DNA of 64,000 bases from Burkholderiales bacterium (lineage in GTDB: Bacteria > Pseudomonadota > Gammaproteobacteria > Burkholderiales > Burkholderiaceae_C): contig JAIXTA010000110.1 of the NCBI GenBank assembly GCA_027484405.1, forward strand, positions 1 to 64,000, given 5' to 3'. Both the position numbers and the translations under genes were made by a program. Positions 1 to 64,000 of the stretch are shown in pieces. Within the stretch, counting starts at the first letter, position 1; the number at the start of each line of letters is the position of its first letter. Below the pieces are notes generated by a model, which was given only the letters and a program-made list of their open reading frames with translations, ran no database searches and was not told the origin of the DNA.

Positions 1-1
1 C

Positions 2-1867
2 AACTACGAGATCGACATCTTCGACGTGCTGATCAAGGCCGCCGCCCGCGAGACCGGCTGCGCCGATCTTGCGAACAACTCCCTGAAGGTGATTGCCGAC
101 CACATCCGCGCCACCGCCTTCCTGGTGGCCGATGGCGTGATCCCGAGCAACGAAGGCCGCGGCTATGTGCAGCGCCGCATCGTGCGCCGCGCCATCCGCC
201 ACGGCTACAAGCTCGGCTGCCGCAAGCCCTTCTTCCACAAGATCGTGCCGGACCTCGTGCGCGAGATGGGTGAGGCCTATCCGGAGATTGCCGAGCAGCA
301 GCAGCGCATCATGGACACACTGGCGGCCGAGGAAGCGCGCTTCTTCGAGACGCTCGAGCACGGCATGGGCATTCTGGACAGCGCGCTGGCCGGCGGCGTG
401 AAGACCCTCGATGGCGAAGTGGCCTTCAAGCTGCACGACACCTACGGCTTCCCGCTCGACCTCACGGCCGACGTGGGCCGCGAGCGCGGCTTCACGGTGG
501 ACGAGGCCGGCTTCAACGCCGCCATGGCACGCCAGCAGGAAGCGAGCCGCGCGGCCGGCAAGTTCAAGATGGACCGCGCGCTCGACTACAGCGGCGCCTC
601 CACCACCTTCCACGGCTACGACAAGCTCGTCATCGAAGGCGCCAAGATCACCGCGCTGTATGTGGGCGGCACGGAAGTGGCCGAGATGAAAGCCGGTGAC
701 GCCGGCGTGGTCGTGCTCGACCACACCCCCTTCTACGCCGAGAGCGGGGGCCAGGTGGGTGATGTGGGCGTGCTGGCGAATGCCGGTGCCGAGTTTGCGG
801 TGCAGGACACGCAGAAGATCCAGTCCGCGGTCTTCGGCCACCACGGCACCCTGGCCCGCGGCACGCTCAAGAAGGGCGATGCGCTCACCGCCACGGTGAA
901 CGGTGCGGTACGCGCGGCCACCATGCGCAACCACAGCGTGACGCACATCATGCACAAGGCCCTGCGCGAAGTGCTCGGCAGCCATGTGCAGCAGAAGGGC
1001 AGCCTGGTCGATGCCGACAAGACCCGCTTCGACTTTGCGCACAACGCCCCGATGACCGAGGCGCAGATCCGTGAGGTCGAGTCCAAGGTCAATGCCGAGA
1101 TCCTGGCCAACAGCAGCACCCTGGCGCGTGTGGTGCCGATGGAAGACGCCCAGAAGCTCGGCGCGATGATGCTGTTCGGCGAGAAGTACGGCGACGAAGT
1201 GCGTGTGCTCGACATCGGCACCAGCCGCGAACTCTGCGGCGGCACGCATGTGGAGCGCACCGGCGACATCGGCTTCTTCAAGATCGTGACCGAAGGCGGC
1301 GTGGCCGCCGGCGTGCGCCGCGTGGAAGCCATCACCGGCATGAATGCCGTGAACTGGGTGCAGCGCATGGACGCCGCCGTGGGTGAAGTCGCGGCCGCCC
1401 TCAAGGCCCAGCCCACCGAGCTGGTGACCCGCGTGGCCCAGGTGCAGGACCAGATCAAGGCCCTGGAGAAGGAACTGGCCGCCGCCAAGAGCAAGCTTGC
1501 TGCCGCACAGGGCAGCGACCTCGCCGGCAGTGCCGTGGACATCAAGGGCATCAAGGTGCTGGCCGCCAGGCTCGAAGGCGCAGACGCCAAGACCCTGCGC
1601 GAGACCATGGACCAGCTCAAGGCCAAGCTCAAGACCGCCGCCATCGTGCTGGCGGCCGTGGACGGCGGCAAGGTGCAGCTGGCCGCCGGCGCCACCGCAG
1701 ACGTGATGGGCAAGATCAAGGCCGGCGACCTCGTCAACTTCGTCGCCCAGCAGGTGGGCGGCAAGGGCGGCGGCAAAGCGGACATGGCCATGGCCGGCGG
1801 CACCGACGCGGCGGCGCTGCCCAAGGCGCTGGAGAGCGTGCGCGGCTTTGTGGAAGAGCGAGCCTGA
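2..1867 (+). CDS. alaS: Alanyl-tRNA synthetase, C-terminal part (5' truncated by window edge)
   Basis: Frame is open from base 2 ([20 protein letters not shown]...). Contains [46 protein letters not shown] and a C-terminal DHHA1-like region. Confidence 0.97.
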
Positions 1868-1880
1868 TCAGGATGCGCAT

Positions 1881-2318
1881 GTGAACGCCGTGCTCTGGTT
1901 CATCAAGCTGCCCCTGCGCACCATTGCGCGGGTGCTGGCCGTGTGTGTGGCGGCCTGGGCGCTGTCGGCCTGTACCGTGATCTCGATCGTGGATACGGCG
2001 GCCAGCGTGGCGGTCAAGGGCGTGGGGCTGGCGGCGGATGCCGCCATTGGCACGGCGCGTATCGCGGGCAAGGCGGTGGGCGCCGCGGCCGATGCCGTGA
2101 TCCCGGACAAGCCCAAGGCGGCGGTCGGTGCGGGCGCGGCGGCTGCAGCGGCGACTTCCAGTGCGCCGGCTGCTGCGGCCCCTGTGGTTACGCCGGCCCC
2201 CGCAGCCACGCCAGTGCCCGTGGCGATACCGGTCCCGATGCCGAGTCCGGTGCACCAGCCGACGCCGCAGCCGGACGGCCCGGCCGAGCCCGTACCCGAG
2301 CCGCAGCCACGCAAGTGA
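1881..2318 (+). CDS. Small putative lipoprotein with Ala/Pro-rich tail
   Basis: GTG start 13 nt after the alaS stop. Hydrophobic N-terminus ending in lipobox-like LSAC, then an A/P-rich low-complexity tail. Confidence 0.65.
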   Translation: MNAVLWFIKLPLRTIARVLAVCVAAWALSACTVISIVDTAASVAVKGVGLAADAAIGTARIAGKAVGAAADAVIPDKPKAAVGAGAAAAAATSSAPAAAAPVVTPAPAATPVPVAIPVPMPSPVHQPTPQPDGPAEPVPEPQPRK

Positions 2319-2429
2319 TTGCATCAATTTCGGCCCTGCTTTTCATGGGGTCAAAAGTGATCAAAAGCCGCTCCAGGCAAGCGAGAAGTTCCAATCAAGC
2401 CCGCGAATAACATTGAATTTCGGCCAAAA

Positions 2430-2960
2430 ATGAATATTCATCTGCGCCGTGCCACCCCAGACGATGCCGAGCATTTCGCCCGCATCAATGCCGCCCATGC
2501 GGTCTATGCCAACCTGCTGCAGGTGCCGCATCCGGGCGTGGAGCGCTGGAAGAAGCGCCTGGCCGAGGACACCGAAGACAAGCTCGTGCTGCTGGCCGAG
2601 CTGGACGGCGAGGTAGTGGGGCACGCTGGTGTGTTCTGCGACGGCGGCCGCGTGCGCCAGCGCCACACCTGGCGCATGGGTATCGGCATCGCCCAGCACG
2701 CCTGGGGCAAGGGCGTGGGCACGGCGCTGATGACCGAACTCATGAGATATGCCGATGACTGGGCCCAGGCCCTGCGCATCGAGCTGCACGTGTTCACCGA
2801 CAACGCACGCGCTATCGCGCTGTACCGCAAGTTCGGGTTCGAGATCGAAGGCACCCTGCGCGGCGACTCCTTCCGCGACGGCCAGTACGTCAGCAGCCAC
2901 CTGATGGCGCGCCTGCATCCGCGCCTGGTGGCCGAACTGGCGCGCAACGCGCAGGCCTGA
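2430..2960 (+). CDS. GNAT family N-acetyltransferase
   Basis: WRMGIGIAQHAWGKGVGTALM acetyl-CoA loop; FTDNARAIALYRKFGFEIEG is typical GNAT motif B. Confidence 0.9.
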   Translation: MNIHLRRATPDDAEHFARINAAHAVYANLLQVPHPGVERWKKRLAEDTEDKLVLLAELDGEVVGHAGVFCDGGRVRQRHTWRMGIGIAQHAWGKGVGTALMTELMRYADDWAQALRIELHVFTDNARAIALYRKFGFEIEGTLRGDSFRDGQYVSSHLMARLHPRLVAELARNAQA

Positions 2961-3149
2961 ACCGGGCAGGGCTCCCGCAATCCCGGGAGCTTTCCCCAAG
3001 AACCCGCGTCCCGGCCGCGCCGCGTGGAGGGGACTGGGCTACCATCTGGCCCGCGCGTACGCCTTTCGCCGGCCGCAGAGCCGCGACAGTGCGCACACCC
3101 GAGAATCCGACCGCCGGCGAACGTACGCCGGCTCGCCCTGGAGCCTGTC

Positions 3150-3395
3150 ATGGTTGATCTGAACATGCCCTACAACAAGGATGTGGACGCCCGCGGCCTG
3201 TCCTGCCCGCTGCCCATCCTGCGCGCCAAGCGCGCCCTGGCCGACCTGGACACCGGCGATGTACTGCGCGTGCAGGCCACCGACCCCGGCAGCGAACGCG
3301 ACTTCACCGCCTTTGCCAAGCAGACCGGCAACGAGCTGGTGGCCCACGGCAAGCACGAGAACGTGTTCTATTACTTCCTGCGCCGCCGCACCTGA
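3150..3395 (+). CDS. TusA/SirA-family sulfurtransferase
   Basis: DARGLSCPLPILRAKRAL signature (CPxP) and an 81-aa size. ATG at 3150 is chosen over the longer ORF start. Confidence 0.9.
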   Translation: MVDLNMPYNKDVDARGLSCPLPILRAKRALADLDTGDVLRVQATDPGSERDFTAFAKQTGNELVAHGKHENVFYYFLRRRT

Positions 3396-3410
3396 TTGCG
3401 AGCGATTGCC

Positions 3411-3447
3411 AATGCAAAAGGGCCGGTTGAACCGGCCCTTTTGCATT
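3411..3447. terminator. Bidirectional intrinsic terminator between the convergent tusA-like and valS genes
   Basis: AATGCAAAAGGGCCGGTT-G-AACCGGCCCTTTTGCATT: perfect 18-bp arms flanked by A/T tracts on both strands. Confidence 0.9.
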
Positions 3448-3464
3448 GGCGAGGCTGAACGCGC

Positions 3465-6302
3465 TCAGCCCAGCCGCGCCAGCTGCGCGCGCAGCTTCTC
3501 CAGCGTGGCGCCAAAGTCGGCCAGCCGGCCGCGCTCCTGGGCCACGACGGCCTCGGGGGCGCGGGCGACGAAGCTTTCGTTTGAGAGCTTGGCATTCGCC
3601 TTGGCCACTTCGCCTTCGATGCGGGCGATCTCCTTGCCCAGCCGTGCCCGCTCGGCATCCACATCAATCTCGATCTTCAGCAGCAGCTGTGCATCGCCCA
3701 CCACGGCGACCGGTGCGCCGATATTGGGCAGCGCGGCCACGCGCTCGAAGCTGGCCAGCTTGCCGAGCGCCGACAGGTAGGGCGCGAAGCCATCCAGCGA
3801 CTCCGGCCCGGTGGCCAGCAGGGGCACGCGTTCGGCCGGCGAGACGTTCATCTCGCCACGCAGGTTGCGCAACGCATCGATCAGGCCCTTGAGCTCGCCC
3901 ATCCAGCGGTCTGCGGCGGGGTCGATTTTGTCCATCTGGGCGCGTGGATAGGGCTGCGTGGCGCAGTAGGCGGTTTCACCCTCCTTGCGCTTGGCGGCCA
4001 CCACGCTCACGCGCTGCCAGAGTTCCTCGGTGATGAAGGGCGCGATCGGGTGCAGCAGGCGCAGTACGGCTTCGAGCGCGCGCACGAGGGTGCGGCGCGT
4101 GCCGCGCTGCTGGGCCTCGTTGCCGCGCTGGATCTGCACCTTGGCCAGCTCCACATACCAGTCGCAGTACTGGTCCCAGACGAAGCTGTAGATCGTGTTG
4201 GCCACGAGGTCCAGGCGGTACTCGTCGAAGCCTTTGGCGACGGCGGCCTCGACGCGCTGCAGCTCGTTGACGATCCACTTGTCGGCCAGCGAGAAGTCCT
4301 GGTAGTTCTTGTCGCAATGGCCGGGGGGTGCATCGAAGCCGCAGTCATGCCCCTCGGTGTTCATCAACACGAAGCGCGTGGCGTTCCACAGCTTGTTGCA
4401 GAAATTGCGGTAGCCCTCGCAGCGCTTGGTGTCGAAGTTCACGTTCATGCCCAGCGAGGCGTAGCTCGCCATGGTGAAGCGCAGGGCGTCCGCGCCATAG
4501 GCCGGCATGCCCTCGGGGAACTCCTTCTTCACGCGGGCAGCCACCTTGGGCGCCGTCTCGGGGCGGCGCAGGCCGGTGGTGGACTTCTTCGTGAGCGTCT
4601 CGAGGTCGACGCCCTGGATCAGATCCACGGGGTCGATCACGTTGCCCTCGGACTTGCTCATCTTCTTGCCCTCGGCATCGCGCACGGTGCCGTGGATGTA
4701 GACCGTCCTGAACGGGATCTTGCCCGTGAAGTAGGTCGTCATCATGATCATCCGGGCGACCCAGAAGAAGATGATCTCGCTGCCCGTCACGAGTACGGAC
4801 GAGGGCAGATAGCGCGCAAGCAGCTCGGTGTTCTGCGGCCAGCCCAGGGTGGAGAAGGGCACCAGGGCTGACGAGTACCAAGTGTCGAGCACATCAGGGT
4901 CGCGGCGCAGCTTGGCGTTCGGGCCGGCCTTGGCCTGGGCCTCGGCTTCGTTGCGCGCCACATAGACGTTCCCGGCTTCGTCGTACCAAGCGGGAATCTG
5001 GTGGCCCCACCAGAGCTGGCGCGACAGGGTCCAGTCCTGGATGTTGTTCAGCCAGTGGCGGTAGGTGGCAATCCAGTGCTCGGGCACGAACTGGATGCTG
5101 CCGTTGTTCACAACCTCGAGTGCCTTGTCGGCAATCGACTGGCCCGGCTGGAAGGCGTGGTGGGAAGGCGCGGCCTTGCTCAATGCCATGAACCACTGGT
5201 CGGTGAGCATGGGCTCGATCACGGTGCCGGTGCGGTCCGAGCGCGGCACCTTGAGCTTGTGCTTCTTGGTCTCGATCAACAGGCCCTGGGTCTCAAGATC
5301 GGCCACGATTTGCTTGCGCGCGGCAAAGCGCTCCAGGCCCTGGTAGGCCTTGGGGGCGTGCTCGTTGATGTGCGCATCCAGGCTCAGGATGCTGATCATC
5401 GGCAGGCCGTGGCGCTGGCCCACGGCGTAGTCGTTGAAGTCGTGTGCGGGCGTGACCTTCACCACGCCGGTGCCGAACTCGCGGTCCACATAGGCGTCGG
5501 CGATGATCGGAATCGTGCGATCGCACAGCGGCAGCTGCACCTGCTTGCCGATCAGGTGCTTGTAGCGCTCGTCTTCCGGATGGACCATCACGGCCACGTC
5601 GCCGAGCATGGTTTCGGGCCGGGTGGTGGCCACGGTCAGGCCGCGCAGCTCGCCCTGTGGGCCGTCGGCAAAGGGGTAGAGGATGTGCCAGAGGTGGCCG
5701 TCTTCCTCCTCGGTGACCACTTCGAGGTCGGACACGGCGGTCTTGAGCTTGGGCTCCCAGTTCACCAAGCGCTTGCCGCGATAGATCAGCCCGTCCTCGT
5801 ACAGGCGCACGAAGGTCTCGGTCACCACGGCTGAGAGCTTCTCGTCCATGGTGAAGTACTCCAGACCCCAGTCGACGCTCGCGCCCAGGCGGCGCATCTG
5901 CTGCGTGATGGTGCCGCCGGAGTACTGCTTCCACTCCCAGGTCTTTTCGAGGAACTTCTCGCGGCCGAGCTCATGGCGCTTGATGCCCTGCTGCTCGAGC
6001 TGGCGCTCCACCACGATCTGGGTGGCGATGCCCGCGTGATCCACGCCGGGCAGCCAGAGTGCGTTGTGCCCCAGCATGCGGTGGTAGCGCGTCATCGCAT
6101 CCATGATGGTCTGGTTGAAGCCGTGCCCCATGTGCAGCGTGCCGGTCACATTGGGCGGCGGCAGCTGGATGGCAAAGGACGGCACGTCGGCCTTGGCGCC
6201 CGCGACGAAGACCCCGGCCTGCTCCCAGACGGGCACCCAGCGGGCCTCGATGGCGGCTGGGTCGAAGGCTTTGGCGAGTTCTTGCGCGAGGATGGCGGAC
6301 AT
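3465..6302 (-). CDS. valS: Valyl-tRNA synthetase
   Basis: [15 protein letters not shown] (HIGH), [14 protein letters not shown] (KMSKS), C-terminal coiled coil. Start set at [15 protein letters not shown]. Confidence 0.98.
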
Positions 6303-6452
6303 GATCGGGTGCGGGGGTCGTGGGTTCAATGCAGGCGGCGGTTGCAGGCGGCGCAGCGGGGTGCTGCGCGGGCTCGACACCACCAAGAGACGATTGTAGG
6401 AGGCTGCTCTCTTGCAGCGCCGGGGACTGCCTGCAGCCGCCGAGCGGCAGAT

Positions 6453-7799
6453 CTAGAACAGATCGGGCTGCTTGAGTGCGCGGGCGACTTCCTCGTCCAC
6501 GGCGCGGCGGATGGCCTCGCGCAGGCTTTCGTGCACCGCCACCTTGAATTCGCCGCGGGTGCTGGCCACAACGTGATCCACGATCTCGGCCACGCGCTCG
6601 CGCAGTGCGCCGTGCAGCAACTGCTCTACGCGCGGTGCAAGTGCAGTCAGAATGCTGTCGCGCAGTCGGGCTTCCAGTGCATCAATCTCGGCTTCAGTCA
6701 GTGCCGTTGCGCCTTGCGGTGCAGCCTTGGCGCGGAGGTCAACTGCAGGACTCGCAGGGGCTTGCACATCTGCCGGCGCCGGAGGCCGCTGCTGTGCAGA
6801 TGGCGCAGGCGAGGTCGCCATCGCATCGGGCAGGGGCTCTGCTGGCGGGAGCGCCGCCACGCTTGCTGCGCTGGGCTGCTGAAAGGCGCTCGGTGCCGCG
6901 GGCGGTGGCAGGCTCACCGCGGCGGCCGGGGGGGACGTGATGGCCGCCTGCCCGGCCTCGGCGCCGGAAGTGCCGCTGCGCCGAGCCGACGTCGCCAGCA
7001 GGAAAGCGGGCAGTTCGAGTGCTTCGGGCTGCCCGAATGCACTGGTCACTGACAGCCCGCCGGTAGCCATCGAGACGGAGGGGGCAGCAGGCTCGCCCGG
7101 CACCGCAGCCGCGCTGGCCGCGCTCTTTTCCTGAACGGTTGCGGGCGCCGGCCCGGGCGCAACGGCAGGCGCCATGGCCGCCACCGGCGGCACGAGCACT
7201 GCCGCGGGTTCCGTCTGGGTGGGCCGCGCCGGCGTGAACAGGAATGCGGGCGCTTGGTCGTGCGCTGGCGTTGTCTGGGGCGCTGTCGCGGTCGTCGTCG
7301 TCAATCCGGCCAGCAGCGCCATCGGGTCGGCCACTAGGCTGGGCGCCTCTTCCGCGGCAGGGGCCGTCAGGCTGCTTGCGGCTTGGGCAAGCGTCGCCTG
7401 CACGTTGGCGGGTTCAGGCCCGCTCTCCGATGCGGCTGCGCTGGCTGTCTGCGGAGCGGGCGCTGCATCACCCGGCTCGACCTCGGGCGGACCGGACAAA
7501 GCCTCGTCAGATGGATGCGTGGACGCGTGCTCGGCAGGCGCCGGTACGGGTGCGGCTTCAGCAGGGGCCGGCGGCTCGGGCAGCTTGAGGTCAATCGTTG
7601 CGGCCAGCTTCTGCGCAGCCAGCGCCTCGACTTCGGCGGCAAGCGGGCCCGAGGGCTGCTCGGGCGACACGGTGTCGGCGAAGTCCGGCAGCTCCAGCGA
7701 GATGTCCGCGATCGGGCCAGCGCGCTGGCGCTGTGCCTCGTCCGTGAGCTCGATGATCTCGGTCAGGACGGGGATCGAGTGGTCGTTCGGTGTGCTCAT
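6453..7799 (-). CDS. Uncharacterised Ala/Pro-rich protein with short conserved-looking N-terminus and helical C-terminus (possibly DUF2486-like)
   Basis: MSTPNDHSIPVLTEIIELTDEAQ..., then about 300 residues of A/P-rich sequence, then a charged helical C-terminus (LEARLRDSILTALAPRVEQLLHGALRERVAEIVDHV...). Lies between valS and holC. Family name recalled only. Confidence 0.75.
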   Translation of the reverse strand: MSTPNDHSIPVLTEIIELTDEAQRQRAGPIADISLELPDFADTVSPEQPSGPLAAEVEALAAQKLAATIDLKLPEPPAPAEAAPVPAPAEHASTHPSDEALSGPPEVEPGDAAPAPQTASAAASESGPEPANVQATLAQAASSLTAPAAEEAPSLVADPMALLAGLTTTTATAPQTTPAHDQAPAFLFTPARPTQTEPAAVLVPPVAAMAPAVAPGPAPATVQEKSAASAAAVPGEPAAPSVSMATGGLSVTSAFGQPEALELPAFLLATSARRSGTSGAEAGQAAITSPPAAAVSLPPPAAPSAFQQPSAASVAALPPAEPLPDAMATSPAPSAQQRPPAPADVQAPASPAVDLRAKAAPQGATALTEAEIDALEARLRDSILTALAPRVEQLLHGALRERVAEIVDHVVASTRGEFKVAVHESLREAIRRAVDEEVARALKQPDLF

Positions 7800-7812
7800 C
7801 AACCCTGGGCGC

Positions 7813-8232
7813 TCAGGCGCCGGCAACGTGATGCTGCAAAGGGTAACCCTGATCCCGGTAGAACTTGAAGCGCTGCCGTCCGGCCTGTGCATCCTCCACC
7901 TCGGTGCCGACCAGCTCGATTACGCGCTCGTGGCTGGCATAGGCCGGGGGATGGCCGCGATCCAGATTGATCAGAAGGCGGTCGTGCTGGGCGGGCGCCT
8001 CGCTGCCAGTCAGCAGCACGGGTGCGAGCTCCGCATCCGGCTCGTGTGCGTACTGGTGCGGCAGAAAATCGAGTGGCGAGAAAGTCCAGAGCTGGCGGTC
8101 GAGGTCCGCCAGCGTCTGGGGATCGCTGCTGTAGACAAGCGCCTTGTGGCCGGCCGCCTGCACCTTGCGCAGCAGACGGCAGCAGTAGGCCAGCTTGTCC
8201 GGCAGACCCGTGTGGAAGTCGATCCGGGTCAT
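7813..8232 (-). CDS. holC: DNA polymerase III chi subunit
   Basis: MTRIDFHTGLPDKLAYCCRLLRKV...; FSPLDFLPHQY; FKFYRDQGYPLQHH. Adjacent to pepA as is usual. Confidence 0.92.
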   Translation of the reverse strand: MTRIDFHTGLPDKLAYCCRLLRKVQAAGHKALVYSSDPQTLADLDRQLWTFSPLDFLPHQYAHEPDAELAPVLLTGSEAPAQHDRLLINLDRGHPPAYASHERVIELVGTEVEDAQAGRQRFKFYRDQGYPLQHHVAGA

Positions 8233-8257
8233 GCCGGTCCGTCCGTGGCCACGGCGC

Positions 8258-9745
8258 TCAAGCGGCCTGGCCCAGCAGGTAGTGTGTCAGCAGGCTGACG
8301 GGGCGGCCTGTGGCGCCCTTGGCCGCGCCGCTCTTCCAGGCGGTGCCGGCGATGTCCAGGTGCGCCCAGGGCAGATCGTCGGCGTAGCGTGCCAGGAAAC
8401 AGGCCGCGGTGATGGCCCCGCCCGGGCGGCCACCGATGTTGGCCATATCGGCGAAGTTGCTCTTGAGCATCTCCTGGTAGTCGTCGTCCAGGGGCATGCG
8501 CCATGCGGTGTCACCCGTGGCTTGGCCGGCCGCCAGGAGATCGGCAGCGAGCTTCTCGTCCTTGGTGAACAGACCGGTATGCACGTGGCCGAGTGCGATC
8601 ACGCAGGCTCCGGTAAGCGTGGCGATATCCACGACGCTGGCGGGCTTGAAGCGCTTGGCATAGGTCAGGGCGTCATTCAGGATCAGGCGGCCTTCGGCGT
8701 CCGTGTTCAGGATCTCGATGGTCTGGCCGCTCATGCTGGTGACGATGTCGCCGGGCTTGTTGGCGCGGCCGCTGGGCATGTTCTCGCAGGCGGGGATCAG
8801 GCCGACGAGATTGATCTTCGGCTTGATCTGGGCAATCGCGCGGAAGGTACCGATCACGCTGGCCGCACCGCACATGTCGAACTTCATCTCGTCCATGCCT
8901 TCGCCCGGCTTGATCGAGATGCCGCCGGAATCGAAGGTGATGCCCTTGCCCACAAGCACGTGCGGCGCGGCCTTGCCGGCACCCGTGTACTTCAGCACGA
9001 TGAACTTGGGCGCTTCGTCGCTGCCCTTGGCTACCGACAGAAAACTGCCCATCTTCAAGGCTTCGCACTGCTTCTTGTCGAGCACTTCGAAGCCGAGCTT
9101 GTAGGTCTTGGCAAGCTTCTTGGCCTCGTTGGCCAGATAGGTCGGGGTGCAGATGTTGCCCGGCAGGTTGCCCAGGGTGCGGGTGAGGTTGATGCCTTCG
9201 CCCAGTGCCTCGCCGGTGGCGGCGGCAGCCAGTGCAGCCTTGGCCTGCGCGGCATCGACCACGAGCGAGACGGTGGCCAGCGCCACGGCGGGGTCCTTCT
9301 TGCTCTTGGTGATGTCGAAGCGGTAGCTGGCTTCCACGGCGGCGGTGGCGGCGATGCGCGCCTTGCTCGCGACGTCCACACCCTTGACCTTGGCGTCCAT
9401 CAATCCGAACGCAACCGTCTTGGTCGACGTGCCCGTCACGGCGGCGAAGGCCGCCTTGGCCGCTTGTGTGAAGGCCTTGGCATCCAGCTTGTCTGCGTTG
9501 CCCAGGCCGACGGCGAACACGCGCGTGCCATCCGCGCCCGTGAGATGCGTGACCCGGCCGATGGCGGCCGCTGCATCCGTGACGAGCGATGCGGCGATCG
9601 TGCCGCGCTTGATCAGGGCCTGCGCTTCGGCACTGGCTACCGTCTTGCTGTCGCTGCCCTGGAACACGCCGACCACCACCGCATCGGTGGCGAACTTGGC
9701 GCTGGCAGCAGCGGGGGCGATGGAGACCTGCGTGATAAATTTCAT
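8258..9745 (-). CDS. pepA: Cytosol (leucyl) aminopeptidase
   Basis: [16 protein letters not shown] and [17 protein letters not shown] (M17 signature). Confidence 0.97.
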
Positions 9746-9980
9746 GTGTGTTTCCGAGGGAGAGTCTTGTGAAACTCAAGCCACAAGCGCAGCTGTGCGC
9801 AAGGCCTGGACCCAGGCCGGCGGCTTGGGGTGTTCCGGACAAGCCCCGGATTATTGAAGGCCCTCTCATTCACGTCAAAACACATCGGGCCTGAATCCCG
9901 CCCTCTGGCCGGCCGGCGCGGGGCGCCGACCGGGCCGGATGGCCTGCCCTGACCCGGATTCGCCGCGCTCCACAGCCCGC

Positions 9981-11105
9981 ATGCTCTATCACCGCGCCTT
10001 CACCGCAGAGCTCCGAACCCTGGCGCTGGGCGTCTTTGCCACCCTGTTCATCATCACGACGACGATGGCGCTGATCCGCGTGCTGGGTCAGGCGGCCAGC
10101 GGCCGGCTCGATCCGCAGAGCGTGTTCCTGATTCTGGGGTTCACCTTGCTGAACTACCTGCCGATGATGCTGAATCTGTCCGTCTTCGTTGCGGTGCTGA
10201 TGGTGCTCACGCGCATGTACCGCGACAGCGAGATGGTGGTCTGGACGGCCTCCGGTGTGTCCTTGTGGAACTGGGTCCGGCCTGTGCTGCGCTTTGTGCT
10301 GCCCGTGGCCTTTCTGTCCCTGTTTGTGGGCATGGTCGTCGCCCCCTGGGCGAATCAGCAGATTGCGGTGTACCGCGACACCTTCCAGAAGCGTGACGAT
10401 GTCTCTCGCATGGCTGCTGGCCAGTTCCGAGAATCCGCCAGTGGTCAGCGCGTGTTCTACGTGCAGTCGATCGACGAGCAGAGCAACCAGGTGCGCAATG
10501 TCTTCATCCGTCTCAATGAGCCGGGCCGCACCGGTCTGGTGGTCGCCAGCCGCGGACGGATCGAGATCCGCGATGGCGTGCGCTTTCTGATCCTGGATGA
10601 AGGGCGGCGCTATGAACTGGCGGCCGGCCAGGCCGATGCGCGCCTCATGGAGTTCGGCCGGTACACCATCCGGCTGGACGACCGGCCGATGCAGCTCTCC
10701 GAGCTCAACAGCCCCAAGCTCACGGGCACCTGGGCGTTGCTGAGCAAGCCGGAGCCTCCATACAGGGGAGAGTTGTTCTGGCGTCTGTCCCTGCCGCTGG
10801 TGGGTGTGCTGCTCGCGCTGATGGCACTGCCCCTGTCCTACTTCAACCCCCGCTCGGGGCGTGCCACGCCCTTCATCATTGCGCTGCTCGTCTTTGCCAC
10901 CTATGTGAATCTGGCGACGCTGATGCAGTCGCGTGTGGCCTCGGGCAAGAGCGATCTTGGGCCGGCGATGCTCGTGCTGCACGGCACCGTGCTGGTGGCG
11001 GCGCTGGTGTTCACGGCGCTGCGTGACCAGCCCAAGGGACGCGGGCTCCTTGCCTGGGGGCGCGACTGGTTCAGTGCGCGCCGGCGCTCCGGAGTGGCGC
11101 CATGA
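9981..11105 (+). CDS. lptF: LPS export system permease LptF
   Basis: YjgP/YjgQ-type membrane protein, divergent from pepA and upstream of lptG. Start MLYHRAFTAELRTLALGVF. Confidence 0.95.
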   Translation: MLYHRAFTAELRTLALGVFATLFIITTTMALIRVLGQAASGRLDPQSVFLILGFTLLNYLPMMLNLSVFVAVLMVLTRMYRDSEMVVWTASGVSLWNWVRPVLRFVLPVAFLSLFVGMVVAPWANQQIAVYRDTFQKRDDVSRMAAGQFRESASGQRVFYVQSIDEQSNQVRNVFIRLNEPGRTGLVVASRGRIEIRDGVRFLILDEGRRYELAAGQADARLMEFGRYTIRLDDRPMQLSELNSPKLTGTWALLSKPEPPYRGELFWRLSLPLVGVLLALMALPLSYFNPRSGRATPFIIALLVFATYVNLATLMQSRVASGKSDLGPAMLVLHGTVLVAALVFTALRDQPKGRGLLAWGRDWFSARRRSGVAP

Positions 11106-12235
11106 AGCTTCGTGCGCCCCCCGTGGCGCTGCTGTATCTCGCCCGCAACATGGCGCACATGACCGCGCTCACCCTGCTGGCCTTCATCACGCTGTTCCTG
11201 TTCTTCGGCATCCTCGACGAGATCGACAAGGTCGGCCGAGGCACCTACACGCTTGCCCGGATGCTGACCTGGTCGATCCTGCAGGTTCCGGCCAACATCG
11301 CGGAGCTGGCTCCTGTTTCAGCACTGATTGGCGGCATTGTGGCCCTGGCGCAACTGGCCAGCGGCAGCGAGATCACCATCCTGCGGGCAGCGGGCTTGTC
11401 CACGCGGCGGCTTGCGTTGTGGATCGTGCTCATCGCCTTGCCGTATGCAGCTGTGGTCTGGCTGATCTCCGATGTGGTGACTCCCTGGTCGGTGCAGCGC
11501 GCCGAGGCCTTGCGACTCTCCGCGCTGCAGGTGGCGGCGGGTCAGGAGCTGTCGAGCGGGCGCTGGCTCAAGGACAACACGGGCCTGGCGCCCGGTTTCA
11601 CCCGCTACGCCAATGCGGGTGGCCTGCAGTCCGACGGGCGGATCCAGCGCGTGAGCCTCTACGAGTTTGATGCCGAACGGCGCCTGACCCGCGTGATCAC
11701 CGCGGCGCGCGGCGACGTGGCCGAGGGTGGCTGGATGCTGCACGAGGTTCAGGAGGTCCGGTTCGCGCGTGCGCTCGGCCCGTTGGGCGAATCGGTCTCT
11801 GCGCAGGCAACCCAGGCGACATCCTGGATGTGGAATACCGCGGTCTCGCCGCGGGTCTTTGGCTCGATTTCGCGAACTGCCGAAGAGATGAGCCTGGTCG
11901 AACTGGGCCGCACCATCCGCTTCCTGGCGGAAAACCAGCAGCGCACCACGCAACTCGAGCAGGCCTTCTATCAGAAGCTGTTTGTGCCGCTGTCGATCAT
12001 CGTCATGCTGCTGCTGGCCCTGCCTTTCGCTTTTCTGCAGTCACGCGCCGGGGGCGTCAGTGCCAAGATGTTCGTCGGCATTCTGCTCGGCGTGCTGTTT
12101 CACACGCTCAATCGGCTGTTCTCGCACCTCGGCAACCTCAACACCTGGCCGCCGTTCATTACCGCAATCGCGCCGCTGCTGGTGGGGCTGATGCTTGCGG
12201 CCGTGCTGCTCTGGTGGGTGCAGCGCACGCGTTGA
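11102..12235 (+). CDS. lptG: LPS export system permease LptG
   Basis: YjgQ-family membrane protein, ATGA overlap with lptF; LYLARNMAHMTALTLLAFITLFLFFGILDEI. Confidence 0.95.
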   Translation: MKLRAPPVALLYLARNMAHMTALTLLAFITLFLFFGILDEIDKVGRGTYTLARMLTWSILQVPANIAELAPVSALIGGIVALAQLASGSEITILRAAGLSTRRLALWIVLIALPYAAVVWLISDVVTPWSVQRAEALRLSALQVAAGQELSSGRWLKDNTGLAPGFTRYANAGGLQSDGRIQRVSLYEFDAERRLTRVITAARGDVAEGGWMLHEVQEVRFARALGPLGESVSAQATQATSWMWNTAVSPRVFGSISRTAEEMSLVELGRTIRFLAENQQRTTQLEQAFYQKLFVPLSIIVMLLLALPFAFLQSRAGGVSAKMFVGILLGVLFHTLNRLFSHLGNLNTWPPFITAIAPLLVGLMLAAVLLWWVQRTR

Positions 12236-12417
12236 CTGGCGGCACGCGGCACATTCGGTCGCAATGCCCGACTGCCTTAGTAGGCCAATTGGGCTTGGCT
12301 CCGGGTGCGTGCTGCGTCGATGAAGCCACCGAGCAGAGCCGTGCAGCAGCGCCTGTCCTTGCCATGCAACAGCCCCCCTGTCTACCGCACGGTAGTGACA
12401 TTTAGAGTGCGTTTCAC

Positions 12418-12446
12418 TGGACGGAAGGAATTGCGTTCACTATGCT
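12418..12446 (+). promoter_or_regulatory. Candidate sigma70 promoter for a small RNA
   Basis: TGGACG (12418-12423) - 17 nt - TATGCT (12441-12446). Confidence 0.45.
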
Positions 12447-12452
12447 TGTTTT

Positions 12453-12564
12453 GCTTTGAGTTTGAGTCAGCGTCGCGGCAACGCACCTGGCTTGAATTCG
12501 AGGAGGAGGAGAGGCAGCTCTGCTGCCCTTTTGAAGCGCATCCCCAGGGATGCGCTTTTTTTTG
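12453..12564 (+). ncRNA. Candidate ~110-nt sRNA between lptG and the cysB-like gene
   Basis: Promoter-like element upstream, GAGGAGGAGGAG stretch, hairpin GGCAGC-TCT-GCTGCC (12513-12527) and terminator with a T run; no convincing ORF inside. Confidence 0.5.
12534..12564 (+). terminator. Intrinsic terminator
   Basis: AAGCGCATCCC-CA-GGGATGCGCTT followed by T6-7; located about 155 nt upstream of the cysB-like start. Confidence 0.88.
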
Positions 12565-12717
12565 CCCGCGTCCCTGCATGCGCCGGGTGCTCACCCGGCA
12601 TCGCGAAGAATGCTCATGCCGGCCGGGCATGTTGTCTTGGTGGCGCGCTTGCTACCCTGCTGGACTGCGCCGAAGGGCGCACCTGCCTTCGACTTCGATG
12701 GATTCCAGACCGCTGCC

Positions 12718-13647
12718 ATGAACCTGCTGCAGATGCGTGCCGTACGAGAGATCGTGCGGCAGAAGTTCTCCCTGACCCGTGCCGCCGACATGCTGATGGC
12801 CTCGCAGCCGGGGGTGTCCAAGTCGATTGCGGAGTTCGAGCAGGAGCTGGGTTTTGCGGTGTTCCAGCGCCACGGCAAGCGCCTGACGGGCCTGACCGGG
12901 CCGGGCGCCGAGGTCATCAAGGTGGTCGACCGGATCCTCAACGAGGTGGAAAACCTCAAGCGCGTCGGCCACGAGTACGCCAACGAGGACAGCGGCCGGC
13001 TGGTGATTGCCACCACCCACACCCAGGCGCGCTACTTCCTGCCCAAGGTGCTGGCCGAGTTCCGCACGCGCTATCCCAAGGTGCAGCTGTCTTTGCTGCA
13101 GGGTACGCCGCGCCAGATCGGCGACTGGGTCACGCACGGCCAGGCCGACATCGGCGTGGCCACCGAGGCGCTCACGCTCTTCGACAACCTGGTCACGCTG
13201 CCCTGCTACAGCTGGCAGCACGTGGTGCTGGCACCGGCCGGCCATGCCCTGCTCAAGCACGCCAAGGACCTGGAGCTCAAGCACATCGCGCGGCACCCGA
13301 TCGTGACCTACGAAAGCCAGTTCACCGGCCGCGGCCGGATCGACATGGCCTTCGGCGGTCAGAACATCAAGCCGCACATCGTGCTCGAAGCCATCGACGC
13401 AGACGTGATCAAGACCTACGTCCAGATGGGACTGGGCGTGGGCATCATCGCCGAGATGGCCTATGAGCCGGATCGCGACCAGCCGCTGCAGGCCATCCCC
13501 GCCGGGCACCTGTTCGGCACGCACACCTCGCGCCTGGCGGTGCGCCGCGGCGTGTTCATGCGCGACTTCACGGTCGAGGCGGTGCGCCTGATGGCACCGA
13601 AGGTCGACCGCGAGCAGCTCATGGGCCTGGTCGGCGCCAAGGACTGA
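12718..13647 (+). CDS. cysB: CysB-type LysR-family transcriptional regulator
   Basis: MNLLQMRAVREIVRQKFSLTRAADMLMASQPGVSKSIAEFEQELGFAVFQRHGKRL, CysB/Cbl-like through the C-terminus (TTHTQARYFLP, GVGIIAEMA). Confidence 0.88.
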   Translation: MNLLQMRAVREIVRQKFSLTRAADMLMASQPGVSKSIAEFEQELGFAVFQRHGKRLTGLTGPGAEVIKVVDRILNEVENLKRVGHEYANEDSGRLVIATTHTQARYFLPKVLAEFRTRYPKVQLSLLQGTPRQIGDWVTHGQADIGVATEALTLFDNLVTLPCYSWQHVVLAPAGHALLKHAKDLELKHIARHPIVTYESQFTGRGRIDMAFGGQNIKPHIVLEAIDADVIKTYVQMGLGVGIIAEMAYEPDRDQPLQAIPAGHLFGTHTSRLAVRRGVFMRDFTVEAVRLMAPKVDREQLMGLVGAKD

Positions 13648-13839
13648 GCGCGCAGCCAGCTGCGACAGGTCAGTCTTGCCGGGATACGTCGGCATGAGAT
13701 GCGCTGCCAGATCTTGTTCTCAAAATCTCCCGAGATCCGCATGCCTGCTGCGGAAAGTGGGGTATTGGCATATTCAAACAGATGTTGAAAATGCTCTGCT
13801 TTATGAGGCGCTTATCAACGTTTGTTTGATAATCAGCGA

Positions 13840-16500
13840 CTAGCGGGCTTCTGGAAACGCCAGCCCGCAGGCCGCCACAAAGGCGCGGATGGCGCTGCGG
13901 TGCCGGTCGGCTTCGGCCGGCGCCATGCGTGCCACCTCGGCGCCGCGCAGCCGCAGCACGTGCTGCAGGCCGCGCAGGGTCCGGTAGCCCTCGCGCGCGG
14001 CGTCCGCCAGTGCGGCCGGTACCAGACCGTGGGTGCCGAGCCGGCCGGCGAGCGCCAGGGTGCCGACGTTCTCCAGCAGGTCCGGGTGCCGGCTGGCGTG
14101 CGCCAGCACCATGGCCTGCACCGCAAATTCCATGTCCACCAGCCCGCCGGGGTCGTGCTTGAGGTCGAAGTCCGGCGTCTTGTTCGGGTGGCCCTCAAGC
14201 ACGCGCCGGCGCATGGCGCTGACCTCGCGCACCACCTCGGCGGCATCGCGCTCTGCGCCCAGTGTGCGGCGCCGCCAGGTCTCGAACCAGTCGCCCAGCG
14301 CGGCGTCGCCGGTGACGAAGCGCGCCCGCGTCAACGCCTGCTTCTCCCAGAGGGCCGAGGTCTCGTGGTAGCGCTCGAAGGCGCTGCGCGGCGTGACCAG
14401 AAGCCCCGCATTGCCATCCGGCCGCAGGCGCAGATCGACCTCGAACAGCCGGCCCGAGGTGGTGGCCAGGCTCAGCCAGCTCTGCAGGCGCTGCGCCCAG
14501 CGCGTCAGGCGCTCCACCTCGTCGGGCGCGCCATCGCTCACGAGCACCAGATCCAGGTCGCTGGCGTAACCCATTTCCTTGGCTCCCAGACGGCCGTAGC
14601 CCAGCACGGCCAGTGCCGGGCGCGGGCTGTCGATCTTCAGGGCGCGCCAGGCGCAGTCCAGGGCGCGGGCGAGCAGGCGGTCAGCGAGCAGGGACAGCTC
14701 GTCGGAGATGGCCTCCACCGGCGTAGCGCCTTCCAGGTCGAGTGCGAGGATGCGCAGCACCTGGGCATGGTGCGCGTCGCGCAGCACGTTCATGTGCCGC
14801 TCGGTATCGAGCTCGCCGCCCAGCTGCGCGTCGAGCTCCGCGTCGAAGCCAGTCCAGTCGATGCCGCGCGAGCCGATGCGCGGATCGATCAGCTCGTCGA
14901 GCAGGATGGGGTGCCGGGTCAGGTAGTCGGCGGCAAAGGGACTGGCCTGCACGAGGCGCGCCACGCGATCCATCACCGGCGGATGCGCGATCAGCAGGTC
15001 GAGGTAGGTCCGACGCTTCATGATGGTCTGCGCCAGGCGCGCCGCCCGGGTAAATGCCTCGTTGCCGGCGTCGTCCTGCGCAAAGCGGTCATCGAAGGCG
15101 GAAAGCACGGCCTCGAGCTTGCGCTGCGTGGTTTCGCTTTCGCGGTTGGCGGCTGTCAGCCAGGTCAGGATGCGCGACGGTGTCTCGCCGGTCCGGGTGC
15201 CCAGCTGCGTGCTGCGCGCGGCCAGCGGCGCGGGCAGAATCAGGTCGAAGAGCTGCGCCACGCGGCTGCGCATGGTGCCCAGTGCGTCATCAAAGGCTGC
15301 CAGCGATTCGAAGCCCATCAGCTCGGCAAGCTGCGCGCGATGCGCATCTTCCGGTGGAATGGCGTGGGTCTGCCGGTCGGCGACGTACTGCACCGCATGC
15401 TCGATGCGTCGCAGCAGCACGTACGCACGATCGAGAAAGCCGGCGTGCTCGGCATCGAGCCGGCCCGAGCTTGCCAGTCGGGTGAGCAGGGTGCGTGTGG
15501 CCGGGATGCGCAGCCAGGGGTTGCGCCCGCCATGCGTGATGGCCAGGCCCTGCGCGATGAACTCGATCTCGCGGATGCCTCCACGTCCCAGCTTCACGTC
15601 GGCATCGCCAAATGCGGCCGTCGCCCGCGCCTTGAGCTGCGCGGCGCGGCGTTGCTCGCCGATTCGCGCCGCCAGATCGCGCAAGCCGTCGATGGTGGTG
15701 TAGTCGGTGTATCTGCGGAACACGAAGGCCTGGCGCATCTCGTCCAATCGTTGACAGGCGGCCGAAAAGGCCGGCGCAGACATGGATACCGGAGCATTCA
15801 CCACCCGCGCCTTGAGCCAGGCGCAGCGTTCCCAGAAGCGCCCGTGCGCCATGAAGTAGTGCTCGAGGGCGTCCAGGGTGATCACCCGCGGACCGACGTC
15901 ACCAAAGGGGCGCAGCCGCGTATCCACTCGGAACACGAAATCACGGCCGACTTCCGTCCTGAGCAAGGTTGCCAGCCGATCGGCCACGTGCGCGTGGAAC
16001 TCCAGTGCATCGTGATCCGTGTCTGCGCCCGGCTGGATGGCTTGGCCGTTGCACGGAATGGCCAGCACCAGGTCGATGTCGGAAGACACGTTCAACTCGC
16101 CGGCACCCAGCTTGCCCATGCCGATGACCAGCAGGTCGATCGGCTGGCCGTCGGCATCGAGCGGGCGTCCCATGCGCCGTTCTGCGTCAGTCACCAGCGC
16201 CGGCAGCAAGGCATCGATGGCCAGGGACGCAAAGTGCGTCATGGCCGACTCGATCTCGACCAGGGGCGCGTCGTGTGCGAGGTCGCGCCAGGCGAGCGTG
16301 GCAATCAGCCAGCGCCGCAGGCTGCGCAGTTCTCGCGCCAGCGCCGCAGCGTCGTGCTGCTCATGCGCGGGAAGGGTCTGCAGGCGCTGGCGCCAGGCGA
16401 GGGTGATGCGATCAGTGCTCAGTGGCTGTTCGGCGTTGGTTCGCTCGTCGTCAGCAAGCTGGCGCGCGGGCGCGCTCCAATCGGAAACACGGTCGTTCAT
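13840..16500 (-). CDS. glnE: Bifunctional glutamine synthetase adenylyltransferase/deadenylase
   Basis: Two nucleotidyltransferase domains (LLVIGMGKLGAGELNVSSDIDLVL; VLGYGRLGAKEMGYASDLDLVLV). Start MNDRVSDW at 16500. Confidence 0.96.
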   Translation of the reverse strand: MNDRVSDWSAPARQLADDERTNAEQPLSTDRITLAWRQRLQTLPAHEQHDAAALARELRSLRRWLIATLAWRDLAHDAPLVEIESAMTHFASLAIDALLPALVTDAERRMGRPLDADGQPIDLLVIGMGKLGAGELNVSSDIDLVLAIPCNGQAIQPGADTDHDALEFHAHVADRLATLLRTEVGRDFVFRVDTRLRPFGDVGPRVITLDALEHYFMAHGRFWERCAWLKARVVNAPVSMSAPAFSAACQRLDEMRQAFVFRRYTDYTTIDGLRDLAARIGEQRRAAQLKARATAAFGDADVKLGRGGIREIEFIAQGLAITHGGRNPWLRIPATRTLLTRLASSGRLDAEHAGFLDRAYVLLRRIEHAVQYVADRQTHAIPPEDAHRAQLAELMGFESLAAFDDALGTMRSRVAQLFDLILPAPLAARSTQLGTRTGETPSRILTWLTAANRESETTQRKLEAVLSAFDDRFAQDDAGNEAFTRAARLAQTIMKRRTYLDLLIAHPPVMDRVARLVQASPFAADYLTRHPILLDELIDPRIGSRGIDWTGFDAELDAQLGGELDTERHMNVLRDAHHAQVLRILALDLEGATPVEAISDELSLLADRLLARALDCAWRALKIDSPRPALAVLGYGRLGAKEMGYASDLDLVLVSDGAPDEVERLTRWAQRLQSWLSLATTSGRLFEVDLRLRPDGNAGLLVTPRSAFERYHETSALWEKQALTRARFVTGDAALGDWFETWRRRTLGAERDAAEVVREVSAMRRRVLEGHPNKTPDFDLKHDPGGLVDMEFAVQAMVLAHASRHPDLLENVGTLALAGRLGTHGLVPAALADAAREGYRTLRGLQHVLRLRGAEVARMAPAEADRHRSAIRAFVAACGLAFPEAR

Positions 16501-16687
16501 CGCTGAGTGTGAGTTGGATGATCGGGCCGCGCGCCGCTGTGTTCGTGGCAAGCAAGGGCGATGCGCGCGACACAATCCATGGGTGGGGGAAGCCAAGCAT
16601 ACAAATGGTTACGGCACGGTCGTCCGGTGGACCGATTCTCGCGAGCGTTGAGATGAAACCGTCCTCGTAGAATCGGGTCACAACTCC

Positions 16688-19600
16688 ATGACAGACGCCG
16701 TACGAACACCCCCGCCAACTGCGCGCAGCAGCGCCGCCTGGCGTGCAATCCTCAGCCCCGCGCTGGGGCGGGGCTGTCTGAAGGGGCTGTGCGTCGCGGG
16801 CTGGGTGTTGCTGGGGCTCTATGTCGGCTTTCTGGTGCTGGTCCTGGTGCTGCGGCACGTGGTGCTGCCCCGTGTCGACGAACAGCGGCCGTGGATCGAG
16901 CAGCGCTTGTCCGACGCAACCGGCGCGCAGATCCGACTTGGGCGTGTCGATGCGCGGCTCGCGGGCATCTGGCCTGAACTCAGCATCGATCAAGTCGAAG
17001 TGCGCGATGCACAGGGCCAACTGCGGATGCAGTGGTCGCGCGTCGATGCCGTGCTGGCCTGGGAGTCGGTGCTCAAGTTGCAGCCGATTTTCCACCGGCT
17101 TCAGGTCCGCGGACCCGCACTGGATGTGCGGCGCCGTGCCGACGGGCGGTTCGAGGTGGCTGGCTTCGTGCTGGATCCGGCGCGCGGTGACGGAGATGGC
17201 AGGGGCCTGCGTTGGCTGCTCGCACAGCATGAGATCGCGCTGACGGGCGGCGCACTGCGCTGGACGGATGAGGTTGCGGGAACCGCCCCCATTGCCTTCC
17301 AGAACGTCAACCTGCTCGCCCAGAACCGGGGTCTGACGCACCGCCTCGGACTGCAGGCCGACCCGGTCGACAAGGGCATCGAGCCGCTCGACCTGCGTGC
17401 GCAGTTCACACACCGCCTGCTGCGCCCTGTGGATGACGTGCGCAACTGGCGCGGGCAGGTTTTCGTGCAGCTTGATCGTGCAGACATTGCTGGGGTGCTG
17501 CGGCGCATTCCCCTGCCGGCGCTCGGTGGGCTGACCGTGACCCAGGGGCAGGGTGCGGTCCGCGGATGGGTGGACTTTGATGCGCTGCGAATCACCCAGG
17601 TCACGGCCGATGTCCAGCTCAGTCGGCTGGTGCTCAAGTTCGCGCCAGACCTTGCGCCGCTCGAGCTGTCGGCGCTCAGCGGCCGAATCGAAGGCAGGCA
17701 GCTCGCGGCAGAGAGTCTCGCCCACGAGGTCAGCGTTCGTGGGCTCACCCTGACCCTTCCCGATGGGCGCATGCCGGCACCCATGAACCTGGCGGAGCGC
17801 TTCGTCCCTGCAAGCCAGCGTGCCGGCGCCCAGGGCATGGTCTCTGCGGAGGCACTGGATCTTGCCTTGCTGCACGAGCTGTCTGAACGTCTCCCCCTCA
17901 GTCCGGTCGTGCGTTCTGCGCTGGCGGCCTTCGAGCCCCAGGGGCGTGTCGGGCAGTTGAGCGTCGAGTGGCAGGTACCGCAGCCCGGCACACCTGAGGC
18001 TGTGACCCGCTACAAGGCGCGCGGTGATTTTGAAGGGCTTGGATTGCGCGCCCAGCCAGACCGTAGCGTGCTGGCAAAACTGCTGACGCCGGAGTTGGCG
18101 CGCAGCAACCCGCCGGCCTCCGCGGCCGCGCAGCTCGATGCCTCGACCAAACCCCTGCCGATCATCGGTCTGCCAGGATTCTCAAATCTAAGTGGCCGCT
18201 TCGCCGCGACGGAATCCGGTGGCGAGCTCAGTCTGGCCAGCCGAGGCGTGGTGCTGGAGTTTCCCGGGGTCTTCGAGGCGCCGGTTCTGCCTGCGACCGA
18301 CGTTGGTGCCACGGCACGATGGAAGCTGGTCGCGGGCCGGCTGGAGGTTGAGGTGCCACAGCTGCGCTTTGCCAACGCAGATGCTGCAGGCGACCTCAAA
18401 GCCAGCTATCGGAGTCCGTCGGTCGGGCAATCTGGCCCGGGTGAGCTGACCCTGACTGGCGCGCTGGCGCGAGCCGAGCTTCGTGCGGTACATCGATATC
18501 TTCCGGCTCGCCTGCCGGAAGCGACGCGGCATTGGGTGCGCGACGCGCTGCTTTCAGGACGGGCAAGGGACGTGCAGTTTCGTCTCAAGGGCGATCTGAA
18601 GGACTTTCCTTTCGCGCCCGATGCACAGGGACGCAGCAGCGGCGAGTTCCAGGTGAGTGCCCGAGTGCAGGATGCGGCGCTTGACTACGTCCGCCAGACG
18701 CCGAACCCGGAGCAGCGCTGGCTACCGCTTGAAGACATTGACGCGCAGTTCGTCATGGATCGCACACGCATGGAGGTACGCCGCGCCAGTGCGCGTGTCC
18801 TCGAGACTCGATTGAGCAACGTGACGGTGCTCATTCCGGACCTGAATGCCACGGCGCAGCGCCCGATGATCATCTCGGGCGACACGCAGGGGCCTGGTCA
18901 GGATCTCGTCCGGTATGTCAACGCCAGCCCCATCAGCGGATGGATCGGGCAGTTCACCCGAAACACCGAGATCGCCGGCAATGCCGGCCTGCGCCTGCGC
19001 CTGAGCATCCCGATGGCCGATTCGGCGCGTACCGAGGTCCAGGGCAGCTTGAAGCTGGCCAACAACGCCGTCCGGCTCGACGCGGCGCTGCCCGTGTTCG
19101 AGGACACCACGGCGACCCTGGACTTCACGGAGCGAACCTTGCGGCTGCGCGATGGCCGGGCGACGGTCTATGGCGGCCCTGTGAGCTTTAGCGGCGGCTC
19201 GCAGGCCGAAGGTGGCTTGCAGTTCCGCGGTGAGGGGCTGGCGCGCGTCAGCGAGGCCAAGGCGATCGTCGGCGAGCCCACCTTGATGCGCTTGATCGAT
19301 GCAGCCAACGGGCAGTTCCGCTACAGCGTGCAGGTGGACAGCCGCGCGGGTGCCACTTCGGTCGCGCTGCGCAGTGACCTGCAGGGGGTGAGCTTTGACC
19401 TGCCAGGCGTGTTGAGAAAGCAGAGCGCTGAATCTCTGCCGCTCTTGGTGAGCATCGTTCCTCAACGCCCCGCTGCGCAGCCCGCCAGCGACGAGCTGCT
19501 CGTCGAACTGGGCAGCACCCTTGCGGTGCGGTTGCAGCGTCAGCGCAGTCCACAGGGTGGCATGGCGATCGTGCGGGGCGGCATCGGCGTGAACAACGAG

Positions 19601-20920
19601 GCCGTCCTTCCGGATGTGGCGGGCGTGATCGCCATCATCAACCTCGACCGTGTGGATGTCGACGACTGGTCACGCAAGTTGCGTGCGCTGGCGATCACCG
19701 GCGTCGGCGATGCCGTCGTGGGCGGGCCAGCGGTGTCCATCGGCCCCGGGATGCTCCCCAAGCTCATTGCCCTGCAGGCTCGTGAGTTGGTGGTGGGCGG
19801 CAAGCGCCTGACACGTGTTGTTGCAGGGGCGACGCGCGAGGGCGATGTCTGGCAACTCAACCTCGATTCGCCACAGATTTCCGGCTATGCCACCTGGCGA
19901 CAGAACGAGCGCGATGGCGCGTTGGGGCAGCTGACCGCGCGTCTGGCAAAGCTGTCCATTCCGCAGGGCGAGCGTGACCAGGTGGTGGAGTTTCTGGAAA
20001 GCGCTGGCGCAGGCGAACAGGGGCTGCGCGAGCTGCCCGCGATCGATCTGGTGGCGGAGCAATTCGAGCTTGGCGGTCGGCGCTTCGGTCGTCTGGAGGT
20101 GTTGGCGCAAAACCAGGGTGCACGTGCGGGCAATGCCTGGGTGCTGGAGCGCCTGGTGCTCAGTCAGCCCGCGGCAACCCTGACCGGCAGCGGGTTGTGG
20201 CGCAGGCCGGTGAATCGCGGGTCGCGGTCGATGGAGCTCGACTTCAAGGTGGACGTCCGCGACGCCGGGAACCTGCTCGGGGCCCTGGGCTTCCCGGGGG
20301 TCATGCGAGCGGGTCGCGGCGAGCTCGGCGGCAGGTTGAGCTGGATCGGCAGCCCGTTGAGCTTTGACGTGCCGAGTCTGGATGGCCAGCTGAAGCTCGA
20401 GCTCGACCAGGGGCAGTGGTTGCGGCAGGATCCAGGCGTTGCGCGCCTGCTCGGCGTGTTTTCCCTGCAGAATCTCGTGCGGCGCTTCACGTTCGATTTC
20501 CGCGACGTCTTTGCACAGGGATTCTCCTACGACACCGTGCGTGCGGAGGCCTCGCTGGCGAAAGGCGTACTCCAGACCGAAAGCTTCAAGATGCGAGGTG
20601 CACAGGCCGGGGTCGCCATGGCGGGTGTTGTGGATCTGGTGAGGGAGACGCAGAACCTGCACATCATCGTCACCCCGGACCTGAACCTGGGCGCGGTGAG
20701 CTTTGCCTATCTGTTCATCAACCCGGCCGTGGGTCTGGGCACCCTGCTGGCACAGGCCGCAGTACGAGACTCGGTGAACAAGGGCCTGTCCCAGGAGTTT
20801 GATCTCCAGGGCACTTGGCGCGATCCTGTGGTCAAGCCGCGGCCCAAGCCGGGCCAGTCTGCCGAGCCGAATGCAGCACAAATCTCCGACGCGTCTGCTG
20901 TACAGGAGCAGAACCGATGA
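16688..20920 (+). CDS. YhdP family protein (AsmA-like, DUF3971/TamB-related envelope protein)
   Basis: 1410 aa, one N-terminal TM, long beta-rich repeats; C-terminal TPDLNLGAVSFAYLFINPAVGLGTLLAQ typical of YhdP. Confidence 0.9.
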   Translation: MTDAVRTPPPTARSSAAWRAILSPALGRGCLKGLCVAGWVLLGLYVGFLVLVLVLRHVVLPRVDEQRPWIEQRLSDATGAQIRLGRVDARLAGIWPELSIDQVEVRDAQGQLRMQWSRVDAVLAWESVLKLQPIFHRLQVRGPALDVRRRADGRFEVAGFVLDPARGDGDGRGLRWLLAQHEIALTGGALRWTDEVAGTAPIAFQNVNLLAQNRGLTHRLGLQADPVDKGIEPLDLRAQFTHRLLRPVDDVRNWRGQVFVQLDRADIAGVLRRIPLPALGGLTVTQGQGAVRGWVDFDALRITQVTADVQLSRLVLKFAPDLAPLELSALSGRIEGRQLAAESLAHEVSVRGLTLTLPDGRMPAPMNLAERFVPASQRAGAQGMVSAEALDLALLHELSERLPLSPVVRSALAAFEPQGRVGQLSVEWQVPQPGTPEAVTRYKARGDFEGLGLRAQPDRSVLAKLLTPELARSNPPASAAAQLDASTKPLPIIGLPGFSNLSGRFAATESGGELSLASRGVVLEFPGVFEAPVLPATDVGATARWKLVAGRLEVEVPQLRFANADAAGDLKASYRSPSVGQSGPGELTLTGALARAELRAVHRYLPARLPEATRHWVRDALLSGRARDVQFRLKGDLKDFPFAPDAQGRSSGEFQVSARVQDAALDYVRQTPNPEQRWLPLEDIDAQFVMDRTRMEVRRASARVLETRLSNVTVLIPDLNATAQRPMIISGDTQGPGQDLVRYVNASPISGWIGQFTRNTEIAGNAGLRLRLSIPMADSARTEVQGSLKLANNAVRLDAALPVFEDTTATLDFTERTLRLRDGRATVYGGPVSFSGGSQAEGGLQFRGEGLARVSEAKAIVGEPTLMRLIDAANGQFRYSVQVDSRAGATSVALRSDLQGVSFDLPGVLRKQSAESLPLLVSIVPQRPAAQPASDELLVELGSTLAVRLQRQRSPQGGMAIVRGGIGVNNEAVLPDVAGVIAIINLDRVDVDDWSRKLRALAITGVGDAVVGGPAVSIGPGMLPKLIALQARELVVGGKRLTRVVAGATREGDVWQLNLDSPQISGYATWRQNERDGALGQLTARLAKLSIPQGERDQVVEFLESAGAGEQGLRELPAIDLVAEQFELGGRRFGRLEVLAQNQGARAGNAWVLERLVLSQPAATLTGSGLWRRPVNRGSRSMELDFKVDVRDAGNLLGALGFPGVMRAGRGELGGRLSWIGSPLSFDVPSLDGQLKLELDQGQWLRQDPGVARLLGVFSLQNLVRRFTFDFRDVFAQGFSYDTVRAEASLAKGVLQTESFKMRGAQAGVAMAGVVDLVRETQNLHIIVTPDLNLGAVSFAYLFINPAVGLGTLLAQAAVRDSVNKGLSQEFDLQGTWRDPVVKPRPKPGQSAEPNAAQISDASAVQEQNR

Positions 20921-21732
20921 GCATGTTGATCCGCGTTGCCGCGTTGCAGATGGTGTCCGGGCCCGACGTTGCCCGCAATCTTGAACAGGCGCGGCGCCTT
21001 GTCCAGGAGGCGGCGGCAGTCGGAGCTCGGCTTGTGCTGCTGCCCGAGTACTTCTGTCTCATGGGATGCAGCGATACCGACAAGCTCGACCATGCAGAAG
21101 CGTTGGGTACAGGGCCGATCCAGGCTGCGTGTTCTGACATGGCGCGCGATGCAGGGATCATCCTGATCGCAGGGACGATTCCGCTGCGCCACCCGAGCGG
21201 GACCCGCGTCTGGAACACCAGCCTTGTCTATGGAGCGACCGGTGCGTGCATCGGCCGCTACGACAAGATTCATCTGTTTCGATTCCAGCGCGGCAGCGAG
21301 CAATACGATGAATCCCGCACGATTGGTGCCGGCAGCGATCCGGTGGCTGTCGATATTGAAGGGCTTCGCGTCGGGCTGTCCGTGTGTTACGACCTGCGCT
21401 TTCCCGAGCTGTATCGGGCCATGGGCCAGACCAGGCCGCTCGATCTGATCGTCGTCCCGGCGGCCTTCACCCACACCACAGGCAAAGCGCATTGGGAACT
21501 GCTGCTGCGTGCACGCGCTGTGGAAAACCAGTGCTACGTGCTGGCCGCCGCGCAAGGCGGTTTGCACGAAAATGGTCGGCGGACCTGGGGCCATAGCATG
21601 CTGATCGATCCTTGGGGCGACGTCCTGAGCGTGCTGCCTGAAGGCGCCGGCACGGCGATTGGCGATGTGGATCCCGCCCGTCTGGCACAGGTTCGGGCAG
21701 ACCTACCCGCGTTGAATCACCGCGTCTTGTGA
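20917..21732 (+). CDS. Carbon-nitrogen hydrolase (nitrilase/omega-amidase type)
   Basis: LLPEYFC, DKIHLFRF, VGLSVCYDLRFPELYR (Glu-Lys-Cys triad); ATGA overlap with the yhdP-like gene. Confidence 0.93.
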   Translation: MSMLIRVAALQMVSGPDVARNLEQARRLVQEAAAVGARLVLLPEYFCLMGCSDTDKLDHAEALGTGPIQAACSDMARDAGIILIAGTIPLRHPSGTRVWNTSLVYGATGACIGRYDKIHLFRFQRGSEQYDESRTIGAGSDPVAVDIEGLRVGLSVCYDLRFPELYRAMGQTRPLDLIVVPAAFTHTTGKAHWELLLRARAVENQCYVLAAAQGGLHENGRRTWGHSMLIDPWGDVLSVLPEGAGTAIGDVDPARLAQVRADLPALNHRVL

Positions 21733-21763
21733 TTCCTGATCCTGATCTCCAGTGGCTTGACGC

Positions 21764-23221
21764 ATGAAACTCGCAGACGCATTTGTCCAACCCCTTGCCA
21801 CCGCATCTGAACTGCTCCTGGTGCCCAGCGGTCTGGAGCTCGGGCGCGTCCTTGCGCTGACAGGCGAGCTCATGCAGGGCAAGGTGGACTTTGGAGACGC
21901 GTACTTCGAGTTCTCCCGGTCTGAGAGCTGGAGCCTTGAGGAAGGCAAAGTCAAGGCGGGCAGCTTCTCGATCGATCAGGGTGTGGGCGTACGCGCCGTG
22001 GCCGGGGAAAAGACGGCGTTTGCGTACTCCGACGAGATCACCGAGCACGCCATTCGCGAAGCTGTACGTACGGTGCGAGCGATTGGCGGTGCGGGGCAGT
22101 CGCGCAAGGTCAAGCTGCCCCACCAGCCCCCGAAGACCGTCGATCTCTACACCGCGGCCGACCCCCTCCAGGCGCTCGACTCCAATGCGAAGGTTGCACT
22201 GCTGGAGCGGCTGGAACGGATCGCGCGCGCCAAGGATCCGCGCGTCAAGCGAGTGAACTGCTCCCTGTCAGGCGATTACACCGTGATGTTGGTCGTGCGC
22301 ACCGACGGGGTTGTGGCTGCTGACGTGCGCCCGCTGGTGCGTCTCGGGGTTCAGGTGATCGTCGAGCAGGACGGTCGACGCGAAGACGGCTATGCCGGGG
22401 GTGGGGGCCGCCGGCGTATGGACATGTTTGACGACGCATTCCTCGACGAACTGGCCGGTCAGGCAGTCGGCTCCGCACTCACGAACCTCGACGCCCGGCC
22501 GGCGCCCGCTGGCCAGATGACCGTGGTGCTCGGTCCGGGTTGGCCCGGTGTGCTGCTGCACGAGGCTGTGGGCCATGGCCTGGAGGGGGACTTCATTCGC
22601 AAGGGTTCATCCACCTTCGCGAACATGCTCGGCCAGCGTGTCGCTGCCAAGGGCGTGACCGTGATTGATGACGGCACCCTGCCGAACCGTCGGGGCTCGT
22701 TGAATGTGGACGACGAAGGCAATGCCACAGAGCGTACGGTGCTCATCGAGGACGGCATCCTGAAGGGCTTCATGCAAGACACCCAGAACGCCCGCCTGAT
22801 GAAGGATCGCATCACCGGCAACGCACGTCGCGAGAGCTTCGCCAACCTGCCGATGCCGCGCATGACCAACACCTACATGCTCGCCGGTAAACACACCCAC
22901 GACGAAATCATCGAGAGCGTGGCCGACGGCATCTACTGCAAGAACTTCGGTGGCGGCCAGGTGGATATCACCAACGGCAAGTTCGTCTTCAGCTGCACCG
23001 AAGCCTGGAAGATCGAGAACGGCAAGCTGACCTATCCGGTCAAGGGTGCAACCCTGATCGGCAGCGGCCCCGAAAGTCTGAAGGACATCACCATGATCGG
23101 CAACGATCTGGAGATCGACAACGGCGTGGGCGTGTGCGGCAAGGAGGGCCAGAGTGTGCCGGTCGGCGTCGGCCAGCCGACGCTGCGCATGGAGAACATG
23201 ACCGTGGGCGGCACCGCTTGA
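21764..23221 (+). CDS. tldD: TldD family metalloprotease
   Basis: LHEAVGHGLEGDFIRKGSS (HExxxH-type motif), GGGQVDITNGKFVFSCTEAW. Confidence 0.95.
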   Translation: MKLADAFVQPLATASELLLVPSGLELGRVLALTGELMQGKVDFGDAYFEFSRSESWSLEEGKVKAGSFSIDQGVGVRAVAGEKTAFAYSDEITEHAIREAVRTVRAIGGAGQSRKVKLPHQPPKTVDLYTAADPLQALDSNAKVALLERLERIARAKDPRVKRVNCSLSGDYTVMLVVRTDGVVAADVRPLVRLGVQVIVEQDGRREDGYAGGGGRRRMDMFDDAFLDELAGQAVGSALTNLDARPAPAGQMTVVLGPGWPGVLLHEAVGHGLEGDFIRKGSSTFANMLGQRVAAKGVTVIDDGTLPNRRGSLNVDDEGNATERTVLIEDGILKGFMQDTQNARLMKDRITGNARRESFANLPMPRMTNTYMLAGKHTHDEIIESVADGIYCKNFGGGQVDITNGKFVFSCTEAWKIENGKLTYPVKGATLIGSGPESLKDITMIGNDLEIDNGVGVCGKEGQSVPVGVGQPTLRMENMTVGGTA

Positions 23222-23267
23222 TTGCGTAGGTCGGCCCGCCTGCAGAAATGCGGCGCCGGACGTGCGC

Positions 23268-23297
23268 TTGCGCAGCGCAGCAATCGCCTGATACATT
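23268..23297 (+). promoter_or_regulatory. Candidate promoter of the aromatic attenuator/DAHP synthase transcript
   Basis: TTGCGC (23268-23273) - 18 nt - TACATT (23292-23297) with extended -10 TGA immediately before; predicted +1 at about 23304. Confidence 0.4.
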
Positions 23298-23303
23298 CCA
23301 GAC

Positions 23304-23366
23304 ATGCTTCATCGCGCGTACTTCTTTTTCTGGTTTTATCTCTGCCGCCCGGCGGTGAGAGGCTGA
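23304..23366 (+). CDS. Aromatic-rich leader peptide MLHRAYFFFWFYLCRPAVRG*
   Basis: ATG CTT CAT CGC GCG TAC TTC TTT TTC TGG TTT TAT CTC TGC CGC CCG GCG GTG AGA GGC TGA; 7 consecutive aromatic codons but not in the ORF track because of its size; followed by attenuator hairpins and DAHP synthase genes. Confidence 0.85.
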   Translation: MLHRAYFFFWFYLCRPAVRG

Positions 23367-23426
23367 CGCGCGAACAAGCGACGAAGAATCTCAGAAACCG
23401 CCGGGCACAACCCGGCGGTTTTTTTT
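23348..23426 (+). promoter_or_regulatory. Transcription attenuator: competing antiterminator and terminator
   Basis: Segment 2 CCCGGCGGTGAGA (23348-23360) can pair with segment 3 TCTCA-gaaa-CCGCCGGG (23389-23405); segment 3 alternatively pairs with segment 4 CCCGGCGG (23411-23418), followed by 8 T. Confidence 0.85.
23395..23426 (+). terminator. Intrinsic terminator of the attenuator
   Basis: AAACCGCCGGG-CACAA-CCCGGCGGTTT with T run to 23426, 84 nt upstream of the first DAHP synthase ATG. Confidence 0.93.
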
Positions 23427-23510
23427 GGCCCGTACCCACGGCTGGCCCCTGATTCGATCCCGTCTTCACTCTCCTTGCCTAGCCAAGACTGAACGAACCG
23501 AGCTTGCCCC

Positions 23511-24590
23511 ATGAGTACCCGTACCGACGATATTCGCGTCACCGCGATCCGAGAGCTGACGCCTCCCGCCCATCTGCTGCGCGAGTTTCCGCTTGCCGAC
23601 AGCGCTGCCGATACCGTGGCCGCGGCACGGCGCGCCATCCACAGAATCCTGCATGGGCAGGATGACCGCATGCTTGTGGTGATCGGGCCCTGCTCGATTC
23701 ATGACCCCGCAGCGGCACGCGACTATGCACAGTGCCTGATGCATGAACGCAAGCGCCTCGCGCTCGATCTCGAAATCGTGATGCGTGTCTACTTCGAGAA
23801 GCCGCGGACCACAGTAGGCTGGAAGGGGCTGATCAATGACCCGGCGCTCGACGGCAGCTTCGACGTGAACCGCGGCCTTCGTCTGGCGCGGGAGCTTCTG
23901 GTCGACGTGAACGCACTTGGCATGCCGGCCGGTACCGAGTTCCTGGACCCGATCAGCCCGCAGTACTACAGCGATCTCATCGCCTGGGGCGCGATTGGTG
24001 CACGCACCACTGAGAGCCAGGTTCATCGCGAGCTGGCCAGCGGCATGAGCTGCGCCCTGGGCTTCAAGAACGGCACGGACGGAAATCTCAAGATCGCGGC
24101 TGACGCCATCAAGGCGGCCCAGCATCCGCACTGCTTTCTCGGTGTGACCAAGGGCGGTATCTCTGCAATTGTGCAGACTGCCGGCAACGAGGATTGCCAC
24201 GTGATTCTGCGTGGCGGAAAGACCCCCAACTACGACGCAGCCAGTGTGGAGGGGGCATCCCAGGCGCTGGCCCAGGCAGGCCTGGCGCAAAAGCTCATGA
24301 TCGACTGCAGCCACGGCAATTCAAGCAAGCAGCACGAGAACCAGCTCAAGGTGGCACAGGTCATCGCTGATCAACTTGCCGCAGGCGACATGCGCATCAT
24401 GGGTGCCATGGTGGAGAGCCACCTTGTTGCCGGCCGGCAGGACCTGCTCGCCGGTCAGCGGCTGGCTGATCTCACCTATGGCCAGTCGATCACTGACGCA
24501 TGCCTGGGCTGGGAGACATCCGTACAGGCGCTTGACTGTCTGGCGCTTGGGGTGCGCGAGCGCCGGCGGGCCCTTGCATCAGCCAAATAG
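23511..24590 (+). CDS. 3-deoxy-7-phosphoheptulonate synthase, class I (AroF/G/H family), copy 1
   Basis: VVIGPCSIHDP, RVYFEKPRTTVGWKGLINDP, GARTTESQVHRELASG, GFKNGTDGN, DCSHGNSSKQHENQ. Confidence 0.97.
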   Translation: MSTRTDDIRVTAIRELTPPAHLLREFPLADSAADTVAAARRAIHRILHGQDDRMLVVIGPCSIHDPAAARDYAQCLMHERKRLALDLEIVMRVYFEKPRTTVGWKGLINDPALDGSFDVNRGLRLARELLVDVNALGMPAGTEFLDPISPQYYSDLIAWGAIGARTTESQVHRELASGMSCALGFKNGTDGNLKIAADAIKAAQHPHCFLGVTKGGISAIVQTAGNEDCHVILRGGKTPNYDAASVEGASQALAQAGLAQKLMIDCSHGNSSKQHENQLKVAQVIADQLAAGDMRIMGAMVESHLVAGRQDLLAGQRLADLTYGQSITDACLGWETSVQALDCLALGVRERRRALASAK

Positions 24591-24620
24591 CTCAACAAGA
24601 CCGTATGAGGGAAAGACACC

Positions 24621-25691
24621 ATGCCATTCCAGACCGATGACGTCCGCATTGCGGGCATTCACGAACTGAGTCCGCCCTCGCACCTCATTCGCGAGTTTCC
24701 TTGCGCCGATCGCGCTGCCGAGGTCGTGGCGACCTCACGCCACGCAATTCACCGCATCCTGCACGGACAGGACGACCGACTTGTCGTGGTGATTGGTCCC
24801 TGCTCGATTCACGACCCCAAGGCCGCCATCGAGTATGCGAGCCGTCTGATCGAGGAGCGGCGCAAGCATGCAGCCGATCTCGAGATCGTGATGCGTGTGT
24901 ACTTCGAGAAGCCGCGGACCACCGTGGGCTGGAAGGGTTTGATCAACGATCCTGATCTCGATGGCAGCTTCCAGATCAACAAGGGGCTGCGGGCGGCACG
25001 CGAGCTGCTCGTGAACATCACGGAGTTGGGTCTGCCGGCGGCGACCGAGTATCTCGACATGATCAGTCCGCAGTACATCGCCGACCTGATCGCCTGGGGA
25101 GCGATCGGCGCACGCACTACGGAGAGCCAGGTGCATCGCGAGCTCGCCAGCGGGTTGTCCTGCCCGGTCGGCTTCAAGAACGGCACAGACGGCAACGTCA
25201 GGATCGCGGTCGATGCCATCAAGGCGGCACAGCATCCGCATCACTTCCTTTCGGTGACCAAGGGCGGTCACAGCGCGATTGTGGCCACGCGCGGCAACGA
25301 GGACTGCCATGTGATCCTGCGCGGCGGCAAGGCACCCAACTACGACGCCGCCCACGTGCAGGCCGCATGCGAGGACATCGGCAAGGCCGGACTGGCCCAG
25401 CGCCTGATGATCGATTGCAGCCATGCGAACTCCAGCAAGAAGCACGAGAACCAGCTGCTGGTGGCGTCCGACGTGGCGCAGCAGCTGGCACGTGGAGAAA
25501 CCAGGATCATCGGCCTGATGGTCGAAAGTCACCTCCAGCCCGGGCGGCAGGACCTCGTTCCCGGCCAGTCGCTGAACTACGGGCAATCCATCACGGACGC
25601 CTGTCTGGGCTGGGATGACTCGGTGAACCTGTTGGCCACGCTTGCGGCGGGCGTGCGCGAGCGTCGCCGGGCACTCGCGTCGGTCAAGTAG
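24621..25691 (+). CDS. aroG: 3-deoxy-7-phosphoheptulonate synthase, class I (AroG-like), copy 2
   Basis: Same motifs as copy 1; 30-nt intergenic gap; AroG-like stretch GSFQINKGLRAARELLVNITELGLPAATEYLDMISPQY. Confidence 0.96.
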   Translation: MPFQTDDVRIAGIHELSPPSHLIREFPCADRAAEVVATSRHAIHRILHGQDDRLVVVIGPCSIHDPKAAIEYASRLIEERRKHAADLEIVMRVYFEKPRTTVGWKGLINDPDLDGSFQINKGLRAARELLVNITELGLPAATEYLDMISPQYIADLIAWGAIGARTTESQVHRELASGLSCPVGFKNGTDGNVRIAVDAIKAAQHPHHFLSVTKGGHSAIVATRGNEDCHVILRGGKAPNYDAAHVQAACEDIGKAGLAQRLMIDCSHANSSKKHENQLLVASDVAQQLARGETRIIGLMVESHLQPGRQDLVPGQSLNYGQSITDACLGWDDSVNLLATLAAGVRERRRALASVK

Positions 25692-25814
25692 TCAACACCG
25701 CAGCGGGACACGGCCGTCGCGTGGCCGCCACGCGTCGATGTCAACCCCTCGGCTACAGTGCCGCGCATTCCAAACAGACGGGAGGCGCGCATCACCACGG
25801 TGCGCAGGTACGGC

Positions 25815-27044
25815 ATGTCGCTTCGCTTGAAGTTCAACCTCATCCTGCTGCTGGCCTTTCTGGCGAGCCTCGGGGGGGCGGGCTGGTATTACAGCGGTCA
25901 CCTCGAGCGCCAGGCGCTCGATGAAGTGCGCCACAACTCCGATCTCATGATGGAGACGGCCCTGGCCATCCGCGGCTATACGACCGACCAGGTCAAGCCC
26001 CACCTGGATCCGCTTCTGGCCGAGAAGTTCCTGCCTCAGACCGTGCCGGCGTTTGCCGCGACAGAGACGCTGCGTCGCCTCTCGGACAAGTACCAGGGTT
26101 ACGTCTACAAGGAGGCGGTACTCAATCCCACCAATCCGCGCGACAAGGCGACCGACTGGGAAGCCAGACTGATCGAGGAGTTCCGCGCTGACAGCGCGCG
26201 CCAGGAGCTCAAGGGGGTGCACGGCGAAGGGATCAACCGGGCGGTGTATGTCGCACGTCCCATCACGATCAGGAACCAGGCCTGCCTGGCCTGTCACAGC
26301 GATCCGGCCTTGGCGCCTGCGTCGATGCTCAGTGTCTACGGTGACAAGAACGGATTCGGCTGGAAGATGGGCGAGACCGTTGGCATGCAGATCGTGAAGG
26401 TGCCCATGCTGTATCCGCTCGAGCGCGCGCGGCAGAGCTTCAACACCTTCATCTGGTCGCTGGTTGCGATCTTCGGGCTTGCCTTCATCGTTCTCAATGC
26501 AGCGCTCTCGCTGCTCGTGATTGAGCCGATGGCGCGCGTGAACCGCAAGTTGGAGGATCTGGCAACAAAGGACTTTCTGACGGACCTGGTCAACCGGCGG
26601 CGCTTCTTCGAGCGGCTCGAGCAGGAGATGGCAGTCAGCCGTCTCAACGGCCAGGCAGTCTCCGTGATCATCTTCGACCTCGATTTCTTCAAGCGCATCA
26701 ACGACACCTTCGGCCACGACAGCGGCGACATCGTTTTGAAGCACACCGCCATCCGGGTTCGCGAACTGCTGCGTGCCAGTGACTGCGCCGCTCGCTTCGG
26801 CGGCGAGGAGTTCATCATCCTGCTCAAGGAGACAGGCATGGATGCCGCCATGGCACTGGCCGAGGTGGTTCGCCAGAAGATCGCCGGCAAGCCCTATGAA
26901 CGCGTGGGCGCGGTCAGTGCGAGCTTCGGCGTTGCGCAGTGGAACGGGCAGGAAGACGGTCGCGAGCTGATCAACCGGGCGGACAAGGCCCTGTATGTGG
27001 CCAAGCAGAACGGCCGCAATCGTGTCGTGCGCGCTGAGGACTGA
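25815..27044 (+). CDS. Membrane diguanylate cyclase with periplasmic Tll0287-like (DUF3365) haem-binding-type sensor domain
   Basis: Two TM segments, CLACHSDP (CxxCH), AARFGGEEFIILL (GGEEF). Confidence 0.88.
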   Translation: MSLRLKFNLILLLAFLASLGGAGWYYSGHLERQALDEVRHNSDLMMETALAIRGYTTDQVKPHLDPLLAEKFLPQTVPAFAATETLRRLSDKYQGYVYKEAVLNPTNPRDKATDWEARLIEEFRADSARQELKGVHGEGINRAVYVARPITIRNQACLACHSDPALAPASMLSVYGDKNGFGWKMGETVGMQIVKVPMLYPLERARQSFNTFIWSLVAIFGLAFIVLNAALSLLVIEPMARVNRKLEDLATKDFLTDLVNRRRFFERLEQEMAVSRLNGQAVSVIIFDLDFFKRINDTFGHDSGDIVLKHTAIRVRELLRASDCAARFGGEEFIILLKETGMDAAMALAEVVRQKIAGKPYERVGAVSASFGVAQWNGQEDGRELINRADKALYVAKQNGRNRVVRAED

Positions 27045-27065
27045 GCCTGCGGTGATGCACCGAGG

Positions 27066-28115
27066 TCAGGCGCGCAACTGCTGGGCGACGGCGTCCACCA
27101 CCGTGAGTGGTGAGACTCGGTGAATGCAGGCCAGATCACCACGTGCGCAGTCGCGCTGATCGCAAGGCCGACAGGCCAGGTCTGTTGACGCATCCTGCAA
27201 GGTGATTGGATCCATGCGCGCGCGAGCCAGGCCCTCGAGTCCCGGTCCGCGAGGAGCCGGACCGGTGCGTGCCGGCGAGGTCGGTCCGAACAAGGCCACC
27301 AGGGGCGCATTGACTGCGGCTGCGATGTGCATCGGGCCAGTATCGGTGGACAGGGTGGTTGCCGAGAGCGCCATCAAGGATGCGGTGGTCTGCAGATCGA
27401 CTGTGCCGATCAGCACGTGAATCTTCGGGTCCTGCAGGCTCTGGACATCGATTGCTTCGAACTGCGCGATATCGCCAGGGCCGCCAAGCAGCAGGACCGC
27501 GAGGTCCGGATGGCGGCTGCGCAGTTCCCTGAGTGTCTGCCGGAGGTGATCGGCGGGCCAGCGCCGGTTTGCTGCGCTTGCCCCGGGGTTGACCAGCACG
27601 TAGCGCCCTGCGGGCACGCCGAGCTGGTCCAGCAGCGTCTGTGCCCGTTGCTGGGCATCCTGCGCGGGCACATAGCTCAGATGCAGCCCATCAAGGGGGC
27701 CGCCTACGCCCAGCGGGCCCAGAACGGCAATGAAGTTCTCCGCGGCCGTGCGCCGGGCCGGTCGACCAGGGCCGAACTGCGGATCGCGCGGGACATGCAG
27801 CACACGCTGCGCACCGCTCAGCCAGGCGAGGAAACGGCTGCGGAAGACCGGCTGCAGATCGAGTGCGAGGTCGTAGGGACGCACCCGAAGGCGGCGGCGC
27901 AGGGTGGGCAGCGTGGTGAGGGTGTATTCGGTGCGCTTGTCGATGCCGATCACTTCGTCCACCAGTCCGGTGGCGTGCACGACGCCCGCCAAGCCGTGAT
28001 CACATGCAAAGCTGATGTGCACGCCGGGCCAGCGCTGGCGCAGGGTGCGAAGCAGGGGGGTGGTCATGAGCAGATCGCCAATGGCACCCCAGCGGATGAC
28101 GAGGATGGACTTCAT
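27066..28115 (-). CDS. Glycosyltransferase family 9 (heptosyltransferase-like)
   Basis: MKSILVIRWGAIGDLLMTTPLLRTLRQRWP; LSTDTGPMHIAAAVNAPLVALFGPTSP. Confidence 0.9.
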   Translation of the reverse strand: MKSILVIRWGAIGDLLMTTPLLRTLRQRWPGVHISFACDHGLAGVVHATGLVDEVIGIDKRTEYTLTTLPTLRRRLRVRPYDLALDLQPVFRSRFLAWLSGAQRVLHVPRDPQFGPGRPARRTAAENFIAVLGPLGVGGPLDGLHLSYVPAQDAQQRAQTLLDQLGVPAGRYVLVNPGASAANRRWPADHLRQTLRELRSRHPDLAVLLLGGPGDIAQFEAIDVQSLQDPKIHVLIGTVDLQTTASLMALSATTLSTDTGPMHIAAAVNAPLVALFGPTSPARTGPAPRGPGLEGLARARMDPITLQDASTDLACRPCDQRDCARGDLACIHRVSPLTVVDAVAQQLRA

Positions 28116-28236
28116 ATGTGGGCAGGGCAGAGGGCCGCGCATTATCCCGCCTGTTGCAATGCAGGACGTATGGGGGCGATATCGATTTCGCGCCAAGCCA
28201 GTCGCTCCTGAGAGCCAAGGGGCGCATACTGCACGA

Positions 28237-30183
28237 ATGTCGCTCAACCGCCCGCTGGACAGCCCGAACGACGCCGAAATTGCACCCACCGTGCTGCGCA
28301 TGCTGCTGGACGTGCTGCCCTTGGGGGTGTTTCTGCGTGACGAGCAGGGCCGCGTGCTGCTAGTGAATCAACTGGCCGCCCGCCGGTTCGGGCGTACGCC
28401 GGAGGAGATGCTGGGCAAGACGCCGCACGAGCTGTATGCCGCCGATGCCGCCGAGCGCATTCTCGCGACCGACCGGAAGGTGCTGGCGGATGGCCAGGCG
28501 ATCGAACGCGAAGAGCGGCACATGCTTGCAGACGGCAAGCTGCACACCATGTTCACCGGCAAGGTGCGAGTCCAGTTCGCGGACGGACGCTTCGGGGTTC
28601 TTGGCTTTGGCCTGGATGTCACGGCGCGCAGGGAGGCCGAGGACGCGCTGCGCGAGCAGACCGAGCTCCTCGCGAGAATCTTCGACGCTGATCCGAGCTT
28701 CATCGTGCTCAAGGATGCTGAGGGCCGCTACCTCATGGCCAACCGGGCCTTCCAGACCTGGACGGGCCGCAGCCTTGACACCCTGCGCGAGCTCAAGGCC
28801 CACGAGCTTGCACGAAGCGACACCGAGCGCGAGCAGATCGCCGCCCACGAGGCGCATGCCCGCGCCGCGGGTGAGGCGGTCACGCGCGAGGAGCACTATG
28901 TCCGTCTGGACGGCAGCGCGTCCATTGTCGAGGCCACCCGCATTCCGATGAAGGACGCGCTCGGTCGCGAGCAGATGCTCGTGGTTTCGCGTGACGTCAC
29001 CGCCGCACGCCGCCGCGAGGCGGAGCTCGAGGCTGCGCGCCAGCGGGCAGACCAGGCCAATCGGGCCAAGGACGCCTTTCTCGCCAACATGAGCCATGAA
29101 CTCCGGACGCCGATGCACGGCGTTCTGGGTTCGCTGGCGCTGCTGTCTGCGATGGCACTGAACGACGAGCAGCGCCGGCTGGTCGATATTGCGCGCCGGT
29201 CCGGTCAGCATCTGCTGGGCGTGATTGATGACGTGCTGGACTATTCAAAGATCGAAGCTGGCGGCTTGACGCTGGATGAGCACGCCGTGGACATCGGCAG
29301 CCTGGCGCAGGAGGTGGTCCAGAGCCTGGCTCTCATCGCGCAAGGCAAGGGCATCGAGCTGCGTGCCGATCTCGATGCAGCCTTGCCCAGAACCCTGCGG
29401 GCAGATGCGCAACGCCTGCGGCAGGTGTTCATCAACCTGCTGGGCAACGCACTCAAGTTCACTGACCGCGGGGAGATCTGCCTGGGGCTTCGCGTCGAGG
29501 CGGGTGTCGTGGAATGCAGCGTGCGCGACACCGGCATCGGCATGACCGACGAACAGATGGCGCGCATCTTCGAGCCCTTCGTGCAGGCGGATGACTCGAT
29601 CGGAAAGCGCTTCGGCGGGACCGGGCTGGGGCTGAGCATCTCGCGGCGCCTGCTCCAGGCCATGGGGTGCGAGCTGCGGGTGCAGAGCGCCCTGGGCCAG
29701 GGGGCCTGCTTCAGCTTCCGGCTGCCGCTGCGGCCTGCGTCCGATATGCCGATGGCGCCTCCTCGCGCGGCTGACCGCTTGACCGAACTGCCCGCGCTGC
29801 GTCTGCTGCTGGTCGAGGATCAGGCGCTCAACCGGATGGTCAGTCACGCGCTCCTGGTGGGCATGGGCCACGACGTACTGCTGGCGGAAGACGGCGAGAC
29901 TGCGCTGAATCTGCTGGGCCAGACGCAGGTGGACTGTGTCCTCATGGACCTGCAGATGCCCGTGATGGACGGGCTGACGGCCGTGCGGCACCTGCGCGAC
30001 CAGGAGCGAGCGGCTTCACGCGCGCACATGCCGGTGATTGCCCTCACGGCGCACGCCCTGCCCGAGCACCGCGCGCAGTGCATGGCAGCAGGGATGGACG
30101 GCTACCTCACCAAGCCGTTCACGCGGGAATCCCTGCAGGGCGAGCTTCTCGAGGTGCTTGGCGCTCGGCTGGCGCCCCGCTGA
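28237..30183 (+). CDS. Hybrid sensor histidine kinase (PAS-PAS-HisKA-HATPase-REC)
   Basis: FLANMSHELRTPMHGVLG (H box), GTGLGLSISRRLL (G box), DCVLMDLQMPVMDG (REC). Confidence 0.95.
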   Translation: MSLNRPLDSPNDAEIAPTVLRMLLDVLPLGVFLRDEQGRVLLVNQLAARRFGRTPEEMLGKTPHELYAADAAERILATDRKVLADGQAIEREERHMLADGKLHTMFTGKVRVQFADGRFGVLGFGLDVTARREAEDALREQTELLARIFDADPSFIVLKDAEGRYLMANRAFQTWTGRSLDTLRELKAHELARSDTEREQIAAHEAHARAAGEAVTREEHYVRLDGSASIVEATRIPMKDALGREQMLVVSRDVTAARRREAELEAARQRADQANRAKDAFLANMSHELRTPMHGVLGSLALLSAMALNDEQRRLVDIARRSGQHLLGVIDDVLDYSKIEAGGLTLDEHAVDIGSLAQEVVQSLALIAQGKGIELRADLDAALPRTLRADAQRLRQVFINLLGNALKFTDRGEICLGLRVEAGVVECSVRDTGIGMTDEQMARIFEPFVQADDSIGKRFGGTGLGLSISRRLLQAMGCELRVQSALGQGACFSFRLPLRPASDMPMAPPRAADRLTELPALRLLLVEDQALNRMVSHALLVGMGHDVLLAEDGETALNLLGQTQVDCVLMDLQMPVMDGLTAVRHLRDQERAASRAHMPVIALTAHALPEHRAQCMAAGMDGYLTKPFTRESLQGELLEVLGARLAPR

Positions 30184-30199
30184 GCCGGGTGGCCTGGCA

Positions 30200-31111
30200 T
30201 CAACCAAGCAGCTCGGCCGCCTCGGTCGGATCGGCCAGAAGGCGCCGGAACCAGCGCACCGCATTGCCTTCCGCGCCGCGCCGCCATGCGGTGCAGAAGC
30301 GTGCCGGCGGCCGTTCGCTCTGCACCGCCTTGTGCAGCAGCTGGCCGCCGGCCAGCAGTCCGCGCACGTGGTTCAGCGGCAGCCAACCGACGCCGATGCC
30401 GCGCACCTGGGCGGCAATCTTGTGTTGCATGCTGGCCACCGTGAGCACGTCCTGGCGAGGCTGGATGCCGAAGCTCGCCCGGTTCAGGCGCCGCGCGGTG
30501 TCTGCCGCCGCCACGCTGCGGTGTTGAGCGAGCAGTGTGTCGGGAATCGGTGCGGTCTCGGCCGCCAGCGGGTGGTTGGGCGCTACGCAGAAGACGAACT
30601 GCATGTCGCCCAGCGGCTGCCACTTGAGCAGGTTGCCCATCAGATTGGCGTCCTCCAGGCCCTCGACGGCGCCAAGCGCCAGCGCGGCCCGGCCTTCGAG
30701 CAGCGCGTCCCAGGTGCCGGTGAGCACCTCCGGTTGCAGCGTGATGCGCGTGGGCATGCCCAGGGCATAGAAGCGGTCCACCAGCGTCAGGACACGCTCG
30801 AAGCACAGCGCCTCATCCACGGCGATGCGCAGCTCCGGCTCCCAGCCGCTGGCCAGGGTCTGGGCGCGCTGGGCAATCTCGCCCAGTTGCGCCAGCACCG
30901 GACCGGCGTTCTCGAGGATGGTCTGGGCCGCCGGCGTGAGCTTGGCGCGGTGGCCGCGCCGGTCGATCAGCAGTAGGTCCAGGCGCTCCTCGTACTGCCG
31001 CACGGTGTAGGACAGCGCAGAGGGCACCCGGTCCAGCGAGCGGGCCGCCTGGGCCAGGCTGCCGTGGCGCGTGATGGCGTCAAGCACGGTCAGGAGCTCA
31101 GCATCAATCAT
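30200..31111 (-). CDS. LysR-family transcriptional regulator
   Basis: N-terminal HTH MIDAELLTVLDAITRHGSLAQAARSLDRVPSALSYTVRQYEERL; divergent from the pirin genes. Confidence 0.92.
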   Translation of the reverse strand: MIDAELLTVLDAITRHGSLAQAARSLDRVPSALSYTVRQYEERLDLLLIDRRGHRAKLTPAAQTILENAGPVLAQLGEIAQRAQTLASGWEPELRIAVDEALCFERVLTLVDRFYALGMPTRITLQPEVLTGTWDALLEGRAALALGAVEGLEDANLMGNLLKWQPLGDMQFVFCVAPNHPLAAETAPIPDTLLAQHRSVAAADTARRLNRASFGIQPRQDVLTVASMQHKIAAQVRGIGVGWLPLNHVRGLLAGGQLLHKAVQSERPPARFCTAWRRGAEGNAVRWFRRLLADPTEAAELLG

Positions 31112-31139
31112 GAATGCACCCCGTGTTCAGGAAAGTTCA

Positions 31140-31154
31140 TTCAATGTATTTGAA
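31140..31154. promoter_or_regulatory. LysR-type box in divergent promoter region
   Basis: TTCAA-TGTAT-TTGAA palindrome containing T-N11-A, between the LysR gene and the pirin operon. Confidence 0.5.
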
Positions 31155-31260
31155 CGATTTGGCGAATTCAAGCTGCTTGGAAGCCACCGCAGGAACCCCT
31201 ATTTTGCCAGTATCGCTTGTTCCACGGCCTTCTTGGCGTGAACAGACTCAGGAGTAGATC

Positions 31261-31965
31261 ATGCAAATTCGTCGATCAAATGAGCGTGGCCTGGCCAACC
31301 ATGGCTGGCTCAAGAGCTATCACAGCTTCTCGTTCGCCAATTACTACGACCCGCAGTGGATGGGTTTTGCCAACCTGCGTGTGATCAACGAGGACCGCAT
31401 TGCCGCCGGCAGCGGCTTCGGCACGCACGGCCACCGCGACATGGAGATCATCAGCTACGTGCTGGACGGCGAGCTGGCGCACAAGGACAGCATGGGCAAT
31501 GTGGAAGTGATCCGCCCTGGCGAGGTGCAGCGCATGAGCGCCGGCCGCGGCGTGATGCACAGCGAGTTCAACCACGCCCAGGGCCAGACGCACTTCCTGC
31601 AGATCTGGATCGAGCCCAAGTTCACCGGCATTGCACCCAGCTACGAGCAGAAGGCCTTCGCCAGCGCCGAGAAGCGCGGCCAGCTGCGCCTGGTGGTGTC
31701 GCCGGACGGCGCGGCCGGCTCGGTCACGGCCAATGCCGATGCGCGCCTGTACGCCGGCCTGATCGACGGGCCGGAACGCGCGAGCCTTGATCTCGTGCCG
31801 GGTCGCCACACCTACGTGCACGTGGTGCGCGGCGAGGTGGCTGTAAACGACGCCGTGCTCAACGCGGGTGATGCCGCCATGTGGCGCGTGGCCGAGGACA
31901 GCAAACGCCTGGTGCTCGAGCGCGGCAAGGACGCCGAAGTGCTGGTGTTTGACCTGGCCGCCTGA
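31261..31965 (+). CDS. Pirin family protein (YhaK/YhhW-type)
   Basis: MQIRRSNERGLANHGWLKSYHSFSFANYYDP; GFGTHGHRDMEIISYVLDGELAHKDS. Confidence 0.93.
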   Translation: MQIRRSNERGLANHGWLKSYHSFSFANYYDPQWMGFANLRVINEDRIAAGSGFGTHGHRDMEIISYVLDGELAHKDSMGNVEVIRPGEVQRMSAGRGVMHSEFNHAQGQTHFLQIWIEPKFTGIAPSYEQKAFASAEKRGQLRLVVSPDGAAGSVTANADARLYAGLIDGPERASLDLVPGRHTYVHVVRGEVAVNDAVLNAGDAAMWRVAEDSKRLVLERGKDAEVLVFDLAA

Positions 31966-32021
31966 GCGTGGCCGACAAGGGGCTGCGGCACACGTGTACC
32001 GCAGCCCCGGGAGCACACATC

Positions 32022-32882
32022 ATGACCCGCAGCATCAAGACCTTCATTCCCATGCCCTGGCACGCCTTCGATGCGGCCAGCGGCGCCTACATGCTGCATC
32101 CGCGCGACCTGCATTTGCTCGACCCCTTCATCGGCGTCGACGCGTTCACCATGCCGCAGCCCTACTTTCCGCCGCATCCGCATGCCGGCATGAGCGCCGT
32201 GACGCTCATGTTCGACGATGCCGAGGGCGGCTTCATCAACCGCGACTCGCTCGGCGACTTCAGCGAGATCCGCCCCGGCGACCTGCACTGGACCCAGGCG
32301 GGCAGCGGCATGATCCATGAGGAGATTCCCGCCGAGCCCGGGCGTGCGGCGCGCGGCCTGCAGGTCTTCGTGAATCTCGCCCGGGCGCACAAGCAGGCGC
32401 CGCCGGCCGCCTTCCACGTCCGGCGCGAGACCATGCCCACCCTGCAGGCGGAGGGCGTGCAGGGCACGGTCATGGCCGGCGAGCTGCACTGGCAAGGCGC
32501 CTTGCTGCGCTCGCCCATCACGGCCGATGCGCGCTGGCTCACGCAGGGCGACATGATCGATCTGCGCCTGGCCGCGGGCGCCAGTGTGCAATTCGAGGTC
32601 GATGCCGCCAAGAACGCGTTCTTTATCCTGATACAGGGCGAACTGGCCGTCGGCGAGCAGGCGCTGCCGGCACCCGGCGCGCTCGTGTTCGAGCGTGATG
32701 GCAGCACTGTTTTGCTTCAGGCTGGACCCACCGGTGCGCGCGGCGTGCTGCTGGCGGGCCGCCCGATCGGCGAGCCGATCTACCCCAAGGGCCCCTTCGT
32801 GGGCAACAGCGCGCAGGACATTGCCGCCTACGCCACACGCTTCTACCGCGGCGACATGGGTTCGCTTGCCGCGTCTTTCTAG
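32022..32882 (+). CDS. Pirin family protein (second copy, more divergent)
   Basis: FPPHPHAGMSAVTLMFDDAEGGFINRDSLG; GSGMIHEEIP; C-terminal GRPIGEPIYPKGPFVGNS. Confidence 0.9.
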   Translation: MTRSIKTFIPMPWHAFDAASGAYMLHPRDLHLLDPFIGVDAFTMPQPYFPPHPHAGMSAVTLMFDDAEGGFINRDSLGDFSEIRPGDLHWTQAGSGMIHEEIPAEPGRAARGLQVFVNLARAHKQAPPAAFHVRRETMPTLQAEGVQGTVMAGELHWQGALLRSPITADARWLTQGDMIDLRLAAGASVQFEVDAAKNAFFILIQGELAVGEQALPAPGALVFERDGSTVLLQAGPTGARGVLLAGRPIGEPIYPKGPFVGNSAQDIAAYATRFYRGDMGSLAASF

Positions 32883-32954
32883 GGCTGTCAGGCCCGCCCA
32901 GAACCCGATCGATCGATCTCCATCATCCAGTCACCTCCAAAGAAGGACCTTCTC

Positions 32955-33512
32955 ATGAGCAAAGTCATCGTTGTCTATCACTCCGGCTACGGCCACACCA
33001 AGCACATGGCCGAGCGCGTGGCCAAGGGCGCGGGTGCCGAACTCATTGCCATCGATGCCGAGGGCAATGTGCCTGAGGGCAGCTGGGACAAGCTGGCCGC
33101 GGCCGACGCCATCATCATGGGTTCGCCGACCTACATGGGCACCGTGAGCTGGCAGTTCAAGAAGTTCGCTGATGCCTCCAGCAAGGTCTGGTTCGGCCAG
33201 GGCTGGAAGGACAAGATCGCCGCCGGCTTCACCAACAGCGCCAGCATGAACGGTGACAAGGGCTCGACCCTGACCTACCTCGTCACGCTGGCCATGCAGC
33301 ACAGCATGCTCTGGGTGGGCACCGGCCTGATGCCTGCCAACCACTCCGGCGCCACCCGGTCCGACATCAACAACGTCGGCAGCTTCACGGGCGCCATGGC
33401 GATCTCGCCGTCCGACAAGGGCGCAGAGGCCATGAGCGAAGGCGACCTGATGACGGCCGAGCTCTTCGGCAAGCGCGTGGCCGAGACCGCTGCACGCTGG
33501 AAGAAGGCCTGA
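32955..33512 (+). CDS. Flavodoxin family / WrbA-like NAD(P)H:quinone oxidoreductase
   Basis: VIVVYHSGYGHTKHMAE (FMN loop), IIMGSPTYMGTVSWQFKKF. Confidence 0.9.
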   Translation: MSKVIVVYHSGYGHTKHMAERVAKGAGAELIAIDAEGNVPEGSWDKLAAADAIIMGSPTYMGTVSWQFKKFADASSKVWFGQGWKDKIAAGFTNSASMNGDKGSTLTYLVTLAMQHSMLWVGTGLMPANHSGATRSDINNVGSFTGAMAISPSDKGAEAMSEGDLMTAELFGKRVAETAARWKKA

Positions 33513-33550
33513 TCGACCCGCCCGCGCCGGCCCCTGGCCGGTGCGCTGCC

Positions 33551-33586
33551 GCAAACGCCCGCGACCGGTTCGCGGGCGTTTGCTTT
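33551..33586 (+). terminator. Intrinsic terminator
   Basis: GCAAACGCCCGCGA-CCGGT-TCGCGGGCGTTTGC (14-bp perfect arms) then TTT. Confidence 0.8.
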
Positions 33587-33650
33587 ACGGGCTTGCAGGG
33601 CGCGTGCAATCGGCCTAGTTTCAGGGGCATGCAGATTGCAGGAGACACAC

Positions 33651-34232
33651 GTGACCGCCTCGAATACCCCACCCCACGCCGGCCGCCTCCAGGCGTCTGA
33701 AGACCCCGCCGAGGTGGCGGCCATCCTGCAGGCGGCGGCCGTGCCCATCAGCGACGAGGAGCTCGCGCGGCAGGCCCTGGCCGCTGCGGCTGCCGATGCT
33801 CCTGAACCCTCCGGGCGGGCCGAGCCCGAGACCGCCGAGCCTCTGGGCAATGAAGTCGGCCGTGTCGTCTGGGCCATGGAGCATGGCGTGGCCTCGGAGG
33901 ACGCTTCGCACCTGATCGACCCGCAGCGCATCACGCCGCCGGACTGGCTGGAGCCGCCGACCGTGGTTGCGCCCGTGCTGCCGCCGGAGCAGGCCATTGC
34001 GCAGGACGCGCCGCCCATCAGCGATGCGGAGCTGGAGGCCCAGGCCCTGGCCGCCCAGCCAGAGACCGAGGTGCAGGCCGTCGAGGAAGACGGGCTGGTG
34101 GATCAGGTCGGGCAGGCGCTCTGGGCCCTGGAGCATGGTGTCGTGCCGCCCGAGGTCGTGCCGCCGCCCACGGCCGCACAGCTGCTGATCAGCGAGGCGC
34201 AGGCTGAGAACGGCGAGCAGCCTGGCGCCTGA
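33651..34232 (+). CDS. Uncharacterised acidic protein with internal duplication
   Basis: GTG start with GGAG six nt upstream; repeated PISDxELxxQALAA ... EVGRVVWAMEHGV / QVGQALWALEHGV blocks. Confidence 0.7.
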   Translation: MTASNTPPHAGRLQASEDPAEVAAILQAAAVPISDEELARQALAAAAADAPEPSGRAEPETAEPLGNEVGRVVWAMEHGVASEDASHLIDPQRITPPDWLEPPTVVAPVLPPEQAIAQDAPPISDAELEAQALAAQPETEVQAVEEDGLVDQVGQALWALEHGVVPPEVVPPPTAAQLLISEAQAENGEQPGA

Positions 34233-34256
34233 GGCCGGGTTCAGACACGGCTGGGT

Positions 34257-35012
34257 TCAGACGCGGCCGTCCGCCGGTGCGTCCACCAGCGGCGTGAGGT
34301 CCGGCTTCAGGCCGACGCGTTCGTCGAACACGAAGCAGGCGCCGGTCCAGTGCTTGCCGCCGGTCTTCTCGAAGTAGTTGAGGATGCCGCCCTCGATCTG
34401 CGCCACATGCGCAAAGCCCTGGCGCTGCATCCAGGGCATGAACTTCTCGCAGCGCACACCGCCGGTGCAAAAGCCCACCACCGTTTTGTCGGCCCAGTCC
34501 TCGCGGTGGTCGAGCACGGCCTCGGGCAGCTCGGTGAACTTGCGGATGTGCGGATTCACCGCGCCGGCAAAGGTGCCGATGGCGACTTCTTCCTCATTGC
34601 GCGTGTCGAGCAGCACCAGTTCGCGGCCGGCGTCGTCGTGGCCCTGCTCGATCCAGCGGGCCAGCACCTCCGGCGCCACGGCCGGTGCCACGTCCTGTGC
34701 AGGGTTGATGCTCGGATCGAAGGTGATGATCTCGCGCTCGACGCGCACCTTCAGCCGCCGGAAGGGCACGTGCTCCGACCAGCTTTCCTTGACCGTCAGT
34801 GCGCTGCAGCCGGGCAGGGCGCGTACCTGCGCGAGAAAGCCGCGCAGCGCCGCGGCATCGCCCGCCAGGAACAGGTTCACACCCTCGGGCGCCACGAGTA
34901 CCGTGCCCAGCAGGCCGCGTGCCTCGGCACACTCGCGCAGCTGCTGCGCCACCGCCGCGGGTGCTTCGATGGCGGTGAAGTGGTAGGCGGCGATGTTCAG
35001 GATGGAGGCCAT
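34257..35012 (-). CDS. trhO: tRNA uridine(34) hydroxylase / rhodanese-related (YceA family)
   Basis: GTVLVAPEGVNLFLAG; VGFCTGGVRCEKFMPWMQRQGF; IEGGILNYFEK. Confidence 0.92.
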   Translation of the reverse strand: MASILNIAAYHFTAIEAPAAVAQQLRECAEARGLLGTVLVAPEGVNLFLAGDAAALRGFLAQVRALPGCSALTVKESWSEHVPFRRLKVRVEREIITFDPSINPAQDVAPAVAPEVLARWIEQGHDDAGRELVLLDTRNEEEVAIGTFAGAVNPHIRKFTELPEAVLDHREDWADKTVVGFCTGGVRCEKFMPWMQRQGFAHVAQIEGGILNYFEKTGGKHWTGACFVFDERVGLKPDLTPLVDAPADGRV

Positions 35013-35080
35013 GCGCGAATTGTAGGAGTTCGATGTGCTGCCGATGGCGGGCCGCGGTCCACCCTGCTACGGTAGCTGGC

Positions 35081-36028
35081 GTGACTGAGCACCCAGCGCC
35101 CGCCCGCCTGCAGACCGCCACCGTCCAGGAGCCGGCGCTTGCACCTGCGCTGCCGATCATCACCGGCAGGCTGCCCGTCTTCGAGCTGCGCATGAGCACC
35201 GGGCTGTGCCTGCGCTACCAGCTCAAGGACACGCAGACCGCCCGAACCTGGCTGGCGCTGATGGCGCAGATGCAGCCCGACTGGCTGGTGCGCTCCGACC
35301 TGAACCACCGGCATGGATTCGCGCACGCGGCGCAGGTGCTGGATGCATTGGCCCGCCTGCAGCGTGCGGCACGGCAACTGGGCCTCGTGCTCGACCCGCT
35401 GGACGCGAGCACCTGGCAGGCCGCGCTGAACCGCCTGCACCTGAACTTTCCCGAGTTCTTCCGGCAGCGCTATGTGCCCGAGCTGTACGACACGGCGCAT
35501 GAGATGAACCTCGCGATCCACTGGCTGGAGTACGAACTGGGCAATGTCTATGGAGGGCGGCGCCAGTACCTGTTCAATCTGGACTTCAATCACATCCCTG
35601 AGGTCTACGGCCGCATGGGCCAGATTCCGGTCGATGAGATGCACTGTTTCTCGCCCGAGCTGCGCTTCGGCAACCTGCATCTGCACTATGTCTATGTGGG
35701 GCGACACTTCCTGGAGATGTTCGATGCCCAGGACTACCTCTGCCCCGTGCACCACTTCAAGGCGCAGCACGAGTTCAATGCCACCTGCGGTCTGGTGTTC
35801 TCGGAGCCCGAGGACTGGCCGGCGCGCGACGCCGCCATGCGCCAGTTCCATGCCCGCCGAGGCGGCTGGCGCTTCTTCGGCTACGAGTATGACGATCCGC
35901 GCCTGGCCCGGGGCTTCTTCAAGCTTGGCGAGCTTGTGGACCTGGCTGACTACGCCGACGCAAGCCGCCGCGATGCATTGCGAACGGCCTTGTCAAGCGC
36001 GCACGTGCAGAGCTGGCATCTGGTCTGA
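35081..36028 (+). CDS. Uncharacterised His/Tyr/Trp-rich protein
   Basis: Long ORF with coherent composition (ELYDTAHEMNLAIHWLEYELGN...; HCFSPELRFGNLHLHYVYVGRHFLEMFDAQDYLCPVHHFKAQHEFNATCG); GTG start at 35081. Confidence 0.75.
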   Translation: MTEHPAPARLQTATVQEPALAPALPIITGRLPVFELRMSTGLCLRYQLKDTQTARTWLALMAQMQPDWLVRSDLNHRHGFAHAAQVLDALARLQRAARQLGLVLDPLDASTWQAALNRLHLNFPEFFRQRYVPELYDTAHEMNLAIHWLEYELGNVYGGRRQYLFNLDFNHIPEVYGRMGQIPVDEMHCFSPELRFGNLHLHYVYVGRHFLEMFDAQDYLCPVHHFKAQHEFNATCGLVFSEPEDWPARDAAMRQFHARRGGWRFFGYEYDDPRLARGFFKLGELVDLADYADASRRDALRTALSSAHVQSWHLV

Positions 36029-36118
36029 TCAAGCACTGGCGCGGCTTTCGCGGCGCCGCATTGCAAGCTGCTAAGGTTTCGCTCCGATTCGCGCTGCCGC
36101 CCCTCCTGCGACCACTTC

Positions 36119-39601
<3,483 letters not shown>

Positions 39602-39716
39602 GCGATCCGGTCTTCCGGCCGTGAAGCCAGCCGCAGCGAAACAGCGGCTCGCCATGCGCAGGAGAGGGGGACCTGGGCATGACGAGACCGCTGAACCGCC
39701 GCGATCTGTGTGACGG

Positions 39717-40136
39717 TCAGCAGCTGGTGGTCACCCCATTGACCGAGCGGGTGCAGGAGCTGGTGGTGCCATTGGTGGCCGTGGCCGTCGCGGTGGCGTT
39801 GCCCGAGGTGCTGGCGCTGGTGAATACGCCGTTGGGTCCGCTGTAGCTGAAGCTCGAGGCCGAGGCGTAGGACGACGAGGAGCTCGACGAAGCGCTGCTG
39901 CTGCCCGAGCTGCTGGACGAACCGGAAGGCGCGGACGGAATCGAGCTTGCCGACACGAAGATCACCTTGCTCCAGTCGATGATCACTTGTGTGACGGTCG
40001 CAGGATTGAACGTGAAGTTGGTCAGGCTGCCGCGCTGTGGCGTACTGGTCGTCGTGGTTTGTGCCTGTGCGGCGCCGATGCTGCCCAGGGCCAGACCGAG
40101 GGCGAAGACGACGAGGGGCGTGCGCTTGAAGTGCAT
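39717..40136 (-). CDS. Secreted Ser-rich low-complexity protein
   Basis: Signal peptide MHFKRTPLVVFALGLALGSIGAAQAQ, then Ser-rich tract SGSSSSSGSSSASSSSSSSYASASS and a Thr/Ser/Cys tail. Confidence 0.7.
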   Translation of the reverse strand: MHFKRTPLVVFALGLALGSIGAAQAQTTTTSTPQRGSLTNFTFNPATVTQVIIDWSKVIFVSASSIPSAPSGSSSSSGSSSASSSSSSSYASASSFSYSGPNGVFTSASTSGNATATATATNGTTSSCTRSVNGVTTSC

Positions 40137-40203
40137 GGGATGTCCTTCCATTCGAGCTGAGGTTGCGAGCCGGTGTCGGACCGACGGTCGCGGGACCGGC
40201 TGT

Positions 40204-40277
40204 GTGTAAAACGTTTACACGCCGACAAGGCTAAGGTGTGAAAGTTTTACACGTCAAGACGTGCAAAACTTTCACAC
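40204..40277. promoter_or_regulatory. Array of three 17-bp palindromic operators in a divergent intergenic region
   Basis: GTGTAAAACGTTTACAC (40204-40220), GTGTGAAAGTTTTACAC (40236-40252), GTGCAAAACTTTCACAC (40261-40277). Confidence 0.8.
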
Positions 40278-40348
40278 AAATTCAAGGCCCGTCGTTGCGA
40301 TGTTGACCACCAAGCATCGCCCAGTGCTTCCAACAGGTTCATGCACCC

Positions 40349-41311
40349 ATGGCTCGTCAACGTCCTACCGTGTCATCGCTTCCGTCTCACACCCCGGCGG
40401 ATGCGCCCGGCCCCGAAGTGGCCGACGCGCAGGTCGCCCAGGCCCATCTCAAGGCGATGTCCGAGGTCCTCGCACCGCTGGTCCGCATGATGATCGCCCG
40501 CGGGGTGCAGTACGGGCCGCTGGCGTCGATGCTCAAGGCGCTCTACGTGGATCAGGCCGTGACGCATTTCGGGATCGAGGGTGAGGCGCCCAATGACAGC
40601 CGGGTGAGTGTGCTGACCGGTGTGCATCGCGCCGAGGTCAAGCGCCTGCGGGCGCTGCCCCATGGGCCTGACGAAGCACCCGCACCGCCGAGCATCTGGT
40701 CGCGCGTCATGGAAGTCTGGAGCAGCGGCCACCCCTACACCGATGCCCAGGGGGTGCCCCGCCCCTTGCCGCGCCTAGCCAGCGGCAGCAGCGAGGCGAG
40801 CTTCGAAAGCCTGGTGCGGTCCATCCGGCGAGATGTTCGGCCGCGCACCGTGCTCGACGAGATGCTGCGGGTGGGGGCAGTGAGCCTGGACGAGCGCGAC
40901 CAGGTGCATCTGCACGCCAGCACCGCCGGCCTGCATCGTCCGGCGGCGGACCAGGCGTGGATCATGAGCCTGCACCTGGCCCACCACGCAGAGGCGTTCA
41001 CGCGCCGCGTGCTGGATGCCGACGAGCATTTCTCGCGCGTGGTGTATGACAGTGACCTCACCGAAGACGACGTCAGCGAGCTGCGTGCCCGCATGCGGGC
41101 GCGGGTTGACGAGGTGCTCAACACCTTCAATGCCGAGATCACCGCCCGCCGCCAGGACAATCTGCAGCGTCGGCCCGAGGGCGCAGTCTGGCATCTGAGT
41201 GTCGGCGTGTTCGACTATGCCGAGCCCGCAGGCCCCAAGGCCTGGCTCGAGGCTCAGGCCGCGGACAATGCCGCACACGGAGCCGCAAAGAATACGGCCG
41301 AAAACGGTTGA
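40349..41311 (+). CDS. DUF6502-like protein (putative HTH-containing)
   Basis: LAPLVRMMIARGVQYGPLASMLKALYVDQAVTHFGIEG...SRVSVLTGVHRAEVKRL resembles the DUF6502 N-terminus (recalled, not searched). Confidence 0.75.
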   Translation: MARQRPTVSSLPSHTPADAPGPEVADAQVAQAHLKAMSEVLAPLVRMMIARGVQYGPLASMLKALYVDQAVTHFGIEGEAPNDSRVSVLTGVHRAEVKRLRALPHGPDEAPAPPSIWSRVMEVWSSGHPYTDAQGVPRPLPRLASGSSEASFESLVRSIRRDVRPRTVLDEMLRVGAVSLDERDQVHLHASTAGLHRPAADQAWIMSLHLAHHAEAFTRRVLDADEHFSRVVYDSDLTEDDVSELRARMRARVDEVLNTFNAEITARRQDNLQRRPEGAVWHLSVGVFDYAEPAGPKAWLEAQAADNAAHGAAKNTAENG

Positions 41312-41400
41312 AATAAATTTAATCAACCGCCGGTTATCGCTTGTCTGATGGGCGTCTTGGCAGTTTTTCGGCAGCGAATTCTTTCGGCCGAAATTGACGC

Positions 41401-42420
41401 TTAATGGGTGGGCGATGCGTCGCGCCCGAGCATGCGCCGCGTGCTGCCCATGACGTCGGCCGCGCTCGGCCACAGCGCGCCGTCTGCGCCGCCGCGCAGG
41501 ATCGTCGCCGCACCGCCCCACACCCCCCACTGCTCCGGCTTGGTCGGCCCAAGCACGGACAGGGTGGGCCGGCCCAGCGCGGCAGCAATGTGGCCGGGAC
41601 CGGTGTCGTTGGAGACCACCAGTGCTGCCCCGTCCAGCAGCCCGTTGTACGCGCCCATGCCGGCGCCGAGGATCGGTGTTGCAGCGGCAAAGTCGCTGCG
41701 CGCCACGGCGTCTTCACCCGGACCCGGGACGATGATCAGCCGCAGGCCCTGCGCGCCGCACCAGGCGGCCAGTTCGCGGGTGTAGTCCGCAAAGGCCGGC
41801 CAGCGCTTGTCCAGCTTCTCGAAGGTGCCGCCGGCAAAGGGGCAGATCAGCACGTAGGGCTGCGTGATGCCGGCCGCGGCCAGCAGCGCGGCGGCGTCCT
41901 CGCGGTGGCGCGGCGCGAGCTTGAAGGCAATTTCATCCGGTGGCGGCGCCTTGCGGCTGCACAGCGCCTGGGTCAGTTCGTAGTAGCTCACAAGCGCGTG
42001 GCCGCCATGCACGATCGGCAGGGTGCGCTTGAGCAGGACGCTGCGCGCCTCGGTGGCGTAGCCCAGGCCCTTCAGGCCTGCGAGGCGGAATTCCAGCGCG
42101 CTGGAAAAGCTCGTCGCCAGGGTCACCGCATTCAAGCGTGAATCAAAGGCGGGGTCGATGGCGCGGCACTCTGCGCGCAGGCGCTTGTACAGCGCGACGG
42201 TCTCGCCCAGCTTGCCGGGCTTGGCGTGCACCGGCCACCCATAGCCGGCCAGCAGATGAGCCGCCCAACGCTTGCCCACCAGAATCAGGTCGTAGCCCTC
42301 GGCCTCCAGCGCGGTCAGGGCGGGAAGCCCCAGCACCACATCACCGATCCAGTTGCGGATGCGCACGATCAGTGGCCGCGGGGGCCGGCGGCTTCGTGCA
42401 GAAGCTTCGTTGGACAACAT
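41401..42420 (-). CDS. Glycosyltransferase family 9 (heptosyltransferase-like)
   Basis: LIVRIRNWIGDVVLGLPALTALEAEGYDLILVGKRW; VSNDTGPGHIAAALGRPTLSVLGPTKPEQWG. Confidence 0.9.
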   Translation of the reverse strand: MLSNEASARSRRPPRPLIVRIRNWIGDVVLGLPALTALEAEGYDLILVGKRWAAHLLAGYGWPVHAKPGKLGETVALYKRLRAECRAIDPAFDSRLNAVTLATSFSSALEFRLAGLKGLGYATEARSVLLKRTLPIVHGGHALVSYYELTQALCSRKAPPPDEIAFKLAPRHREDAAALLAAAGITQPYVLICPFAGGTFEKLDKRWPAFADYTRELAAWCGAQGLRLIIVPGPGEDAVARSDFAAATPILGAGMGAYNGLLDGAALVVSNDTGPGHIAAALGRPTLSVLGPTKPEQWGVWGGAATILRGGADGALWPSAADVMGSTRRMLGRDASPTH

Positions 42421-42581
42421 GGCTGGCGCTGCGCCTCGTGCGACGGTGTGGGCGGTGTGCCCGACGAAACGATCCGTCGAGCGAAAACCGCGATTGTAAG
42501 ATTTGCACTCCATTCTGCTTGCGAGTCCTTGCAAGGCCCACGCGCCGCGCATCCCACCGGCTCGCACCGAAAGCGCAGCGC

Positions 42582-43598
42582 ATGCCTCTTCACGCCTTCC
42601 CCACCGACACGCCGCATTTCGTGGCGGTGCGCACTGACCGGATCGGCGACTTGCTGTGCACGCTGCCCGCGCTGACGGTGTTGCGCCAGAACTGGCCGCG
42701 CTGCCGCATCACCCTGGTCGTGCGGGCGCCGCTCGCGCCGCTCGCCAGCCTCGCTGCACAGGTGGACGCTGTGCTGACGAGCGAGAGCGCCGACTTCCGC
42801 CAGCTCCGCGCGGACTGCGCCATCTTCTTCCATGCGGACGCCGTGCTGGCCAAAGCCGCGAAAGCGGCCGGTGTGCCCATGCGCATCGGCACCTTCCGCG
42901 GGCTCGCGCGCTTCCTGCTGCCCACACACAACGTGCCGCGTGCCGCCAACCACACGCGCATGCACGAGATCGAGCAGACCATGCGTCTGCTCGAACCGCT
43001 GGGCATCACCTACCAGCAGGGGCCCTTCAATGCGGCCGATCTGTACCGCCTCAAGACCGCCGACCGCACCCAGGTGCTTCCGGCCTGGGTGGGCGATGCC
43101 CGCTTCAAGCTGCTGCTGCAGCCGCTCACCGGCGGCAGCGCGCCGGCCTGGCCGCTCGAACGCTATCTGGAGGTGGTCAAGCAGCTGGACCCTTCACGAT
43201 TCCTCGTGGTTGTGCATGGTTCCGCGACCGAGGGCGAGCAGATCAGGACGCAGTGCCCTGCGCTGCTGAGCCTGCCGCATGTCGTGGCTGAGCTGGGCAC
43301 ACTGACGCTGGCGCAACTGGCCGCCGTGATCGGTCTGGCGGATGGGGTGCTGGGCGCCAGTACCGGCCCGGTCCATCTCGGGGCGGCCCTGGGCCGCCAC
43401 ACGCTCGCGCTGCACGGCCCCGGGCGCGGCTTTTCTCCCGTGCGCTGGGGCCCGATGGGGCGCCAGGCCGAAGTGCTGTGCATCGACCGGCCGACCTGCG
43501 AGGATTGTCGCCGCACGCGCGACTGCCACTGCATCCGCGAGATCGTAAGCAGCCAGGTGCTCGAGCGCCTGCAGGCCTGGGCGGAGCCGCGTGCATGA
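42582..43598 (+). CDS. Glycosyltransferase family 9 (heptosyltransferase-like)
   Basis: FVAVRTDRIGDLLCTLPALTVLRQNWPRCRITLVVR; GASTGPVHLGAALGRHTLALHGP. Confidence 0.9.
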   Translation: MPLHAFPTDTPHFVAVRTDRIGDLLCTLPALTVLRQNWPRCRITLVVRAPLAPLASLAAQVDAVLTSESADFRQLRADCAIFFHADAVLAKAAKAAGVPMRIGTFRGLARFLLPTHNVPRAANHTRMHEIEQTMRLLEPLGITYQQGPFNAADLYRLKTADRTQVLPAWVGDARFKLLLQPLTGGSAPAWPLERYLEVVKQLDPSRFLVVVHGSATEGEQIRTQCPALLSLPHVVAELGTLTLAQLAAVIGLADGVLGASTGPVHLGAALGRHTLALHGPGRGFSPVRWGPMGRQAEVLCIDRPTCEDCRRTRDCHCIREIVSSQVLERLQAWAEPRA

Positions 43599-45343
43599 GC
43601 GGCAGCAAGCAATCCACCTACGGTCTGCTGCGTGCGCGGCTGTGGCCCTTCGTGGCGCCGCACCGCGCGATGCTGCTGGCCATGGCGGCCTTCCTGAGCC
43701 TGGAGGCCGCCACCGGCGTCATGATGACCTACCTGATGCAGCCTATGATCGACCGCGGCTTCACCGAGCGGGATGCGAGCATCCTCTGGCTGGCGCCGCT
43801 GGTGTTCATCGGCATCATGCTGGCGCGCGGCGTGGCCATCTTCGGCTCCACCTACTTCGGCCAGCGGGTCTCGAATGACACCCTGTTCGGTCTGCGCTCT
43901 CATCTGTTCAGCCGCCTGCTGCACCTGCCAGGCGAGTTCTACGAGCGCAATACATCGGGCCAGATCCTCTCCCGTTTTCTCGTGGATGCGCAGAACGTCT
44001 CGGGCGGCGTGTCGGAGCTGTTCGCCATCGGCGTGCGCGACAGTCTGGCGGCCATCGGCCTGGCGGCCTATCTGCTGTACGTGGACTGGCAGCTCACCCT
44101 GCTCATTCTGGTGGTGGCACCGGTGCTGGCGGCCGTGAACCGCTATTTCGGCAAGCGCCTGCGCCGGCTGGGTGTGGACTACCAGGAAGCCACGGGCAAG
44201 CTCGCGCGCCGCATCCAGGAAGCCTTCGACGCCGAGCGCCTGATCAAGATCTATCGCGGCGAAGACCACGAGGCGCGCCGCTACGACGCTGCGCAGGGCC
44301 GCATGCGCAGCCTGTCGGTGCGGGTGGCGATTGCACAGTCCTCCACCGTGCCGGTCAGCCAGACCGTGGCCAGCCTCGGCGTGGCGGCCATCATCGCGGC
44401 CGCCCTGTGGCGCGGCAGCCAGGGTGCGATGAGTGCGGGCGAGTTCGCCTCCTACTTCGCCAGCGTGCTTCTGCTGCTGCAGCCCCTGCGTCGCCTGGCA
44501 CAGATGCCGGGCATCTCGCAGAAGATCGCCGCGGGCCTGGATGGTCTGGCCGGCCTGCTCGACGCGCCTCTGGAGCGTCGCGAAGGACTCGCACTGCCCG
44601 CGCCGGTGCATGGCGAGATCCGCTTCGAGCAGGTGCGCGTGCAGTACGAGGGCCGCGACAGTGCCGCCCTGCAGGGGCTGGACCTCACCCTGGCCGCGGG
44701 CAAGCACACGGCCATCGTCGGCCCTTCGGGCAGCGGTAAATCCACGCTCATCAAGCTGATTGCCGGCCTGCTGCCGCCGACCAGCGGCCGCGTGCTCGTC
44801 GATGGCGTGGACGTGGCGCAGCTGGCCCCGGCTGCGCTGCGCGAACGCATTGCCTATGTCGGCCAGGAGCCCTTCCTGTTTGATGACTCGGTGCGCGAAA
44901 ACGTCGAGTACGGCTCATGGGGCGCGCGCGAGGAGCAGTTGCGCACGGCAGTGCAGGACGCGGCGCTCGCGGCCTGGCTGGACGGCCAGCCGCAGAGCTG
45001 GAACCTGATGGTGGGCGAGCGCGGCGGGCAGCTGTCGGGCGGGCAGCGCCAGCGCGTGGCCATTGCGCGGGCCTTCCTGAAGGACGCGCCGATCCTGCTG
45101 CTCGATGAACCGACCTCGGCGCTGGACGCCGAGTCGCAGGCGGCGGTACAGCAGGCTCTATTGCGGCTCACCAGGAACCGCACGACCCTGACCGTGACGC
45201 ACCGCCTGGGTGCGGCACGCGATGCCGACTGGATCGTGTTGATCGACGAAGGTCAGGTGGTGGAGCAGGGCACGCACGACAGCCTGATGGCACAGAACGG
45301 CCGGTACGCCGTGCTGGTTCGAACCCAGTCTGCGGAGCTCTGA
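43595..45343 (+). CDS. msbA: ABC transporter, MsbA-type lipid A flippase-like (TMD-NBD)
   Basis: VGPSGSGKSTLIKLIAGLL (Walker A), LSGGQRQRVAIARAFLKDAPILLLDEPTSALD; ATGA overlap with the upstream GT9 gene. Confidence 0.87.
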   Translation: MSGSKQSTYGLLRARLWPFVAPHRAMLLAMAAFLSLEAATGVMMTYLMQPMIDRGFTERDASILWLAPLVFIGIMLARGVAIFGSTYFGQRVSNDTLFGLRSHLFSRLLHLPGEFYERNTSGQILSRFLVDAQNVSGGVSELFAIGVRDSLAAIGLAAYLLYVDWQLTLLILVVAPVLAAVNRYFGKRLRRLGVDYQEATGKLARRIQEAFDAERLIKIYRGEDHEARRYDAAQGRMRSLSVRVAIAQSSTVPVSQTVASLGVAAIIAAALWRGSQGAMSAGEFASYFASVLLLLQPLRRLAQMPGISQKIAAGLDGLAGLLDAPLERREGLALPAPVHGEIRFEQVRVQYEGRDSAALQGLDLTLAAGKHTAIVGPSGSGKSTLIKLIAGLLPPTSGRVLVDGVDVAQLAPAALRERIAYVGQEPFLFDDSVRENVEYGSWGAREEQLRTAVQDAALAAWLDGQPQSWNLMVGERGGQLSGGQRQRVAIARAFLKDAPILLLDEPTSALDAESQAAVQQALLRLTRNRTTLTVTHRLGAARDADWIVLIDEGQVVEQGTHDSLMAQNGRYAVLVRTQSAEL

Positions 45344-45346
45344 GGC

Positions 45347-46240
45347 ATGGCCGCCGCCACCGTGTTCGACCCCGTTCGCCGGCATCTTGTCCTGGCTGCA
45401 GGCAGCGCGGCTGTCCTGCCACTGGGCCGGGTGCATGCCCAGAGCGCTGCGCCCGGTCCACGTGCCAAGCCGGGCCATGTGGCCGTCGAGCTGATGGCCG
45501 AGGTCGAGAGCGTGCAGCCGGGGCGCCCCTTCTGGCTGGGCCTGTCGATGCTGCATGACGAGAAGTGGCACACCTACTGGAAGAACCCGGGCGACGCCGG
45601 CATCCCGCCGACCTTCAGCTGGACCTTGCCAACTGGCCTGCGCGTGGGCGAAATCGAGTGGCCGCACCCCTACCGCTATCCCGTCGGACGGCTGGCCTCC
45701 TATGGCTATGAAGGCCTGCATCTGCTGCCGGTGCTGGCGTTCCCCGACCGGCGGCTCAAGCCCGGGACACGGCTGAGCATCCGCCTCGCGGCCGACTGGC
45801 TGGTCTGCAAGGAGTCCTGCATTCCCGAAGCGGCCGAACTCCTGATCGAGCTGCCGGTACGCGACACTGCGCCCACACCAGGTCGCAATGCAGCACGGTT
45901 TGTCGATGCACGCGCGCGTCTGCCGCGTCCGGTCGAGGGCGCTTCGGGTCAGGCACGCCTTGAGGCGGATGGCCGCGGAATCGATGTGAGGCTCAGCCTG
46001 CCCGAACAGCTCGCCACGCGCGGCGAGCTGTTCTTCGATCGCGAGGACTTCATCGAGCCTGGCGTGACCCCGCGCTTGACGATCGAGCGTGGCACGGTGC
46101 GCTGGAACAGCCAGGGCACCAGCAACGGACGCAAGCTGCCTGCACAGACCCTGCGGGCGGTGTGGGTACCCAGCGCGCCGCCCGCTGCAGGGCCGCGTGC
46201 AGCCCGTCTCGACATTCAGTGGTCCGGCCCGCAGCGCTGA
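45347..46240 (+). CDS. Secreted protein with DsbD alpha/N-terminal-like domain, stand-alone
   Basis: VQPGRPFWLGLSMLHDEKWHTYWKNPGDAGIPPTFSWTLPTGLRVGEIEWPHPYRYPVG; WLVCKESCIPE; no TM domain follows. Confidence 0.78.
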   Translation: MAAATVFDPVRRHLVLAAGSAAVLPLGRVHAQSAAPGPRAKPGHVAVELMAEVESVQPGRPFWLGLSMLHDEKWHTYWKNPGDAGIPPTFSWTLPTGLRVGEIEWPHPYRYPVGRLASYGYEGLHLLPVLAFPDRRLKPGTRLSIRLAADWLVCKESCIPEAAELLIELPVRDTAPTPGRNAARFVDARARLPRPVEGASGQARLEADGRGIDVRLSLPEQLATRGELFFDREDFIEPGVTPRLTIERGTVRWNSQGTSNGRKLPAQTLRAVWVPSAPPAAGPRAARLDIQWSGPQR

Positions 46241-46393
46241 GCGCCTGTTCCTCGATGTCCGGGCGTCAATGACGCCGCTGCCGCCGGGGCTTGTGCGCTG
46301 AGATCACGGGGCTAACATCGATTGCACTTGTCGACCGCGCGTTCGTGCCCCCGAGCGGCTGCAGCGCCTGGTCGACACCGACGTGGAGGGGCC

Positions 46394-48328
46394 ATGTCTG
46401 CGCAGTTGGAGCACGAACCCGGCCAACGGCTCGATGCCGAACTGGTCCGCATGCTTTATCAAGGCGCGCCGCTCGGTCAGCTGGCCGTTGTGCTGGCTGC
46501 AGTGCTGTTTGCCTGGCTGCTGCGCAACACGGTTCCCCCGACACTCATCCTCTGCTGGCTGATGTTCGCCCTGGGCAACACCGTCTGGCGAAGCTGGCGC
46601 ATGCTGCAGTACCGACGTGCTCCTCAGAGCAAGCCCAGTGCACAGTGGCTCGCACACCTGCGACTCGGCGTCTTCGTCAACGCACTGCTCTGGTGTCTGC
46701 TGGGTATTGCCGCGGTGGTCTGGGCAGACCTCACCACCAAGCTCGCAGTCATGACGCTGCTGATCGGATTGTCTGCCGGCGGGCTGGCCATGCTTGCCGC
46801 GGATGCCAAGGTGTACCAGTGGTTCATGCTCGCCGTGCTGGCCCCGGTCGGTACCGGATTTGTCGTGCTCGGTGGTGAACTCGGCTGGAGCCTCGCTGCG
46901 CTTACGGCCTTCCTCGCCTTTGTGCTGCATCGTTCAGCCGGATACATGAACGGTGTTCTGGTCCAGTCGGTCCGTCTACGTCTGGAACGCGAGCAGGCCG
47001 CTGCCAACCAGGAGCGCCTGAACACGCAGCTCGTGGCCCAGAACGATGCGCTGCGCGAGGAGGCCGAGCGGCATCGCCGCACGCAGAGCGCCCTGTCGGA
47101 GGCACGCAATGCCGCCGAGGAAGCCACGCTGGCCAAGACCGCATTCCTCGCGCAGATGAGCCACGAGGTGCGCACGCCGCTCAATGGCGTGATCGGCATG
47201 ACGGGGCTGGTGCTGGCCGGCCCCTTGCGCGAGGACCAGCGCCGTCATCTGACCATGGCGCAGCAGAGTGCCGAGAGCCTGCTGGCCATCCTCAATGATG
47301 TGCTGGACGTCACCAAGAGCGAGTCGGGCCGGATCGCGATCGACATCGCCCCGGTACGGCTGGGCGAACTGGCGGAGCAGGTCTGCCAGACCTTCCGCGC
47401 CGAGGCGGATCGCAAGGGCCTGGACCTGAACGGCCATTGGCCCGCCACGCTGCCGGTGGTGATGACCGATGCGCTGCGCATCCGGCAGGTCTTGATGAAC
47501 CTGGTGGGCAACGGCATCAAGTTCACCGCAAGCGGCTCTGTGGCGATCGAGATCGAGCAGCTCGGCTTTGCAGAGGGTGGGGTGCGTCTGCGCTTTGCGG
47601 TGAAGGACACCGGCATCGGCATTCCAGCCTCGGAGATCGGCGGCATCTTCCAGCCTTTCGAGCAGGTGGAGCGCAGCCTGCGGCGCGCCCAGGGCGGAGC
47701 GGGCCTGGGCCTGAGCATCTCCGGGCAGCTGGTCGAGCGTCTGGGTGGCCGATTGCAGGTGCGCAGTGAGCCTGGCGTCGGCAGCGAATTCTGGTTCGAG
47801 CTGCAGATGGGCATCGCCGAAGAGGACACGCTGACCGCGCCGCATGGCATCAGCGACGACGGGCCGGCCGACCTGGGGGGCTATCGCATCCTGTTGGTCG
47901 AGGACAATGCCGTGAATCGCGCCGTGGCCGAGGGCGTGATTTCACTCGCCGGGGGTGAATGCCTGTCGGTGGTCAATGGTCTGCAGGCAGTGCGCGAGAT
48001 CGTGGAGCGCGGCACCGATCACTTCGATGCCGTGTTGATGGACATTCACATGCCCAACATGGACGGATTCGAGGCCACGCGGGCGATTCGTCTGATCGAG
48101 GCGCGCGAGGCCGCGCGCAGCACCGCGCCGACCAGGCGCCTGCCGATCATTGCCATGACGGCCGACGCCATGCATGGCGAACGCGACAAGGCGCTCACGG
48201 GCGGCATGGACGAATACCTGAGCAAGCCGTTCCGGCCTGACGAACTCATCCGGCTCGTGATCAAGGTGGCAGAAGCACGGCGCGCTCGCGCTGCGAGCGC
48301 TGCAGACCCCGTGGGTGCAGCGCCCTGA
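46394..48328 (+). CDS. Hybrid sensor histidine kinase (multi-TM N-terminus, HisKA-HATPase-REC)
   Basis: FLAQMSHEVRTPLNGVIGMTGL; GAGLGLSISGQLVERLGG; DAVLMDIHMPNMDG. Confidence 0.95.
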   Translation: MSAQLEHEPGQRLDAELVRMLYQGAPLGQLAVVLAAVLFAWLLRNTVPPTLILCWLMFALGNTVWRSWRMLQYRRAPQSKPSAQWLAHLRLGVFVNALLWCLLGIAAVVWADLTTKLAVMTLLIGLSAGGLAMLAADAKVYQWFMLAVLAPVGTGFVVLGGELGWSLAALTAFLAFVLHRSAGYMNGVLVQSVRLRLEREQAAANQERLNTQLVAQNDALREEAERHRRTQSALSEARNAAEEATLAKTAFLAQMSHEVRTPLNGVIGMTGLVLAGPLREDQRRHLTMAQQSAESLLAILNDVLDVTKSESGRIAIDIAPVRLGELAEQVCQTFRAEADRKGLDLNGHWPATLPVVMTDALRIRQVLMNLVGNGIKFTASGSVAIEIEQLGFAEGGVRLRFAVKDTGIGIPASEIGGIFQPFEQVERSLRRAQGGAGLGLSISGQLVERLGGRLQVRSEPGVGSEFWFELQMGIAEEDTLTAPHGISDDGPADLGGYRILLVEDNAVNRAVAEGVISLAGGECLSVVNGLQAVREIVERGTDHFDAVLMDIHMPNMDGFEATRAIRLIEAREAARSTAPTRRLPIIAMTADAMHGERDKALTGGMDEYLSKPFRPDELIRLVIKVAEARRARAASAADPVGAAP

Positions 48329-48350
48329 CAGGCGCTGCACACGGCAGGGT

Positions 48351-48953
48351 TCAGTACTTCACGCTGCAGCCGTAGGGCTGGTTGGTCGCGTTGGCCACTG
48401 CGCGACCGGCAGCCACGTCGCCCAGCGCGGCACGCACGAAGTTGTTCGCGGTCTTGGCGTCTTCGGGGCGTGCGGTGCGCTTGTCGTCGATGGCCCCGTC
48501 GTACACCACGGTGCCCTGGGCATTGATGACGAACATGTGAGGCGTGGTCTTGGCGCCATAGGCCTGGCCGACCTTGCCGTCGGGGTCCATCAGGTAGGCC
48601 GTGGGCTGGCTCTTCTGCTCACCGACCCACTTGCTCAGGTCAGCGGCGCTCATGAAGTCACCACTCTTGGGGTTGGTGGAGTTGATGGCCAGCCACACGA
48701 CGTCCTTGCCGGCGGTGCGTTGGAGATCCTGCATGTTGCCCGACGCATAGTGCTTCACGATGAAGGGGCACTTGGGGTTGTTCCATTCGAGTACCACGGT
48801 CCTGCCCTTGAACTGAGCGAGGCTCACATCCTTGCCGCTGAGGTCCTTGAGCGTGAACGCGGGTGCGGCCTGGCCCGGGTCGACATTGGCCGAGGCGGTG
48901 GGGGCGAGGAGGCCGACCGTGGCGGCCAGCAGGAGGGTGGACAGCATGCGCAT
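48351..48953 (-). CDS. Secreted redoxin / thioredoxin-fold protein
   Basis: Signal peptide [59 protein letters not shown]. Confidence 0.88.
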
Positions 48954-49140
48954 GAGGAGGCTCCGAATGAGATCAGCCACGGCCGCTCGCACAGTGCGCC
49001 GGCCCGGGCACGACACTGCATTACACCGAGCAGCAGTGACGTGCGTAACGGCTGGGCGCTCGGGGATAACACCTACAATCCCGCGACTTTCTGGCACCAG
49101 GCCGGCGAGTGACCGTCATCGAGGAAAGCGACCTTCGCGC

Positions 49141-49710
49141 ATGAGCATCAAGAGCGACAAGTGGATCCGCCGCATGGCCGAGCAGCACGGCATGATCGAA
49201 CCCTTCGAACCCGGGCAGGTGCGTCACGCGGCAGACGGTCACCGCATCGTCAGCTACGGCACCTCGAGCTACGGCTACGACATCCGCTGCGCCGACGAAT
49301 TCAAGATCTTCACCAATATCAACAGCACCATCGTCGACCCGAAGAACTTCGACGAGAAGAGCTTCGTGGACTTCAAGGGCGATGTCTGCATCATCCCGCC
49401 CAACAGCTTTGCGCTGGCCCGTACGGTGGAGTACTTCCGCATCCCGCGCAGTGTGCTGACCATCTGCCTGGGCAAGAGCACTTATGCACGCTGCGGAATC
49501 ATCGTCAACGTCACACCCTTTGAGCCGGAGTGGGAAGGCTACGTGACGCTGGAGTTCTCCAACACCACGCCGCTGCCGGCCAAGATCTACGCCGGTGAAG
49601 GATGTGCTCAAGTGTTGTTCTTCGAGAGCGACGAAGTCTGCGAAACCAGCTACAAGGATCGTGGCGGCAAGTACCAGGGTCAACGCGGCGTCACCTTGCC
49701 CAAGACCTGA
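49141..49710 (+). CDS. dcd: dCTP deaminase
   Basis: [82 protein letters not shown]. Confidence 0.97.
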
Positions 49711-49733
49711 TCGGACCGCCTGAGGAGATCCGC

Positions 49734-50393
49734 ATGCGCTTCGCTTCCTTTGCCCGAACCAGTCTGACCCTGACGTTCACCATCTGGCTGGCCGCAGCTC
49801 ACGCGCAGACGCCGCAGCGCCCCGACCCGACGCCGCCGGATCTGACCAAGTCGCCATCACAAGCGCAGCCCCAAGCGCCGGCAGCGACGACGACAACGCC
49901 TGGCGAAGCGCGCAAGGGGCCCGATGTGCCGCCGCCCAACGTGAACTTCCTGCGCGGCAAGGAGAATCCGCCGGCGGGGCAAGTGCCTGCTGCGCCGGCC
50001 ACAGGCGCCGCGCGCCCTGCCGAGCGGCCGCCGGTCGTTGCCCCGGTGGCGCCGCGCCCGCCGCGCAGCATGGAGGAAGCCCTGCAGCCGGATGTCGAAA
50101 AGCTGCCGGTCGATCCGGCCGAACGTGCCAAGGTCAATGCCCAGCGCGGCATCAACACTGGCAAGCCGGCACCCGGGCAGCCCGGTCGCGTGGTGGTCGA
50201 AGGCGATCGGACGGTGAACAACCCCACACAGCAGATCGGCAACACCTTGACCCGGCCGGACGGCACGGTGGTCACCGTGGAGAGCCTGCCCGGCGGCAAG
50301 CGCAAGGAATGCGTGCGCGACTGCACGGGTCCGGCCTGCTGCGTGATCATCGACCCGAATCCCAACCCGCTGCTGCGCAGCCCGCTGCGTTGA
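49734..50393 (+). CDS. Secreted Pro-rich hypothetical with Cys-containing C-terminus
   Basis: Signal peptide MRFASFARTSLTLTFTIWLAAAHAQ; C-terminus KRKECVRDCTGPACCVIIDPNPNPLLRSPLR. Confidence 0.7.
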   Translation: MRFASFARTSLTLTFTIWLAAAHAQTPQRPDPTPPDLTKSPSQAQPQAPAATTTTPGEARKGPDVPPPNVNFLRGKENPPAGQVPAAPATGAARPAERPPVVAPVAPRPPRSMEEALQPDVEKLPVDPAERAKVNAQRGINTGKPAPGQPGRVVVEGDRTVNNPTQQIGNTLTRPDGTVVTVESLPGGKRKECVRDCTGPACCVIIDPNPNPLLRSPLR

Positions 50394-50401
50394 GCCCCAC
50401 C

Positions 50402-50959
50402 GTGCACGGCCGCCTGCTTGTAATCCTAACCCTGGCGGCTTCGCATTTCGCGAGCCTCGCCCAGGCCGATGCGCCCGCCGTCAGCCGTGCTGATGCAATC
50501 CGTGCGGCCGCCTCGGCGCAGCCCGGTGCCGCAGCGCCCGCGCCGGGCAGCACCGAGGCGCAGTTGCTCAGCAACCTGAATCGCAGCATTGAAGGCAAGG
50601 CCGGCAACGAGCAGCTGCGGGAGCGGGCGCGCCTGCAGGCAGAGCGCACCCGAAGCGTGCTGGACCTGCAGGCTGCTGCCTTGCGTGGTGATGCCAACGC
50701 CGAGCGCCGGCTCGAACGGGTCGTCGTCCAAGGGCAGTCCGAGCCGGCCGAAAGTGTGCAGGCCCGCATTGCGCGGCGGATGCCGGCACCCAACATCAAG
50801 CAGGGCTATCGCCGCACCGAGGACCCGGTCACCGGCGAGGTGTGCGAGACGGTGGATCTCGGTCTGTGGTCGCCCTTTCCGCAGACCGTCTGCGGCGGCG
50901 GCAAGCAGGGCCCGGGCACGCCGCCGGGGTCGATCATCAGCGAGCTGAACCGGAAGTAG
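50402..50959 (+). CDS. Secreted hypothetical protein
   Basis: Signal-like VHGRLLVILTLAASHFASLAQA; C-terminus DPVTGEVCETVDLGLWSPFPQTVCGGG; directly downstream of the previous ORF. Confidence 0.6.
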   Translation: MHGRLLVILTLAASHFASLAQADAPAVSRADAIRAAASAQPGAAAPAPGSTEAQLLSNLNRSIEGKAGNEQLRERARLQAERTRSVLDLQAAALRGDANAERRLERVVVQGQSEPAESVQARIARRMPAPNIKQGYRRTEDPVTGEVCETVDLGLWSPFPQTVCGGGKQGPGTPPGSIISELNRK

Positions 50960-51001
50960 CGTCGCGAACGCGGTGCGGCCGCGGCAGGGTCCATGCCCTG
51001 C

Positions 51002-51299
51002 CGATCGTCTGCATGCAATTCCCTGCGGACGATCGCCCAGTGAAGTTCTAGAAACTTGCTTCGCGGGCCAACTCGTGTGCTCCGGTGCTCGCCATTCGAC
51101 GCGTACTGTCTGCGCTCCTCACACGGAACTTGACCCTCTCGCCACTGTTTCTAGGCGTCCCCCCGGCGAGATCCAGCATTCATGCGGCTCTCCAGGCCAA
51201 AATGGCTGGAGAGCCGCGCCAGACAAGCGAAAGGGGTGGCGCAAGGGGCTCGCGCAAGCATGCGCTCGCTCCTCCCCCGGCACGGCGCGGTGCGCCGTG
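51002..51299. other. Cluster of strong inverted repeats in a non-coding interval
   Basis: CGATCGTCTGCA/TGCGGACGATCG (51002-51035); CTAGAAAC (51048-51055)/GTTTCTAG (51147-51154); GCGGCTCTCCAGgCC-AAAAT-GGCTGGAGAGCCGC (51184-51217); CACGGCGC-GGT-GCGCCGTG (51281-51299). Confidence 0.55.
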
Positions 51300-51317
51300 A
51301 ACCCCCGGGCTCGGCGT

Positions 51318-52139
51318 TCAGGCGGCCATTCGTTGCCACTCGCGACCCAGCAGCAGCACCTTGCGCTCCAGCCCCCAGGCATAGCCACCCAGCACGCCGC
51401 TCTCGCGGATGACGCGGTGGCACGGGATGAGCACGCTTACCGGGTTGCCGCCCACCGCGTTGCCGACCGCGCGCGACGCGCCGGGCCGGCCGATCAGGTG
51501 GGCAATCGATCCGTAGGTCGTGACCGCGCCGTCAGCGATCGACAGCAGCGCCTGCCAGACCTGCACCTGGAAATTGGTACCGCGCACATGCACGGGCAGC
51601 CGGCCTTCGCCCAACAGCGCCGGCGCAATACGCTGCGCCATGGTGGCGTCGTCACGCACACGCTGCGCTGCCGGCCAGTCCTGGCGCAGCTGGGCCTCGA
51701 ATTCAGCCGGTTGTGCGGCGTCGCCAAACACCAGCCGACAGATGCCCTGACCAGTCCAGGCCGCCGCCGTGGCGCCCAGCAGGGACTGGAAGACGCCCCA
51801 CTCGATGCGCAGACCTTCGCCCAGGCGCCGGATCTGCGCCGGTGTCATGCCGTCGAGCTTGACGAACAGATCCTGCAGCCGCGAGGGCGAGGACAGGCCG
51901 CTGTCGTAGGTGGCATCGAGCAGCGAGTCGCCGCGCGCCAGCAGTGCGCGTGCATGATTGCGGGTGACCAGCTCGGTGAAGCGCTTGGGGCTGATGCCCA
52001 CCGCCTCGGTGAAGGTGCGCTGGAAGTGGCTCTCAGACAAACCGGCCTCGTGCGCCAGGGTGGCCAGATCGGGCTGTTCGTCGAAGTGCGCGGCGATGTA
52101 GCGGATGGCGCCGGCAATCTCGTCATAGGTACGCGTCAT
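51318..52139 (-). CDS. AraC-type HTH fused to O6-methylguanine-DNA methyltransferase (Ada-like, lacking N-terminal Ada domain)
   Basis: AGLSESHFQRTFTEAVGISPKRF (HTH) and VGGNPVSVLIPCHRVIRESGVLGGYAWGLERK (PCHRV active site). Confidence 0.93.
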   Translation of the reverse strand: MTRTYDEIAGAIRYIAAHFDEQPDLATLAHEAGLSESHFQRTFTEAVGISPKRFTELVTRNHARALLARGDSLLDATYDSGLSSPSRLQDLFVKLDGMTPAQIRRLGEGLRIEWGVFQSLLGATAAAWTGQGICRLVFGDAAQPAEFEAQLRQDWPAAQRVRDDATMAQRIAPALLGEGRLPVHVRGTNFQVQVWQALLSIADGAVTTYGSIAHLIGRPGASRAVGNAVGGNPVSVLIPCHRVIRESGVLGGYAWGLERKVLLLGREWQRMAA

Positions 52140-52324
52140 GGGAATCAGCGTAGCGGTGTGGCGTGAATGATGCATTCCGATTCTTGCTGTCACGCAACCT
52201 GCACCGAAGCGCTTCCTATAATTTGCCTACGCCGTGCGGCCGGGTTGTGGCGATGTGCAGATGACGTGCATCCACCCCGCCGCTTTTTCTTTTGTGCTGT
52301 GCCCGCCCGGGCAGGACGACCTCC

Positions 52325-54577
52325 ATGCGCTTTCGCTTTCCCATCGTCATCATCGACGAAGACTTTCGCTCCGAGAACACCTCCGGCTCGGGCATTCGCG
52401 CGCTGGCCCGCGCCATCGAGGCCGAGGGCATGGAAGTCGCCGGCTTCACGAGCTACGGCGACCTGACCAGCTTTGCGCAGCAGCAGTCGCGCGCCAGCGC
52501 CTTCATCCTGTCGATCGACGACGAGGAGTTCACGCCCGGCCCCGAGCTCGACCCCGCCGTGCTGCACCTGCGCACCTTCATCAGCGAGATCCGCTTCAAG
52601 AACGCCGACATTCCGATCTACATCTACGGCGAGACGCGCACCAGCCGCCACATCCCGAACGATGTGCTGCGCGAGCTGCATGGCTTCATCCACATGAACG
52701 AGGACACCCCCGAGTTCGTCGCGCGCCACATCATCCGCGAGGCCAAGAGCTACCTCGAAGGCATCCAGCCACCGTTCTTCAAGGCCCTGCTCGACTACGC
52801 CGAGGACGGTTCCTACTCCTGGCACTGCCCCGGCCACTCCGGCGGCGTGGCGTTTCTCAAGAGCCCGATCGGCCAGATGTTCCACCAGTTCTTCGGCGAG
52901 AACATGCTGCGCGCCGACGTCTGCAATGCCGTCGAGGAGCTCGGCCAGCTGCTGGACCACACCGGCCCGGTGGCGGCGAGCGAGCGCAATGCCGCGCGCA
53001 TCTTCAATGCCGACCACTGCTACTTCGTCACCAACGGCACCAGCACCTCCAACAAGATGGTCTGGCACAGCACCGTGGCGCCGGGCGACATCGTGCTGGT
53101 GGACCGCAACTGCCACAAGAGCATCCTGCACAGCATCATGATGACCGGCGCCGTGCCGGTCTTCCTCACGCCCACGCGCAACAGCCTGGGCATCATCGGC
53201 CCGATCCCGGAAAGCGAGTTCGAGCCCGCCAACATCCAGAAGAAGATTGCCGAGCACCCGCTGCTCAAGGGTGTGGACGCCAAGACCATCAAGCCGCGCA
53301 TCCTCACCATCACGCAGAGCACTTACGACGGCGTGCTCTACAACGTCGAGACCATCAAGGCCAAGCTCGAAGGCTATGTGGACACCCTGCATTTCGACGA
53401 AGCCTGGCTGCCGCATGCCGCCTTCCATGATCTTTACGGCGTGATGCACGCCATTGGCAAGGACCGCCCGCGCCGCAAGAATGGCCTGATCTTCGCCACC
53501 CACTCCACTCACAAGCTGCTGGCCGGCATCTCGCAGGCCAGCCAGATCCTGGTGCAGGAGTCCGAAAACGACAAGCTCGACCGCCACGTGTTCAACGAGG
53601 CGTATCTGATGCACACCTCCACCAGCCCGCAGTACGCCATCATCGCGTCCTGTGACGTGGCTGCAGCCATGATGGAACCGCCAGGCGGCACCGCGCTGGT
53701 CGAGGAATCCATCATGGAAAGCCTGGACTTCCGCCGCGCCATGCGCAAAGTGGACGAGGAGTACGGCCACGACTGGTGGTTCAAGGTCTGGGGCCCGGAC
53801 GAACTTGTCGAGGAAGGCATCGGCAAGCGCGAGGACTGGATCCTGCGCCCCGACGAGGGCTGGCACGGCTTCGGCAAACTGGCCGACGGCTTCAACATGC
53901 TCGATCCAATCAAGGCCACCATCGTGACCCCGGGCCTGGATGTGAGCGGCAAGTTCGCCGACACCGGCATCCCGGCGGCCATCGTCACCAAGTTCCTGGC
54001 CGAGCATGGCGTGGTCGTGGAGAAGACCGGGCTGTACAGCTTCTTCATCATGTTCACCATCGGCATCACCAAGGGCCGCTGGAACACCTTGCTGACTGCA
54101 CTGCAGCAGTTCAAGGACGACTACGACAAGAACGCGCCCATGTGGCGCATCCTGCCCGAGTTCTGCGCCGCCCACCCGGCCTACGAGCGCATGGGCCTGC
54201 GCGACCTGTGCCAGAAGATCCACGAGGCCTACAAGGCCCATGACATCGGCCGCGTGACTACCGAGATGTATCTGTCGGACATCCAGCCTGCCATGAAGCC
54301 CAGCGACGCCTGGGCCTGCGTGGCGCACCGCGAGATCGAGCGCGTGGAAATCGACCAGCTCGAGGGTCGAATCACCTCCACCCTGCTGACGCCCTATCCG
54401 CCGGGCATCCCGCTGCTGATTCCGGGCGAGCGTTTCAACGCGACGATCGTGAAGTACCTGCAGTTTGCGCGCGAGTTCAACGCCAAGTTCCCGGGCTTCG
54501 ATACGGATGTGCACGGGCTGGTAGAGGAAGAGCGCGATGGCAAGGTGCGCTATTTCGTGGACTGTGTGAAGCGCTGA
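52325..54577 (+). CDS. Ornithine/lysine/arginine decarboxylase (PLP fold type I)
   Basis: PGHSGGVAFLKSPIGQMFHQFFGENMLRADVC; HFDEAWLPHAAFHDLYG; THSTHKLLAGISQASQI (PLP Lys). Confidence 0.95.
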   Translation: MRFRFPIVIIDEDFRSENTSGSGIRALARAIEAEGMEVAGFTSYGDLTSFAQQQSRASAFILSIDDEEFTPGPELDPAVLHLRTFISEIRFKNADIPIYIYGETRTSRHIPNDVLRELHGFIHMNEDTPEFVARHIIREAKSYLEGIQPPFFKALLDYAEDGSYSWHCPGHSGGVAFLKSPIGQMFHQFFGENMLRADVCNAVEELGQLLDHTGPVAASERNAARIFNADHCYFVTNGTSTSNKMVWHSTVAPGDIVLVDRNCHKSILHSIMMTGAVPVFLTPTRNSLGIIGPIPESEFEPANIQKKIAEHPLLKGVDAKTIKPRILTITQSTYDGVLYNVETIKAKLEGYVDTLHFDEAWLPHAAFHDLYGVMHAIGKDRPRRKNGLIFATHSTHKLLAGISQASQILVQESENDKLDRHVFNEAYLMHTSTSPQYAIIASCDVAAAMMEPPGGTALVEESIMESLDFRRAMRKVDEEYGHDWWFKVWGPDELVEEGIGKREDWILRPDEGWHGFGKLADGFNMLDPIKATIVTPGLDVSGKFADTGIPAAIVTKFLAEHGVVVEKTGLYSFFIMFTIGITKGRWNTLLTALQQFKDDYDKNAPMWRILPEFCAAHPAYERMGLRDLCQKIHEAYKAHDIGRVTTEMYLSDIQPAMKPSDAWACVAHREIERVEIDQLEGRITSTLLTPYPPGIPLLIPGERFNATIVKYLQFAREFNAKFPGFDTDVHGLVEEERDGKVRYFVDCVKR

Positions 54578-55099
54578 TTCCCGATCACGGGAATCTCCAG
54601 GCGACGACTTGGCACAGGGTGTCCACCCCGGGCCAACGTCTTTCGAGGGCACTGTGCCGACCGACAGTGAATGACGGCCGGACGCTTCCCCATGGGGGCG
54701 GCATCCTGGCTCCAGTCTGCGGCACCGGTTTGCGGCCGATTTCGTCTAGGTCATTCAAACGCAGAGATCGGTAGCGCGGTCGCGCCGCAGGTCCGCGAGA
54801 GGGTGGTCACTTTCAGCAGCCAGCGTCGCGTCAATGAAGCGCCACGTGCGCATCAAGTCGCGACCCAAATGGGTCGCTGCAGCTGGCATGCAAACCGGGC
54901 CGCGGGTGCAGGGAAGAGTTGCGCGCATCGGTACGAACCCAGCGCCGTAGCAACACGGGGGGCGTATTGCGCCACCCACCGAATGCGTGGAGCAGATCGC
55001 AGCGTACACATGTGCCGCCAAGTTCTCATGGATCGGCCGACACTGCGAACAACACAGAGCAATCGAACGAGGCCCATCCTGGAGGCAGCGGCCCCACGC

Positions 55100-55600
55100 T
55101 CAGCAGTCACCTTGCCGCTCCCCAGAAATCGTTTGGCGGACATCGGTTATTCCCATTGGCGTGCGCACACGGATCAGGAGTTCAACTTGGGCGCGACCGC
55201 TCTCCCAGCGGGCGCTGCCGCGAGCTTCAAAGGGCGCGTCATTGCGCGACGCATCCGCTCGCACACACGTTGCCGCAAATGCCGAGCTTCCGTTTTCAGA
55301 CTTGACAGCGTTCACTTTGCACTGGATGCGCGGCGCACTTTCGCCGTCTGGTTGCGGTGCGCTACTGATGAACGCCTGCTCTGCGCCTTGTTCCATTTCG
55401 CCGGGCTTCAGACAGACAAGCCGAGCTTGTCCTTTGCGACCACCCAGCGGACCTCCGGAGAAACTGGATGAAAGGAGCCAACGGCCTGCGTGCTCACCCG
55501 CTTGAGCTTGCGCATGGACGTTGATCGGACCCACGAAGGCAATCGCTGCAGAAAGAGCAAGCATGCCCCACGGAGTTTGTCGTCTGTTCATCATCTTCAC
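55100..55600 (-). CDS. Secreted hypothetical, DUF3617-like
   Basis: Signal peptide MNRRQTPWGMLALSAAIAFVGPINVHAQA; W...RLVCLKPGEMEQG...C...C spacing resembles DUF3617 proteins (recalled). Confidence 0.6.
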   Translation of the reverse strand: MKMMNRRQTPWGMLALSAAIAFVGPINVHAQAQAGEHAGRWLLSSSFSGGPLGGRKGQARLVCLKPGEMEQGAEQAFISSAPQPDGESAPRIQCKVNAVKSENGSSAFAATCVRADASRNDAPFEARGSARWESGRAQVELLIRVRTPMGITDVRQTISGERQGDC

Positions 55601-55695
55601 CTCACTTCGATTCGGTCAACCCAAGCTACCGCTTGCGTGTATCTGAAATTCGTCGCGCACGTGACGAAGCATGTCGTTGAAGATGATTGACCGCC

Positions 55696-56919
55696 TTACT
55701 GGTGACGCAATGCTTCGACGGGCTCCAGACGCGATGCGCGCATGGCTGGCCAGAAGCCGAAGCCCACCCCTACAGCGAGGGCCATACCGAATGCCAGGGA
55801 GACCGCGCCAAGTGAAAACACCGGGGTGAGCGCACCGCTGGCTGCAACGAGCAGGCCCATCGTGAGGCCGAGCAGCACGCCAAGCAGGCCGCCAGCCAGC
55901 GAGAGTGAAACGGACTCGATCAGGAACTGGAGCAGGATCGTGCGTCTAGGCCCGCCCAGTGCCATACGGATGCCGATCTCGCGGGTACGTTCCGATACGC
56001 TGACCAGCATGATGTTCATGATGCCGACACCGCCCACAAACAGGCAGATCGAAGCCACCGCAGCCAGCAGGATGGAGATGATGTTGGAGACCGATTGCAA
56101 GGTCTGCGACACGCTGCTCAGATTGCGCACGCTGAAGTCGTCATCTGCAGTCGCGGAGATTCGATGACGCTGCCTCAGGAGGAGCGTGATCTCCTGTTCC
56201 GTGTAGCCGCGCTGCTCGGGAAATCTCGACTCAACCATGACCAGACTCACCGCACCGGGAAACGGCGTACCTGAGAGCTTGCGCTGTGCCGTCGTGACTG
56301 GCAGCACGATCACGTCATCCTGATCCTGCCCGCCGAACCCCTGTCCCTTTGGGGCGAGCCGTCCGATCACCACGAAGGTCTGCCGCTGGATGCGCAGGGT
56401 CTGGCCGATCGGTGAGGCCAAGCCGAACAGATCCTTGGACACGGTTTCGCCAATCACGGCCACATTGCCCGATGTACGTACATCGGACTCCGTGAACAGG
56501 CTGCCTTCCGACAGATTCATGTTGTTGATGGCGAAATAGGCTGGCAGTGTGCCGGTGATCTGCGTCGAACGATTGCGCCCTCCGGCGACCACCTGGGCCT
56601 GCGAGTTGGAGATGGGTGCGACATTGCGCACGCTGTGAAGCTCGGCCATGGCAGCAGCATCATCCAGGGTCAGCGTCGGCAGGCTGCCCGTGCTGCCGCG
56701 AAACCCGCCCTGGTTACCCGCGCCGCTCTGCACAATCACCTGGTTCGCACCAAGGGACGCAATGGACTTTGCGACATTGCGTTTGGATCCTTCGCCAACG
56801 GCGAGCATCAGAATCACCGACGCCACCCCGATGATGATGCCGAGCATCGTCAACGCCGAGCGCAGGCGGTTTGCGCCCAGCGCAAGCACCGATTCCTGGA
56901 ACAGATCGGTCGGTCTCAT
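55696..56919 (-). CDS. MacB/FtsX-type ABC transporter permease
   Basis: FQESVLALGANRLRSALTMLGIIIGVASVILMLAVGEGSKRNV; MNIMLVSVSERTREIGIRMALG. Confidence 0.94.
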   Translation of the reverse strand: MRPTDLFQESVLALGANRLRSALTMLGIIIGVASVILMLAVGEGSKRNVAKSIASLGANQVIVQSGAGNQGGFRGSTGSLPTLTLDDAAAMAELHSVRNVAPISNSQAQVVAGGRNRSTQITGTLPAYFAINNMNLSEGSLFTESDVRTSGNVAVIGETVSKDLFGLASPIGQTLRIQRQTFVVIGRLAPKGQGFGGQDQDDVIVLPVTTAQRKLSGTPFPGAVSLVMVESRFPEQRGYTEQEITLLLRQRHRISATADDDFSVRNLSSVSQTLQSVSNIISILLAAVASICLFVGGVGIMNIMLVSVSERTREIGIRMALGGPRRTILLQFLIESVSLSLAGGLLGVLLGLTMGLLVAASGALTPVFSLGAVSLAFGMALAVGVGFGFWPAMRASRLEPVEALRHQ

Positions 56920-57614
56920 GTTGGCGCTGCCTCAGACTCGTCCGAAACAATCGCACCGTCGGAAAATGCGATGCGCCGCCGACACTGTGCCGCAACGCTT
57001 GCGTCGTGTGTCACGACGATCACGGTCGTGCCCTCGCTCTCGTTTAGATGGGTAAGCAGCTTCATCACCTCCGCACTGGTCTTCGAGTCCAGGGCACCGG
57101 TCGGCTCGTCGGCAAGAATCAGCCTTGGTCGGTTGGCCAGGGCCCGCGCGATGGCCACGCGCTGCTGTTGTCCGCCGCTCATCTGGGTCGGCTTCTTGCG
57201 CACCTGCGCCTCCAGGCCGAGTTCTGCGAGCAATGCATAGGCTCGGCGGCGCCGCTGATCGACGTCCATTTCCGCATAGATCATCGGTAGTTCGACATTG
57301 CGCAGCGCGCTGTAACGCGGCAGGAGATTGAATTGCTGGAACACGAATCCGAGCAGCGCGTTGCGCAGACGCGCCAGCGCCGGCTCGTCCAGCGCCTCAA
57401 GGTGCTCCCCGGCCAGGTAGAGCGAGCCCGCACTGGCTCGGTCGAGTCCTCCAAGCAGATTCAGCAGCGTCGACTTGCCTGAGCCGGAAGGGCCGGTGAT
57501 GGCGACGAGCTCGCCCGGCATGATGCGCAGATTGACATCACGCAGGGCCAGGAAAGGTTCACCACCGATCACAAAAATCCTGCGCAGCGACCTGCACTCG
57601 ATAAGCGCTTCCAT
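56916..57614 (-). CDS. ABC transporter ATP-binding protein (MacB/LolD type)
   Basis: ITGPSGSGKSTLLNLLGGLD; MSGGQQQRVAIARALANRPRLILADEPTGALDSKTSAEVM; ATGA overlap with the permease. Confidence 0.95.
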   Translation of the reverse strand: MEALIECRSLRRIFVIGGEPFLALRDVNLRIMPGELVAITGPSGSGKSTLLNLLGGLDRASAGSLYLAGEHLEALDEPALARLRNALLGFVFQQFNLLPRYSALRNVELPMIYAEMDVDQRRRRAYALLAELGLEAQVRKKPTQMSGGQQQRVAIARALANRPRLILADEPTGALDSKTSAEVMKLLTHLNESEGTTVIVVTHDASVAAQCRRRIAFSDGAIVSDESEAAPT

Positions 57615-57626
57615 GGTCAGCCTGCC

Positions 57627-58784
57627 TCAGAAGATCTTTGGCCCGAACTCGCCGCTTGACGCCGGCTCGCCGATGATGAGTGCGTCCCCAGCCTTGATAT
57701 CGCCGCCAAGCAGCTCGGTGAATCGGCCGTCGCTGATGCCCATCTTCACAATCACCCCCACGCTCTGTCCGGAAGCATCCAGCTTCCAGAGCGTGCGTTC
57801 TGTCTGCGTGGCAAGGGCTGCATTGCTCTTCGCGACCGCCCCGGACCTTGTTGTCGCCAAAGGCTCGTAGCGCAGCGCGGCATTGGGGATGCGGACTACC
57901 TGCGAGCGCTCTGCCACCGTCACGCGGACGTAGCCGGTCATGCCGGGGCGAAGTTCCAGCGTGTCATTGCGGGTCTTGATGACCACCGTGTAGGTCACGA
58001 CATTCTGCTGCACGGTGTAGTTGTTGCGGATTTGCCAGACCGTGCCTGCAAATGACTGACCAGGGAGCGCGTCTACCGTGAAGTCCACTGTTTGGCCGGC
58101 CCGCATGGTGCCGATGTCTGCTTCGGAGACGCTCGCTTCGATCTGCATTTCACGCAGGTCCTGTGCGATCCGGAACAGCACGGGCGTGTTCAGCGCTGCA
58201 GCGACTGTCTGGCCCACCGAAACATCGCGCGAGACCACGGTGCCGGATACCGGCGAGACAATCCGGGCGTTACGCAGGTTGGTCTGTGCGCGCGTCACGG
58301 CGGCCTCCTGCTGCTCAGTGAGTGCCTGCGCAGTCCGCACGGTGTTCTCCTGCTCATCGAGGCTCGCAGTCGAGAGAAACCCCTTGCTGACGAGCTCACG
58401 GCTTCTGCGCAGATTGGATTGCGCAAGGGCCATTGAGGCTTGCGCGCTCGCCAGACTCGCTCGGGCCTGCGCAAGGTCGGCGTCCAGTAGTGCGGTATCG
58501 AGCTCGGCCAGCAGTTGCCCGGTACGCACCGTATCGTTGAAGTCCACATGGATCCGCTTGATGGTGCCCGATACCTGTGTGCCGACCTGCACCTGGTTCA
58601 CAGGGGTCAGCGGGCCGCTTGCAGTCGTGATGCGTCGGATCGGGCCGAGTTCGGCCGCCTGCGTGAGGTACTTCACTGGGGCGCTTGCCGCACGTCCTGG
58701 CGGCTTGAGCCAGCGAATGAGGCCGATTCCCACGAGGCCCAGCAATAGCGCCGCAAGGACGAGCGTCTTGAAGGTCTTGTTCAT
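57627..58784 (-). CDS. MacA-type periplasmic adaptor (membrane fusion) protein
   Basis: GTQVSGTIKRIHVDFNDTVRTGQLLAELD; VSPVSGTVVSRDVSVGQTV; single N-terminal TM. Confidence 0.93.
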   Translation of the reverse strand: MNKTFKTLVLAALLLGLVGIGLIRWLKPPGRAASAPVKYLTQAAELGPIRRITTASGPLTPVNQVQVGTQVSGTIKRIHVDFNDTVRTGQLLAELDTALLDADLAQARASLASAQASMALAQSNLRRSRELVSKGFLSTASLDEQENTVRTAQALTEQQEAAVTRAQTNLRNARIVSPVSGTVVSRDVSVGQTVAAALNTPVLFRIAQDLREMQIEASVSEADIGTMRAGQTVDFTVDALPGQSFAGTVWQIRNNYTVQQNVVTYTVVIKTRNDTLELRPGMTGYVRVTVAERSQVVRIPNAALRYEPLATTRSGAVAKSNAALATQTERTLWKLDASGQSVGVIVKMGISDGRFTELLGGDIKAGDALIIGEPASSGEFGPKIF

Positions 58785-59017
58785 GGTCACTTTTTGGAGG
58801 GGTGGCGTTCTATCATCAGCACACGGTGCTGCACGACTGACCGCATGCTCGGACGCAGCTGTTTCTCAGCCATTCGCTCGATGTAAAGAAGCGTGAACGC
58901 TCCCGCTGTGCGGCCTGCTTGCCATCGGGCGTCGGCCGGGAGTGCGCTGCCGCGCAGCAATAGATCTTTACCTTGCGTCTCTGGGCCAGCAATGTGCGAG
59001 CGCCAGACTCCCACCTC

Positions 59018-59749
59018 ATGCAATCCAGCCCGTCCAGTCCCGTGTCCCACCAGATTCTTCTGATCGACGACGATCAGCGCCTTCTCGGCATGGTTTCCGA
59101 GTACCTGACACTCAATGGGTTTGGCGTCAGCGTGGCCGGCAACGCGCAGCAGGCTGAGCTGGCCCTTCGTGCGACGCGGCCCGATGCCATCGTGCTCGAC
59201 ATCATGCTGCCCGAGACGGACGGACTCACGGTGTGTCGCGGCATCCGCGGGCGTTCCGATGATCGTGCATCTGTGCCGATCCTCATGCTCACCGCGAAGG
59301 GCGACGCAATGGATCGCGTGATCGGTCTTGAGATCGGTGCAGATGACTATCTGCCCAAGCCCTTCGAGCCGCGCGAACTGCTTGCCCGCCTCCGCGCGCT
59401 GCTGCGGCGCCCTGCGATGGCGGACCAGAAACCCAGCAGCCGAGTGCTGAGCTTTGGACGTCTGGAGATCGATCTGAACGCGCGGGAGGTGCGCGTTGAT
59501 GGTCAACGTCGCGTCTTGACCTCGCACCAGTTCGACTTGCTGGTGCTGTTTGCGGAGCGCCCCGGCCGGGTCATGACGCGCGACCAGATCATGAACCTGA
59601 TGCGTGGCACGCCGCTTGAAGCCTTTGATCGCAGCATCGACGTCCATGTGGCGCGCATCCGTGCGCTGATCGAAGATGATCCGCGCGATCCGCGCCGGAT
59701 CCAGACTGTGCGCGGCACCGGCTATGTCTTCGCCCGAAGCCAGCACTGA
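59018..59749 (+). CDS. OmpR-family response regulator
   Basis: ILLIDDDQRLL, IVLDIMLPETDGL, LMLTAKGDAMDRVIGLEIGADDYLPKPFEPRELLARL, C-terminal winged helix. Confidence 0.95.
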   Translation: MQSSPSSPVSHQILLIDDDQRLLGMVSEYLTLNGFGVSVAGNAQQAELALRATRPDAIVLDIMLPETDGLTVCRGIRGRSDDRASVPILMLTAKGDAMDRVIGLEIGADDYLPKPFEPRELLARLRALLRRPAMADQKPSSRVLSFGRLEIDLNAREVRVDGQRRVLTSHQFDLLVLFAERPGRVMTRDQIMNLMRGTPLEAFDRSIDVHVARIRALIEDDPRDPRRIQTVRGTGYVFARSQH

Positions 59750-60992
59750 GCAGCGGCCGCTGAGTCGGCTGTACATCCGAGTCTGGCTGGCTGTGGCGCT
59801 GGCCGGCACGCTCGGCGCCCTGGGTGGCCTGATGATCGCGATCATGATCTATGACCCGCCTGGGGCGGTTGCCGCTCGAATGATCGGTGCCACCTTGGCG
59901 CTGCTTGAGCGCCAGCAGGTTCCGCCAGATCGCGCGCAGCGCCTGGCTGATCAGTGGGAGACCTTTGTCCGCATTACCGATGCGCAGGGGCAGGTGATTC
60001 AGTTTGCAACGGCAAATGGCGTTCGAGCCGATCCGCGTGCACAGGCGCGCCATCGTGTCCAGCTGGTCGGCGGTCAGGTGCTGGAAACGGGCGAGTTCGC
60101 AATCGGTCGGCCGCCGTGGACCGCCTTTGCGCTGCCACTCATCGGGATCGCGTTGGCGGTCGGGCTGGCCACGTTTCCGCTGGTCTGGCGGATCACGCGT
60201 CGACTGGAGGCGTTTCGACAGAGCGTGACCGAGCTCGGGCGCGGGCAGCTGTCCACACGGCTCGTGGTCGATGGCAACGACGAGGTGGCCGATCTTGCCC
60301 GCAGCTTCAACCGGTCCGCCGAGCGCATCGAGGAGCTGGTTCGTGCCAATCGCGATCTGCTTGCCAATGCGTCGCATGAGCTGCGCAGCCCACTGACCCG
60401 CATTCGCATGGCTGGCGAACTGCTGACCGATATGCACGGCGTGCCCGAGCAGCTGGCGCCGATGCGTGAGATGCGCAGCAGCATTTCCGAGCTTGACGAA
60501 CTGATTGACGAGATCCTGACCGCAAGCCGTCTTGAAGCCGGCGGCCATCTCGATGCTCCGCAGCCCACAGATCTGGGGCAGATCTGCGCCGATGAAGCGC
60601 ACCGGCTGGGCATTTCCTTTGCCCCTGTGCAGGTGCGCGTGCTAGGTACCCCACACTTGCTGCGTCGCCTCGTACGCAACCTCCTGGAGAATGCGCTCAA
60701 GTACGGCCTGGGGCGCACGGTCACGCTGGACCTCGTCCAGAGTCCCGAGGAGACGCGGCTGGTCGTCAGCGATCTGGGGGAGGGCGTGCCAGAGGCAGAA
60801 CGAGAACGCATCTTTGAGGCCTTCTATCGCCGGCGGGGAAGCAGTGAAGCGCAGGGAGGCGTCGGTCTCGGCCTGAGTCTGGTGCGAGCGATTGCGCTGC
60901 AGCACGGTGGCACCGTGCACTGCGAGGCCAACCTGCCGCAGGGTGCACGCTTCGTCTGCCGGTTTCCTTCCAGAAACGCTTCTTCATCTTGA
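59724..60992 (+). CDS. Sensor histidine kinase (HAMP-HisKA-HATPase)
   Basis: LLANASHELRSPLTRIRMAGELL; GGVGLGLSLVRAIALQHGG; overlaps the response regulator gene. Confidence 0.94.
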   Translation: MSSPEASTEQRPLSRLYIRVWLAVALAGTLGALGGLMIAIMIYDPPGAVAARMIGATLALLERQQVPPDRAQRLADQWETFVRITDAQGQVIQFATANGVRADPRAQARHRVQLVGGQVLETGEFAIGRPPWTAFALPLIGIALAVGLATFPLVWRITRRLEAFRQSVTELGRGQLSTRLVVDGNDEVADLARSFNRSAERIEELVRANRDLLANASHELRSPLTRIRMAGELLTDMHGVPEQLAPMREMRSSISELDELIDEILTASRLEAGGHLDAPQPTDLGQICADEAHRLGISFAPVQVRVLGTPHLLRRLVRNLLENALKYGLGRTVTLDLVQSPEETRLVVSDLGEGVPEAERERIFEAFYRRRGSSEAQGGVGLGLSLVRAIALQHGGTVHCEANLPQGARFVCRFPSRNASSS

Positions 60993-61070
60993 GCCAACGC
61001 GGCGCAACGTGCGCTGCCTAGTCTTTCGATCCGGCGCCTTGCCGGATGAATTGCACAGGACAGGCTCAAT

Positions 61071-62417
61071 ATGCAGTTGGAACACACCACGATCACGCGC
61101 AGGTACGCGCTACAACGAGCTGGCGCGCTGGGGCTGGCTGGGCTGTTCGGCGGCCTGCTCACCGCCTGCGGTAATGATGGCGAGGGCGACGTGAAGGTTC
61201 GCCTGCTCAACCTGGTCACGGACGTCGATACCCTCACGCTTCGGATCGACAGCAAGACCAAGGTCAGCGGGGTGGCCTTCGAGTCCGTCTCGGGCTACGC
61301 CGAGTCCAACGGCGGCAACCTGAGCACAGAGGTGATTGCCGAGCCCGGCAGCGGCAGCCTGAACAGCGCGACCGCCGGCTACGCCAAGGACAACAGCTAC
61401 ACCGTCATCGCCTGCGGTACCGGTACGGACCTCAGCGTGCAGGTGAGCAATGACGGCGAAGGCCGGCCGGACGATGGCCGCATCAAGGTACGTGTCCTGA
61501 ACAATGTCGTGCGCGGTTTGAGCTATGACGTGTACTTCACGAGTTCGACTGCCAGCATCGATGCAGCCACGCCGACCCTGCGTGGCGTCAGCGCGGCGAG
61601 CGTGACCGGCATCGCCGAGATCGCTTCCGGTACTTGGCGGATCCGCATCTACCCGAGCGGCGACAAGCGCGAACTGCTGTTTGATGCCGACGGCGTCCAG
61701 ATCGACTCGCGCCAGGTCGTCAGCCTCGTGCTCTACACGCTAAAGAGCAACCGCCTGGTCAACGCCTATCTGCTGCACGGCAAGGACAGTGCTGGCGCGT
61801 CCCGCGTGATCCGCAACACGCGCTCGCGCATCCGCTTCGTGAATGGCACCGACGTTGTGGGCAGCGCCGGCCAGGTTCGCTTCTCAGTGGGCGGGCAGTC
61901 ATCCAGTACCCTGGACGCCAACTTCAGTGCCTACCAGGGCGTTGCGGCCGGCACCGCCACGCTGAGCGCGGTGCGCATCACGGACGGCACGAGCCTGGCG
62001 AGCGCCAGCCGCACGCTGGACCCGGGACGGGACTACGTTGCCGTCGTCTACGGCACCTCGGGCAACTACCAGATGGTGCTCACCCTGGAGTCGAACTTGC
62101 CGGCGCGCTCAGGCAAGGCCTTGCTCAATGTGGTCAACGCCACGGCCGACGGCGTGAGCATCGATGCCTCCGTGGACTTCAGTCTGGATTTCCAGAACCT
62201 GACGGCGGGCAAGCCCGGCACGGCAGTGAGCTACAGCCTGGGCCGGCCGACCTTCTCGGTGCGCTTCTATGACGCCCAGGGTGCGTCGCAGGACTTCGAC
62301 GGCGGCAGCAGCTTTGCCGACCCAGACACCGGCGGCTTCAAGGATGGGCGCAGCTATCTGCTTGTCGTGCTGGGCCAGCCGGGCGCGCGCCGCGTGGTCT
62401 TGCGGGAGTTCAACTGA
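61071..62417 (+). CDS. DUF4397-like lipoprotein with twin-arginine-type signal
   Basis: ITRRYALQRAGALGLAGLFGGLLTAC (RRxxL plus lipobox); repeated VRLLNLVTD / VRVLNNV / IRFVNGT / LLNVVNAT strands. Confidence 0.8.
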   Translation: MQLEHTTITRRYALQRAGALGLAGLFGGLLTACGNDGEGDVKVRLLNLVTDVDTLTLRIDSKTKVSGVAFESVSGYAESNGGNLSTEVIAEPGSGSLNSATAGYAKDNSYTVIACGTGTDLSVQVSNDGEGRPDDGRIKVRVLNNVVRGLSYDVYFTSSTASIDAATPTLRGVSAASVTGIAEIASGTWRIRIYPSGDKRELLFDADGVQIDSRQVVSLVLYTLKSNRLVNAYLLHGKDSAGASRVIRNTRSRIRFVNGTDVVGSAGQVRFSVGGQSSSTLDANFSAYQGVAAGTATLSAVRITDGTSLASASRTLDPGRDYVAVVYGTSGNYQMVLTLESNLPARSGKALLNVVNATADGVSIDASVDFSLDFQNLTAGKPGTAVSYSLGRPTFSVRFYDAQGASQDFDGGSSFADPDTGGFKDGRSYLLVVLGQPGARRVVLREFN

Positions 62418-62466
62418 GCCGTGCCGCAGGCCGGTGAATCGGCGACGGTGAGCGCGACGCAGGTGC

Positions 62467-63516
62467 TCAGAACAGCTCGAGGTCCGAGGCGTCTTCCTTG
62501 GAGGACAGCGCGCCGCGCGCAATCAGGTCTTCATAGCTGCAGGCCTGGTTGCGCCCATGCTGCTTGGCGTAGTAGAGCGCCTGGTCGGCGCGCTCGATGG
62601 CGTGATTGGGGCTGTCGAAGGGCAGGATCTGCGTATAGCCCATGCTGATCGTTACGCGACCGATCTGCGGGAAGGTGAAGGCCTCCACCTTGGCGCGGAA
62701 GCGGTCGAAGACCATCGCGGCGTCGGCCGGATTGACCCAATCCAGTACCACCACGAATTCCTCGCCGCCGAAGCGATAGAGCTGGTCGGTGGCGCGGAAG
62801 CTGCCGCGCATCAGCCGCGCCAGCAGCAGCAGCACTTCGTCGCCATAGAGGTGGCCGAAGCGGTCATTGATGCTCTTGAAGTGATCGATGTCGATCACGG
62901 CCGCGTAGCGCGCCAGATCCATGTGCTCCGCGCGTCGCTCCGGTTGGCCCGAGGGTGGCAGCTGTGGTGTGGCCGAGGCGGGTGATGCCTGCATCAGCTT
63001 CTGGAAGGACACATCGAAGGTCTTGCGGTTCATCAGCCCGGTCAGCGTGTCGTGTTCGCTGTAGTCGAGCACGGCCAGCAGGTTGCGGATGATCTTGAGC
63101 ACACCCTTCACCAGACGCTGCTGCTCGGGCAGCAGGGCATGGCGGGTTTCCACGGCCAGCACGCCCGTGACGTCAGAATCGTTCTGAATGGGGAACAGGG
63201 TGCACACGGGGCTGCCCGCAGGCGGCGTGATGCGCACCTGGGTGACGTTCTTCACGCAGCGCCGGAAGTAGGGCATGGTCGCCAGGCGTGGCAGGCTTTC
63301 GGGGTCGCGTGCGACGTCGGATTCGATATGTGCCTGACCGTCCACGAGCCGCGCGCGCAGGACCACGCGCCGAGCGTCGCCCTCGCCGACGATCTTGTAG
63401 ATCGCCACGCTTTCCGGGCGCAGCCAGTCCACCAGCACTTCGGCGATCGTGACGTTTAGAGCGTCTCGATCGCGCATGCCGGTAATGCGGGCAACAGAGT
63501 CAATCAGGCGAGGCAT
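62467..63516 (-). CDS. Diguanylate cyclase with N-terminal GAF-like domain
   Basis: LYRFGGEEFVVVL (GGEEF), DHFKSINDRFGHLYGDEVL. Confidence 0.92.
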   Translation of the reverse strand: MPRLIDSVARITGMRDRDALNVTIAEVLVDWLRPESVAIYKIVGEGDARRVVLRARLVDGQAHIESDVARDPESLPRLATMPYFRRCVKNVTQVRITPPAGSPVCTLFPIQNDSDVTGVLAVETRHALLPEQQRLVKGVLKIIRNLLAVLDYSEHDTLTGLMNRKTFDVSFQKLMQASPASATPQLPPSGQPERRAEHMDLARYAAVIDIDHFKSINDRFGHLYGDEVLLLLARLMRGSFRATDQLYRFGGEEFVVVLDWVNPADAAMVFDRFRAKVEAFTFPQIGRVTISMGYTQILPFDSPNHAIERADQALYYAKQHGRNQACSYEDLIARGALSSKEDASDLELF

Positions 63517-63613
63517 GATGGGAGCAGGGACGGGTGGGGCAACACGCGTTGGTGCAATCGATGCCGATTTTTCGCGTCAGTTGCGTTGCGCCATCGATCG
63601 AAAAGCACCAAGA

Positions 63614-63645
63614 AAAACGGCCAGTTCGTCACTGGCCGTTCTTTT
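63614..63645. terminator. Intrinsic terminator, usable on both strands
   Basis: AACGGCCAGT-TCGTC-ACTGGCCGTT flanked by AAGAAA and CTTTTTG. Confidence 0.8.
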
Positions 63646-63662
63646 TGCGAGATTTGCGTCCT

Positions 63663-64000
63663 TCAGTCCTGTCGCAGGCACTCGATCGGCAGCAGCCGGC
63701 TCGCCCGGCGCGCCGGATAGAAGCCGAAAAACAGGCCCACCGCGGTGGAGAACAGCACCGCCGTGATCACGTGGCTGACGCCCAGGGCCATGTCGAACTT
63801 GCCTGTGGCCGTGACTGCGGCCGCACCGCCTGCGGCGATCAGCGTGCCGATGGCGCCGCCCAGCACGCACATCACCACCGCTTCGGCCAGGAACTGCGTG
63901 AGGACGTGCCGCGGCTTGGCGCCGATGGCCATGCGGATGCCGATCTCGCGCACCCGCTCGCTCACGCTCACCAGCATGATGTTCATGATGCCGATGCCGC
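63663..64000 (-). CDS. MacB/FtsX-type ABC permease, C-terminal part (5' end beyond window)
   Basis: GIMNIMLVSVSERVREIGIRMAIGAKPRHVLTQFLAEAVV...ARRASRLLPIECLRQD; frame open to the window edge. Confidence 0.92.
   Translation of the reverse strand, partial: GIGIMNIMLVSVSERVREIGIRMAIGAKPRHVLTQFLAEAVVMCVLGGAIGTLIAAGGAAAVTATGKFDMALGVSHVITAVLFSTAVGLFFGFYPARRASRLLPIECLRQD

Follow-up and report, generated by a model that had tools for sequence, protein, structure and literature searches.

What controls transcription into the two tandem DAHP synthase genes of this bacterium? The question has some weight, since the synthesis of every aromatic amino acid passes through DAHP synthase, and the repression of the E. 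coli DAHP synthases by TyrR/TrpR is the textbook case of control at this step. The window, by which we mean the whole 64,000-nt stretch analysed (positions 1–64,000 of contig JAIXTA010000110.1 of a Burkholderiales bacterium), carries on its forward strand a first type I DAHP synthase gene of the AroF/G/H family at 23511–24590 (TIGR00034, 524.6 bits, far over the cut-off; E = 2e-141 against PDB AroG) and, 30 nt 3' of it, a second one at 24621–25691 (AroG equivalog NF006723, 591 bits against a cut-off of 568; E = 6e-150 against PDB AroG). In alignments of the two enzymes with PDB AroG we saw no reliable residue that would discriminate their feedback specificities. These are the only DAHP synthases found in the 3.7-Mb, 94%-complete genome: the third PF00793 match (L213) reads as KdsA, with an enolase-like ORF after it, and class II DAHP synthase gave no match. 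Nor did TrpR or the TyrR-type HTH give any match in this 94%-complete genome, with E. coli scored as a positive control, which fits RNA control standing in for repression in this organism.

The preliminary description of this DNA placed before these genes a leader ORF with a run of aromatic codons, three competing RNA segments (2, 3 and 4) and a tract of eight T residues, and the coordinates of all of them proved exact when verified on the sequence. The ORF (MLHRAYFFFWFYLCRPAVRG*, 23304–23366, forward strand) has 20 codons between an ATG at 23304–23306 and a TGA at 23364–23366, and its codons 6–12 (23319–23339; TAC TTC TTT TTC TGG TTT TAT) read Tyr-Phe-Phe-Phe-Trp-Phe-Tyr. It is the sole ORF with such an aromatic run on either strand of the window. 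Among 3000 dinucleotide shuffles of the intergenic region, none contained a short ORF with seven or more consecutive aromatic codons and one contained a short ORF with five or more. Segment 2 (GCCCGGCGGTGAGA, 23347–23360), the 5' arm of the antiterminator, lies inside the leader ORF 3' of the control codons and contains a copy of segment 4. Segment 3 (TCTCA-GAAA-CCGCCGGGC, 23389–23406) is common to the antiterminator and the terminator, while segment 4 (CCCGGCGG, 23411–23418) and T8 (23419–23426) constitute the 3' arm and the U-tract of an intrinsic terminator placed behind the leader ORF and ahead of the first DAHP synthase gene, all on the forward strand. Since segments 2 and 4 are both complementary to segment 3, the 2:3 antiterminator and the 3:4 terminator are mutually exclusive. 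Codons for the end products of a pathway clustered in a short ORF, an antiterminator arm within that ORF, a terminator behind it and a position before the gene that makes the sensed amino acids are what characterises an attenuator, and each of them is found here.

The complementarity of segments 2 and 3 exceeds chance (p = 0.0005, shuffle test), and the leader stretch as a whole has a fold z-score of −3.36, with 1 of 200 shuffles equally stable. Beyond the features of the preliminary description we predict a protector or pause hairpin of the classical kind, formed by segments 1 and 2 (ATCTCTGCCGCCCGGCGGTGAGAGG, 23338–23362, forward strand), which lies within the MFE fold. It is represented in the covariance alignment by two aligned pairs only, which carry no compensatory change; in 96 of 121 homologues, the window included, segment 2 is predicted to pair, at above 0.5, with sequence upstream of it or next to it. 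The predicted stem energies in the window are −11.6 kcal/mol for 1:2, −36.7 for 2:3 and −21.7 for 3:4. At equilibrium the antiterminator is thus more stable than both of the other hairpins, so that the outcome rests on kinetics. A further pairing proposed earlier, a long-range one between 23312–23319 and 23366–23373 that would enclose the aromatic codons, did not hold up: in the window it is present but marginal (p = 0.06), the same-genus relative has lost part of it, and it reaches p < 0.05 in 7.5% of 120 homologues, which is near chance and no excess. A general terminator scan flagged nothing at the leader because the stem runs into the T-tract.

No Shine-Dalgarno sequence precedes the leader ATG in the window, and an SD-like sequence was seen in just 7 of 125 homologues, so translation of the leader must be leaderless or SD-independent. 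A likely promoter at 23268–23297 of the forward strand, also absent from the preliminary description, bears on this point. It consists of a −35 element TTGCGC (23268–23273), a spacer of 18 nt before the −10 hexamer and an extended −10, TG-A-TACATT (TGATACATT, 23289–23297); a simple consensus promoter scan did not flag it because it is of the extended −10 type. The promoter block CTTGCGCAG-GCAGCAATCGCCTGATACATTCCA is nearly identical in the same-genus relative, whereas the intergenic sequence adjoining it on the upstream side has diverged. Of 125 homologues, 49 have TGNTANNNT beginning between −25 and −9 relative to the leader start, most often at −17 to −15; the shuffles gave 1.5. The Burkholderia types have TATAAA farther upstream in place of an extended −10 near the leader start. 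From the position of the extended −10, the transcript of the window should start at about 23304, at or beside the leader ATG, and the leader would then be a leaderless mRNA.

On these grounds we infer the following course of events, of which translation of the leader is suggested by codon conservation. Transcription would start at or beside the ATG, and a ribosome would translate the 20-codon peptide behind RNA polymerase. A shortage of any one of charged Phe-, Tyr- and Trp-tRNA would stall the ribosome in codons 6–12, where it would unwind segment 1 and free segment 2, which would pair with segment 3 once the latter emerges; the terminator could not then form and the two DAHP synthase genes would be transcribed. 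When all three tRNAs are charged, a ribosome at the UGA would cover segment 2, or its release would let 1:2 re-form, and with segment 2 occupied segments 3 and 4 would pair and transcription would end at T8, yielding an RNA of ~120 nt. An equilibrium model of the state with the ribosome at the stop codon did not separate the states, segment 3 being paired around the ribosome, and the geometry of the ribosome footprint was used in its place. With the ribosome at the first aromatic codon, segment 2 is free in all 121 leaders with predicted 2:3 pairing, and with the ribosome at the last one it is free in 79 of the 121. A ribosome at the UGA of the window covers all of segment 2. In about half of the homologues, the Bordetella types included, a ribosome at the more distal stop codon cannot cover segment 2, and once it is released the sequestering of that segment must fall to the 1:2 hairpin.

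The element is widespread among relatives. We collected 164 homologous leaders, 126 of them distinct. All lie 5' of a gene for a type I DAHP synthase, and within the order they represent at least 14 family groups; two more groups lie outside it. When a leader in an aroG locus was called by a short ORF with at least five Phe, Tyr or Trp residues in ten codons followed by a terminator, 62 of the 80 loci with a gene for a relative of the first enzyme had an aromatic leader and terminator before aroG, among them loci of Bordetella, Achromobacter, Burkholderia, Paraburkholderia, Cupriavidus, Massilia and Herminiimonas (leader peptides, for example, MKFASPAFYFYFYGFLKPLAEEGTRSI in Bordetella/Achromobacter, MSAKFYFYFFWYLRPLADREG in Burkholderia and MTSSRFQFYFYFSYSSPTAVEKR in Herminiimonas). 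About a fifth of the 80 aroG loci are without a leader; at the beta-type aroG loci L004, L009, L011, L013, L044, L050, L060, L067, L069 and L079 none was present within 450 nt upstream. An aromatic ORF without matching segments in a member of the Deinococcales (L028) was considered to be a chance occurrence and excluded. Tandem DAHP synthase genes stand behind the same leader in another family as well (f23; L150, L152 and L156); the genus of the window is thus not alone in having them.

A covariance model built from 41 leaders was first run on 25 genomes of the window's own family; each had exactly one match, in every case before aroG. Among 400 sampled genomes of the order, the model matched in 125. 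Sixty further matched places were inspected, and every inspected match with E below about 1e-5 precedes a type I DAHP synthase gene. Weak matches without aroG (E of about 1e-3 to 1e-2) were mostly plain GC-rich terminators and were left uncounted. In 370 genomes of the class there were four further strong matches, all before aroG, in two other families (L215–L218; f61 and f66); the tail of the f61 leader peptide, PKPLAEEGLRSP, closely resembles the Bordetella tail. Deep ancestry or transfer could each account for the occurrence in these two families. In yet another family (f28; L184, L188 and L202, also L210 and L211) the gene that follows an aromatic leader ORF (for example MITFSAVFNAYFYWYRSSRRLQGASLD) and its terminator encodes a hypothetical protein of ~200 aa (MNEVSDARQIARESAS...) and not a DAHP synthase; regulation of that gene by aromatic amino acids is possible.

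Two expectations that follow from the preliminary description, namely that the aromatic codons are conserved in relatives and that the pairing is preserved by compensatory changes, could be followed in this collection. Aromatic codons are kept across many families of the order. The blocks of the 126 distinct leaders contain 849 aromatic codons (548 Phe, 241 Tyr and 60 Trp), and 57 leaders combine Phe, Tyr and Trp, 64 have Phe and Tyr and 5 have Phe only. When codon differences were counted pairwise between similar aromatic blocks, 649 of the single-base differences were synonymous, 157 exchanged one aromatic residue for another and 68 were of other kinds; the aromatic residue is kept in 92% of them, the figures being pairwise counts and not independent events. 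Segments 2, 3 and 4 covary: an A to G change in segment 3 is matched by T to C in segment 4 and, mostly, in segment 2. The terminator stem and the T-run are present in all 41 aligned sequences; 98% of the terminator cells are paired, and two of its pairs show compensatory changes, one in 11 sequences and the other in 6. The antiterminator is 95.5% paired in the alignment. Much of each stem is invariant and hence silent on structure.

Conservation, codon constraint, covariation of segments 2, 3 and 4, placement before DAHP synthase and the geometry of stall and stop all fit ribosome-mediated attenuation, and we consider it very probable, judging from sequence evidence, that the leader region is a transcription attenuator of this kind acting on the first step of aromatic amino acid synthesis. 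Which amino acids it senses is a separate matter. The preliminary description had one leader sensing all three end products of the pathway. This agrees with the window's own family, in which codons for all three occur in the block of 25 of the 26 leaders, and is less generally true of the homologues, only about half of which have Trp. We infer that the leader of the window would respond to each of Phe, Tyr and Trp, and by codon count their relative weight is probably Phe > Tyr > Trp.

The strongest competing interpretation accepts the same attenuation and makes the element effectively a sensor of Phe, or of Phe and Tyr, in which the Trp codon is incidental. The dominance of Phe codons and the 64 leaders with Phe and Tyr but without Trp speak for it, and so does the aroR leader before the DAHP synthase gene aroF of Corynebacterium glutamicum (Neshat et al. 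2014; PMC11802643, PMC4046766): it is described as having control codons Phe-Tyr-Phe and as responding to Phe, the availability of Tyr being without effect (PMC11802643). The near-constant Trp codon of the window's own family argues against this interpretation, as does the retention of Tyr in 121 of the 126 leaders, and we regard it as a real but somewhat doubtful possibility. It is improbable, in our opinion, that cis attenuation is only part of the story and that the peptide or the terminated RNA has a role in trans as well, as Sinorhizobium rnTrpL/peTrpL does; the predicted short leaderless mRNA ending at the terminator is indeed reminiscent of S. meliloti trpL (PMC7298713). Against such a role, the C-terminal part of the peptide varies between families, seemingly as RNA pairing dictates. 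Aromatic-rich nascent chains are able to affect ribosomes, and the choice between the hairpins could in principle be made by TnaC-like stalling of the nascent peptide, or by an RNA-binding protein or a ligand, instead of by tRNA charging. However, the aromatic residues are freely variable in order and number while their presence is kept, a pattern that fits codon sensing better than a specific arrest peptide, and neither the window nor the 20 homologous loci scanned gave a match to an Rfam riboswitch or a T-box, which makes such mechanisms very unlikely. Finally, although tldD has the same orientation and its end lies 83 nt upstream, the idea that the terminator merely serves the 3' end of tldD and that the ORF arose by chance is refuted for practical purposes, since the element stays with aroG at loci where tldD was not found upstream (e.g., L084, L091 and L113) and the aromatic codons and segments 2, 3 and 4 are kept in many families, the run of seven itself having no counterpart in the shuffled sequences.

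Ribosome-mediated attenuation as such is a familiar mechanism. In E. coli, the pheL-pheA and trpL-trpEDCBA attenuators each sense one amino acid at a branch enzyme; they share with the present element a leader peptide, the 1:2, 2:3 and 3:4 logic and a terminator before a biosynthetic gene, but the present element has codons for Phe and Tyr (and often Trp) before the gene of the common entry enzyme. Several amino acids are sensed by one leader in ilvGMEDA (Ile/Val/Leu) and thrL (Thr/Ile), which differ in the amino acids and the pathway concerned. The Rfam models Phe_leader, Trp_leader and His_leader matched nothing in the window at E values of up to 1 and nothing over threshold in 20 homologous loci, and the T-box covariance model matched neither the window nor these 20 loci. 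The leader of S. meliloti trpL is a leaderless leader-peptide mRNA starting from the ATG, before an operon without repression control; a leaderless start is likewise predicted here, but the S. meliloti leader reads Trp only and precedes trpE(G) (PMC7298713). The aroR leader likewise has Phe and Tyr codons, with ribosome-mediated attenuation of a DAHP synthase operon; going by the published description of aroR, on which the comparison is based, that element is actinobacterial and has Phe-Tyr-Phe, whereas ours, from Burkholderiales-type bacteria, usually has five to eight aromatic codons and often all three kinds. In Acholeplasma a motif predicted before aroF, uORFC-13-1, likewise joins a predicted uORF with at least one Phe codon to a promoter and a terminator before a DAHP synthase gene, but it has an RBS and another structure and is known only from Acholeplasma and environmental sequences (PMC8632094). 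The attenuation layout of the preliminary description is borne out, and attenuation by a leader before DAHP synthase has precedents in these two elements.

We found no description of the present element in beta-type proteobacteria in the literature searched, and an earlier listing is possible; the main texts of a comparative study of proteobacterial aromatic regulation (PMC5343134) and of two RNA surveys of Burkholderia cenocepacia (PMC5688073, PMC4603805) showed no mention of it under the terms searched. An aromatic leader before DAHP synthase in Burkholderiales-type bacteria seems to be previously undescribed. What seems new is not the class of mechanism but the long mixed runs of Phe, Tyr and, in part, Trp codons, the wide spread among Burkholderiales-type bacteria and the control of the entry step.

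One may go further and suppose that the leaderless leader acts as an OR-gate for three tRNAs, that it exerts the principal transcriptional control over entry into the pathway in a large set of bacteria lacking TyrR/TrpR and that it replaces there the isozyme-by-isozyme repression of E. coli; we offer this combined proposal tentatively, as one that could well prove too broad. In any case, the element predicts that, unlike in E. coli, an RNA-only logic would operate at the DAHP synthase gate across Burkholderiales-type bacteria, including Burkholderia, Bordetella, Achromobacter, Cupriavidus, Massilia and the family of the window. Leaders that have Trp and leaders that lack it form a natural series in which one may ask how one leader integrates several tRNAs, and the control point may be relevant to the engineering of shikimate flux in Cupriavidus or Paraburkholderia.
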